Assembly (NCBI GenBank): GCA_036583965.1
Contig: JAZBQD010000017.1
Coordinates: 27,500,385-27,564,384 of the forward strand
Reading direction: 5' to 3'
DNA length: 64,000 nt
Source of the DNA: Prunella strophiata
Taxonomy: Eukaryota > Chordata > Aves > Passeriformes > Prunellidae
Below are positions 1-64,000 of the stretch, piece after piece; position 1 is the first letter of the stretch, and every line of letters begins with the position of its first letter. Under the pieces are notes generated by a model, which worked only from the letters and a program-made list of their open reading frames with translations, was not told the DNA's origin and did not search any database. The position numbers and the translations under genes are program-made.

Positions 1-589
1 AAATCAGGCTTAAAGTGCTCTTGGCCTCACTGGGTTCTAGTTGGGTGAGAGGAAAAGTACCAGTGAACTCAGTCAGCTGTGTCCTGAAGGATAGGGATGG
101 GGGCCCTACATCCTGAGTCCTCCTCCTCAGAACCTCCAATCATAACCATCTCCTGTCCTAGCAAAACCAGCCTGATGAGTTATACACTCTGTTGTAGGTG
201 TTTTGCCCTGCTCAGCCCCAACTCTGCAACCACTTAGATAGGATCAGATTTACTATCAATACTTAGTCAAAAAAATAAACTTGGCCCACTTTAAATGGTC
301 CATGTTATGCCACATAGCTCATACTTTGTAAATAGCAAATGATATCAGGAAAAATCAAAGAAAGAAAAAGTCTTTATATAAATATGGAAAAGAAAACACA
401 GTGTCTGTGTTCACAGCAGGGGAGAGTACCACTGACACACAATAAAACTTTAATGTAACTTCACTTATGTTAACATAAGAAACAGATTTAGAACTGTCTG
501 TGGTTAAAGACTGATATACTAATGTGTCATTGTCCCAGCCTATCCATAAAACCTTAACATTGATACAGAAATCAGCCAGATAAAAACTT
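1..589. other. Unclassified sequence beside an LTR
   Basis: No gene or repeat is recognised. The first 240 bases are more GC-rich than the window average and the rest is AT-rich. An 80-codon minus-strand frame (355-597) abuts the 3' end of the minus-oriented LTR that follows. If that LTR is the 5' copy of a provirus, ERV internal sequence would lie here, but I see no primer-binding site and no gag or pol motif, so a solo LTR is more likely. Confidence 0.4.
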
Positions 590-1125
590 TCTGACACAGA
601 TTTGAGTGTTAGAAAGCAGCATTCTTTATTACAGTGTGCTGTTCACTCAGAGAATCCTTCCTCTAACTGAGTGCCCTGAGCACTGGGTGAATGCTCAAAA
701 CTGTGAGTTTTTAATCATACACACTGATGACATTGGCTATCCCTGCTTACTTGATGTATGTGTATTACCTTATTTTACATAGTCACACCCTCTTTTTGGA
801 AGGCCCTATGTGGTTCTTTAGGGTTTATCTTTAATGTCCAGTGTCCTTTTTAGGTGTCTGCTCCTCAACTTTCATTTTGAGTAAGTGCAATATTGTTGCT
901 TTGCATAACTTCTGCTTTGTCAGCCTTGCAAAGCTAGGCTGGCATCCTGTTGTGTTTTGCGTGACTTCTATTTGTTTAAGTTACATGCTTTGTTTCTCCA
1001 AAGCTGTGCTATTTTGTCCTGTCCTTGTCAGAGTATTTGTAAGACAATTAAACTGCTGATATTGTCATGAAAGTATTTATTCTCTTGCTCATTTAACATG
1101 ATTTGTAGAATGTAGGACAAAAAGT
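590..1125 (-). mobile_element. Degenerate ERV LTR, minus orientation
   Basis: Read on the minus strand, this stretch has the layout of a songbird ERV LTR. A polyadenylation region lies near its end (AATAAA within 'cactgtaataaagaatgctgc', about 620-645), followed by a short U5-like stretch. The text around 880-1000 (Cys-, Leu- and Phe-rich when translated, T-rich DNA with 'tgacttctatttg') matches my memory of a common passerine LTR. Both ends are approximate, because no clean TG...CA termini or target-site duplication were found. No coding sequence is attached. The element is an old insertion with many substitutions; family assignment needs a repeat-library search. Confidence 0.5.
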
Positions 1126-3618
1126 GCAAAATGGCATGGTTAGGATGCATAGAGCAATGAAAGCAGAGATCACATCTGACCTCTCAGTGGTTTCAGGGAA
1201 TGGTCTCCCCTGGGGAAGAGCTGCAGGATGAAGACATAGTAAGAGGAAGATGTTATGATTTGTCACTTTTGGATCAGCTCAGCAAGTGACTCAGTAATGA
1301 TGAATCTGCCAAGAAAATGGAGTGAATGAAGGCCAGAGAGCCATAGGTCATGTTGTCTAAGCAGCTAAATGGAAAAAAAAAAGGATGACATGGGTGGGGT
1401 CAGCAGAAGAGGGCCAGCATTGTTACCACCAGGTTGTAAGCATCAGCTGCTATGGTGGTTGTACCCTTTTAGCAGATTACCATGGCCATATGCAACATCC
1501 TGAGGCCTTAAACCATCAACAAGGATGCTCAGGAACAAAAGCAGAATCTTGCAGACCTTTTAGTACCAAAAAAAATCCAGGGATTTTGGTGCAGCAATTG
1601 TAACCATAGTGAGTACTGCTAACTCTTCCATGACTGCATGCTGCTAAGGCTGTGGTAGATGCCCACTACCATCATCAAAGTAATCTCTTAGCTATCTTAG
1701 AACTGAACAGTGCTATACCATAACTGTAAACATGGTTGTCATGCTTGCATTATATTCATATATTACAGTTTCATAAACTGTTACATTGCACATGCTATTA
1801 AACCTCATTATAGAGACCTGGCATGTTAATAACTCCTTTTTAATTTTCTGGGCAATAGCTCTGCATGCTCATGCCTCCCCACCTCCAGAGCTTATCTTGC
1901 TACCTCTGCATGAGTTCTCTAAAAATTTCTGCCGGTGCTCCCTCCACCCACCCCTAGAGGCACCTGTCAATTATAACTCTAACAATGTATCAGCACACAC
2001 AGTGACATTCAACATGCTAAAAAGGGCAAACAGTTTGTAGCAAGGTCCACCTCTCTAAAATGCTCCAAATGGTCTAAAAATGGAGATGTAAATTAATCAA
2101 ATTAAATAAAAATATTTAAAAATTATGAAGCAAAAAGGGTAATAGAAGATGTGCTTTGATTACTAGTGATGGCTCTACTGCTCTGTTTTGTGGCATGCTG
2201 AATTTAGCAACTAATGATAAATCACTAAAGCAACCTGTTTTGATGGAGGATTGCAAATACTGGCATGAGCACAATATTCAAATGTTTTTTCTCTGGACTA
2301 GTGTGTTATTTTCTCTAGTCTATAAACAAGGACTTGATTCACAAAGACAATTAAAATTTGCAATAACATAGAAAATTTTCTCCTTGTCAGGTTAGAAGTT
2401 TCAAGAGTCCCAGCAGTTTGACCAAATGACTCTTAGCCTAGCTATTTTCTGGCATAGCAATTTGGGGGCAAATACATTGGTCTTGTAGCACAGCTCGCTG
2501 AGCAGCAAGCTGAGACTTTTTAATGCAAATATACAGTTCTTGGTCTAGGAACAAAGTGGTCTTCAATGAGTTTCTTCTTGTCTGAGAGACAATAAAACCC
2601 AAGGATATGTGGATGAAATTTCTATTCTAGTACTGACACAGATTAGAGGGAAGGGATGAGGAAAGCTAACCACAGACTGTTTCATGGGGTAAGGCCAATG
2701 TTTGAGTTGTTCCACAACCAAATCTCTGACCCTTGGCATGAAATTTTGGTTTCATTGCGATAATGGAGCAGTAAGGTGCTGAAAATAGGAGAAACCCTAC
2801 ATTCTCTGCTTTTCATATACAAGAGACAAGTTAATGTTTGGGGATGCTCTCTCCTCTTCAATGACAAAAAGAGGGGAACAAAATTTTCTGACAATTCTGA
2901 GTGCTTGTGAAAGTTTATCTCATGACAAACATGTAAAACCTTTGACCCAGCAAATGCAATTTTCCTGGATATATAAGATGTCCTATTAACAGCTAAGTAG
3001 TCTCTCCATTGTGTCAGAGAACACTATGAGTTGTTGATACTGAGTTTCTCTCTTCAGTGTTCAAACTATTAGACAGTCTACTCTTCACAAAACATACATT
3101 ACATAAAATGCAATAGATGACTTCACATTTGGCAACTGTTATGTTCAATTTATACCTGAATTTTTGTGATCTTTATTTTTGCAGCCATTGAACAGATATA
3201 TAATATATTATTATATATATTATTTATCATATATATGTATATAATAAATTAAAAGCACCAGTAGTTGTGATTATCAGCTGGATCAGATGTAGTATGTGGA
3301 ATATAAACCAAAATCCTCTATCCTGCTAACCCTGGAGATACCTGTGTTTCCATTTCAGAGGAAGCATTTGGACTGTGTTGGAGTAAATTAACAGCATGAT
3401 GACTACATGTAAGTAGGGTTGGTAACTGCAGCAGACCCCAAAATATACACCTTGGTTTGTTTGGGAAGTTTCCCTCATGGCCCTTGTAAGAGTACGTGAT
3501 GGCCACATGTAAGCACACATCAGCCTACATGTTTGTGTCAATGCATACAGACCAAAATAATCATCTGTAACTGGGGGATTATCTTTATACACATGAGTTC
3601 AAAAATAACGTCATGATC
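1126..3618. other. Unclassified AT-rich intergenic sequence
   Basis: No gene or identifiable repeat. Open frames of up to about 110 codons occur on both strands (for example 3585-3914 minus, which runs into the following LTR), but they show no domain, splice-site pattern or composition suggesting coding. A short TA-rich tract at 3195-3247 is the only simple repeat of note. Confidence 0.5.
3195..3247. repeat. Imperfect TA-rich tract
   Basis: About 53 bases composed almost only of A and T, with interrupted (TA)n runs. It is a decayed microsatellite or simply low-complexity DNA. Confidence 0.85.
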
Positions 3619-3816
3619 TGTTGGTTTGCAATACCATACATGTCACATTGTCTTAGCACAGCCTGGTTTTCAGTAGCCAGGGAGGGCCACAGAAGTGCCT
3701 TCTGTGAAAAGCTGCTGGAAGCTTCCACCATGTCCAACAGAGCCAATCCCTGATGGCTGTGAAGATGGACATGCTTCTGAGCCAATTCGAGAGGCTGGTT
3801 ATGCCTCTGTTTTGAC

Positions 3817-3828
3817 ATATTTAAGAAG
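3817..3828 (+). promoter_or_regulatory. TATA-like box of the LTR promoter
   Basis: The sequence 'atatttaagaag' sits about 200 bases into the LTR, where the U3 promoter TATA element is expected. It is the last piece of recognisable U3 before the GC-rich captured block, so transcription starting about 25-30 bases downstream would begin at the edge of that block. Activity today is doubtful given the age of the element. Confidence 0.45.
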
Positions 3829-3839
3829 AAAATCAAAAC

Positions 3840-4115
3840 GGTGCAAGCGCATCCCTGTTTTCCAGGGATGGGGAGATGCTGCTGCTGGCACCAGCCAGGC
3901 ACAGCCTGCGGCATTGCACCACTGTGGCTGCCACTGTCTCGGCACAGCCCGTGGTGGCCCTGGCCTGTCTAGCCACCCCTGGCCTACCATGCCACAGGCA
4001 GAAGGGCAGGGTGGTGGCAGTGGCTTCTCTTTCCCGATGCTCTGCATGGAGAGAGGTGTTACACAGTGCCAGCGCCGCGGTGGCTGCCGCTGCGCACAGG
4101 CAGCAGTGGGGACAC
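3840..4115 (+). other. GC-rich leader of the captured block (5' UTR-like)
   Basis: This stretch is far richer in G and C than the rest of the window and still holds several CpGs, with 'gccagcgccgcggtggctgccgctgcgc' just upstream of the ATG at 4116. Such sequence is typical of the 5' UTR and CpG-island promoter of a vertebrate signalling gene. It sits between the LTR TATA-like box and the kinase-like frame. Long open frames cross it on both strands (a 234-codon minus frame at 3799-4503 among them), which its base composition explains. I take it as part of the same captured host segment. Confidence 0.45.
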
Positions 4116-4391
4116 ATGGCTGATAGCACAAAGGTGGCAGGCAAGTCCCCAGGGTGGAGCCTAGGCCAGATGGACCTCTCAGCTCTGTGGGATTCTGCAG
4201 AAATCTTTGAACTGGTGAAACTTGTTGGCAGTGGTACCTACCAGCAGCAGTTTTTCTTCTGGTCAGAGAAGAGGAGGAAGTTAAGACACGTGAGAGAAAA
4301 AATGGTGACACCAAAGTCAGTGGAAAAAAAAAAAATAGAGGAGGAGAAGGTGCTCCAGGCATCAGAGACGAGATTCCTCTGCAAGCTGTAG
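4116..4391 (+). pseudogene. Captured N-terminal fragment of a MAP4K4/MINK1/TNIK-like kinase, fused to LTR sequence
   Basis: An ATG at 4116 opens a 91-codon frame. Residues 20-42 (4173-4241) read DLSALWDSAEIFELV followed by KLVGSGTY. As I recall the family, misshapen-type STE20 kinases (MAP4K4, MINK1, TNIK) have a near-identical stretch just after a short variable N-terminus, ending in the glycine-rich ATP loop GNGTYG; about 18 of 23 positions agree. The preceding residues (MADSTKVAGKSPGWSLGQM) resemble the family's M-x-SPARSL-type start in position and length. The homology ends abruptly after GTY at 4241. From 4242 the frame continues as translated LTR sequence (QQQFFFWSEKRRK...) to a stop at 4389-4391. 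The catalytic lysine, HRD and DFG motifs are all absent, so no kinase activity is possible. About 280 bases of GC-rich DNA (3840-4115) precede the ATG and look like a decayed 5' UTR. Which of the three paralogues was the donor cannot be told by eye. Confidence 0.65.
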
Positions 4392-5051
4392 TGAGGACTA
4401 TGACAAAACAAATTATCTCTCTGTAATACATAAAGTTCATGTGGAGATCCACTCTCCCCAGCAGTGAGGAGAAGTGCTCACGCTGGAGCAGGTGGATGCT
4501 CAAGAAAGCTGTGAATAGAGAGAGAAGGGCCCCTGCTTCCAGAGTAGAGACAGGGCCCTTGCTTCCAAACTAGAGCAGCCTATCCTTAAAAGACTGAACC
4601 TGGTGGATGAGTGACTCATGGCACAACAGTTTTGGCATGACTGTTTGGTCCCATTCCTGTGGGAGGGACCCCATGGCATAGCAGAGGAAAGACTCCTCTC
4701 CCTGAGTGAACAGAAAAAGGTCTTGAATAACGAGCTGACCAAAACGCCCATGCCCAGTCTCCCTGCCCTGTTGGTGGGAAGAAGGGAGGGGCTGGGGGGA
4801 AAAAAGGTGTTTTAAAGGCCTCTTTTACTTCTCATTATTCTCGTCTGACTCTGTTAATAATATATTTACCTTATACCTTTAAATTTGAACCTTTTTTTTT
4901 GCCTTTAGAGTGTTTTTCTTATAGTACTTATCACAACCCATGACCCCTTTGTTATTTTTTTCCCCTCTCCTCTGTACAACTCTAGCAGAAGAGGGTGAGT
5001 GAATGGCTTTCATAGGTGCCTGGTGTTTGGCCAATATTAAACCACAACACA

Positions 5052-6424
5052 CAATACCTTCAGGTATTTTTTCCTGTAATCCATCTGTTCCCCAGTAACC
5101 CATGCCTCACCTATGGCATAGCCTAGGCCATGAGCCAGGAATTGAATTGTACTGCTTTCCTTTTCTTGTTCTCTAATACTGGACCTTTTTAACACTATCT
5201 TATCAGAGAGAAAGGGCTAGGCACCCTTCTGGAAGCTGCACATGCTACAGGTGTGCAGGTTGTGCTGTGTTTTACTGTCCACTAAAAACTCTACTGACAT
5301 CATCTGGTTTCTCCAGCTTGTGACTTACACCTTCCCTGCCTTTTTGCCTGCTAGTGTTTATGGGCTCTCTTGAGAGAAAATCCTTCCTGAAGAAGAAAGA
5401 GAAGTAATAGATTTTCTGTTCTGAGGAACAACTACTACAAGGTGATGCATGGGCTCACATTGCTTCTACTTCTCTTTGTTTACCTTTCTCATCACCAGCT
5501 GTGTGTCGGTATGTGTCTATTAAAAAACAGGTACAAGATGCAGTTTAATGAGTGTGAAGGGGGGCATGGCTTTGAGGTGGGACACTGGACACAGGGCTGA
5601 CCTTTAAAATCTGTGTGAATTTGATCAATAATTATGTTTAAATTAAAAAAAAAAAAAAAAAAAAAAAAGTTGTATCAGTTTCCCCTTGGCTTTTTGTCTG
5701 AGGTAAAAAAGCTGAATTCTCCAACTGGAGGGTGGTGTGAAGAGCAGGAGCCAGAAGCAAACACCACTTTCTGAACCAAAGGAGTTGTGATCAGCATGGA
5801 GCTTGGCTTAGACTTGTGAGCCAGTCTCTCCTGTGTTTCTGGTGCCAATAACCTAAAAATACTCTATCTTCCAAAGCCACAAGCAACCATGACATGAGCA
5901 CAGCTGCTACATAGAGCAAAAATGGGAGGCACTAATGAGCTGAAAATTTCCACTTTCCAAGCATATGTTTGTAAGCCAACCTGATGCGTGTCTGACTGCA
6001 AAACTTTTCTGTACATTTCACTAGTGATTTCAACAGCATGATGATTGCAGAGAAAGCGAAGCTGATGACAGGAATTAAGTCTGGGACAAAGATATGGATC
6101 TGTTTAAGAGGGAATGCTTGGCAGAACATAAAGGTGTGCAAAGGGAGAGGGTGAAAGATGAGAAGACTTAAGTCTGTAAGAAAACTGTTCCTCCTCTTCC
6201 AAAAGTGCTGGACACTGTGTGGCTATTTATTTTTTCTGACAGCTAACTGTGACCCCACAGACAGACACTGAGCTGTTCATAGCCCTGAAGCAGAGCCCCT
6301 GGAGATCCTCACCCAGCTGTAAAACTGTAGCTATGGAGCAGTTGCCCTGTGAGGAGCACAGCTAATAAAAGCCAGTTTTATGTGGTGCAATGTGCTATAT
6401 GCCCTTTGCCCCTTCCCATACATC
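5052..6424. other. Unclassified intergenic sequence
   Basis: No gene is recognised. It holds an A24 run (5645-5668), which might be the tail of a short retroposed sequence, but the 100 bases before it match nothing I know. The 69-codon minus-strand frame at 5932-6141 has no recognisable feature. Confidence 0.5.
5645..5668 (+). repeat. Poly-A run of 24
   Basis: An uninterrupted run of 24 A. It is either a simple repeat or the tail of an unrecognised retroposed fragment; there is no AATAAA in the usual window upstream and no target-site duplication that I could see. Confidence 0.9.
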
Positions 6425-6845
6425 CTCTTCCAGGAGGTGTTGGTGATATTTGTGTCCAATAGGTGGGAAGAATGATGAGTAGGATTCTATGTTATTAGAA
6501 AGTTAATTAATTACTTTATTGTACTATATTATTTTACACTATACTATACTACACTACACTACGTCTAAACTGAAATTGAATAAGAATTAAACTGAACAAA
6601 ATCTCGTGACTGTCTCCTGACAGTCCTGACACACACACATGGCTCCAATTGGTCAATGAATCAAAACACTATCACTAGAATCCAATTAAGCAATCCCTTC
6701 AGGTAAGCAATCTTCCACAATGCATTCCACTTGTGCACAGTACAGGAGTAGTAAATGAGATAAGAATTGTTTTAATCATTCTTTTCTCTACTTCTCTTCT
6801 TACTTCTCTCAGATTCAGAGAAATGTGAATCCCACAAGGAGGGGA
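6425..6845 (+). mobile_element. Degenerate ERV LTR, plus orientation
   Basis: The order of segments follows a passerine ERV LTR I recall: an AT-rich part of short repeated 'actatactac'-like units (6515-6565); 'gtgactgtctcctgacagtcctgacacacac' (6604-6634); 'ccaattggtcaatgaatcaaaacactatcactagaatccaatta' (6646-6690); then 'gagataagaattgtttt' (6758-6774) and a pyrimidine-rich end. The 3' boundary is vague and no TG...CA pair or target-site duplication was located. No internal ERV genes are attached, so it is either a solo LTR or a truncated one. The assignment rests on visual memory of the family. Confidence 0.55.
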
Positions 6846-9800
6846 AACCTCTAGCTCTGATGGAAGCCCTGCTCTCAGCTTGGGCAGAGGACAATGCATG
6901 GCCAGGAGGTCTCTTGAGCATTTTGTTCACAGCTGTGAGTGATGGCTGGTGCCCCTCTCTGCAGCCTCACTGTCAGCCTCCTTCCTCTGCCTGAGTGAAA
7001 CACACCTCTGAACTTTGCTGCATTGACTCAGATTTCATACCAAGTTAATAAGGAATGGGAAAAGAGAGGAACTAACACCATTGTTACAGTTGAAACAGTA
7101 CGGTTTCAGTTCAGTTTCCCGAGGGAAACCAGGCTGTGTATACAGAAGGAGTGCCTGCATAGCTAAAATGAGACGCTGTGCAGAGAGAGGTCAGCTGCAG
7201 TGTCTCTGTGAGGCTGTGCAGGCATGTCCTCCTGTGGCCAGGACAGAATGTAATTCCCCATCCCCATCCCCACTACCATTTTGACCATGTATTTTGTTAA
7301 GTGGTTTTGCTTCCAGTAACATTCAGGTTAATTTTCCCCTGGTTAAAATATCACTGAGCACTTGACACTTATCATCACTGGGTTCTTGTGTTGGATTACT
7401 TCACATACTCTTCAAATGAGTAAAAAAAATTACTATGCCTGGTTAGCTGATAGAAGAATATAAATTCACTTGACCTGATAGAGGTCTGTAATTTTTTATT
7501 AATGTTATATGAGATATTCCTATTTAATCCTCAAAGTTACAAAAATATAAGGCTATATGGGAGAAATAAGGCAACTACAGACTGTTCTAGGCCAATTTTA
7601 TTCTCAAAAAAAAAGCCTTGTCCTGTTTCTCTCACATCTCTTCAGGAGGTTTTGAGCCTCTGTTTTGGCAGACTTTCACTACTTTCCTTTCTTTATGCTT
7701 ACCTGCCTCACAGACACTCAATCTGTAATATTGAATTGTCTGTTTTCTCTTTCTCAGGGATGTGGCTATTCCAAACAATACATTTGATTTCTTCAACTCT
7801 TAAAAACCCACTCATTCATCGCAACATTATTATCTGTGATTGGCAAGCAAGAGTTTAGACCAGCCCTTTCCATTCCTGCTTTGCTGCTGCAAAATATTGC
7901 ATTTTCATATTCCAGCTTAGATGACTTCAGTCTTTGTAATACCACACTGCTTCTTTCTTTCCCTGTCTTTCTTACCAAATATAGGTGACTTCTTGTCACT
8001 GTCAAGGTTTTTCACATACCAGTCTCTACTTCTTTCTTTTTAATAAGGTGATTGATACTGCAGAGTAGTTCACAGTGACAGAATTTCCTCCACCTCATTT
8101 TCAGGTGAACATCTTCGTACTTTCTCTCTGGTTGCCCCTTACACTCAGAGGAGAACAACATATTACATTAGTGAGATTTACTATCAGCTGGCTCACATTA
8201 GTATCATGACAGATGCATCTGTATCACTGCCTTATTGTGCTCTATCAGGTCTCAAAAAAGCTGCTATCTCAAAACAGAAGGAAATTTCATGTCCTGAAGC
8301 CACTGGTGCCCACAAACACTGGTGCTCTCATGTTTACTGTGGGAAGAGCAAAACTGAGCATTTTCACTTCTGGGTATGAATTATTATCTCATGAATTTAG
8401 GCCTGCACTGAGACAACACTCGATCATTAACTCAAATCATTAACCTTCAAGTCCTAAGGCATTTTACACAGCCTAAAAGCTGAGTGTCTTTTTAAAAGGT
8501 TTCAGGAATGTGCCTGTGATCTTTAAAATTGTCATTTTACTTCAGTCTTCGTGAAACCTGTGCACATAGAAAAAACTTTTCACTTCCTAGAGTTAGTTCC
8601 AACAGTAGATGATGTCTTTTCAAATATTACTGCAAAGGTTAAAGGAGACCTTAGGACCAGTGCAAATTGAACCAAGAGTATATGTGAAAATGAAGCAAGT
8701 TCCTTTTGTCAACAAGAGAAAAGAAAAGCTTTTTTTTCATCTGGTTGAGTTTTTACATAGTTTTATTTTAGTAAAAGCCTTTTTATGCATGTTGTCTCTT
8801 CATTGCGGAAAAAAAAAAATCATGAGGATTCCTTGTGATGTAAGTTAGAGGAGGCTATGAATAAAAAGACTGAATCTGCCCTACATGAGTCATTTTACCT
8901 CTCTAGGTGTCAGCCTCTCCCATCAGAAAAAGTCAACACTTCCAAGGCACTATGGTCAAGAAAGAATGGGCTGCTGCAGGAGCACCAGGTAGTATTCCTG
9001 TTAAGAAGTTTCTGACAAATCAGAACCTCTAAGAGGGCAGAAAAAGAAAGGTGAATATACCACCATTACATTCATAACAAAGCTATGATTTCATGGACAG
9101 CCCTGTGGGAGAAAAGAGAGACTACCAGATAACTGGCAAAAGGGGTAAAGAAAATAAGGAAAAACAATGCATGTGTACTTTTTGCATGTGTTGCCATTGA
9201 AACACTTAGCAACAAACTCCAAAACAATCTTTTGGACATTTCAAGAACATTATTTCAACTTTTCTGTCTCCCACCACATGGTGACTCTCACTCCTGTGTG
9301 GTGTCTTTCCTCCTCCATAATGCATCAGAAATACATAATCACCATTGGTATCATCTTTTGTCAACTATGGTATTAGATCAGTTCAATCCAATGCAAATAG
9401 TGACGTCAGCATAAAGCATTCAAATGATGACAGAAGCATTTTGCTATGCATAAAGAGGTTGGTTATTATATCACTTTTAAATTTATAGGTTCAGTTCATC
9501 TTAAGCTAAATACCTAGTTATTTAACAGCTGTTATGAGTCAGCCAGAGAGAGGATTACTTTAAAAATGTTGCAACAAATGCTTTAATCTTGAGCTACAAT
9601 AGAGGAACAAGTCCGGTCAGGTCATGTCTAATAAAGGTTGTGCTCCAGTAGTACTTAGGATTTTATCACTGTTCATACAAAACAGGAGATGGTTTGATAT
9701 CGTAAATCTTGCCACCCTCATATTAACCCCAGAAATTTCAGAGATAGTTGGGATAGAATTTTTTCAGGGCATAGGACCATGCTTAAACAGTTTCAGATAA

Positions 9801-11879
9801 GAAAATTTTACAAATGAACACTTAAGTGGTTTGTCCTATGCAGAGGCCATACATACTTATCATTCTGTCATGACTCAAAGTTCTTGGGATTTTCCATGAT
9901 GGTAATGTGTTTTTGTGTCTCCATGTCACCTTTCTTGTAAAAGCAATGGAGACATTGAGATATGAAGTCAGTGAGTTTTTGTCTGTGTCTTTACATCTAG
10001 CTAAGAAGCATAAAGAGATTGCAAAACTGTAAAGCAGTCAGAATGTCAATTGGAAGATATTCCAGCTTCATGGATTTCTAGTCTAATACACTGTCCTAGG
10101 GTATGCTTACTTCAGCTTGACAACCACCTGTGTGGACTGCCAGGAGAATAGGCATGGAGGAGAGGCATATCCAGGCATCATTATCCCATTACTCCCAACT
10201 TTCAGGGGTTATTGATGCCACCAAGACATGTTGGAGCAGTCAGAGAAGAGTAGCCACGGTACACAAAACACAGGTATGGAAATGGTGATTTTAAATACTC
10301 TTCAGACAAGGATTAATAACACTGGCTGAGCAAAGTTATGATGGGTAGGTGCTAAATGACTCTGAGTCATGGCATCAGCGTGGCACCTAAATTGCTGCAA
10401 GGCTGAATATTGGTCCACCTTGAATATCTGCAGTATTGTCTCTGGAAAACTTTTCTGAAAACTGGAAAATCCACAGAACCCTCCTCACATGGAACTGAAG
10501 TCCTGCTGCTAGGAAATGGTTAACTCACTGCTACCAGCTGGAGGCTAAATAACTACAACTGAATTGCCAGTCACATTTCTATGGATGTGCTAATCTCAAA
10601 CTGTGGCTACCTAAGCAAATTCTGAAAATAACTGAGTGTACAAGTAGTCAATCACAAATTAGAAAAAGTAAGTATTAATATAGGGCACTAAAACAAAGAG
10701 AAAGTTTCTGGGAAAGTACAGGAACTGCGGTCTCTGTGCCACTTGCTCTTAGCTTTTCCTTTTGCCAACTGGGAAACAGGATGGTAGGAACCAGCAGCTG
10801 GAAAAATGGTTTGCATTTGGGCAATTTGTAAAAAAATTCTGTAATAAAGATTCAACTTCAGTTAAATGAGAGTCCAATTGATTTCCCCCCCTGTTCTTAT
10901 TCCAAAGATGTCACAAAGACATGCCACATCAGACCTGTCAGGTTTCTGTGATGACAATAATGCTAGAAACATGAAAAAAAAAACGAAGCAAAACAGACAA
11001 ACAGAAAAGCAGTGAATTGACCACAGGAAAGTTATACACTTTAAGCAAGAAATCTAGATCTGTTATTGAGTAAACTATAAAACCTTCTTGAATAAACCAG
11101 AAATTTTAAGTATACCCCTTAAAAATAGGATTGTGGTATTTTTTTACCAGAATGGATAATTTCTAGTTTGCAATTTCCCTTATAATTAAGAATTATGCAC
11201 TGCACTCAGCCTTATTTGCAGTTTTGAAGGATAAATTCTGTCCATCTATGAAAATATGTTAAACACATTCTGTATTTTTAACAAATCAAGCTATCATCTA
11301 ACCTTTTGAGGATGGAGCTTCTCAAAGATAGACAGTAGTCACTTCCATTCACATCATCATGCAATACAAAATAATATTTCATTCTTTACATGGTTGCAGA
11401 AATTATCTGCATCAGGAAGAAGCAGCAAAAACATCTAAACTGAGTCTTAACTAATTTTTAAGACATTATTTTGCACATAAAAGCAAGGAAGAAAGGGGAG
11501 GAAAACAAAATTTAAGTAGTTGTGCCAAATTGCAGAAGTACACCCTTTACATAGAATTTGTGGTTTTGTCCTTCCATGAACAGGGACAGAAATGAGAGTG
11601 CAGTTAAGTATATTGCTGCACTTAAACTGAAGACCAGCTTGCTTCTGAAAGAATCTCACAAATACACAACTTTAAGCACACCCAAACTCTATATACTCCA
11701 AATTCTAAATCTTTCCTGCTTTTAGTCCATTACTTTTTAAGACAGTACAGAAAAAGACCTTATCAACATCTTAAATGAGAAGATAGTTTAAAAAATAATA
11801 AAAAGGAGGTACATCCTCAATTCTCATGGAAATTTCCATGATTTCTTCAAGAAGAGCAAAACACCATGCAATTATGTGC
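6846..11879. other. Unclassified sequence, no gene seen
   Basis: Some 5 kb of mostly AT-rich DNA. The stretch 6850-7270 is more GC-rich and holds a short interferon-element-like inverted motif (7102-7129). Frames such as 7502-7858 (+) have biased, T-rich-driven composition and no domain. I recognise no transposable element, though old unclassifiable ones are likely. Confidence 0.5.
7102..7129. promoter_or_regulatory. ISRE/IRF-like motif with perfect inverted repeat
   Basis: The + strand reads 'ggtttcagttcagtttccc' then 'gagggaaac'. On the minus strand this gives GAAACTGAACTGAAAC, with GAAA-type units spaced as in interferon-stimulated response elements. The arms GTTTCCC (7114-7120) and GGGAAAC (7123-7129) form a perfect inverted repeat around 'ga'. 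No promoter or gene is visible nearby, so function is speculative. Confidence 0.3.
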
Positions 11880-12340
11880 CTGAAACATTGATTTGGATCA
11901 CACGATTTAATTAGCAAATTACGCCTTTGTAGAACTTTTCAGAGAATGATAGAGGAAAAGAAAGTAGGTCTTCAATTCGTCATTCTTAATTATCTCTTTA
12001 TCAGAATTGTTATTTAATTAATGCCTCTGATTAAGTTTGTTTCATTAAATTATGAGATCTGAATCATACTATAAGACCTGTATAGACTTATGAATTTTAA
12101 GAGGTAAGGAAGCTGGTCCAGTATGTGTCAGCTTGACATCTAAATTATTAATATTTTTGTTAATGTACTAATGAGTTGCTGGTTTGCTACCTTAATAAGA
12201 ACTGTACAATTGTACAATTGCTGTCTCATCTTTGTCTTTAGCCTGGCATTATGAAATAACAGTTATTCATAGGACCCTAATTTTTAATCACTTAGGTTTA
12301 CTAACAACCTTTAAGACCAAGTGATTTTCACAAAGAAGGG
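11880..12340. other. AT-rich, repeat-free stretch; candidate conserved noncoding element
   Basis: The stretch has many TAATTA/ATTA-type homeodomain cores, balanced complexity and no repeat features. It includes a perfect 14-bp palindrome TGTACAATTGTACA at 12203-12216. These are the superficial marks of a developmental enhancer, but conservation cannot be judged from one sequence. Confidence 0.2.
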
Positions 12341-15300
12341 CTTGAAATATTTTCTTTGCTTTAATTCACATAGTATTTGGGGTGATTTAGCTGGGTATTT
12401 TTTTTTGTTGTTGTTGTTTTTCTTCATTTTTGTTTTGTTTTGTTTTTGATTGCATCTGTTTTGAATGAAGTTGCAAGTTATAGAAAAACAGAAGAATAAA
12501 CTAAAATAGTTACATGGTATGAACTTTTACTGTTGTGACAAGCATAATGAGATAAAGATGGTGGGTTTGCCTTTCATTAGTAGAATAGTTTTGGAAATCT
12601 AATCTTTATCTCAATGGAATTCTAGTCACAGTCATATTTCTTTATCTTCCCCATTAAGCATTTAGACACTTTAAAAGTTCTTTAAAGATCAACCTTAGGT
12701 AATTTCTGTCCAAGAAATGAGACGAGAAACATTGCTGCACAGAAAATTAAGGATTTATTGCATATCACCATAAGGCTAAGGATAAAAGTCATAATGCCAA
12801 GGCATTCACCATAAATGTGCATCTTGAAGAGCAACTTTTAACAAGGCCCTTGATTCATTATCATCCTGATAGTTGTTCCTTTGTTGATGCTGTTCATGTT
12901 CCTCCATTTCATCAATTCAGGTACTTCTACTGTAATCCAATGTACCAATAAATGGGAGAAAAGGAAAGAGTTCTTACTGATGAAATTATTAAAAGAATTT
13001 TGCTTTTTTTTTTTTTTGAAAAGAGTTAAAATTTAGCTTTCATATTGTTCTTTATTGCAATAGATATTTCTTAGAATCACTAGAGTTTACATATTATATT
13101 ACTGCAGTTACTAGAATAACTAGAATTTACTAGAATTCCTGGAATTTACAACATTATTTCTAGAATATGACCCAATCAGAGAACAATGAAACTCTTAATT
13201 ACAAAATAAAATGTCTAAAATATTCCAAGTTAATTTCAAAAAGTGCAAGTTTGGAAAGAAAAAAAAAAAGACAAATATTAGAAATACTTTTCTGAATACT
13301 TATTTTTTAACTTAAAAATAATTTTCTTACCCAAGCAAAAATATATCCCTAAATACAAGCAAACCAGAAGATTCTTCATTCATAACAAGACACTGAATCA
13401 GGTTTGTTTATAAGGTGAATACATTTCTAGTATGATCACTATCAGCTACTACCAGAACATATCCCAGATTTCCTGTATGAGTAAATAGATTTGTGTTGTA
13501 CTTCTAAATGACTTTGAATCATTCATGCAACATTCAGTAGGACTAGCTTTAACGGTAGACAAAGAAGTTACAGTGACAAGGAAATTTCTTCATTGCAAGT
13601 TACCAGAGAAAACTCCTTTCCAGTTGAAGTTACTAGCTTAATCCAGCCGGTATCTATAGAGATGTTTTAATGGCTGGTAAAGTGTTTTCTATTCCACCTT
13701 GAAAATAGGCTGGGTCTGGCCTAAATTACATTCACAAAAGGTTTCACGACATATTTTTTTGTTATATAAGCTGTTTGGATTTCCTGTTTATGATTTATAG
13801 TGGCTGCGTGTTTTCCTTCCTCAGTTGAAAAGCAAAAAACATAAGAATTAATGTCTAGTTTTAGACAGAATCAATAATATAATCAACAAGAAACAATTCA
13901 AGTTTAATGTCTATTCTGCTAAAGATTAATCCATAAGAAGATTACAATTTCAAATGAACCTGTTTCTCAAAACAGGTGAAACTAAAACTTTCTTCAGAAT
14001 TATATTGTTGCACTCAAATAGTTTGCTAGAGTTCACTATATCCCCAGATAAATAAACTCCATAGTTTCACAATACAACACGGGGCAAAGTTTTCCTTCTG
14101 CTAAGCAGGAATTTCAACCTTCTGGGTAATGCCTCCCAAACTACTCAGAACAGGCAGGGAATTTCCCCCAGTTTTCACCATGGATTTATTATTGTAGCTC
14201 CACAACATGGAGCTGAATGACCTAAAAGCATGTTAATGCTGCTGCAGGACACATTAAAGTCATACAACAGCATTTTCCCTGAGTGGGTGTATTCATCTCA
14301 TTTAATAAAGATTATGAGTGACTGCACCCTTTTTTTGGCTATGACACAACTCAAGGATAGAGAAATTTAATAGCATATTAGTCATCTGCCCAGAGGTAAA
14401 GTATTTCATAATGAACTGAAAAGCCAGAAAATTGTGTCTATGTGTGTGTTTTAATATTGCTCTGTTCATACTAATGAAATTTATGCAAAGCACCACAAAA
14501 ACTGATGAGTGTACATGCATAACGTGACTGAAAGACACTGCAGGTTGCGTTAGGGTGAGGTGTTAAATTATTTATTACATGTCAAGTTAGTTTTTTTCTT
14601 TTAATTGCCTTCCTGGTATTTTGAAATTATTTTTGTTGTTTAATATGAAATTAATACCATAAAGATCAAGAAAAAAAATCACATTTTTGTTCCTGCTGCA
14701 CTGTGTGCCTTGCCCAATGAAGATGGCAAAGGCAGGAGTGTCCCAAAACATCTGTAGGTAGAAAACTTTGCACTTTTTTCATCTTTTAAAATACACAAGC
14801 AAGCTAGATGTGTGTACAAGTGAGGGGGAAGCAGGGAAAGGCCATGGTGATTCAGAGGACTGGCAGTGGAATAAAGAATATGTAGGAAAAGAGTTTTGCT
14901 TGCAGGCGTAAGGATGAGTGCTGCCACGGCCAAACTACTTGCTCACCTTTGGAGCCCAGAGCCCCGAGGTTACCCCCATGCTCCTCATGGGTGTTGGGCT
15001 TGGCTATGTGTGATGTGGGGACACCACGACCACTGCTGAGCCTGCCCTGACCCTTGCCCATGGAACACCAAGGTGACATTGCTGTGAGCAAGAGAAACCT
15101 GGGTTTCCTAGCTTCTTGGACTTAGTATAGCTGTCTACGCTTCTGTACTGTCAGCCTGGTGCCAAGGAGAAATGGATACATGCCCTTTACATCTAGCTGG
15201 GGCTGGAAATCAGCTGAGGGTCCAAAAAGCTGAGAGTGGCCAGGAGATCTGAAATCCTGGCTCTTTCACATGAGAGGAAGTTCTCCCATTCTACCTAAGC

Positions 15301-18300
15301 ATATGTGATACCAGTGCTCTTCAAAATCCTCCAAAGAACAGATTTTGGGAGCCCCATATACCTCGTGAGCCCCTAATTCTTCCTATGGAAACAGAGGCTC
15401 ATTTGGGGATTTTGCTGGGGGCTTGAGGAGTGAGAGATGGATTCCCTTCAGCTGGAATGCCTCCCCCACTGGAGGATTACTCACAGTGTCTGGGTGCCAG
15501 CCAGGAGCCGGATGGCAGGGTGCTGCCTCACAGGTCTGGGTCTCCTCCTGCAAGTACAGATCTGCCAAAGCTGGCTCATTCCTTTCTCTTGCAAACAGCA
15601 ATCTCCAAGCTGGGCTGCCAAGAGTGCTGGAGAATCTCCACTACTTCACCCCGCCTTCAGTTGAGGCCATCTGATACATGGTCAGGGACAAGCTCACAGC
15701 ATGTCCATCAGTTGGCTGTGACCAGGGGGAGGGAAAAATGGAGAAAAGACAAAAATCCATCATCTTATGTTTTTAACTAGCAGTTTTTAAAAACTTCTTG
15801 TGAGTGTCTTGGGAACTAGATAATAAATTGGTGTCTTTGGATTAAAGTTTCTGGATTTCTATTGAGTAGCTTTTAATAGGATTTTTACCAGTAGCTGTGT
15901 TGTTGTATGAGAACCAAGTGACCATTGAATATTTTAAAACCTACAGTGATTATTAAATTCTTCTCCAATCATCTTCAGTGAAAATTTTATTCTTGCTGGG
16001 AACGTGCACCCAAGAAGAGGTTAAGAAAGCCTGGAAGAGACTCTTGCTCATATTAGAGCACAATGCTTTGTGATGAGCAGCTGAAAATTGTTTTAAGGAA
16101 AGAGCAGGAAAAGCTGCAGACCCAAACAAATCACAAGTGCTGCAGGCAGCTCTGCTTAGAGCAAAGGTGCGCTTAAAACTTTCACTGGACTGAGGTATGA
16201 AGTACAAATTATCTCCCCACAACCAAAATCAAGATTCCTAAATCAGCTCACATGTATTTGATGTCTTAACCCCAATGCTATTGTGATTTATTAAAATTAA
16301 GTATAAAAATTAAGTATAAAATATAGATAATGTAAATATATTTATGTCTTTCAACAATGTAATAAAATGGGTAATATACAAACAAAAATACTCTTGCTCT
16401 CAATCACCACCACCGTACACCAGAGCTATCTATTTTTTATTTGTCCAGAATGCATGGTTTGGTAGAACCACGATTGATAAAGCTAAAAAGTTCTTAGATG
16501 ATTCTGGTTTTGTTTTTTTTAAATTGATCCCCCACAACTTTATTTTATTTTGAGTCATGCTTAACATTAATAACTCTTCAAAGGATTTGTTTTCTTCAGG
16601 TTTTGAGGTTTTCAGAAAATCTGCAAAGATGGTCATTGGTCTTGAAAAAATCTTATGCATGAAATTTCAGAGTACATTAATTTTTTTTCTTTTCCTAGTG
16701 AGGGCAAAGTCACTCACGAGGGAGAGGACAGAATTCTTTGGCTTGTTGAAAATCACCTTTCTAGATGCATGCCTGGGCAAATGAATACTATAAAATGCTC
16801 TTTCCAGAAACCAGTGCAAAAATCTGTAACAATATAACAAATTTGTTTATTTTCATAATAGCATGACAGTTATGGAATTCTAGTGCACTTGTTGCTGTCT
16901 TAAAACAAGTATATACAGTACATTTTACCTAATTGTAAGGAAGTTTGCTTTTCTGATTTTTAATTACAGTTTGTATAAACAGCTTCAAAACCAGACCTGT
17001 GCAGCATCAAAGCATTGTGTTACAAGGGGCCTGAGCTTATTATGTATTGACTAACATCAGAAGTAAACTGCTCTAATTTCAAACAGAATTGATATTTGCC
17101 CATATTTCTCTTACTGCTTACTAATAAACATTGTTTAAAAGTTATCCACTCCTACTTACATAACCTGCTTTCATGTCATGCTATTGATTGTTTTGCAAAA
17201 CCTCTCAGCTGGCAGGATGTTAGTTGGAAACTCAGAGATACAGTACAATCTTCTAAGTGTTTTTCTTCAGAAATTAAAGAGATTTTTTTTTTTACATTGC
17301 CTAAAACAAATGTGTGATTTCTGGTGCTCAGACTTAGCGTGTCAAAACTCAGCTTTCCTGTAATATTCCTCCTGATTTATGGTTTTAAGAATGACTAAAT
17401 AAGAACCACCTTTTTTTTTTTTTTTTTCCCCAAGCAGACATACAAATATGTAGTTCACATTTTTTCCATGTCATTTTTTAAAATTTTCTTCATGCTGGTT
17501 TTATTCTGTCCCAAAATAGATCGTGAATACAATAGTCAATATACACACTTTCCTTATATAAACATTATTTCAATGCCTAATAAAAAATGTAATAATTGGG
17601 AAAAAGAAATTTATCAATTTGTAAACAAATTTTCAAAAGCCATGTGAGATAACAACCACACATCATAAAAGTTATTTATATTAAAGAACATCTACTTCAA
17701 GATTCCACAGAATTTCACTGAAAAAGTGAAAGCAGCTGGTGATGCCAGAGTGGGTAATGTAAACATGATTATGTGGATAGGTCACAGAGTACTGAGAAAG
17801 TATGAACAAGCTCCCCAAGAAAGGCCAAAGATTTTGTGGAGACTTTTGTATCTCACCCCACCAATAATTTATAAACAGGAGGGAAGAAAGAGACTTAAGC
17901 AAGTTATGTAACCCAGTCTAACACAGTCCCAGACATTACATACCATGACTGCTTTTATAAAGGATCCCATAGCAACCTGAATTATTTCTGAAATGTCTGT
18001 TAATGTCTGTTATAAATTAGGTTAAATGTAATGTCAGGTTTTTTAAGCATCAGTATGCTCTCGTGAGTCATTCTTACTCATCCAAGAAACCTGGTTTTAG
18101 TGTAAAGGCATGGTAGACAGATGCACTGCAATTGTACCTCTTTTGATTTTTTAAAAATAAAATTACTACCTTATTTAGTGTGTGCCTACTTGTTAGCTGA
18201 GAAGGAATATGTCCTAAAATGTTATAAAAAGCAGGATTATGAAGTTCAATTGCAGTATTACATAGCCTTACAGACAATTATGGAGATCTATCAAACTGAA

Positions 18301-18787
18301 AAATACCAAGGGATTTTTCATCAGACCTACACAGAAACACTCTCTTTCTCTACAACAGAGCATGTAAAGTAATAAATGTTATATTTATGATGTTGGGAAA
18401 TGGAGAGATAAGGAAGACCTAAAGTACAAATGAAAAAATATACCAAGTATGTCAGAAAAGAAGAACACATATTTATTTTTGCCAAGCCTTTGACCTCCCC
18501 CGTACGAGCAAACTGCATTGCTATGTGTGATTCTGAATGGTCTACACAGAAAAAAGAATCAAACAATAATTAACTAACTAACTAGAAACTCTACAAAAAT
18601 ACACTCTAAATTAACTTCTTCCAGAACCCGGTGTCCTGAATTTGGATAAGAAATATAAACTGCCTCAAATACATTAACTTTTTAAGAGCATTTGCATAAA
18701 TGGAAGAAACAGAAGAGGAACAGCTGTGATGCTTCAGAGAAAACACCACAGCTTATTATTGGGTAAAAATCACAGGCTCCATGCTAA
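12341..18787. other. Unclassified AT-rich intergenic sequence
   Basis: No gene is recognised. Contents include T-runs (13005-13017; T17 at 17411-17427), a short direct duplication of 'aaaattaagtata' near 16293-16320, and a more GC-rich patch at 14930-15780 where several short frames overlap on both strands. That patch has no domain or clear splice pattern. The stretch 12700-12960 might be a decayed LTR on the minus strand, but I could not convince myself. Confidence 0.45.
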
Positions 18788-18805
18788 AGCTCTTTGGGAC
18801 ACAAA

Positions 18806-19567
18806 ATGTGGTCCAGAGCCAGGAAAGTGTCTGGGAGCAGAACTAGACTTCCAAAGACCTGCAAGAGCAATTTAATCTTGGATACCACTTGTCCAAACCT
18901 AACAGCCCATGGTGGCTTGGAGACAGGCAGAGCAGTAACCTCACACAAACAGCTGTACATAACATCTGTACCAGACATCAGTGAGGAGGGTCCCACACAG
19001 CCACAGTCTGCCCCAGAAGATCACTCTGTTCACTTTGCCACTCCAGATTCTATCCATGCCTTTGAAGATTTATATGCTGCCTTTTTCTTTGCCAAGTGTC
19101 TCACAGCACTGTGTAAGGCCCGAGAACCAAGGGGAAAAACAAGTGAATCTAATATTTCCAACATTATGACATGGGACGACTCAAAAATGACAAAAAGAAG
19201 TTTTGCAGCCCATGAAGTCTCACTTCAAGGAAAAGACACATCTACCTTCAGATTTTTAGCTTTACAGTCAAATTTTTACTTTTTCCTATTTTATGTATGC
19301 TTATATAAAAATACATTTGCTTTCATGTGCATATTTCTGTGTTTGGTACATAAAGATCAGCACAGAAACATATTGGCTTCCTCTCCTTTTCTCATTCACA
19401 AAAATTTTGATATAATAGCTTATAAGAAGCCTCTTACCATAAGTGTGGTTTCAGTTCTTTCATTTAAATTGGTACCTAGAAAGAAATACCCACACACATA
19501 TATACAAACGTGCATGCACATGTGCATGTGCTTAGATAAAGGAGAGGTAAAATTCTCATCCATGTGA
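18806..19567 (+). other. Unusually long open frame, coding status doubtful
   Basis: From the first ATG at 18806 the frame stays open for 253 codons, with the in-frame upstream stop at 18785-18787. In DNA this AT-rich such a run is rare by chance. The first half encodes a mixed hydrophilic sequence with no motif I know. The second half is rich in Phe, Tyr, Cys and Leu (a hydrophobic run FYFFLFYVCLY, then LFLCL-like sequence), as expected from translating T-rich noncoding DNA. No Kozak-quality start, polyadenylation signal or splice context stands out. The frame could be an orphan or TE-derived ORF, an exon of a long noncoding RNA, or chance. Confidence 0.2.
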
Positions 19568-20964
19568 CTCCCTCTTTAAGGAAAAATTTGACTTGGGACC
19601 AAGTCAGCATACCCACTCTGCTTACCAAATATTAATATCTGTTTTGATTTTTGATAACTTAAATGAGTCAGATGATCACATATTTTTACTGTCCTTCTAT
19701 CCATCATAAGTAGCAAGTAAAGTGAAAACCCCGTAAATTACTGTGACACTGCACACATGGAAGCCCTAATTTTCAGCAATGCATATCTTTGGTCGTTCAC
19801 GTCCTCCTAATCTTGTTCTCAAGACAGACAGGTCATGCAATGAAGCCTGGTATCAAAATTATTTTTTAGACTAATGCCTGCTCTTTTAAAAACAGCAGGA
19901 GCTTCACCTTTAACTATGTAACATGCTTCAAATTTATCTTTGACATTAAAAAGAATATGAAAGGTGCAGCTGTTTTTGCACCACACTGAGCACCTAATAT
20001 AATAAAGTGGACTGTTTCAAGTCATAAAAATAAAAAATTATTCTTTTGCTCTTCAATTGACGTCTTGCCTGCCAATATTTAGGGAAATGCTTTAATTTTC
20101 TACAATAAAAATCACCAAAACTCAAATAAATGTTCCGTTATCATTCCAAAATTAAGCCATGAATAGAACACCTGTGCACCTTTTGTCTGATCTGGCACAT
20201 CATATAGGCCCTGTAAATGCAAATATTGCAGCTGTATACAGCATTCCCACATGTTAATATTTACAGTTGGAATTAGTGAATTTTTTTCATTTATAGCATT
20301 CTAGTTTGTCTGAATTATGAGTACAGCATCAGACTGGTAAGACTGGAAAACGAAGAAGAATATAAGTAACATGAACCAGTAGTTGATTTATGTTAAAACT
20401 AATCAACTAAATTGTGATGTCATTGCAACTCTTGAATTTATAGTCTACTTTGCTGTTAACACTTGAATTATCCCATCCCTTTTGTAAATATTGAGGTCTG
20501 CAGGCTGGAATTCTCTATCCAAACAACCTGTCCTCTGCAGACAACAAAGTGAAACTCTTCACCAGCACCAAGTGCACAGGTAACCTCGGAGTTAAAGGGG
20601 ATCATTGTAAAGAAGTGGTCAGTCTCTCTCTCTGCCCAGCTGGTTCCACTCCTCAGGGCAAGAGAAGTCTCAGCAGACATATCTAACATATTCATATTGC
20701 AGAAGGGTTTTCATGCAGGAAGCATAACTTTTGGGGTAAGCAAGGAATGCTGTGCGTCAAATATTTCAGTGCAAGCTTTATAAAAGCATGGGCAAAGTAA
20801 ACTCAGGCTGCTGGAAAGATGTCCAGATTTCCTCTGGGAAAAAGTGAGGGTATAGGAACTTGATTTTTTGCAACATTTTTCCTTTCTGTTATTATGTACA
20901 GCAACTGAAACTTCCCATCAAGAAAATCTAAATGCTATATTTCAGTTACATGTGTAATCCCCCC

Positions 20965-20967
<3 letters not shown>
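19568..20967. other. Unclassified AT-rich sequence, possible noncoding element
   Basis: No gene or repeat is recognised. The part 20020-20300 has complex, non-repetitive AT-rich sequence with an octamer-like ATGCAAAT-type core ('aaatgcaaat' near 20216) and 'gcagctgtatac', and looks like a possible conserved element. The minus frame at 20468-20695 shows no domain. Confidence 0.4.

Positions 20968-21004
<37 letters not shown>
20968..21004 (-). repeat. Poly-T run of 37 (poly-A on the minus strand)
   Basis: An uninterrupted run of 37 T preceded by a run of eight C ('aatccccccccaattt' type context). If it were a retroposon tail, the inserted sequence would lie at 21005 onward, read on the minus strand. 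That sequence shows no AATAAA and no match to a known gene or repeat, so a simple homopolymer is equally likely. Confidence 0.9.
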
Positions 21005-21005
<1 letters not shown>

Positions 21006-24000
21006 AGAGTATATACTTCAAAATGCAAACTGCACCTGGGAAGAAGGCATAAAGCACCAGAAATCCAGGAGCATAATTGAAGGAAATGGTATAAGGATTA
21101 CAATACATGACAATCTGAATATAAGCCAGCAGGTCAAAGTTTTGGACAACAAGCAAACAAATGACCAAACTCAAATGCAAAATAAAATGCACAAAAAATC
21201 CCCTCTAAATTGTTGTCAGTAGTGGAACTAATGAAATATTAACTTGTATTTAGCCTATTTCAAATCAACACCTGCATCTATTTCTACCTAAACATCAGCT
21301 TCCCTCAAAAATATTTGCAATATACTCTCATGCTTGTCAAATCCCTCTCTTTCTTCCCCCTTTTTTGCCCCACGCGCTGGAGGAAGAGGAAGCCAGATGT
21401 GGATTTCAGTGGCAGAGTGGACAGGGCATACATGCCAACCACCCAGCCAGTCAGGTGTCTGTATCTAGGAAGGTAGCTGAGCTCTCTGGTACCTGTCTAG
21501 TCACAGATTTTCACAAAATTTATAAGAACTATGGATCCTCATGCATTCTTCAGTCAAATTTGATTGAAATTGACAAATTAATATAATAAGAATTTGCTCA
21601 GAAAAAAAATGGCAGATATAAAATGAGATGGAGCACAGCAATCCTTAGAATCCACACAGAATCCTTAGAAAGAATGAGAAAAAAGAACCTATCCTGGGAT
21701 GTTCTTCAGAGGAGGGGTATATAGCAGATTTGGAAGCTAATTACTTTAATAGTCACTACAGATTTAGAGCTGTATCCTTTCTTAGATCTGACTTTGAAAG
21801 AGAGATTAATTGCACTGCACTCCAAAAATACGAATGTTAACAGACTGGGAAAACAAGCCCTATAGAATAAAAAGTGAGATGAGTGGATGTGTTTAACTTG
21901 GATATAAAAGTACAGAGATGGGTGATTATGTAAAGAAGTGTTTAATGAAATGATCAATTGCTCTCTGTGCTGGGAAAGAAGAGATTTACTTCATTAGCAG
22001 CAAAAAAATCTGCATGAAATCAGTCAAGTTTTCCAAAGCAGTGTGTGAGCAGCTGCTTTGGAGGCTTTTAACAGAAATTTACAGAAGCATAGTCTCTTGT
22101 AGAGACTTTCAGCTTTATGTTTCTGTCACTGCATCTTAAACCTTTTTGTCTGGGGAGATTCTGGGGACAGAGTAAGGACCACTACAGTTACAGCAGCACA
22201 GCTTGGGCTCCATTTGCATAATTTGCTAGACTTCTAAAAATGTTCTCCACTGATAAATCTGAGAAAAATCCAGTGAAGGAAATGTGAATCTTGATGTAGG
22301 CTTCAGTTAATTTTGGCTCAAGATGTGAATGCATGAAAAGGTTGTGTTTGTGTGTTTTAACATCTAACAGGGAAAAATGCTTCCTGTTCATGGTCTCAGT
22401 TTAATCAAGCCAGTGAAACAAATTCAATTTAAAGAAAGTAAAAAATAAATATTTCTAATTTTTTTCTGTTCTGACTATTCCAATCTAAAGATTAAAACAC
22501 AAAAAATTAAGCTGTATGTATATATGTAACAATTTCCCAATAAATATGAACAGTGAGTTTTGTTTAGTGGTTATTCCCCGCTTCAATCTCTCCCCAAACA
22601 CTTTTTTAAAAAACTAGTTAATGACTATGGAGGCACGTCTTCATTTATGGAAAAGTGATTTTAACCAGTCATTCTCTGTAGAGAGCCTTTTTTTTTTAAA
22701 CAGTTTTTTTTAAACAGTGGTTTTATTTTGTTTTGTTTTGTTATGATTTGTTTTTTACCTGGGACATAGTAAAATTTCACTCCTGCTAGTCTGATTGCAT
22801 GTGGACAATCCTTAGTTACCTAAACATTTACTAGTTTCAAAGTATTTGCATGAATAAGATTCATGAGCAAATAAATTCAAAGTTCAGGACCTAGAGTCAC
22901 ATTCCAAATATAAGAGTTGAAAAGCAGATTCTTTCTTGCTTGTTACACTGCAAACGGGGTTGTACTACAAGATGCTATATAAGATTTTTAAAATGGAGAA
23001 GCTGGGATGCAGCTGACAGTCTTTTAAAAAATTGGATTGCAATAAAATCATGTTAAATTAGCTTATAACTATGTATTTCATTCATGTTAATTTATCCATT
23101 CATTGTTATACATAAATGTATATGAAATTTGGGGGTTGGGTTTTGGAAAAAAGAGAAGACCAGAATTGTGCCCCCTTTTACACATAAACTTCATATTTAA
23201 GGAACACATCCATTTCTTGCCCTTAATATATTAAGTCTGACATCAGTTATTTCAGTGCTGAAAACCAAAGTACTAATTGAACAGTCATTCCAAACTTTGA
23301 AACAACAAAGGAATAAATAGGAGATCTCTCATATTAGTGCTCAGCATAAATTGTATTTAACATGGCAGTTGGAAGGTGGATCAAAAGATCAACCAAAATG
23401 CGTAATACCCCAGTTGTGTAGTGAAGTCTGCCCACATTATTCTCTTTAATCTGTTGATTCTCTTTTATCTATTCAATTTTCCAGGAAGAAACCTCTCTAA
23501 ATCCAATGCTTTGAAAATCTGAACAGTGGTACATCAGCCACACTGTTTGGCAGCTCTCAAGTTGTTCTGATTGGTAAGGTTATGTAGCCGTCCTTGTAAG
23601 AGGGTTTTTGGGGACTCTGGGCCCTTACTGCATGCATTTCCCAAAGTATACACAAGTAGTCCAATGGGAGCAAACACAGCAATTCCCAAATGTGTGGAAA
23701 ATGTGTGGATGGGTCTGAGACCAAAAATTACATCTATAAGAGAGTAAAGAGGAAATTTCATAGTAATGACTGTAGCACTGTCAGAGGAAGAGTAGAGATG
23801 CCAAGGCAGCAGCAGCTTCCTGAATGTCAGGCCTGAGCTGCACTATTTAAAGTTATCATGTTTGGTTTCAAATCCATTACACACAGGGTCAAAGGATGAA
23901 GAAGAACACCTCTAAGATGACAGTGCAGAATTCCATCACAGCAAACCAAGATTATGTTTGTGACCCCAAAGCGTGATGCATTACTTGCATGTTAAAAAAA

Positions 24001-24602
24001 TCTCAAAATCAGCAAATGTATCCCTCTGCTAAAAATTTCAGTGCCAAAAGCCATACAATTGACTCAAAGCAAAAAACATTTCAAGTGAATCACTCATCTG
24101 GGCAAGCCCAGACGGGACACTGTTAAGCATCAGTTGGCCATCATAATGGTTATCTCTCTTTAGGAACTTCAGTGTCAACAGAACCAACACAGACCAATCT
24201 CACATGTTGGGCCCAGACCTGTTCTCCTTCCTGTGGTAAAATTCCCACAGGTAGCAATGGAAATTCCACCTTTAAGATCTGTGCAGCTCTGCCATTTGTC
24301 TCAAGAGCTGAGTCTTCTATGGACAGCAAACAGCTACACACAGAGAGACTAGAGAGACTCTAATGGACTGTCTGGGGAACACAGGGTAAAAGAAAAGGAA
24401 AAAAATGTGGCCTCCCTCCCTTGATGCAGTTAATGCACCAGCTTACCCGTCCTTCCTAACCACCCCTCTACATGCATGGTCAAGTTACTCAACAGAAGTT
24501 TTGCCCAATGCTCAACATTTTATTTCTGCCGTTCTTAAATTTCAAGTGGGTAATTCCTGAAAGGCATCAGGAAAAAAGCACTGATTGGCTGTAAGAATTG
24601 GA

Positions 24603-24620
24603 GGTGACAGGTCTGTCACC
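24603..24620. promoter_or_regulatory. Inverted TGACAG (MEIS/TGIF-type) motif pair
   Basis: GGTGACAG and CTGTCACC face each other across two bases. TGACAG is the core bound by TALE homeodomain proteins such as MEIS and TGIF. It is a motif match only, with no adjacent promoter visible. Confidence 0.2.
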
Positions 24621-26889
24621 AGCAGAGTGCAGATGACCTCTCTCATCTACAATAAACCAAAACTGACAACCATGAGCTGGAGCACCAGTTAAGCAACACC
24701 AATTCCGCTTTATGGGAATATATCAGATGACCAGTTGTTAGCTAAAACTCTCTCCAGTTCTCCAATAAGTCAGGATCTTCCACTAAATTCAGTCATAGGC
24801 TTCCTTAAAATGGAAATCAGCTGATGATAAGGTGGTTTTAGGAGCACTACTAAAAAAACTTAAGGGAGCTGAAGAGGAGGAATTTTATCTGTTTACATGT
24901 TTTTCTATAGTTCCCACTACTGAATTTCTAAAATCATATTCAATCTAGAAAGCCAAGTAGCCTCCAGCTTCAGGATTGTCATACTACCTCAACCAGAACT
25001 CAGAGATTTTACCTTCCAGCTCTGTTAAATGGCCCACTTGGAGGCAGTTGTCCTCACTAAAGTCAAGTGTATCAAGTGTATCTGGTGGGACAATGCTTTG
25101 CAAATCATCTGTAAACTAAATAGCACAAGTCATAAAACTTACCCATAAAAATTTCAGAGACCATCTGATGTAACACAAAAGCAAAGTCCTGCTTACAAAT
25201 AATCACTGAAAGTCTTGAAGCTTGGAACATCTCTGTTATTGGCCCAACTATCATGCATTTAGTTTCAGCAGAAAACACTGCTTTGTACTCCTAAAAATTA
25301 CCATGGGTTTGTTTGGCTGCCAAACCCCTCCTATTTTCCATCCCACAGACAGCTGAAGAAGATAGATGTAGCAAAATGGCAAAATGCTTCCTTGCCTCTG
25401 TGAAATTATGTGGGTAATGGGATTGTTTTCCATGAAGCTCTTTGCGAGATTCGTTGCAGAAACTGTTGTCCAAAATCAACAGAAAAAACTCAGACTCTCA
25501 TCCAATATAATTAGTGAATAACCTGTATTTTAATATTTAACAATATTTAATTTAATTAATAGAATAAAAGTAAAATGCATGTTGGCATTTTAAATTAACA
25601 AATAAGGAATAATTAGTACAAAGTATGTTCCATGTCATGAAAGTAGTTTTATAATGAATTATAAAATGCATTGCAGATGTGAATAAAGCCAAGCCCAGTC
25701 TTAGCTATCACCAAGATATCAGAAGGACTCCCTTGCTACAATCAAACAGTGATAATGTTTTTTCTCATGCTTCAGTGATTAGCCAATATGCTGACTTCTG
25801 CAGAGTTATTTTGATTGGAAGATATAAAAATATAGATATATACAAAGGATTTTTTTCCTGGAATTTAAAAGAAAGAGAACAACAGCATCAAGTCAGTCAA
25901 CAGTGTACTCAGAGGACTCTGCATTTGAGAAGACCCTGATGATTCCCTTCTCCTCATGTTATTACAATCAGTTAATTCCCTGACACCACACAGCTTAGCC
26001 TTGCTGTAACTTCCCAGCCACCACTGTTCAAGACTGCATTTAATGACCCCTTCCACGTAGACTTTTGGCAGAAAGGATGCCAAACATAGCTACAGGGCCA
26101 AATCAAGTCTCCAGCTGTCTCTAGTTCACCATTTGATAGATCCTCCAGTATAACAATTCCATCCCTACCACTGCCTTTTTTTCCACTGAACCTGGCAAAA
26201 CATCACTGGGACTAACACTAGAAGTGCAGACATTCACAACAGGTTCAGGCAACTACCTTTTATAGACAGGGATGAAAAGAAAAACAATCAGGAGGTATGA
26301 TATAATTACAGGGTAATAAAACTATAAACATTGTTAATACATTAATTTAACATTTGGATTTCACATCTAGGTGTACAAATCCACAGATGTCCAATTGTTA
26401 CCATTTTAGGTTGGAGAAAGTAATTTTTTTGACTGATGCCTATCAACAGGCACGTATTTTTTTTGAGCAGTGACAGAGGAGAAAAGATATCAGAAATATT
26501 ACCGAGGAAAGCTCATATGAGTTACACAGCAAGCAACCAGGATAAAATAAAACCTCCCATTGTGCCATAAAGTTTTAATTTATCTGGTTATGAAAAACAC
26601 GCTGCTGGAGGAAAATTGTTTATATAAAATGTAGGAAGGGCAAAATGTTACTGCTACAATAAGATGTGCCCCTGACATTCTACTTTCTGATTTCTTTCCA
26701 AACATTTGTGCTGAAATTCTGAAACCAAGCAATGTTGAAAAACATTGTTTCTGATGAATCTCATATAAAGTATCATTCTCACAATTCTCCTGGCTAAAAC
26801 TTTGGTATTCTTACAACAAATCTCCATGGACAGCAGAGGGAAGATAATTTTGGCCCTAATTTGAAAGAAGCAACGAAGTCAGCTAATGA

Positions 26890-26995
26890 CAGTGTGAAGA
26901 GATGACGCCTGCAGGAAGGGACAGTGTGACACAGAAGGTCTGTAAAAGGTTGGGCGGGAGGGAACAGGGGTGAAGGGACAGAAAAGGGGGAGAGA
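26890..26995 (+). promoter_or_regulatory. Isolated GC-box / G-quadruplex patch
   Basis: Within AT-rich DNA this patch holds 'tgacgc' (CRE-like), an Sp1-type 'gggcggg' and four G-runs at 26952-26970 (GGG-C-GGG-A-GGG-AACA-GGGG) that satisfy the canonical G-quadruplex pattern. It could be an old promoter or enhancer remnant. No transcript or open frame is associated. Confidence 0.3.
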
Positions 26996-28508
26996 TACTG
27001 AGTTTATTCCAGGGAACGACTGTTGAGCACAAGAGGAAGACTGCAGGAGTCAGGGATATCTGTGTAATTTGGAGACGTGTCAGCTAATCATTCACCAAAT
27101 TCAGAGTAGAAACAAACTGTACAGCCAATAGAAAACTGACAGAGGTTTGCCAGTTGCTGGTTTGAATAAAATGAAAAACATAAGTCTCTGAGAATATCAG
27201 ACATTTTTATATCCAGAATAAGATTGTGAAACTTTTTTTTTTATTTGTCTAGTTTAAGCTACCTCTTCAAGGAAGAAGCTCTGATACTCCTTGGGAACTG
27301 GACACACAATTGTTTTTCTTTTACTTTGTTTTGTACTTGAAAAATACAAGGAAAAAATGTTTTGAATTAAGGAAGAAAAGCATTAGTGTTTAAATGGCTG
27401 CTCCTGTGTGTTGAAGAGAGCTTTGTGTCTTTTTCTTGTTCCAACAAATGCAAAGCTGCCATAAAGCACTCCACCCCTTATTTAAAGTGAGAGTTTCTGG
27501 ATATGAAAATCACTAGACCAAAAGCCATTTATACCGCCTACAGAAGACCGAGACATTCCAACAATGCTCTATTTCACTTATCAACAATAATAACTGTAAT
27601 TAACTCATGATTCTGCTGAAGTCTGAAAAGTCTGTTGTAGTTTAAAAAAAGCCAAACCAACACCAAAAATCCAAACCCCAACCAACAAACCTCCTGCAAA
27701 GTGATATTAAAAAAAAGTGATACCTGCACAGTACTGTCGGGAATCCTGTATAAGCTTGTTAGGAATAGTCTTGAATGTCAGATAGGTAGGAGAGAAACCT
27801 CTGAGTAACAGCAATGAGGTGAAAGCAAGGTATAAAGATAGCCATTAGAGCAACAAGGTTTAGAGATTACCCTGTGAGGTTTGGGGAAGCATTCCCTTTT
27901 TGTCTTGTAGAAAGGAATAAATGGATGCTGTTGTGAATTTCACTGTATTCTCCAGAGTTTATATGTTGCTTTTCTGCATAACTGTGTATACAAGTTTATT
28001 AGAAGCAGTATATTTTTTGACTGATCAAATTGCCCTTTGCAGATTATCACTTTGAAAGCTCATTATTGAAGAATAAATAATCAGGGTGTCTGATCAGAGG
28101 ACACATTATATCACCCCTCAATGCAGGCAGCGATCTTTTCAAAAGCCATTTTACCCCCAGTTTCCTTTGGGGAGAACATGGTGCTTACTTACTTTACTCC
28201 CAACAACAAAATGTCAGCTTTGAACAGTATTTGAAACAAATATTAAAAACTGAAAAAATGTGGAAGCAGTTGAAAAACTGCAGATTTTTTACATAAAATT
28301 TTATCTTGTCAGCTCTTTCAAGACTTACTATGAAAAGAATAACAGTGCCCTTTGCTAAAATGAATTATCTGGAAAAATATTGCCACAGGTACTTATAAAG
28401 ACTGTTATAATTTTTTACCACACCACCTTAAAAAGAAAAGCAAACCAATTAAAAAAAAAATCTATGACAACTCAAGTCAATAATATATTCTTATAAAAAT
28501 TTCTCTGC

Positions 28509-28563
28509 GTGTATATAAAAAGTATATATACACACACAGATATATAAATGTATATATATAAAA
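28509..28563. repeat. Compound TA/CA simple repeat
   Basis: Interrupted (TA)n with an embedded (CA)5, about 55 bases. It is a decayed compound microsatellite. Confidence 0.85.
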
Positions 28564-30418
28564 TAGTAAACCCCAGCCTTACCTACAGTGAAAAATCTTG
28601 CAGTCATATAAGAATGAAGAGCGATGAAGCCCTTACTCACAAAGAGAATCAGATCACAAGAGGGAAGAAGGTGAAATCAGGAAGCTAGTTCCTACTTGAA
28701 AAACCACAGCTGTGAGGAAGGTTCTAAGTTTGTCTATGAATCAGCCAAGCATCTGATCTGTGGTGGTAATTAAGTGCTGGAAAATAAATTCATCTGGAAT
28801 CTTTTTGTGGAATAGGAGGTAGGGATAAAATAGAAGCCACATAAAATAGCAAAGCTCAGGAGGTTTTGGTAGATAACTTCTGTAAATGATTTAATAATTC
28901 CTTGCTAAAAATTAAAGACTATTGAACAAAAGGGAAAGAAAATTTTAATTTTAGCAGTAGACAGTATTTTCTGATCTTCATAAGTAAAGGGAAAAAATGC
29001 AGAATTTCTGAAATGGTAGTGTTATATTTTTTAAAACAAAAGTGCTCCAATTGAAAATGTTTATGTGCATTTTTACCATAGACAGAATGAGCAGCTGAAG
29101 TGCAGGCTTTCTGCAATACACAGATAACACAGAAGTTTCTTCACAAACTGACAAGTAATACAAAATACAAATCAAAGCTGAGGCACTTTCGATTTTCACA
29201 GTTGCAGCAGAAAGGTAAGTCCACGCAAATCCAGTTGTCTTGCTCTCCAAATGCTCTGTAAATAGAGTCTAATTGGTGATGACTGTGACACTTCTATGCA
29301 CAAGAAGCAGGAAATAGACATGGACTTGCCCCATTTTGTACACAATAATATGCATTTATATATTATAGTTTTTCTTCTGTAGTGTATCTAAAATTGTTTT
29401 CACTGACTTTAAATATGATAATTACTTAGAGATCTTTAGCTATTTTAACATCTTTTTGGTACATATTACAGGCAGAGGTTAAAAAAATCACAGAAGGAAA
29501 TAGTCTTTTTATTGCAAGTTAATTAATTCAAAGTAAATAGAAGAACCAGTGCTGCACCATCCCAATGGTGTATTTTCCTCTAAAATCAAAAGTGTATAAA
29601 ACTGGGCTGTTTTATTGGCCCACTTCAGCCTGTGTATGTTCAAATGCTACTCTCAGATTGGGAGGACGTTTGTGCCCTTTACAAATATCAGATTCCCAGC
29701 TGCAAAGTGACAATTCTGTAACTTGGTAGCATCCAATAAAGTCTTAAGGTACCAAAAGCAACTGATAGTTCTAATCACCGTTATTATTTTTCTTTCAGTC
29801 AACAAGTCCCTCTAAGAAGCATTACAAAACCACAAAGAAATATTACAAGGTACTGAATTGTAACCAGTACATTAACAATTGTATAAAAAGAAAATTTTAA
29901 TCTATTCTGACCTGCTGAGAATGTGAATGATACATTCTGGGTTCAGTCTTCTGGTAATAGATTTTAAGGGAAAGGCATTGCCAAAATGCTGAGCAGCTAC
30001 ATGACCTTATCACAGAAATGTATTATTAGAACAGACAGCAATCACAGAGAAACATAACACAAACTGTCACATTTTCCAAAAAACCTTGCAATAGATGACT
30101 CTAAGAAGGAAGAATACAAGAAGTACTTACTGTGCAGGGAATGAAATGACACATGAGGAAAATCAGACTTTCAAGAGGAGGTCATGAACCTTCTTGACAA
30201 CAACATGGAAGAAGAAGAGCTTGTCACACAACTTTGCAGAAAGAAAAATAATTTCAACAGGACAGACCAAAAGATAGTGCAAATGTTTTATTGCTCCCAA
30301 AAAGTGTGCACATTTAATGCAAGAAAGCAGACTTGATGGAAACAAGCTAAAATCAGTTTTTGGGGCACTTTTCCCCAGTGTAGCATAGCTGGAGACTGGA
30401 CCATGTTAAAGAGCAGCT

Positions 30419-30562
30419 GAGACTGGCTCAGTTGGTTAGAGCAGAGTGTCAGTAAGACCAAGATGTGGATTCAATGCCTGTTAAGCACTTTGCTTAAAAG
30501 TTGGGTTTGATGATCATTGTAGGTCCCTCTCAACTCAGGATATTTTGAGAATCTGTGATGTC
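30419..30562 (+). mobile_element. tRNA-derived SINE with CR1-type tail (TguSINE1-like)
   Basis: The head resembles a tRNA gene: a good RNA polymerase III A box (tggctcagttgg, 30424-30435) and a weakened B box (ggattcaatgc, 30467-30477) at the right spacing. After a short linker, the tail 'ttgatgatcattgtaggtccctctcaactcaggatatttt' matches the 3' end of CR1 LINEs, ending in a degenerate CATTCTGTGATTCTG-like unit. This tRNA-plus-CR1 structure is that of the TguSINE1 family described in zebra finch, whose head I recall as tRNA-Ile-derived. Such SINEs are mobilised by CR1 reverse transcriptase. The decayed B box and substitutions in the tail mark an old, inactive copy. Confidence 0.8.
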
Positions 30563-33500
30563 AGGTGATAGTGAAAGATGGTAATCCACTGTGGATTTTT
30601 GCTTTTGAGGACACTGGACAGTCATGACTCCATTCCTGGCCTCCTTATGGACAGTACCACCTCCTGAATATGATCCCACCCTGAGGCATAATTTAGTTCA
30701 TTTTCATTAATGAAAAAATTATTTTCTTTCAGTTCTAATTTAGATCTTTCTTAGATAAAGCAGATGCTTGCTCTCCCCTGCTTCTACCTACAGCTAAGGT
30801 CAAGGTCTATTGATGTCTCTGACATTCTCATCAGTAGCCTATTAGCTTGATTATAGGACCAGTAGAATCATCTGTTAAGACATGAAATAAAACCTTCCAT
30901 TCATCATCTCCAACTGCAGGTCTTCAGTCTGAACATGCAGAGACCTAGACTCAACTGCATGCAAATCACAGAATTTATTATATAATATATCCACCTTCAC
31001 ACACAGAGTCCCCAGGTAGAGCCATCAATCAGAGGAGGAGATCCCTAAGGAATGTGAGTGGGGAATACCAATTCCTTGGTCCCTACAACTGAAAGTAAGG
31101 CAGTCCATGAGAGCAGGGCTGCCAAACACAGACCTTTCCATTCAAACATCCTGAGCCAAAGTACTGGTTATTGGGGGATAACTTCCTGTGCTTCAGTCCT
31201 ACTGCAGCACACAATTTGAGAAGAGCCTCCCGTGGTCCCTGCTGCCTACTCTGAGCAGCCCATCCATTCCTCAGGTGCCCCTCAGGCACCCCAGCACGGT
31301 GCTCTGCTGTCACCGCTCCCTCTTCGGTGAGGAGCTTTGCTCTAACCACACCCAGTTTCAGTTGCAGCTAGACTGTGTTTTTATTCCTCATCATGGTTGT
31401 GTGTAGGTGGATTTTGAAAGGCCCTGGGCTCCCCTCTGTTTTGAACAAGCTTCACTGCTGTACACTGGGGCTGGAAGGTGCTCCTGGAACAGTGCACAGT
31501 GATAGGACACCTTTATGCTTTATCAATAAATCCTTACACATCTTGTCCCCCCTCCCCTTTTTAATATATTCTATGGGCTAAGATTCCATTCTACAATATC
31601 TGCAATGTGAGAATCAACAGGGCCTTCCACATAATTCTACAGAACACAGTAAACCACATTTTTTTCTTCTGCTTTTTCTAGAGCTAATTTACCCACTTGT
31701 ACTGTCTCCTAATCTATATACCATCATGTCTATTTTCCTATAGAGACACAAGATGTCATTGGTGGCAGGAACTCTGCACAAAGATAATTATTTCACCTAT
31801 TTATGAATTTTCTCTCTTATGACCTTCAGTCCTTAGGACCATGATGATTTCCTTTTCTCCCTTAAAAAGTTTTTATTGATGAGATGACAAAAATTCTGTC
31901 ATTCCGGTGGCAGAGAAAACTCAACATCTGTTCCACTTGTCCTCTTTTAATTTTCCTTAAAATTGCCCAATCTTTGCAGTTGTGTTGCTAGTGCCCATTT
32001 TTGTTGTTTGGTTGGGATTTTTTTTCTTTTTTTCATAAGGGGTGGCCATGACTAAATAATGACAGGGACGTGAGTCCAAATATGCTTTATAATAATTTTT
32101 ATTCCCCTCATCTGATTAGCAGCCATTCAGGAAAGAAGATAATGAGGACATTTTTCACATGCTGGGATTTTCAGAAGCATATTTATTGTAGGAAATTACT
32201 TTTGGAGATTTCTAACTTAGCTGAAGAGCAAATTGCCTCTCTGACAATCTGTTGTTTAAAAATGAATACCTGTGAGATATATAGTGATATATATGGACAC
32301 AAAGCCATGGTTAGGATAGATTCCACTCCAAAAGGCACATGGCTCAATCCAAAGAACACCATGGCACATATCCATCATTCTGGAGGTGCTTCCACATACC
32401 TGAAGCCACATCTCATGTGAAGAGACAAGCCAGTGCACAAAAGTAGCGGTAGATGTTTCATAGAGTGATAGCATCAGGGATTCCTTCTGTCACTAGGAGC
32501 ATGTAACCTATTCTTTCTGAGTGGAAAGTACCAAGACCAGCCCTGTGTAGCTCCCTAGCTGTGAAGGAGCAGCACAAATCCTGATTTGGACTTGGTGAGT
32601 ATCTGTGGGCTCTCTCCTCAAGAGTACTGCAAGGCCACTCTCAGTGCCAGATCAGCTGTGTATGCAGGCAACAAACCTGTCAGTGCAGCCCCAAACCCAG
32701 GCAAGGACTGCTTTCCCTGAGTGTCTGGTATGTGACAGATGGACAAAAGCTGTCTGAAGGCCTTTAGGTGCACTCAGACATGCTGCCCACAGGCTGATTT
32801 CAAAACCACTATGTGGAGTGAAAGATCTGAAAAACTTGGTTTTTTTCCAGGAATTTCTCCAATGTCTGAGAGTACCATTACAGCAAAAAAATCATCATTC
32901 TTACTTGCAGCTGAATCTCTTTTGCAGTAAATATTTTGGATACTCCTTGTTTTCAGACAGGACAGTCATACTTGTAAAAAAGTAATATTTGTAAAAAGCC
33001 TAGCAAGCCAGAAATGGGCCTCCAGTATCCCTTAAAACACTCTATCAACATTTAGTAGATAGTGGGGCTTCCTGTAAGATTGCATGTGTTATCCTAGGCT
33101 TTTTGTTTCATGCTTTAGGCTCTCATATAACTCGTTCATTGTGTTACTAAAATTTTGGTAAAATTAAAAAAATAAACCTCCTTAACACCACTGTAGCATT
33201 AAGAAGCAGGCATTCTGTATTTGGCCACATGCATGGAGGACTATCTCCTCCCAAAACCATGCATATTGAGTACAGGAAAGTTGCTGTTGATATGTATTCT
33301 ACATACATATTCATCGATTGTCCCAGACCAAACATATATATGATAATAATTTCTCTGAAATCATTAACATAATTTCCCTCCCCTTTACACATGCATTCTT
33401 CTGTCCTTGGGGTCACTCTGGTGGTCCCTGGTGGCTGGAGACCTCAGTGTTCCAGTTGACCTGGCTGAGTTGGCAGGGCACTGGGGCTGGTGAACTTCCA

Positions 33501-36500
33501 ATTCCCCTTCTTACACAATGGGTATTGTGCAGTTCATAGGTCAGTAGTTTTGGAGAAGAAGGATTGTGTTAGCTCACCAGGTGTAGACAATTTATCATCT
33601 GGTAACAATTGCAAAATGGGACTATTCTCTTCTTATGGCATCCCAGTATACCTTGGTAGTTAAAAACTGCCAAGAGACACAAATGTTCTTGATGTGATTT
33701 GCTTTTCAATGGCAGAGTTAACAAACTCATCCCCTTTCCACCACCAATATCCAACTGGTAAGACTGTTATTGGCTGCCAACCCATAACATATGAACTGCT
33801 CCAGTGCAATTGTCGGTGCTCTTTGAAGACAGAAATTACATAAAAAGCAGAAACAACAGCTTCTCAGCTGTGATTATTTGAAATAGGTAAATAAGTTTGT
33901 CCAAGATGGGAAACTGACCATGAACACCAGTTTGAAATCTAAATCTGAAGAGCTGGATGAGCTTCAAGACTTCTTTTGTCCCAGGCCATCTACTCATTAT
34001 TGACAAATCACAGACCCAGTGACTACAAGATTTCCTGGTGACTCATATCCATGAAAATCCCTGGCATGCAACATCTAGCAAGTAAATCCTCAAATGAGCT
34101 TAGTCACTGTGTCACCAAGGGAGGCTGAGAGTCTTGCAGGAGGGTGTTTAAGAGACAAGAATTTTACATGCATTGTAGCATGTGGACATGGGAAAGTACA
34201 TTCTCTTTTACTAAAATCCTTCCACGGGACATTGAAAAAGCTGTGGCTTTTTTTGATTTTGTTAGATAGACCAGCTGTGTGGGGAAAAACAGCTTTGTGG
34301 GAAACCATAAAACTGTTGGAGCTCAGATAGGAAAACTAGTATCTTTAAAAAAGAGGGGGAGGCCCATAGAAATGACACAAGTATAAAAAGTGTCAGATTA
34401 TAAAGTGTTATGGGATGAGATGATATCTCCAGGGCAGAGGTGTCATAACATGGATACAATAGCTTGATGCCTATTGACTACACAAAGGGGAATTTTGAGT
34501 TTCTGGTTATTAAGGGATGGTTTCAAGCACACACGTTACATGTTATTGTGAGGCAGGTTGATCAAGAAAGCATCAAGCTGGGAATTTTTCAAATGCTTCT
34601 GTTTCATCAGAAAATGACAGTTCATTAAAGACAAATATTTACCAAGAAAATTATGCCTCTTCATGTAGTTTTCACCCAGCTTTCCAGAATATTTGCTTTA
34701 AAAGTTTGAAAGTAAGATTATTTAATTTGGAGAAAAGCCTATATTGTAAGTAAAACTAATCTGAATTTCTTTAAACTTAATCTTTGCGTGCAAGTTGTCA
34801 AACCTGATGGAGAGTTCCAGTCCTATGAAAACATCTCTAATGAGATAAATCATTATTACTTTTCAATATTTATTTTAAGGAGAAGCTAAGCACTACTTAT
34901 ACTTAGTTCATTTGCAAGGTGTACTCCTGGTCCTCTGACTAGAAAGGTAAGGTAGGTTCATCTGTTAAAGGACAAAGACAAATACAACTTCTTCGTCATT
35001 GCAAGGCGAAGATTAGAAATCTTCTAAAAGAGAAGCCAGACATAAAATTTTAATTTCACTATCTCACGTCCATCCTAACTCAGCACCAACATGCTGTTTA
35101 GACATCTGTCTGGAAAAACAGAAATAAAAATTAAGTAAAATCTAAATCAGACAAAGTGGAGCCTGAAATGGCTCAATACAAGCAATTGGGGTTTGGTAAA
35201 TAAATAAAAATATGGAGTACAATTTTTTTTTAAGCAGATGGAGGGAGGAGGAGGAGAAAAACCTCATCTGCAAGGAGTATTACCTGAGTCATCATGCAAT
35301 TAAAATCTGTGGGCTAATTTTGGGTCTGTTCCACATACTTTGCACCAGCTCCAGTGGCATTACACATTTCAAAACCTACCTCAGCTACCCATCAAATTCT
35401 GCCTTTGGCATAAGGAAATTTTTAAACATTCCCTGCTTTTGTGTAAGGGGAAGGACCAGTGAAAGTGAATGTGCTTTGAGACACAGCATCCAACTAGTCT
35501 CACTTCTGGGGTGGTCTCATGGGGACAAAGGCAGTGGATGTTAATTTCACTATCTCATAGCTACTTTAATTTACACTGGCAATTGTTATCAGGTAGCATC
35601 AAAATATAGCACATAAATATTATGAACCAGAGAATAACCACAGGAAGAAAGCAAGCTTCGCTTCGTGCCTGCAGGTAAGACTGTTCATGAATGCAAAACT
35701 AATAGACTGATTCTTTTAAAACAAGTCTCTTCCTTAGATGGCAAGGCAACTCTTATAAAAGGAGCTGAGTTTTGACTCAATCCACTTAACTCACGCTGGG
35801 TTAAATAAGCCAACACTTGACCAAGGAATGTGAAAAGAGGAGACAGAAAACAAAAAGGATGATGTTTATTCAACAGAATCTTTTCTTGAAGATAAGTGAT
35901 GATATACAAAGGGCCTTGCTTCTGCAAAAAGTTTGCAGCAGCATGAATGAGTTATAAAAGGGGAGGAAACAAGGAGGGCAGAGTTCTGCTTTACTGCCTT
36001 GAGGACTTTCTCACAAACATAGATTTGCATCCTATCAAGAACCTTGAGTGATGTACCTACCAGAAGCTGTACAATAGCATACAGTATTGTCACGGTACCA
36101 CAAAAACCTTAGTACCATAGGACATCTTTGACATTCCCAGCAAGCCAGAAATCTCACTGAAGCCAAGCTTTGCATAGAGAAAGATGTTCCTTTGTCCTTC
36201 CTGACCCTACCCACAGTGCAAAAATTCCAAAAGCCCTAAGATCCACTGTCAGAAGGTACCAAACTGGGCCTTTTAGAAAGTAACAAAGCTGCTTGCTCCT
36301 AGTATTGAAAATTTTACCCAAATAATAACTGTGAAAGGTTATCTGGAGGGAAACAAAAAAGAAAATAATTTCTGTAATGAAGGCTGTACTTCAGTTTGCA
36401 CCTTTTTCTGATAGTATAACACATAAGAGCCTGCAGCTTAAGAATCATGATGGATATTGGTCAGTTCTGGCCATTTCTCACCAGATATCCTCATTAAGTA

Positions 36501-39500
36501 ATAATTACTAATTTAAAAATATTAATAATCACATAAACTGTTTGACATATATCAGCAATCACTCAGAACAACATGTTTTATCAACTACTCAATTTATCCT
36601 GAATATCTGCACCATTTACCTTAGACAAAGAGATGCAAAAAGCCTTAACATACTAGAGGGGTATATACATGTACAGGAGTATATATATAGTATTTTATGT
36701 ATATATTCACACATGCACAGACACATACCCAAAAATACTTCAGTGGAGTGTACTGAGTTTTCAAGAGAACTTGGCACTACTGAAAGTTTCTTACAAACGA
36801 ACCTGAAAAATGGTTGTCAAATAATGCAAACCAAAGCAAAGAACAACATACACAATATTAAATACTTTGAGCTTACTGAGTTGCTTGCTTGGACTTGCAG
36901 GAGAAACCTGAAAACTGAGCTACAGCCAGTATGAAACAGCACTTAAGAGTTTTGTCTCCTACTAATGCATATTTTATCATTTATGTTAATTATGACTTTT
37001 CATGATGGGTAATCTTCAAAGAGGTATAGAAAAGTCTCAGAGAGAGAGGCTGAGTATGAGGAATAGATTGGGTACAGTCACAAAACAAGGGGTGGGGTGA
37101 GGAAACAATCTTGGCTCTGTGGGATAAACACTCAACAATATGAGGGGGCTAAACATGGCAGTGAGTCAGAGACAAGGCAGATTTTCTCCTAGGGGAAAGG
37201 GAGGGGAACATCAAGAACTGGTGCAGGGAGCAATCTGAAAGTAAGAGTTTGTCTGACATGGAGAAGAAGAAAGTTTAGGAGATGTGTGCGTGGCAGAGCA
37301 GGGAAGCAATGACACTGTCAAATTTACTGAAAATTCAGATTTTGTGATCTCCAAGTATAACTCATCCCCTAGAGGTTTGTATCCCTCACTGTTGGCTGTA
37401 GGTAGTGCACTAGATAACACCTACTTCAAGGTTTCAGGTAGGAGCCCAAAGACAACTTAAAAAAAAATGAGTTTCCAGAAAATCAACATATAAAACATAC
37501 TCAGAAAAAAATGTAGTTTTCCTGGTCTTCATTGGTACAATGTATCCCCAAGCTTGACCACTCCTGCTTTAAAAGAAAGGAGGAAAAAAATGCTATTACA
37601 AGTCATTACACAAAGTCCTGATGTTTTATAACCTTATGGTCTCCACAATGGTACAACCACTTGCCCAGTTTCCAACTAACAGACATGAGCAAACTGAAGA
37701 GGTATGAGATGACCTTAATCAAGAGGAAAAGTCACTGTTTACATCCATCTATAGCTTGGTTAAAGAACAGAGCAAACCTGTATTAAAGGACAGACTGCAA
37801 CTGGCTGTATGTCAAAAGACAGGCTACAAAGCAAACTCTTTGTCTGAGCATGTATCAGTCTTCTGAAGGTACCACGGAGTGGTGACTGCAGCATGGGCCT
37901 GCTGCATGAGCTGGTGAAGTTGCATTTAAAGAGAAGGAGGCAGAGAAAGGAATCGGATCCCCTTTGTCTCCTGTGCTGTTAGAAAAGCTGCTTTTAGCCC
38001 AAATCTGTGGGAGTTCTTGTTAGGTATCACCTCCTGCTTCTCCCACTAAATGTATGAATACTAAGGCAGATGGATATGAACCAGAAACAGCAGACAAATT
38101 CCCTTCTCATGCTTTGGGATGACAATGTGAGATAACTCCATCTCACTTTATGGAACCTAATTCAAAGCTGAATCTTATAGAACACTTAAGTTTGACTATT
38201 CTTCATCTACTAAAATGAGGTATATGGTGGCTTTCAATTTAATTGACAATTGTATTCAAGCCCTATTAGTTGACCATTTAATGAAAAAGAGCATCAAATA
38301 GGTCACTTGATGATTAAGTCTTCCTGACTTTCAAAGTTCTTGTCATTTTCCATCAATATCAGAAAACTTTCTCGTCCTTCTGTCTCCAGGAAATTTGGGA
38401 TTCAGAGTGAGATAAATAAATCATTGCTGTGATGCATCTTAGTTTAACCAAGAACTCACTCCTGTGAGTTCCTTAGCAAAGGAGGCTTGGGGTTGTTCCA
38501 TGTGAAGGCAAAAGCATCCATGGGGCTTTCCCAGGAAAAACACTGGACAACCATCATGTCTCTGCTTTTAACTGGCACTCACCCTCTGTTGATGCCTGAG
38601 GGTTCTAAAATTATTTGCTGTTGATCGGGAGTAGTTAGGGTAACCTCTAAAATTGAGTATTTCGAAGAGTTACATTCCAAGGAGCAGAAAATAGTATAGC
38701 TGTGCAAGAGTCTGGACTTATAATATGAATACAATGTATTTAGAGGTAACCACTTTCCGTTAAAAACAGCCCTGCCCAAAAAACTCTCCATTTAGCTTCT
38801 TGTAGAGCAGGCACAAAAAAAAAAAAAAAAAAGAAATTGCACATTAACAGCTCTTGAAGTTCCTTCATACTCTCATTAATCTCACAGAAATGTATTAATT
38901 CTGTTATGACTAAAACAAAATGGCTAAAGAGGACTAGGAAATTGAAGTCAAATGCACAGATCCATAGCTTTCCTTCAGCAGATCAGTTAGCATTTGGAAA
39001 TAGGAATCTCTATTATGATGAGGCATGCTACTACTACATTTACCTGGCAAGAACATGCTCCAGAATAGTACTGAAAATTTTTCTGTCTCATCACAAAACC
39101 TAGCTTTGTACAACAACAACAAATTCTGACAGGGTTCAGTGGAAAGGACCACTTCAAAACAACTGAATTTAAGCACTCTTTTAATTTTGCATTGACTTAT
39201 GAGCTATGTTTTCTTGGGGAAAAAAAAATTGAGAAAAGCTAATATTAAACTCCAGAGCCGAAATACTAACTTGAGTAAAATACAAGCCTGAGCAGGGTAA
39301 GGCATTTCATTTATGCAATATTTACACTTGCACATACTCCTCCAGCAAGGGGGTAACATAAGCACGCCTGGTCTACACAAGGATAAACATCAAAGGAAAT
39401 GTTGAATTCTGCAGTCCACATGCATATTGTTACCTCAAGGTCTAACTCTCTCTCTTCTTTTGCATTTTACACAATAACAGTCTACCATTTAAGTCAGCAA

Positions 39501-40850
39501 GAAGAAATAACATCATGACAAGACAGTGCCTATTCTGCTTGCAGGTTGCTTGTATTAAAAAAACCAAAAAAAGTTGTTGCCTATAATTTAGCAAAGTACA
39601 TGAATGTTCTGCAAACCAAATGAGCAAATCCCCAGTAGGAGACTATAGTCTGCATAACACAAGAAGTTTGCTCTAGGTGCTGCAATGACTAGTTTCCATT
39701 TCTTAAGTCTTAGCATAGCCTGGGATGGACACCAACTATTCTCAAGCAATGGATACCTGGTTTTAATCAAAGAGAACAGTCACAAGATAACTTTATTGTC
39801 ATCAAGTTATTAATGCTATTAGGCATGGATATGTAGCACTACACAACAAAGTCACAAGTAAACCACAAACCTACATGATTTCTTTTTGAGAAGAGTACTG
39901 CATAACACACAGATTAAAGCATGTGTAAGTTTAAACATAAAGGAGATTTTATTCATGTTGTTTTACATTCATTTCAGTGAGATTCATCATATCCTTTAAA
40001 TGAAGGGTAGAAATAAATCTATGTTTTCTCTGTGATGACTTAGTAATTTTTCACTCCAGAAAGTAATTCTTATATAAGATATAACCTTATATAAGGGTTC
40101 CCCATGTTGGTGACAGACTTGGCATTCAGTGAGGTCATAATTTCTTACACATGCTCCAAACTCAGAGCACAAATATAAAAGTCTATACCAGCTTCCGCCT
40201 TATAAATGTCTTTGTACCTCACAAGAATTCTATCCACAATTTCCATCAACTCCTGCTTTTTATACCTATAAAAATGTATGTTTCACATACATTTCAGTAG
40301 TAATTTCTCCCTTTTGATTTGTTAAAAATTGTTTTTCCTTACATTTTTTTTCCTTTGAGGCAGAAAATAAAAAATAATAGATCATAATTATCTTTATCTG
40401 TGATTCTTGAACTAGGATAATTGATTGAGACTTTATATAAAGCTGACAGCTAATAAACATAAATTTTACAGTTCCTAGAACAAGTTAAAAATCTCTTTTG
40501 TGATTTAAAGCAAAATCCAGTTTAAAAGCAAATAGTCTCTCAGAGCATTTACAATGCAAATACTGTCACAAATGCATAAAAATCAAGGAAGTCAATGATC
40601 TAGAAACTGTAGATAAAAATTTAGACTGAAGGTCTAGGTACATAAACATTCAAGCTGAAAGAAACAAAGTTGAGAATTAGCTAAGAGCAGCATCATTATT
40701 TTTAATAATTAGAAAGAGATGTTTCTAACAAAATGGAGGGTTCCAAACCCTGTAACAGAAAAGCTCATAACAGAGGATCAATAAAAAAAGAAAGAGAAGA
40801 ACCAGTCAGATGGGTTTGAGGCTGCTACAGCCTACTTCTATATTCAGAGA
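30563..40850. other. Unclassified sequence, no gene seen
   Basis: Ten kilobases without a recognisable gene. A more GC-rich patch at 31170-31560 ends with 'tttatcaataaatccttacac', an LTR-like polyadenylation context on the + strand, but I cannot name a family. Other more GC-rich patches lie at 32500-32720, 33400-33520 and 37080-37300. An A18 run is at 38815-38832. Frames such as 35212-35544 (+) and 36542-36934 (+) show no domain. Confidence 0.45.
38815..38832 (+). repeat. Poly-A run of 18
   Basis: An uninterrupted run of 18 A, followed by 'gaaattgc'. It is a simple homopolymer with no retroposon body recognised before it. Confidence 0.85.
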
Positions 40851-40995
40851 TCACATAATCGTTTGGTTAGAATGGCCCTACAAGATCATCCAATTCCTTG
40901 CTGTGGTCACAGACACCTTCCACTAGACCAGTGTGCTCAAAGCCCCATCCAGACTGGCCTTGATTCCTTCCAAAAGCAGAGATTTCTGCAAAGGA
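40851..40995 (-). mobile_element. CR1 LINE 3'-end fragment
   Basis: Read on the + strand, this is the reverse complement of the CR1 3' end: 'cataatcgtttggttagaatggccctacaagatcatccaattcc', then 'gacaccttccactagaccag', 'tgctcaaagccccatccagactggccttga'. These are well-known diagnostic strings of avian CR1. Only about 145 bases remain, the usual result of 5' truncation. No reverse transcriptase or endonuclease sequence is present. Its divergence suggests an old insertion. Confidence 0.9.
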
Positions 40996-41522
40996 CAAAT
41001 ACTTTTTTTAACCTGGAATTTTTAGATGCCAGAATATGGTGAAAGGCCAAGCCTGAATAACAACAAAAATAAGTACTTTATGAGAAAATTGGACAGTTAT
41101 GGGAAAATCAGTCTCCTAAAAAAAATGAATATTTTGGCAAAATGAAAAAATAAAAAGAAAAAAATGGAGTCAGGCTCTTTACCCTCTGGGTTGAAACAAG
41201 ATATACAGAAAGTTATTATGACAAGTTAACTTTTGAAAATATTTCCTCTGGGAAATATCAATACAGAGAATACTTACAAAAAAGAGAATTCTGTACTCAC
41301 TCCAAGTATCAATATTTTATTTCTACGTTAATTGGAAAAGAGAACACATGTAAGGAGTAAGACAAAATAGAAACCATCATCTAGAAAACAATACCACCTA
41401 CTCCAAAAATTTCATGCCTGTAGCGTGGCTGATTTAACATAATCATAGCAAAGCTATTTTCAGAGATGGAATTATCAATATAAGTAGACCAAGAGTTGAA
41501 AGAACCAAAAATTATCAAAAAT

Positions 41523-41563
41523 TGGGCCCTGATCGAGTAAAACACTTAAATGTGTGCCTAACC
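41523..41563 (+). repeat. Possible ancient amniote MITE fragment
   Basis: The string 'gggccctgatcgagtaaaacacttaaatgtgtgcctaac' resembles the end of a palindromic DNA-transposon-like repeat seen in turtles, crocodilians and birds (GGGCCTGATCC...AGCACTTAAG...). Only one end is visible. The match is from memory and short, so chance resemblance is possible. Confidence 0.35.
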
Positions 41564-41733
41564 CCAGAAGCAATACCAGTCCAACTCACCACAGCAGCAA
41601 TATGCAGCAACATGCCAGAGGACTTTGCTGGACACATTTCAGTCACACACTGGAAAACTCTCACCCACAAAGAAAATTACTCTGACATTTACTTCTTTTT
41701 ACAATCTTCCTACACAAGGGTGCTTTGTCAAGG

Positions 41734-41775
41734 AAAAAAAATAAAAAAAACAAAACAACAACAACAAAAAAAAAA
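41734..41775 (+). repeat. A-rich / (CAA)n simple repeat
   Basis: About 42 bases of A-runs interrupted by T and C, with a short (CAA)n core. It is low-complexity sequence only. Confidence 0.85.
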
Positions 41776-42436
41776 CTAAATAGAAACAAAATCAACCCTT
41801 TTTTAAGAAGATGGTAGGGCACCTTTTTAAACCCCAAAACATTGTGGGCCAGTACAAAACACTACTTCCTTTCTGCATTTTTCCAACCAAGCAGTAAATT
41901 TCCTCACTGCAAAAACACTACTCAGTTTTGGGGTGGGCAGCCCCTGGTGAGCTCCTGCTGCTGCACTGCCTGCTGGACCCACTTCAGAGAGAGAGGCTCA
42001 GAAGCCCTAAAGTCACAGATTGCTCCTGCAATCCCAGTTAGGGCATAATACAGCTCTTAGTTTGTCCAGAAAAGTCTGAGAAGAGTTAATTTGATGTCAC
42101 AGGATTAGCTAATGGACACTTCCATAGCTGCTGCCCCTTTGGGTCACACGTCAGCCCGTGATGCTGCATGGACACCCTTAGAGTCCAGTGGATGCTTCCA
42201 GGCCTTTCTCACCTGCCTCTCCCCAGCATGTTTTGACAGGCCATGGGTACAAATCAAAGTATAGTAATAAGACTTTGCTTTCAAAAAAAACCAAGAAGTG
42301 AAGCACATTATTTAGCCTCTTAACAAAGTATTAGGAAACTATAAATATTCTCTGTGTGGATAAGAGGGTGTTTTAGCGCACACACACACATATTATTACT
42401 CTTGACACGAGCATAATGCACAAACTTAAGATAAAT

Positions 42437-42522
42437 ATTTACAATTTTTAAATTGTAATTCAATGTGAGATTTTAATGTAATTTACAATTTTTAATTTGT
42501 AATAAATGTGAGATTAATTTAT
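42437..42522 (+). repeat. Tandem duplication, unit about 44 bp
   Basis: Two adjacent copies, each starting 'atttacaatttttaa' and containing 'aatgtgagatt', at 42437-42480 and 42481-42522. They differ by a few substitutions and a small deletion. The two units are AT-rich and noncoding. Confidence 0.85.
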
Positions 42523-45500
42523 CCTATTTTTTCTTTTGTAGGTCATCTTTTCACAGCAAAATTATATCAGTCACAAAGTTCTCACCATCTTAATGTTATT
42601 ATGTGGTTTTTTTTATTTGCTAACAATGAACAGGAGTTATAAGAACATTTATATTTATATTGTTGTCTTAAATTAAAACCTACATGCCTATTTCACATAT
42701 GTTCTTTTTCTCTGTCTTTCCCAAGAGAGCACCTCAGTTCTGCTAAATGTAGTCAAAAGAGAAATTTTGCTTACAACAGTTCCAAAGATATCCATTAAAT
42801 AAATTGGTTTAAATCCAAAGGACAACTCAAATGAAGACAACCAATCAGAAAAAGTGATCACTTTCTAAAACTTTGGCATTGTAAATCTCTTTGGTGGAGT
42901 ATCTTTCATAGGCTTGAGCTTCAGTAAATGATTTGTACTGCATATAAATTAACCAAGCCCTAAGGACACAGAGCAAACTGTAAATATAATGAAGTCTAAT
43001 TCTTTACTGTCTTTATCTTGCAAAGATTAATTTATCAATACAGTCCTGCAAGAATTTTTTTTCCTCCTTGCACATAGAGATATTTCACAGAGGCCAATGA
43101 AATTTCTGCAAGGAGGGAGACTCAGTATAATCACACACTTCAGGACTTGCTTACAGGTTAGGATCTACAAAATACACTGCATACACTGGATATATGCACT
43201 TCCTGTGCACATATAGCATTGAGCTTTTGCTGCTCTCTTCATTATTTAGTGAGTTATTCCTTCTCTTCACCATTTTTTGTATTAGTTTTTCTAACTAATA
43301 TGAAAAAAAAAATCTCCAAACTTTGCATATTAAGAATATGTAGAATTTCTACTCTTTTCACCTGAAAAGGAGAAGCAGGCATAACAGGTACTTTGATGTC
43401 CTCTATCATGAGGGCCTAGTGCCAGTAGCTAACATACATCATACATAACTTAACATAACATAGATCATACACTAGGACAACAAGAAGGTAATTACTGTGC
43501 ATAAACCTAGTTCTTTTTATGACTCATTCATTGTCAATGAGGATTTCCTTATCCCAACTGTTAAAACAGTACAGTCATTTCACTTTTGACAATTAATACA
43601 AATTCCAGAGCTCTGCTGCCGTCAGAAATGACAACACCCATCCAATGTTAAAACTTGAGTATTTTTTTCCAATTCCCAGAAGAGACAGTTATACTACATA
43701 TGCTGCTTGATCCTGTGGTCTCTATTCATAAGAGTATTTTGTCTGCTTAATGACTTTGACACAGATGTCCTTGAGTTAAAACTGTTGCAATGTATGGGCT
43801 TTTTTCAGGGCAATAGAGAGCAGAGAATCTCAAGCATATCCTGCAGAACTTTAGCAAGAGCTTGGAAAAGTACTTTACAAAACTTTATCATCTCAAGTCA
43901 CAGAGCAGACACATTTTGCTGCCAACTCCCTAGCGTGATGTCCCTCCATGAATACAATTTTGAAAACTCTGCTTCAGGCTTGGTCCCATACCACAAGGAA
44001 GATATTTTGAATATTGTGCAGTGAATCAAGTCAACAAATCAAGAGCAGAGATGAGAAATTATGCTGTCACTGTATCTGGGGGCAACCCCCCAAATTCTGT
44101 CCCTCCCATAAACAAGCCGAGGAACAACATCACCTACAGAAAGCCCATATATGCTGTGATGGTTTAACTCTTTTTAAACAGAAACGGGTCTGCAGTTTTA
44201 CAGAATAGAGAGTTCCTGATTTCATTTTGCCAGGGCTGTACCTGCCTTGGGTCTCTCAGAAGAGCTATCACACAGGTATCATTTGTCAGAGACTCCTGGC
44301 CACTCCTGATAGAGAAGATATGGCATCCATTGATAAATTTGTCTGCTTTCTCTTTGTGACATTAATGTTCTGCTACCATTCTTTTTTCTCTGCTTTCACG
44401 CCATTTGCAGTGAAAATATTTAATGGAAAAGAGTTTGAAGACATGGAGGAGGAACCATGAATAGTAACTGGAAATCATTTGTTACTCACAACAATTACTT
44501 TAATCCAAGATAAGGAGCTTGCATACCTTTACATATCCCATTATTTTATTCCTGTCCTGAAGTTATTATTATGTGCTTCAAAGACTGTAACTTACATAAT
44601 TTCTGTGGCATTTTGTCTAGCACTAATAAATGACCACAAGGAAGGGAGTATAGTAAATGAATTAATGAGATCCCATGTTTGTAAGATTTTATGCTATTAC
44701 TGTACGATTGTAAGATTTACAAGATTTCTTATTACTTTTGATGGCCTAGAGAGCAACCTACAAAGCATCTACAGATGTGATGTTTTATTTTGTTATTTTA
44801 TATATTAATTAACTATATATGGAGACTAAGCAATCATCAAAATAATGTACAAAAAATTAAATTATCTTTCTGGAGAAGGTCAGACACTGTAACTCTCCCT
44901 TTCTAATTAAAGCAAGTTAAATTTCTTTAATTTAGAAATTAAAGTGAATAAAAAAATCTATACACAAAAAGATTGAAAGAGAAGAAGAAAACAAACAAAC
45001 AAAAATAGTAATAGAGATCTCTAATGGCTTAGAAAGCACACTTCACCACCAAGAAATACTCCTGTGATGCAGAGCAAGTCAGTCACCAAGAACACGTTAA
45101 GACTGAGCTGCTGAGGTTGCTGTTCTATATTTTAGAAGGCTGTTCACAACCCAGCTCATTTCACTGGCACAGAGCACACTCCCCACAGGTTACTGAGGGT
45201 AGTGGTCTGATGAAAAGCTTTTAACTAGATTTTTCACCCAGAAACCATACTGTGAAATCTCACTCTCATGTGCAGTGTTAATGTAGCCTCTCAAGAATGT
45301 TACAGGACAAAATTATACAAACATTCTTTTTTATTTTCATATAAAATATCTCAAATAGGGTTTATGAGTGTAAATTAAGATCCCTTGATCCTTCATTATA
45401 CAAAACACCCTCATCCCTCTCATTTTTTAAACAGGAAGGATGGATGCAAAGGGAGACTAAAAGCATAACAGCATTTTTTAAGTGCAGAGAACTGAGAAAA

Positions 45501-48500
45501 TCATAAGGAAATGGTACACTGGCATCAGGGCAAAGGGCTGAGCATGTCTAACTTCCCTGAAAAACTACCTTTGAATCAATGCACCAAGAAACCTAAATGG
45601 GACAGAGGCCTCAGAAATACCACATTCCTACAGTTTTCCTGACAGGTATTCAAGGACGGAAAAAAAACCAACCAAACTGCTTATGTCTTTCAGGGCTAGA
45701 GCCCAGTCCTTAAAGACTCAGACTTGAAGTACAAAGAGGGAAACAGGATTCCTGATTTCCACTGTTCACATTTCACACCACTGTCTGTTTTTTCTGTAGC
45801 CAGTGCATATTTTGGAAGGGAACTCCCAAAAATCTTCACACATGAAGGACATGAACTTGTCTACAGCCAAACTTGTCACGTTCAGTTCTTACGACATCCT
45901 GAGTAGCCATGGTAATGTCAAGCTCTGAGGATCATTTAGAGTTAAACTCATCTTGCTGAGAATGTATTTTATGTCTGCTGGTCCTGATCACCTAGATCTC
46001 ATATACTGTACTAAAAATAACCTTTCAGGACCATGATTTTACTAGGACTGGAATATTGCTGCAGAAACAATATTGTCCCAAATTGTCTATTTATTGCTGA
46101 GGCCAAAGAGAACACAATTCAAGTGTAATATCAGTGTTATCATACCTATAATAATAAACAAAAATAAATACACTCCTTTCAAAGTGAGGAAAAAATATTT
46201 GTATAATGAAAGAAAGCATAAATACCCCAGCCAAAAACATGCAAGCTGACTGAAAAGTACTAATGCTTTGTCAGAAGTAAAAATGCAATTGGCTCACTAA
46301 TACACAGCGAATGGGGACAGAGGGTCTCTTCCAGAGGGCAGTTCAGATACCTTATGAACAGTATCTTACAAGCAGCCACACCTGCATACATTCTTCCCAC
46401 AGCCATCCTTGAATGAAAACTAGTTTGCAAGTCACAGTCCTGTAATGCACTGTCTTGAGAGAGATGTGCACAAAGACATCAAAGCCAGAAGACATCAAAA
46501 CCAAAAGACAAACAGTTCTTCCACAGGAGGAGACAGACACCAACTGCATGCTGTACAGGCAGCACAACTCTATTTCCACACTAGTTGCTGAGAGACATCA
46601 TCCCTCACTGAATATCTCACTTCCTAATTTCAATCCTACATTAAACCTAAGTGTCCTTAATCCAGGCAAAGCTATATATTAAGCCTTATCTTTAATTGCC
46701 CCTTTTGGGCCCAGCAGTGGCACAACTGGCACGCATTTGTGAGGCAACACCTTTGCTGAAGGCAATGCCTCCTGAGCACAGCTCACCTGCACCCACACCA
46801 GGACTTCTGACTAAGGGATGATTAATACCTGTAAAAAGAGATAGGCTTCCTCTTGAGCGTAACAGGGGCTTAAAGCAAACACTTAAGGGCAGTGACAATA
46901 GGAAGGTAACCACCTGTACCAGTGCACGTTAACCAGCTTATTGCACAACCCTAAATCAGGGGAGATAAGACTTTGCCCAGGAACTCAATGAGATGTAAAG
47001 GTGTGGGAAAATGATGTTGATTCATTACTTTGAAGGGAGAAGACAAATGTCTTCAAGCATTTCTGGCCTTGCATCACTTCCTTTGGCAGCATTCTTGTTC
47101 CTTTTGTACCCTTTGATATGAAGTAGCTCTGATTCAGACTGTTTCCAACTCAGCTTTCCCAGAAAATTTTGTGTTTCTATGTGTTGTATGTCTCAGTTAA
47201 TTGACAGGCTTCTCTTTCCAGATACAGTTTGAATCCCAACTAAGAAAAAACATCAAGATTGTCAGAAACAATGCAGATTATCCCACAGCAAAAAGAACAT
47301 GAAATTTGGGTGGTGGACTCAATATATGGTCATGGTTTTGATTCTGGCTCTGAGGACACAAGTATGCCAGAAACACCAGACCTACTCATGATGCAAAGTC
47401 TAATTTCTCAGTCAGTTCCCCTTTATTGGACATACCACTTAGAACTCTGATTGTTTTTTCAGAAAAATATCTGGTATCTCAGGTTTTTCTTGACTGCTTT
47501 CCTATCTACTCTGAAAGAGTTAAAATGCCATAATTTCATCATGCATTGCTAGGCTTGGAAATATTTGCTTTTGAGGTGACTATGGAGTTTCCATATGGCA
47601 ACAAGAACAAATTCATCCTTCTACCTCTGCTGGCAAGATCATATGTACAGCTGTCTTTGTAAAGGTGTAAATAATAAAGGTAATAGGTATTAAGGCGGCA
47701 GAAATATTTCCAAACAGAAGTGTCCCTTACATAAGATAGCAGTTTTATAGTTTTGTATATGGCTATATTTAATAATATATTTATATTAATTTGCAAAGTC
47801 AGTTCAGAAGAATTAATTATTCAGCATCCTCTTAGGTGGGAAAATTTGTACAGAGGGCTGTCAGGACAGCTTAAAACACAAGGCTTTGAGCAAAAAATCC
47901 CCAAAACATTCAAAAGGAAGGGGTTTGAAGTGAAGTCTTGTTCTGTCCTTGTACCGTATTTCCCTGTTTCCCTCTTCCTTCCTCCTAGACTAAAGTTCAA
48001 CAGCCTCATCTCAGCTATATCATTAAACTCCCTTCCTTTCTTCATCTCTGCTGTGGCAATGGTTACCCCATGTACACCCCCCATTCTCTGCAGGGAACAC
48101 TGGGTTCAAGGCCACATTCAATAACCAGTTATTTTGAGGCAGAAGCTTAAATCTACCTCTCTCTGAAGAGATTATTGGTGGCACAAACAAGTGGAATATC
48201 ATACTGTTAAAGCCATTGTCTGTACTCTTCTCACAGGCAAAGGCCAAAATGGTAGTAAATTTTACTCTAAGAAAATTTGTTCCTGTTGTGTTGGTTTGGG
48301 AAATACAGACCAGCTGCTGGGAACACCTAGTTCATATTACTCTGAATTTGGAATATGAAAACTAGCATACAATCATGTGAAGCTAAACAGAAAATCTCAG
48401 AGTCCTTCAAAGGAGAAAAGGCTTTTCTTAAGCAGAAAATGTTCTTCAGCTTTAAGTAGAATAGGCCTACTTCACTGAGATACTACAACACATAAAAATT

Positions 48501-49865
48501 ACTTTTTAAGAAAAACTTAATATTAAAAAAATTATTTGTTCTCCCTACCCAGATGTTATTACCCAGATATTATGTTTAAAAATTACATCTTTTGCTAATT
48601 TATTTCCCAAAATATTCCATTTATTATAACTTGTAAAATGAGAAACATTAAAAAGGAGATAGAAGTATAGGAAATTACATGAGACCTTCACAGGATGTAA
48701 AAGAGCTGTTGTAACCACTGTAGCAAATGTGTAAAGTGTTCAAAGACCATGGAAGTGGGCTCATTATACGTACTGTGATAAATCATGCATCTTGTAAGCT
48801 GAAGATTCTCTCTGAGAAAAACCTATTCATATAAGAAATGGTGGTTTTGTAAGGAGATAAATTTGTCTTTGGGGTTTCTCCTATCACATGAAAAATGATG
48901 TAGTCACATGTTACAAAGTGCTGATGTAGAATAAAGCAATTCTGCTTGTTCAAATTAGTTCAGACAACTTTGAAGCTTTAATTTTGTATAAAAGGCTGCA
49001 ACCAAGATTAAGTATGGTCAATCCACACAATTCTAATTTTATGCTTTATCAAGTATCATTAATGATACATAAATATATTTATGATACGCTCACTATATTG
49101 AGTAGCAGTTTTACAAAAAGGCAGCTATGTGCCCAAGATTATTTGAATGACAACAGGATTACAGCCAAAGACCTTGGATCAGGAAGAAAGGCTCACAAGT
49201 AATTCCAAAGTCATTGGCCTTGTTCTTGTTTGATTGTGCCTCAACTGGACCCAGCAGCACACTGACATGAAAACGTCTCTGCTTCCTGAGACAATAGGTT
49301 CAGAATTTGTCATTCTTAAGATTGCATTTAGGTGTAGGTGTAAAAAAACACAGCAGTGAGGTGTACCTGGCAAACCCAGGAAATGAGTCAATATTTTCTT
49401 CCTACGTAGTAATTACATGAAAGAGAGGAAAAAAAGAAAGGATAACAGCAAAAGAAAATAAAACAGCAGAAATATATTCCCTTAAGGCTGGGTTTTCCCT
49501 TGGTCCATAAACACTCCTACTAATCTCCCTCATCAATTAATTAGAAGAATCACAGAAAGGATTAGTGAGAAGGATCACAGTACATCAATCACCAGTGAGA
49601 AGACTATTTGTTGACTAATAATTACGTGTCTCCAAAGGCCATGGCTCAAAAGTTCTCACTTGTGGACAGATGGACTCATTCTGCTCAATTTCAAACCTAC
49701 CTGAACAATTCTATGTGTGGTTCATATTTATCTGGTCAGCCAAAATGCAAGCATGAAAGGGAAACAAAGCTGAAGAATAAGTATATTGCAAATTTTGGGC
49801 ACAACCAGTACTAATAATGCCATCAGATTGAAAGACAGTCCAACAACAGTCACTAAAAGGTAAGG

Positions 49866-49886
49866 TTTTTTTTTTTTTTTTTTTTT
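49866..49886 (-). repeat. Poly-T run of 21
   Basis: An uninterrupted run of 21 T followed by 'gcttttttag'. It is a homopolymer, possibly a poly-A tail on the minus strand, but no retroposed body is recognised. Confidence 0.85.
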
Positions 49887-51499
49887 GCTTTTTTAGTGGA
49901 GCACTGAAGGCCATTCTGTGCAATTTTAAAATATTAATATTGGTATAATATGTATTTGCATGTGTGCATTACTGTTGCATTTATGTGAGCATGTCTGGTA
50001 ATGAAAACATTCAGGGCAGTGCTAGTAAATATTCCAAGATTATAGACATTTTAGGACAAACTGGTTTTTATGTGAGAAAAATTTTTATATAGCATAGTAT
50101 CTCTTTCAAATTTTCTATGATATGGGAAAAACACAACTTTGAATTAATTTCTAACTATCCATTCATTTATCTAACCTTCCATGCCTTTTGTGGTAGTTAT
50201 TTTCTAAAAAAAACAGTACTCTCACTTTATCCTCATTTAACATCCAAAGTTACTTGCCAGTGGGTCCTTATAAACTTTGAACACGTCAACTAAACAGCAG
50301 AGACTTGCAAAAATAACAAGGTTCATGTGAAAACTGATATTGTTTGAGCAGATAACAAATACCCTTGGTTTTGAATTTTTTTTTAAAGGATGATAACAAC
50401 TTCTTAGCCTTCCTCATCCCTGCTAACTGTAAGATATAAGATCTATCCCCTTTACTGCTTAAATCACACTTACATTCAGAGGCCAGGGTGCTATTCAGAA
50501 AACATCAGATTTGTAAATACTTTCAGAATTATTAAATATTCACACATTTCACACCCTCAATTTAGTTTAAAATGCACACTAGAAAATAGTCCCTTTTTAG
50601 GTAGGATATTAACTTTTGTGATTCTAGTCTAAGTGTAGTTACTCTGTAATCTTACATCTAACACAAAGCTCCCTAGAGTCAGATAATTTTCTTCAAAGAT
50701 ATTCCATGGTTTGGAGAAAATGTGATTCTGGTTAAAAATGATGATAGGTGCTGTTAAGTGCTGTTGTCCACCTCTGACAAATCTTACTAAATTCAATATA
50801 ATATAAACTGAACATATATGAATATATATTTACATATTGAATATAAACATCTCACTTGTGCAAACAAAAAACTGCATGTGTTGTGAGGTGTGCTTCATGC
50901 TTATTCAGCTTGAGGTCCATTTGCCTTCATGTCATGGATGGTGACTTTGTATATACACCAGCAGGGTCTTTTACCATTTTGCTGCTGGCTTTGGAAATTA
51001 CTCTGGCACTTATGTTTCAAATAACACCAATTTGTACATTTAAACTCACTATGGATTAATGGAATCCTTTTTCTAAGAAGACTTCAATCTCTACATTAAG
51101 CATGAACTTTGCTCCTTATCAACTGCAGTAATCACATGTATAAAAATAATACCTGCAGAAGTCCTTCCATGCATGAGGTCTGGTTAATAAAAGAGAAAAA
51201 AACCCCTTGGTTTTAAATGAAACTATAAATAAACAAACATCAGTCCAGGACTGCAACATCTAAAGAATGAAAAATTTACCCAGAAAGAAGCCAATCTTTT
51301 TTCTACATTAAGCAACACATGCACTACAAAAAATTTCAATCTGGCAGTTGATTTCTTTTCTGAGGGAAAAAAACTGAAAATAAAAACTGCATCACTCTTA
51401 ATGTGCTGCATTTTTATTAATTTTTTACCTCTAAGTTTGGAACAAACTTTTTAGTATTCACAAAGGAAAACAATGCTGCAGTATGCTGCATTGAAAAGC

Positions 51500-51521
51500 A
51501 GAGTATGCAGCGGCATACTCT
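51500..51521. repeat. Perfect 9-bp inverted repeat (hairpin)
   Basis: AGAGTATGC and GCATACTCT are separated by the 4-base loop 'agcg'. Both arms are flanked by 'gaaaagc' in direct orientation. The stem is too short for a microRNA precursor. Confidence 0.8.
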
Positions 51522-53713
51522 GAAAAGCATAATTTCACACCTTTGTATAGAAAAGCAAAAACCACTAAGTATATGAAATTTTTTTCCTACAAAAATAACA
51601 CACAAGAATGCAAACATTTAAAAAGTTGCTCAGCTGTTTTTAAACTTCAGTAAGTAAAATAGCAAAATTCTTTCTGTGCTAATGCAGTACTTTTACTTGA
51701 GCTAAGTTACACCCTGATTTATCAGTTCAGCAAATGGTATTTTTCAAAATACTTCAGGTAATTTGAAAAACACTTCTATTCAACATCTTAGGTGTTAGTA
51801 AGTGTACTACTGTAAGTGTAGTAAGTGTACTGCTATAGACATCAGCTTCATCTTTGAAATTCAGGAGATGATCCCACTCCTTTATTAAGCCTGAGGTTGT
51901 ACAATTGGTTGTACAGTGACTGCACAATAGACCTACAAATATTTAAAGCAAGCTTTTCTTGGCCTTTTGTGGTGGATGCACAAATGTGCCACCTGATCTC
52001 ATCTGTCAGGCTTTACCAGTGAAATGTCAGACAAGTTGGGTCACTTTTTATGCTCCAGATAGCAGTAATCAGGAAACCAATAGAGATTAAATAAAAGATA
52101 TATTTAGTGACTCTACATGGTCTACAGTCACCTCTAGTCTTAAAGGGATTCTTCTTATGACAGTCACGTACATAACAACAGCACATCAGTGCAATAAATG
52201 TTAAGTCAGTTGAAACAGGTACACCTTGTTACTCTTCACTTAAAAAAAAAGACCCTGCAGATGCCTTGCTTGCACTGCAATAAAATTAGTCTTACTGAAT
52301 GGACAGATATTAGAAGCAGGTGGCAGCTTAGTGAATTAATAATAATAATTTTATGAAAGACGTAGAAATCAAAACAGATATCTGCCGTGGAAACCCACAA
52401 TGATTAGCAGCTCATAGCAGGCTTAAAAGTGAGCAATATATGTTCACTACAGCATACAGATTTTAAAGACAGATAAATAGACCAATCTAACCTGTATCTA
52501 CCAGCAGAAGACTTTTTAGAACACTTTTTTGTTTAGTAGTCCAGGTGCTCAACCCTAGGGTAACTCACTGTAGTAATTGCTCACACACCATGTGTGTCAA
52601 TCACTCTGCAGCTGAAGAAACCCCACCTGGTTTCCTCTAGCTCCACCAAGAACGTGGTACTTTCCAAATTTCTGCCAAAGGCAGGATCTTAAAGTATTAA
52701 TAGCAGGAAAAATCTGCCTTGAGTACATCACTGCCTCTAAAGTGTATTTCTCCTGCTGCAGGGTGAAAGGGGAAGTATCCATACTAGGATTTTTATCTAG
52801 TTAGCACAAAGAGGCATGTGAGAGGGAAATGAATAAAACAAAAAAGAAAGAAAAGCAGGAGGAGTTGTCTTTTGCCTTGCAGCCATACAGTTAAAACCAG
52901 ATGGGACTTTCATTAGAAGCATCTTAACAAAGTGTACTGGAAAAAGAGAGAGACAACTACAGCAGAAGCCTTGCTTCCTCCATGGCTAAAGCTAGAAAAA
53001 GTTTGATTACTTGCAGGCAATAGATAGCTTAATCCAGGGCCTGCTGGTAAGAGTATGAAAAAACAAAGCAGAGCCTTATATAGCAGTACAAACAGCTAAA
53101 ATTTTCAAAAATATTCAGGATAGTATGACATTTGTGCAATGGACAATTCAAACTGCAATTTAATAATAGATTTTAACTTGGCTCCACAAAGATAGTTCAG
53201 GTGTGATCAGCATTTGGAGAAACCAGAAGAGAAGTGTCCCTCTTTAGGATGAAGAGTCTCCTGGTTAGCAGTCTTCTCTGATGTATTTTGATGGAATTTT
53301 AATACTCACTGATCAATCTCAGCAGCTCCACATCGGTACAACTGCTTTCAATCAGATTGCTGACACAAGAATAAATGTTTTTAAAATATTTGGCCACTTA
53401 ATTAACTTTCTGAAAAATACATGGTAAAATATTAGTTTTGTTCTCTAAGCCATTTAGAGCAACAAAACAACACTGTGTTTTGGGACAGCAGAGCAATGAT
53501 ATAGTACACAAACATGTATGACTTTGTCTCTTAAACATGCTTTCAGTAAAATGTTCATAAAAGAAAGCCTTTGGAATGCCCCTTCTGTACAGAAAAAGGG
53601 CACTTCAGATGGCACAAAAATCCATGCAGACTCAGGCAGGGTTCACACATAACAGGTGAATTTCTATGGTTTTTTCCCAAGTGGAGAACACTGGTTTAAT
53701 AGACTGTTTCAGG

Positions 53714-53825
53714 AAAAAAAAAAAAAAGGAAAAAAAAAAACAAAAAAACAAAAAAACCAACAAAACAAAAACAAACAAACAAAAAAAAAACCCCAAAACA
53801 AAACAAAACAAAAAAAAAAAAAAAA
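53714..53825 (+). repeat. A-rich low-complexity tract
   Basis: About 112 bases made of A-runs with interspersed C (CAAA and CAAAA units) and a 'cccc' near the middle. Frames crossing it on either strand are homopolymer artefacts. It could be the remnant of a long poly-A tail that has mutated, but no element is recognised before it. Confidence 0.95.
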
Positions 53826-56077
53826 CCACTGGATTTTTTCTCAAAAAGTGAGCATTTCTAAGATTAATCCCTTTCTTCAGAAGACTGGATGGCCTCTGAA
53901 TATGGTCTAGGCTTTCTGGGGAAAAAACATGTTACAATTCCATGCTAATGGTAAAAAACTCCTGAAGTGCAGATTAATTATTAGGTGATATCTGGTAGCA
54001 AGTATAGTTTTTAGAAGAAATGTAAAAGCACTGACAACCTGTTGCTCCCTATTGTGTTTCCTCTGAAGCTTAAGTGCCTAAAAGACTTGGGAAAGGGTTT
54101 TTTTATAAAAGACCTCCCAGGTCTAGTCACCAAGGCCTCTATAAATCCATTTCTGCTTTTCACATTAAAGGGAGTTAAAGCACAATATGCAGTTAAAGAG
54201 AGTTTTCACAACATTAATTTGTAGTTACTGTAAGGTCCTTTTCTGTGAGGTGCTAAAGAATTTTGTTGTAGATAGAAGTAAACTTACATCCAACTAAGAT
54301 AAGGACTACAGTTTTTAAAAGCCAAAAATTAATCAAATTTAGTATGATTCTCAGGGCAATCTCAGTGATTTAGACAAACTACCCTTAATGAAAAAGACCA
54401 CACCAGATGGTTTCATTTTTTTTTTCAGTGTAAGTGTACATTGACAGCTTTGAAAATCTCTGTCTACTGTATTTGGAAAATCACTACCAAACCCTTTTGT
54501 TAGATGCTGCTGAGAATTATTATTGAGAGTAAAAGCTACAGTGAACAGCGAAGACAGCTTTACTATTGATCCATTAATGTCTGCTTACAGTGTAGGGCTT
54601 GTGTAATTTCTACAGGACATCCCTATGATATGGCACTGACTCAAAACATTCAAAAATATGCAAAACTCAAAACATTCATTGGCATGCAGGGTAAATTCTA
54701 GCCACAAGTAAAAGAAATGTATAACACAGGAATCACTGATCTCAATTCAGACTGGGATAATGTTGAGTCGTTTGACATCCTTGGATTCATTAAATAGACA
54801 AAAACGTGTCTAAGAGATACTGCACGCCTAGATGGATTTATGTAACGTATTTCTTTTATTTTAATTTCATTCAGTTTGACCTTGTAAAATATTAAGCATC
54901 TCCTGCTTGTCCTATTCCTTCTTTTGTCCTGCAAAAATTGGTAAGGATTGAAGGTGTTCAATATCAATCCAAAAAGCAGTTACTATCTTTCAGCTCTGGA
55001 AACTATTTCATGAATTGTGCAATGAAAGCTTTCTTCAGGTATACATAATAAGCTGTTAATAACCAAGACATGGTGATGAGGACTGCAGCTCTGTGGAGTA
55101 TATTTTTCTTTTCAGCTTGTGGTTAAAATGTATGTATTTCCACCAAGATGTACAAATGCTAGATCATAAGGAAAATATTTGGAATAAACTGTGGGCCTGA
55201 TCCTAATTTAGAAATCTGATTAATTTTATTGAACATGACAGTAAATGAGCTGCAAATAAAAGCTGTTGTATTGAAGTTCCTCAAGACAAAGCCTTCAGCT
55301 GGAAGTGTTCATGCAGCTGAGTCAAATTACATAACAAGCCACCCAAACTGAAACAGGTCTTTCAGGGAAAAAAAGATAAGGAAAGATTAAGCTAGCATCA
55401 ATAGTAGCTCCTTTCTTGCATCATTTGTATTAGTAAGAAAATGCATTACTGTTTCATGCGTGGAAAGAAAATAATCTACCTCCATAAAGTAGTTTAAAAT
55501 CACTTTAAAAGGGTAGCTACAACACTTAAAATATATGGACAATAATTTTATAGTTTTAATGAGAATATTCTTATCATGCATTGACAGCTGAAAAGATTCT
55601 ATGAATAAGTGATTATAGAGTAAAAATGTAGGACTTGATCTGCTTTCCCAATGCAAAAATCTTTAAGACATTCTTGATAACATCCTTAAGAACAGTTCCT
55701 ATGGGATATGATAATAACAATAACCTTAAATCTCAGATAAGCTTGCCTGTAGAGAGCAGGAAAAGCCCAAACTGATAGCCAGTTATCAAATGCAAAATGT
55801 TAATTATTATAAAAGGCAAACACATCAACAGATATGCAGATAAATATTTTTCCAGAATATTCTAAGCATAAATTTAATTAATTAAAATTATCATGACTAA
55901 ACAAGACTTTCCTCATAGGTCCCATAAATGAAAGAATGATTATGTTCTTCAACAGAATTTGGAAGACTTTGAACCGTATTTGTCAACCATAAGAGAAAAA
56001 AAATCTGCATCATAAAAGAAAAATAGCAGCAGCATAGGGAAAGGCAAGAACTACACCATGCTTTCAGTAATAAGAAA

Positions 56078-56078
<1 letters not shown>
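53826..56078. other. Unclassified AT-rich sequence
   Basis: No gene or recognisable repeat. The part 55690-55900 is AT-rich, complex and includes several TTAATTA and AGATAA (GATA-type) cores, so it might be a conserved noncoding element. The 89-codon minus frames at 54698-54967 and 55387-55656 show no domain. Confidence 0.45.

Positions 56079-56152
<74 letters not shown>
56079..56152. repeat. Microsatellite, (TG)3 then (TA)34
   Basis: A pure run of 34 TA units (56085-56152) preceded by a short TG run. Long, uninterrupted TA arrays are very prone to length change and can extrude cruciforms. It is likely polymorphic in the source population. Confidence 0.97.
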
Positions 56153-56153
<1 letters not shown>

Positions 56154-59100
56154 CACCAGCCTGATAGGTGTTTGTACCACTCAGTCTACAGAATAAAAAA
56201 GTGAAGACTTAAATAAGGTACAATAGAGAATCTGGTCTTCCTACTAACTGTCACATTTTATAGAAGATGAGAGTTGAAATGAGTGTGGGGACAACTGATA
56301 CTTGAATAACCACTGAGTATGTATTTAAAGTATTCCACAGGAAAACCTATTCCCCAGAAGCATAGAACACTTGGTTTATTGCCTCTAATTGTGTCTAATA
56401 GTTCAGCATCAGCAGAAGAAAGACAGTGAACTTTTTTATTAACTAACCATCAGAAAGGTCTGACTACAAAGAGCAGAAAAAATAGTACAATGAGGCAACT
56501 CCATTCCTCCACACAGAGAATTGCAAGAGCAGAACAACACTGTTAAGAGCACAAATCATGGAGGCTGTCACCAACTGAAGTCACCTAGAGGACTTGGCTG
56601 CATGTGTTGTTTGGAAGTGTGAGTAACAGCTTGTCTATGTGGGAACCTATTACAAAATGAAGTAGTGTGCACTCTGCATGTGTTAAATTGTTCTCCTACC
56701 AATTAACTCCATACTGGGTCCCTGTAAGGTTTAGCTCAGCCCACCACTACAGTGGGCTTACAACAGGAAACTGATTGGTGCCCCCATGAGCAGCTAGTGG
56801 GGAAAAAAATATTCCACAGAAGGTCACAACTAGACTCCTGCCCTGGTTTAGTCTAATTTGTGGTCTCCAAGGAAAGGACTGAAGAAGCCTGCTGCCTTTC
56901 TGACACACACTCTATCTGCTGCTGAACGAAAATCTCCTCTTCAGCTCCCGACTCCTCTGCTTCATTCATTTCCCTTGATTCTTGACTCTGCACTCCAAAA
57001 CTTCTTCAAACTTCTTTATGCATCTTTATAATTGCATGAGGAGAAGAGTGTTAATATTTTTTACCCCTGGTTTTGAAAGTAGTCTCTGACCTTTGTCCAT
57101 CTGCTTGCAGAGGTTTGTAAGCAGACAACAGGGACAGTAGAAAAAAAACAGAGTGAGAGGAACCAGAGGGATCCCCATCATGTCTTTTAGAATCACTCTA
57201 ATGAAAATAATTGCAGACAATAAATGCCTTTCACCACTTTTTCTCCACTTCCATCACTGACTCTCCAAATTGCAGGAATGCCTAGAAAACACAGTAAGAG
57301 CAACCAAAGTGGCATTGCTCAAATCCATGGGTCTCCAAAACTACAAAAATAACTTTTTCTTACCTTCTGCTTTGTATAGGAAGTTGCAAGTTGAAATACA
57401 TGAAGAAATAAATATTCAAAATTCACTATCAGACATCAGCTATTTCAACTCCTTGCTCACACCCAGCATCTGCTTATCACAGCATGTTGTTACTACATTA
57501 CAATAAATTGTGAATTAATTATTTTAATTTATTTTCTCTAATTGGTAACCCATCACACTTTAAGTGCTACTGATAGTAGAAAATTGTGTTTACTTTTCAT
57601 TTGGATCTCAAATTAAAGGAGACCATGGGACATTTCCAAGACAAAACTGAGCAAATATATAGGTGATTGAAAGTTTACAGTGGGATTTTAAGATGAGGAC
57701 AAGATACTCAGAAGGAGGCATTCCAGAGTATTTAGTCCTATCAACTAAAAGAGGATCTCTATCATGAATGAAGGAAGCCTTATATATGTTTAGTATCAGA
57801 GTTAGTGATTTGTTAAAAATGCAAGAAATTTAGGAAAGACAGAAAAATCAGGTTATTGCTAACAGTGAACATGTCCCAGGAACCATAAGACATTACTGAG
57901 TTAATGTGAAGTGCACAATATGTATTAATATTGGCTTTCATGCTTTCATGTAATACTTCTGGCTCCCTTTTTTGAGATAATTTGATATACATTGTACCGA
58001 ATTTCTTATTAAACAAATGGATGTGGTCTTTCAGCCAGACTTTTCTCCATAACTTATTTGAAAGAAACCCAGGCATTTCTCTGTTACACATGTGCATGCA
58101 TTTATGTGCAGAAGTAGGTTACACAAGTTAAACAATGCTCATGATGAATTTGTTTCTCTAATTGTTCCTAAACACTTACTAAAGCAAAAATGGAAAATAA
58201 AGCTATAGTACTTCTCCAAAGAAAATTCTCAGTATTTTAGTTCTGTGTATTTAAGAGAAATGTGAGATTTCACAAGGGTTCCTTTAATCTATATTTAAAT
58301 TAATGGTGGCCAGTGGTGACAAATACATCAAATGCAGTCAGACCACAGTGTTTTCTAAAGGGTCTCACAGATTTACTGCAACTAGGACAAATCATGAGCA
58401 TCTTAATCAAGGATACTTTGGCTTCTAAAAGTGTGACACATTGTGTGAGGAACAAGCCACCAGATACCCCCATTTCCCCAATATTTACAAATAAAAATTA
58501 TTCCAGAAGGAAAGGGTTTGTTCCCCAAAATCTTCCTGCATTTTTATCTACCATATTCCAATGATCTGTGAAGTCTAGCTAATAAATTCTGATAGGTTCT
58601 ATGAAACAAGAGAAAAACAAAATATTTTCTGGCTTATAAAATGCCTACCTAATTGTGTCCAACATACTCACATTTGAGATTGATGTTGACTGCTATTGAA
58701 ACTGTTTATTTATTATAGTCTTAGAATGACACACGCTTTTGTGTCAGTCCTGTGCCACTGTTTGAGCTGGCTGATGTTTATGCACCAGACCTTCATCAAA
58801 CATGTGCCTTTGGAATGGATTCAACAGTGAATGTATTTTTGCATTTCTTCCATACTGCAGTTGAGAATCCAATATAACATTATATAACAACATGATGGCC
58901 CAAAAGAGCTTTTCAAAATAAAGCAACACCTCAATCAGTGAATAGAAATCTCAAATTTTGTTAAGACTACAGGTTAAGAAAAAGGATACACTTTACCTAG
59001 ATGTCAGTGATGCCAGGACAATTCTCCTATGACAAGTGTTTCTGCTCTCCTCAGGCCCCTGCAATGCTTTAAAACCCAAACCAAAACCCCTCAAAGAGTA

Positions 59101-61907
59101 GCATGTGCATATGTGGGATTCTAGTAATGATTTCTACCACCAAACTTAGAAGTGGTTACAATCCTACAGATGTAATCTCTCCATTCAGCGATACAACTCT
59201 ATAAATGTTTGTTTTGGCATTCACCTGGGAAAGCCACATTGATAATGAAAAACTGAATTACTTGCTCCCATGATGGGTGTGGGCATCATGAGACCTGCAG
59301 ATTCCTCTCAAAAGAGATTGCAAAATACTATTTTCTGTCTTTCAGAGTCACATTGAAGATCATGAGAAAGTGGTAGAATTTTCAATAAGTTTCACTGTAA
59401 AATTTAAATCTGGCAGGCTGCATTAGGATTTAAATTCTGCTTGACAGGTATTAACACTACAGAAAGAGTAGCTGCCTTCAAAAAGTTATAAAGGCAGCAT
59501 TTTCAGGAGCACTCAGATAGTTTGAAGCTATGTTTAAAATTACATTTCAGTCTGTCATAGGAAACAAGATAACCAGTCAGGTCAATAGTATAGCTGCTTC
59601 TTGAGATTAGGCTCTAGCTCAGGTCTCAGAAGCCACATTACTGTTTGCTGCTGTTACCTCCAGCTAGCTGGTTCTGTCTCTCAGAGTGATTGTCAAATGG
59701 TCCCACAGAGACAGCTCTGTGTCTGACTGGTTCTGAAACTTGCTCATTCACTACCACATGGAGGATCTTTGCAACTCGCTTTAATGCAGTTTCAGCATCT
59801 CCACATCCTCCAAAGGAGACCAAGAACAGTTTTGGACAGTGTTTGTGCATCCACATCCCTTAAAACATCTGCCTACCAGTGGCAATGGTAGCATGAAACT
59901 CAGCAGACTGCAAACCCTCCGCTCCCCCAGCTGAGTAAACATTTGTGCAGTGACCTGCACTGCACTCAGTGCTGCAACTCTGCCAGCAGCATCCATTTCA
60001 ATAGCTTAACTCAGGTGTGTTCATAGGAGTGACCACAGTGTAAACACGCCTGTCAGTCCTACCAAAAAGTCCACTTCCACTGAATTAAGTGACAAGCTAA
60101 ATCAAGCTCAAACCAAGTTGCATACTGATGCATAAGATAACTGTATTTATTGTAAGCTAGGCAGATCTCTTAAGGATGCTAATTCCAGCTGCATTCTGCA
60201 CACATATGCTCTTAAAGTTCAGGCCCTGCCTTTCTAATCTAGACCTCTAAAAACAGACACCTAGCTCTTTAAGGCAATGTTATTGAAACTGCTACTGACA
60301 GTTTTTCAAACATCTGCTTCTTTTAAGACTTTACAGAATAATCTAAACAGATTCAACACTCATATTGCCCTATAAATGCAGTTCTCCTTTCCCCAAAAAG
60401 TTATATAATTAAAATAAAAAAACTCCCTTCATATATAATAGTGAAAGCCTACCCTCTATAACAGAGGAAAAAACCCACCACTTATTCTGGTAATTTGTAT
60501 TATTATATATTTTATGCTTTATTAAAGTCTGTATACATTGACCAGCTACATGTATGTGTGTAGTTCAATTAAATTAAATGTCTCTTAAGACAATACAATT
60601 TTGAGATATATTATCCATAAAAAGAACTCTTGAATAGCATGAGTATACACAGCAGCACTACAGTTCTTGAGCATACAGATACAGAATATTAAATAATACA
60701 GGCGCTAAAAAACAAAACCTGCATTTAATATGAAAGATTTTTTTAATGTCTACTTCTCTCATTAGTGATTTCATACACCCATACTATAGGATCTCATGCC
60801 ACCCTATATTTCAAAAGCCTTTCTGTCCCAGACAGCTCCATACCGTACAGTGCAAGGTTATAAAGAGCCTCTGTGCTGTTACCCTATGCCTTTCTGCATT
60901 CACATCTCTCATTTCAAGTCCCATTTTAGAATTTAAATGTATGACTGAACTGCTGTAGATTAAGAAACTCTGAAGTATTTGGCAAAATCCTAACTCTCCA
61001 AAAAGACAGAGTAAATGCACAGAAAATGTATCAGAACTCGTAAAGGTCTACCGCTCCAAATGCCAAACAAAGATTTTAGGACAAGAACTAAAAAGCAAAA
61101 GGAAGAAGAGGGAATTAATCTGGCTTCTGTTCTGTGAAAATAAACAAAAAAATATGAACTTGTTTTCTAATTTCTTGCTTTCTTAAGCATCATACTTTTA
61201 ATGTTGTGCCCCTATTGAAAGATTAGATAGCGAAAACAAGAGGAAAACAGAATTCTCTGACTCTCCAAGCAGCAAAAGGGTGTCATCCAACGGCTGTTCT
61301 GTTGTGCACACCCAATCTTAATAAATACATTATCAGGAAGTCTATGAGTACACACAAGCAACTAGCCAAGCTGATCCAGCATCACCATGGCTGAAATCTT
61401 CAGGGGTAAATATGTGGGGCTGATTCTGCCACCTCAGACTGCCACGTCTGCACAACAAACTGCTAAGTGAGCTTCCTCAGCCTTTGCAAGAAATCTCAGG
61501 TTTGGCTGCACAGCCCTTTGAGCTGTTCCCAGGTGTGCTTTTTTTCTGTTTCTGCACAAACAGAAAACTCCAATGGTTGGAGATATCTGTTATGAGACCC
61601 TACTCAAAGCAGGGACACCTGAGATCAGGTCAACTATGACCAGGAATCATGAAAATATATGAGGAATTCCTTAGAAACAATAATAAAAATTTTAAACCCC
61701 CAATTACTAATATCCAAATTAAAACTCAGTTTATGAGATCTGCAACCTCATTTCAGTCAGTAGCACTCACAAGTTTCCATTAAAGATACATGAATTTTTG
61801 TTAAAAGTACATGAGATAAGGTAGAAAAGAAAGGGAAATTCTACCTCAAAAATGCAATCCTAACTGGCCTAGTTTGCTCTTGTTGTTAGGGGTTTGTTTT
61901 GTTTCCC

Positions 61908-61929
61908 TTTTTTTTTTTTTTTTTTTTTT
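61908..61929 (-). repeat. Poly-T run of 22
   Basis: An uninterrupted run of 22 T after 'tttgttttgtttccc'. It is a simple homopolymer, or a minus-strand poly-A remnant. Confidence 0.85.
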
Positions 61930-62533
61930 AATACGTGTTGGCTACAAAAATAATACATCAGGTCAAAAGTATTCTGAATGAGATGAGACAGTCTGAGCTC
62001 TCAAGCAAAACCAACACCCTGTATAAAAAGTAAAGGAAGAATCCTAAAGCAGTGCAAATGAGGTAAAGTGATCTGACACAACACTCCTGCCTGAAGAAAA
62101 TGATTCTATCATTTTTTAAGTGTCAGAATTTTATTCAATGGAGTTTTGAGAGCTTTGCCTCTGGGATTTTTTGCAGTACTGCTAAATCATCAACAAAATG
62201 TACGTATATATGTGTATATTCATACATATTATGTAATATGCACTCATACATATTATATAATTTACAGACATATGGAGATGCTCTTGAGACTAATCCTGTT
62301 CATTCATGCACATCACATTTTGCCACTGACAAAAAAGGAACTGCTCAGATGTCACAGTGTGAAAAACTCACTCTATTTTTCTTTTTTTTTCATTCTTATA
62401 GACCAGCCTGTCAATAGTTTGAAGTGAATATAATTTTCTCAAACACACAAGTTCTTTATCCTTTTCTTGTTTCTATATGCAATTACACAACATAATAAGT
62501 TGTCTCAAAATATAAAAAATTTACTTCTGTTTT

Positions 62534-62564
62534 AAAAAAAAAAACCAAAAAAAAAAAAAAAAAA
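62534..62564 (+). repeat. Poly-A tract (A11-CC-A18)
   Basis: Two A-runs are separated by CC. It is low-complexity sequence, and the minus-strand frame crossing it (62483-62728) is an artefact of it. Confidence 0.85.
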
Positions 62565-64000
62565 CTGTCCAGGAAAATCTCCAAACACGTAAAAAGTTTT
62601 CTTCCTTTCATTTCTGCCTGACAGATTTTGCCTAAGAATAGATGTCTAGATGCTGAACAGTTCATTATTGACATGTAGACAGACCTGGGACATCCCAGAG
62701 CTTCTGTGTTTTCTTCATTTAGGACCAAGAAAAGATGCCTCAGTCATTTGGAATTGATTGTTCCTTAATCATTTATCAACAGCAACAAAAAAAAAAAAAA
62801 ATCCTGAGGCAAAAATGGGCAGCTTAACATTTACTGAAATGATGACTTATAAATAGTCATTAGTTACTTCCAGAAAGCCTAATCCACATTCAGTTAAATT
62901 CAGCTGCTGTATTGGCTTCACATCATGACAATAGCACACAGTAAAATCCGTCTCCCCAACACCTAGAAGTATTGTGTATCAAAACCACTTTCTGACTGCT
63001 TTTAGATTATTTGCCTCTTACAGGGTGTTGTTCTCCAAAAAGTGTGTTTTAGCTGCTCCTCGGAGGCTCTGAGTTTCTGACTAGAAACTGCATGTATCTC
63101 AACATGTTTTATCAGATGCAATACCTGTATTAGACTTACATAATTTAGACTAAACTTTCAGAAGCAGCCTTATAAATTGAGTGTGTAATTGTATAACAAA
63201 TAAATAAGACAGATAAATTTAGTACATTCCAGCTGCATACAAAGTGAGGATTTTGGTTATTGTAGCAACTGGTCTTCAAATGTCCATCTCTGTGTGAATT
63301 TATTTCAGTCATAGAGACTAAATACAATTCCTGAATACATTCTCATGGGATGTTTTCAGTTTGGACTACCTTCCCATGCAACAGTAAAGCACCTTAGCTT
63401 CACTATGAATAGGTAGTACCTGACTAGACAAACAAAGTACTTATCATAACATAAGAATTAAATTGATGTCTTAAAGCTAGAGTTCAAGGAAACAGATGTA
63501 AGCTTAAAAACAATTACAGCAGAACTAGACAAGCACTCCATGGAAAGTTTAGGGATGGAAAAGTTACCACTCTGAATCTACCAGAGATAACAAGAAAGGA
63601 GCTGAGAAAGGCCATCCCTAGAAGCACACACACTGTCGTAACACAACAAAGTTTTCCTTCCATAGTATCTCACCTGCTTCCATAGGCACAAAGACTAATG
63701 CAACCCTGTGTGTTACTTTTCATGGGTATCCCCTCTCATTGCTGCTTTGAGGGCAGAGCTGAGAGAAGGCACCAACACTGCCAGCTCTACAAACTGTGGG
63801 GATCCCCAGAAGGGAGCACCCATGGGAAACCACTCCCCAGTTCCAACTGCTGTGCTACCTTTCTGCTCCTTTCTCTCTACAATACATGGATCCCATATAC
63901 AGCAAGGTCCATCATCCCAGCAGATCAGTAGCAGCCGTGTTGTAAAGCCTGGATTTTTTCATTTCAAGTTTTCTGACTTCATTGTTTCCTGCAACACCAT

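Follow-up and report, generated by a model that had tools for sequence, protein, structure and literature searches.

The TNIK segment in a solo LTR

The stretch of DNA analyzed here (the window) comprises 64,000 nucleotides of the 1.05-Gb genome of Prunella strophiata (C82:27500385-27564384). Close to its start lies a dead retroviral promoter, a solo LTR, that carries the 5' end of a host TNIK mRNA: the leader and codons 1 to 38, spliced and in sense orientation (Table 1). An earlier note, made from the sequence alone, had placed the 5' end of a misshapen-type kinase inside an ERV LTR at this position, and this is what we find. The boundaries given there are corrected: the block starts near 3866 (with solid similarity from 3908) and not at 3840, and the LTR resumes at 4248 and not at about 4242.

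Table 1. Features of the solo LTR, in window coordinates
Feature	Position	Strand	Remarks
Solo LTR	3644..5049 (about)	+	Start estimated from an alignment to other copies; own target duplication not recognisable
TATA-like box of U3, TATTTAAG	3818..3825	+	From the sequence; present in the copies too
Left copy of R-start-like repeat, GCGCATCCCTGTTTTCCAG	3846..3865	+	Edge uncertain by several bases
TNIK 5' leader	3866..4133	+ (sense)	Similarity statistically solid from 3908 onward, less certain over the initial ~40 nt
TNIK codons 1-19, exon 1	4134..4190	+	Met1 is GTG in the window copy
TNIK codons 20-38, part of exon 2	4191..4247	+	Intronless join to exon 1
Right copy of R-start repeat, CAGTTTTTCTTCTGG	4248..4262	+	Single in 12 empty LTRs
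3' junction	4247/4248	+	Identical in 35 aligned copies
Remaining LTR, R/U5 by position	4248..5049	+	Common to the copies; first part also in empty LTRs
91-codon frame	4116..4391	+	TNIK part is 4134-4247 only

The region common to the copies covers about 3653-5049 of the window. Relatives start with TGTGTTGATTTGGCACAG and end with CAAACCACAACA, with changes, and the family thus has TG...CA ends, the window's own 5' end being mutated. Both LTR ends could be placed in 29 of the 45 non-window copies, and 20 of these 29 are flanked by a 5-bp target duplication matching at 4 or 5 of 5 positions, compared with 4.9% of shuffled pairings. The copies look solitary, since no second LTR was found within the window and the flanks share no internal sequence. 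Pairwise comparison of the flanks of filled copies (those with the TNIK block) revealed no common internal ERV sequence and returned only one pair with both flanks shared and two short matches, neither of them at an LTR end; the same comparison among empty LTRs (those without the block) gave one short match and no shared internal sequence. The pair with shared flanks (L007 and L015) lies on two contigs, and its flanks are 98-99.6% identical, as in a segmental duplication or an uncollapsed haplotype.

An open frame spans 3825-4391 and, read from its ATG at 4116, has 91 codons. In a phmmer search against PDB sequences, these match TNIK (E 3.7e-8), MAP4K4 (4.4e-7) and MINK1 (1.8e-5), in agreement with the family named in the earlier note. 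Pfam reported no kinase match in the 91 codons, only two matches far below the cut-off, and a search of a large protein database returned 2 candidates, none at E <= 1. The kinase domain of a GCK-IV gene (TNIK, MINK1 or MAP4K4) is absent, the similarity ending after codon 38. The phmmer alignment runs on beyond this point, but we rejected kinase homology there: many copies have a stop in the part past codon 38, and this sequence also stands in empty LTRs. Codons beyond 4247 are read-through of LTR sequence. The frame is long because the window copy has GTG at the Met1 position (the ATG at 4116 lies six codons upstream) and TGG where other copies have a stop, which falls at codon 43 in 21 of 46 copies; the 91-codon frame is mostly an accident.

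The donor transcript

At the DNA level, window positions 3908-4191 match exon 1 of the host TNIK gene (E 8.9e-30, 123 bits) and positions 4190-4240 match exon 2 (E 4.6e-8, 52.7 bits), while the top score among 200 triplet shuffles of the block was 31 bits. Exon 1 of the host gene has its ATG at C204:21182269 and its last base at C204:21182325, followed by GTGAGG, and exon 2 occupies C204:21208893-21208958. The 26.6-kb intron between them is missing from the LTR block. The exon 1 region is matched by all 46 distinct copies that we assembled (see below) at E <= 0.01, with a best E of 1e-66 and 67-80% identity in all but short hits. Of these exon 1 alignments, 32 end at position 1026-1027 of the fetched host region and none beyond, this position being either the final base of the exon or the G after it, with which exon 2 also begins. 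The copies run directly on into exon 2, where the TNIK part stops at codon 38, 9 nt short of the exon end, and the LTR resumes with CAGTTTTTCTTCTAG. The comparison with donor exon boundaries suggested in the earlier note thus finds exon 1 joined to exon 2. Its inference that a retroelement captured the leader and first coding part of such a kinase, placing it under LTR control, is supported as to the capture, but no kinase was placed under LTR control because only a spliced mRNA 5' end is present.

A tblastn search with the N-termini of the three kinases found a match in 57 of the 60 loci fetched (14 of these being repeats of others), the best kinase being TNIK in 55 and MINK1 in 2; L034, L051 and L058 gave no match. 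In a comparison with TNIK and MAP4K4, the leader resembles the sequence 5' of TNIK, and similarity to MAP4K4 is confined to the surroundings of exon 2, save for one 34-nt hit. Judged by sequence, the donor among the three GCK-IV kinases is TNIK.

Two peculiarities of the leader can be recorded here. In the window (3866-3950) and in other filled copies, the LTR leader includes about 40 nt of GC-rich sequence that today's host TNIK leader lacks; this extra sequence resembles a tandem duplication, and several copies do not have it. In L027 (identical to L043), L056 and L057, other sequence is inserted in the GC-rich leader, and L027 and L057 have it in common at least in part.

The source of the insert, as its codon pattern indicates, was a functional gene, and its copies are free of coding constraint. 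Over the 19 codons of exon 2 in the 46 copies, mismatches to the host number 94/843 at first, 104/846 at second and 256/846 at third codon positions. Six sites differ from the host in more than three quarters of the copies, namely five synonymous third positions and one second position (Gly37). When the five shared third-position sites are set aside, position 3 falls to 53/623, and without the Gly37 site position 2 falls to 69/802. The private changes are thus even over codon positions, indicating that the copies decay without protein constraint. The Met1 ATG is kept in 26 of the 46 copies and the 38 codons are open without an indel in 23, with both true of 13.

Filled and empty copies

As a DNA query, the block gave at least 42 matches (best 40 of 420 candidates scored), the downstream piece 4242-5060 at least 43 (best 40 of 1000) and the upstream piece 3619-3842 at least 40 (best 40 of 891). 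We fetched 60 loci, 30 each by the block and downstream queries, which, counting the window, represent 46 distinct copies; the 45 non-window copies have a mean pairwise identity of 0.80 (983 pairs). All 114 candidates of a protein query with TNIK residues 1-41 were scored, which yielded 113 matches at E <= 10 and 80 at E <= 0.01. Five of the latter are host kinase exons, named by best match: TNIK exons 1 and 2, MAP4K4 exon 2, MINK1 exon 2 and one from another kinase. This leaves about 75 kinase-bearing, LTR-like places at E <= 0.01, window included, their LTR context having been seen for the fetched copies only.

Many LTR copies of this one genome carry the block with the same 3' junction, as the earlier note had anticipated: it is identical in 35 of the 46 copies, those alignable through the block. 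L012 and L029 have small deletions beside the joint. Among the remaining 11 copies, six are unmappable on one side and five have longer spacing, three of which contain other inserted sequence. The 5' junction is less exact across copies than the 3' junction.

Five of the six most similar pairs of copies (L046/L047, L003/L004, L024/L026, L018/L022 and L005/L028) each lie on one contig, 0.19-1.2 Mb apart, where same-contig pairs overall make up only 33 of 1035. Their flanks are not shared, the target duplications of L024 and L026 differ, and identity between these two is near 1 in part of the LTR and near 0.8 in the rest. These similarities look like gene conversion tracts between neighbors.

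The joined flanks of the window LTR, used as a query, gave at least 41 matches (best 40 of 993 candidates scored). Two are the halves of the window copy, and at least 39 are contiguous across the joint and 76-79% identical. We fetched and read 12 of these empty LTRs, which have the form ..TATTTAAGAAGAAAATCAAAACAAAGTGCACACAGTTTTTCTTCTAGTCAGAG.. with changes. None of the 12 contains a TNIK match, and one has a 20-nt MAP4K4 match (E 0.004). Eight have both ends placed, with three perfect and three 4-of-5 target duplications as judged by eye. Two parts of empty LTRs (L086 and L094) contain an approximately 30-nt tandem repeat, GGGGGATGCAGAGATCCACCCACAGCCC-like, in the downstream part.

The sequence at which the LTR resumes occurs once in each of the 12 empty LTRs, about 33 nt after the TATA-like box. 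Filled copies instead read ..GTGCACACACAGTTTTTTCCCCAG, then TNIK, then CAGTTTTTCTTCTAGTCAGAG.., and a version of one sequence therefore stands on each side of TNIK. Similarity between the two flanks averages 15.1 over 40 copies, compared with 11.4 and 11.6 in control windows, and was reached by 0 of 300 in each control, in effect a single comparison because the copies share ancestry. Across the family, the two copies of this R-start-like sequence agree to only about 75%, and the left one, poorly visible in the window copy itself, is clearer elsewhere (GCACAGTTTTTTCCCCAG in other copies). A strict overlap count, limited to 11 copies in which a simple pattern described the left edge, gave a median of 8 nt, with 82% of comparisons above zero and L006 negative. 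Among the 12 empty LTRs, the distance between the start of the TATA-like box and the insertion site could be measured in 9; it is 33 nt in 6 of these and 28, 30 and 38 nt in the others. From general promoter knowledge, we take about 33 nt past such a box to be roughly the expected start of transcription.

We constructed a tree from 374 LTR columns outside the insert for 40 filled copies, window included, and the 12 empty ones (six of the 46 filled copies were dropped for too few mapped columns). Filled and empty LTRs fall on opposite sides of one branch with support of 100/100, and mean identity is 0.833 within the filled group, 0.873 within the empty group and 0.808 between them. One capture suffices, since the split falls on a single branch, and this is so whether the empty group is the pre-capture line or arose by later loss through the direct repeat. 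The latter reading, in which the insert-bearing LTR is ancestral among these copies and the empty ones result from precise loss between the direct repeats, is a possibility we regard as a minority one: the filled copies are the more diverged and the midpoint root falls among them, but midpoint rooting serves only for drawing, and an insert-free LTR must predate the capture in any case.

How the TNIK mRNA may have entered the LTR

We consider it fairly probable that the 5' end of a spliced TNIK mRNA was captured once, at the start of R in an ERV LTR, and that the chimera was then multiplied. By a narrower preference, we favor a route in which a retrovirus extended its own R because copying went past the 5' end of its RNA and onto a cellular mRNA ahead of first-strand transfer. 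Reverse transcriptase would have copied U5 and then R until it reached the viral RNA's 5' end; the start of R is taken as CAGTTTTT, which lies about 33 nt beyond the TATA-like box. At this template end, it would have switched onto TNIK mRNA at codon 38 and copied it to, or near, its 5' end. The lengthened strong-stop DNA would then have moved to the 3' U3-R, landing some 12-15 nt into R and giving a product in the order U3, R-start, TNIK, R-start, U5. Such a product would place TNIK in both progeny LTRs, and with the transfer following TNIK copying the host sequence would have become part of R. A sense-oriented, spliced mRNA 5' end with R-start sequence on both sides would be the expected trace of one faulty strong-stop round. 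If this route applies, as we are somewhat inclined to think, the junctions beside empty LTRs are the fossil of a single round of reverse transcription. What is inferred here is the path taken by the enzyme, where transcription of the virus and of TNIK begins, that TNIK RNA was packaged and that the insert was a passenger. The limited likeness of the two R-start copies, the poor left repeat of the window copy and the additional 40 nt or so in the leader speak against this route.

A less likely route is that LINE machinery or end joining brought a piece of TNIK cDNA into an LTR already in place and that this LTR later became a replicating master. It would imply a target duplication of about 12-15 nt, which the direct repeat on either side also resembles. 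Usual LINE retrocopies show the reverse pattern, the 3' part of an mRNA with poly(A), and the piece here keeps the 5' part, is truncated within exon 2 at codon 38 where LTR sequence follows, has no poly(A), and lies in sense near the expected start site. Classical transduction, in which a provirus within TNIK gives a read-through or spliced chimeric RNA that is packaged and recombined back, is more doubtful still. It would account for the spliced exons and is the usual explanation of host-gene capture by retroviruses in the text consulted of PMC4299795, but integration joins host DNA to the ends of an LTR and not to its middle, and both joints here lie at the R start. No remnant LTR of the same family is visible at TNIK exon 2 in the 501 bases of host sequence fetched there. 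Chance similarity in GC-rich sequence, for which only the modest match of the window copy by itself (71% over 287 nt) would speak, is refuted by the best copy, the spliced joint, the protein matches across loci and the low scores of the shuffles.

Retroelements that have captured host genes usually carry them between their LTRs. Retroviral oncogene transduction likewise joins spliced host sequence to a retrovirus, with the host gene usually between the LTRs and expressed, whereas the TNIK piece lies inside the LTR. It is consequently duplicated at each end of the element and persists in every solo LTR. Crocodilian ERVs that took up KIT-ligand and nectin3 mRNA, the latter replacing env, are described in the sections consulted of PMC4299795 and similarly represent host mRNA in ancient vertebrate ERVs in several copies, but their captured gene is protein coding and lies within the element, in contrast to an unconstrained 5' mRNA piece inside an LTR. 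Plant TRIMs and maize Bs1 also carry exon-only host fragments in multicopy LTR retrotransposons, although in internal regions between the LTRs (PMC4717578, in part). Normal minus-strand strong-stop transfer, in which R pairs with its counterpart in the viral genome (PMC9278108, in part), is the step proposed here, and the detour through a host mRNA is the difference. Songbird surveys likewise report passerine LTR diversity and solo LTRs, and a term search of their main texts found neither TNIK nor kinase (PMC6523648 and PMC11009239). In a literature search that mostly excluded subscription papers and preprints, no paper listed reports, by its title and abstract opening, TNIK or another kinase mRNA inside an avian LTR, and host mRNA within an LTR is described in none of the compared works as far as their consulted text extends.

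In RNA of this subfamily, the TNIK leader would come first, together with a TNIK-headed frame of about 42 codons. A TNIK-like hit in a genome of this kind can turn out to be LTR sequence and calls for caution. Filled and empty sister LTRs let the capture be read almost to the nucleotide, and a specific route, a switch at the RNA 5' end followed by strong-stop transfer, becomes testable from fossils.
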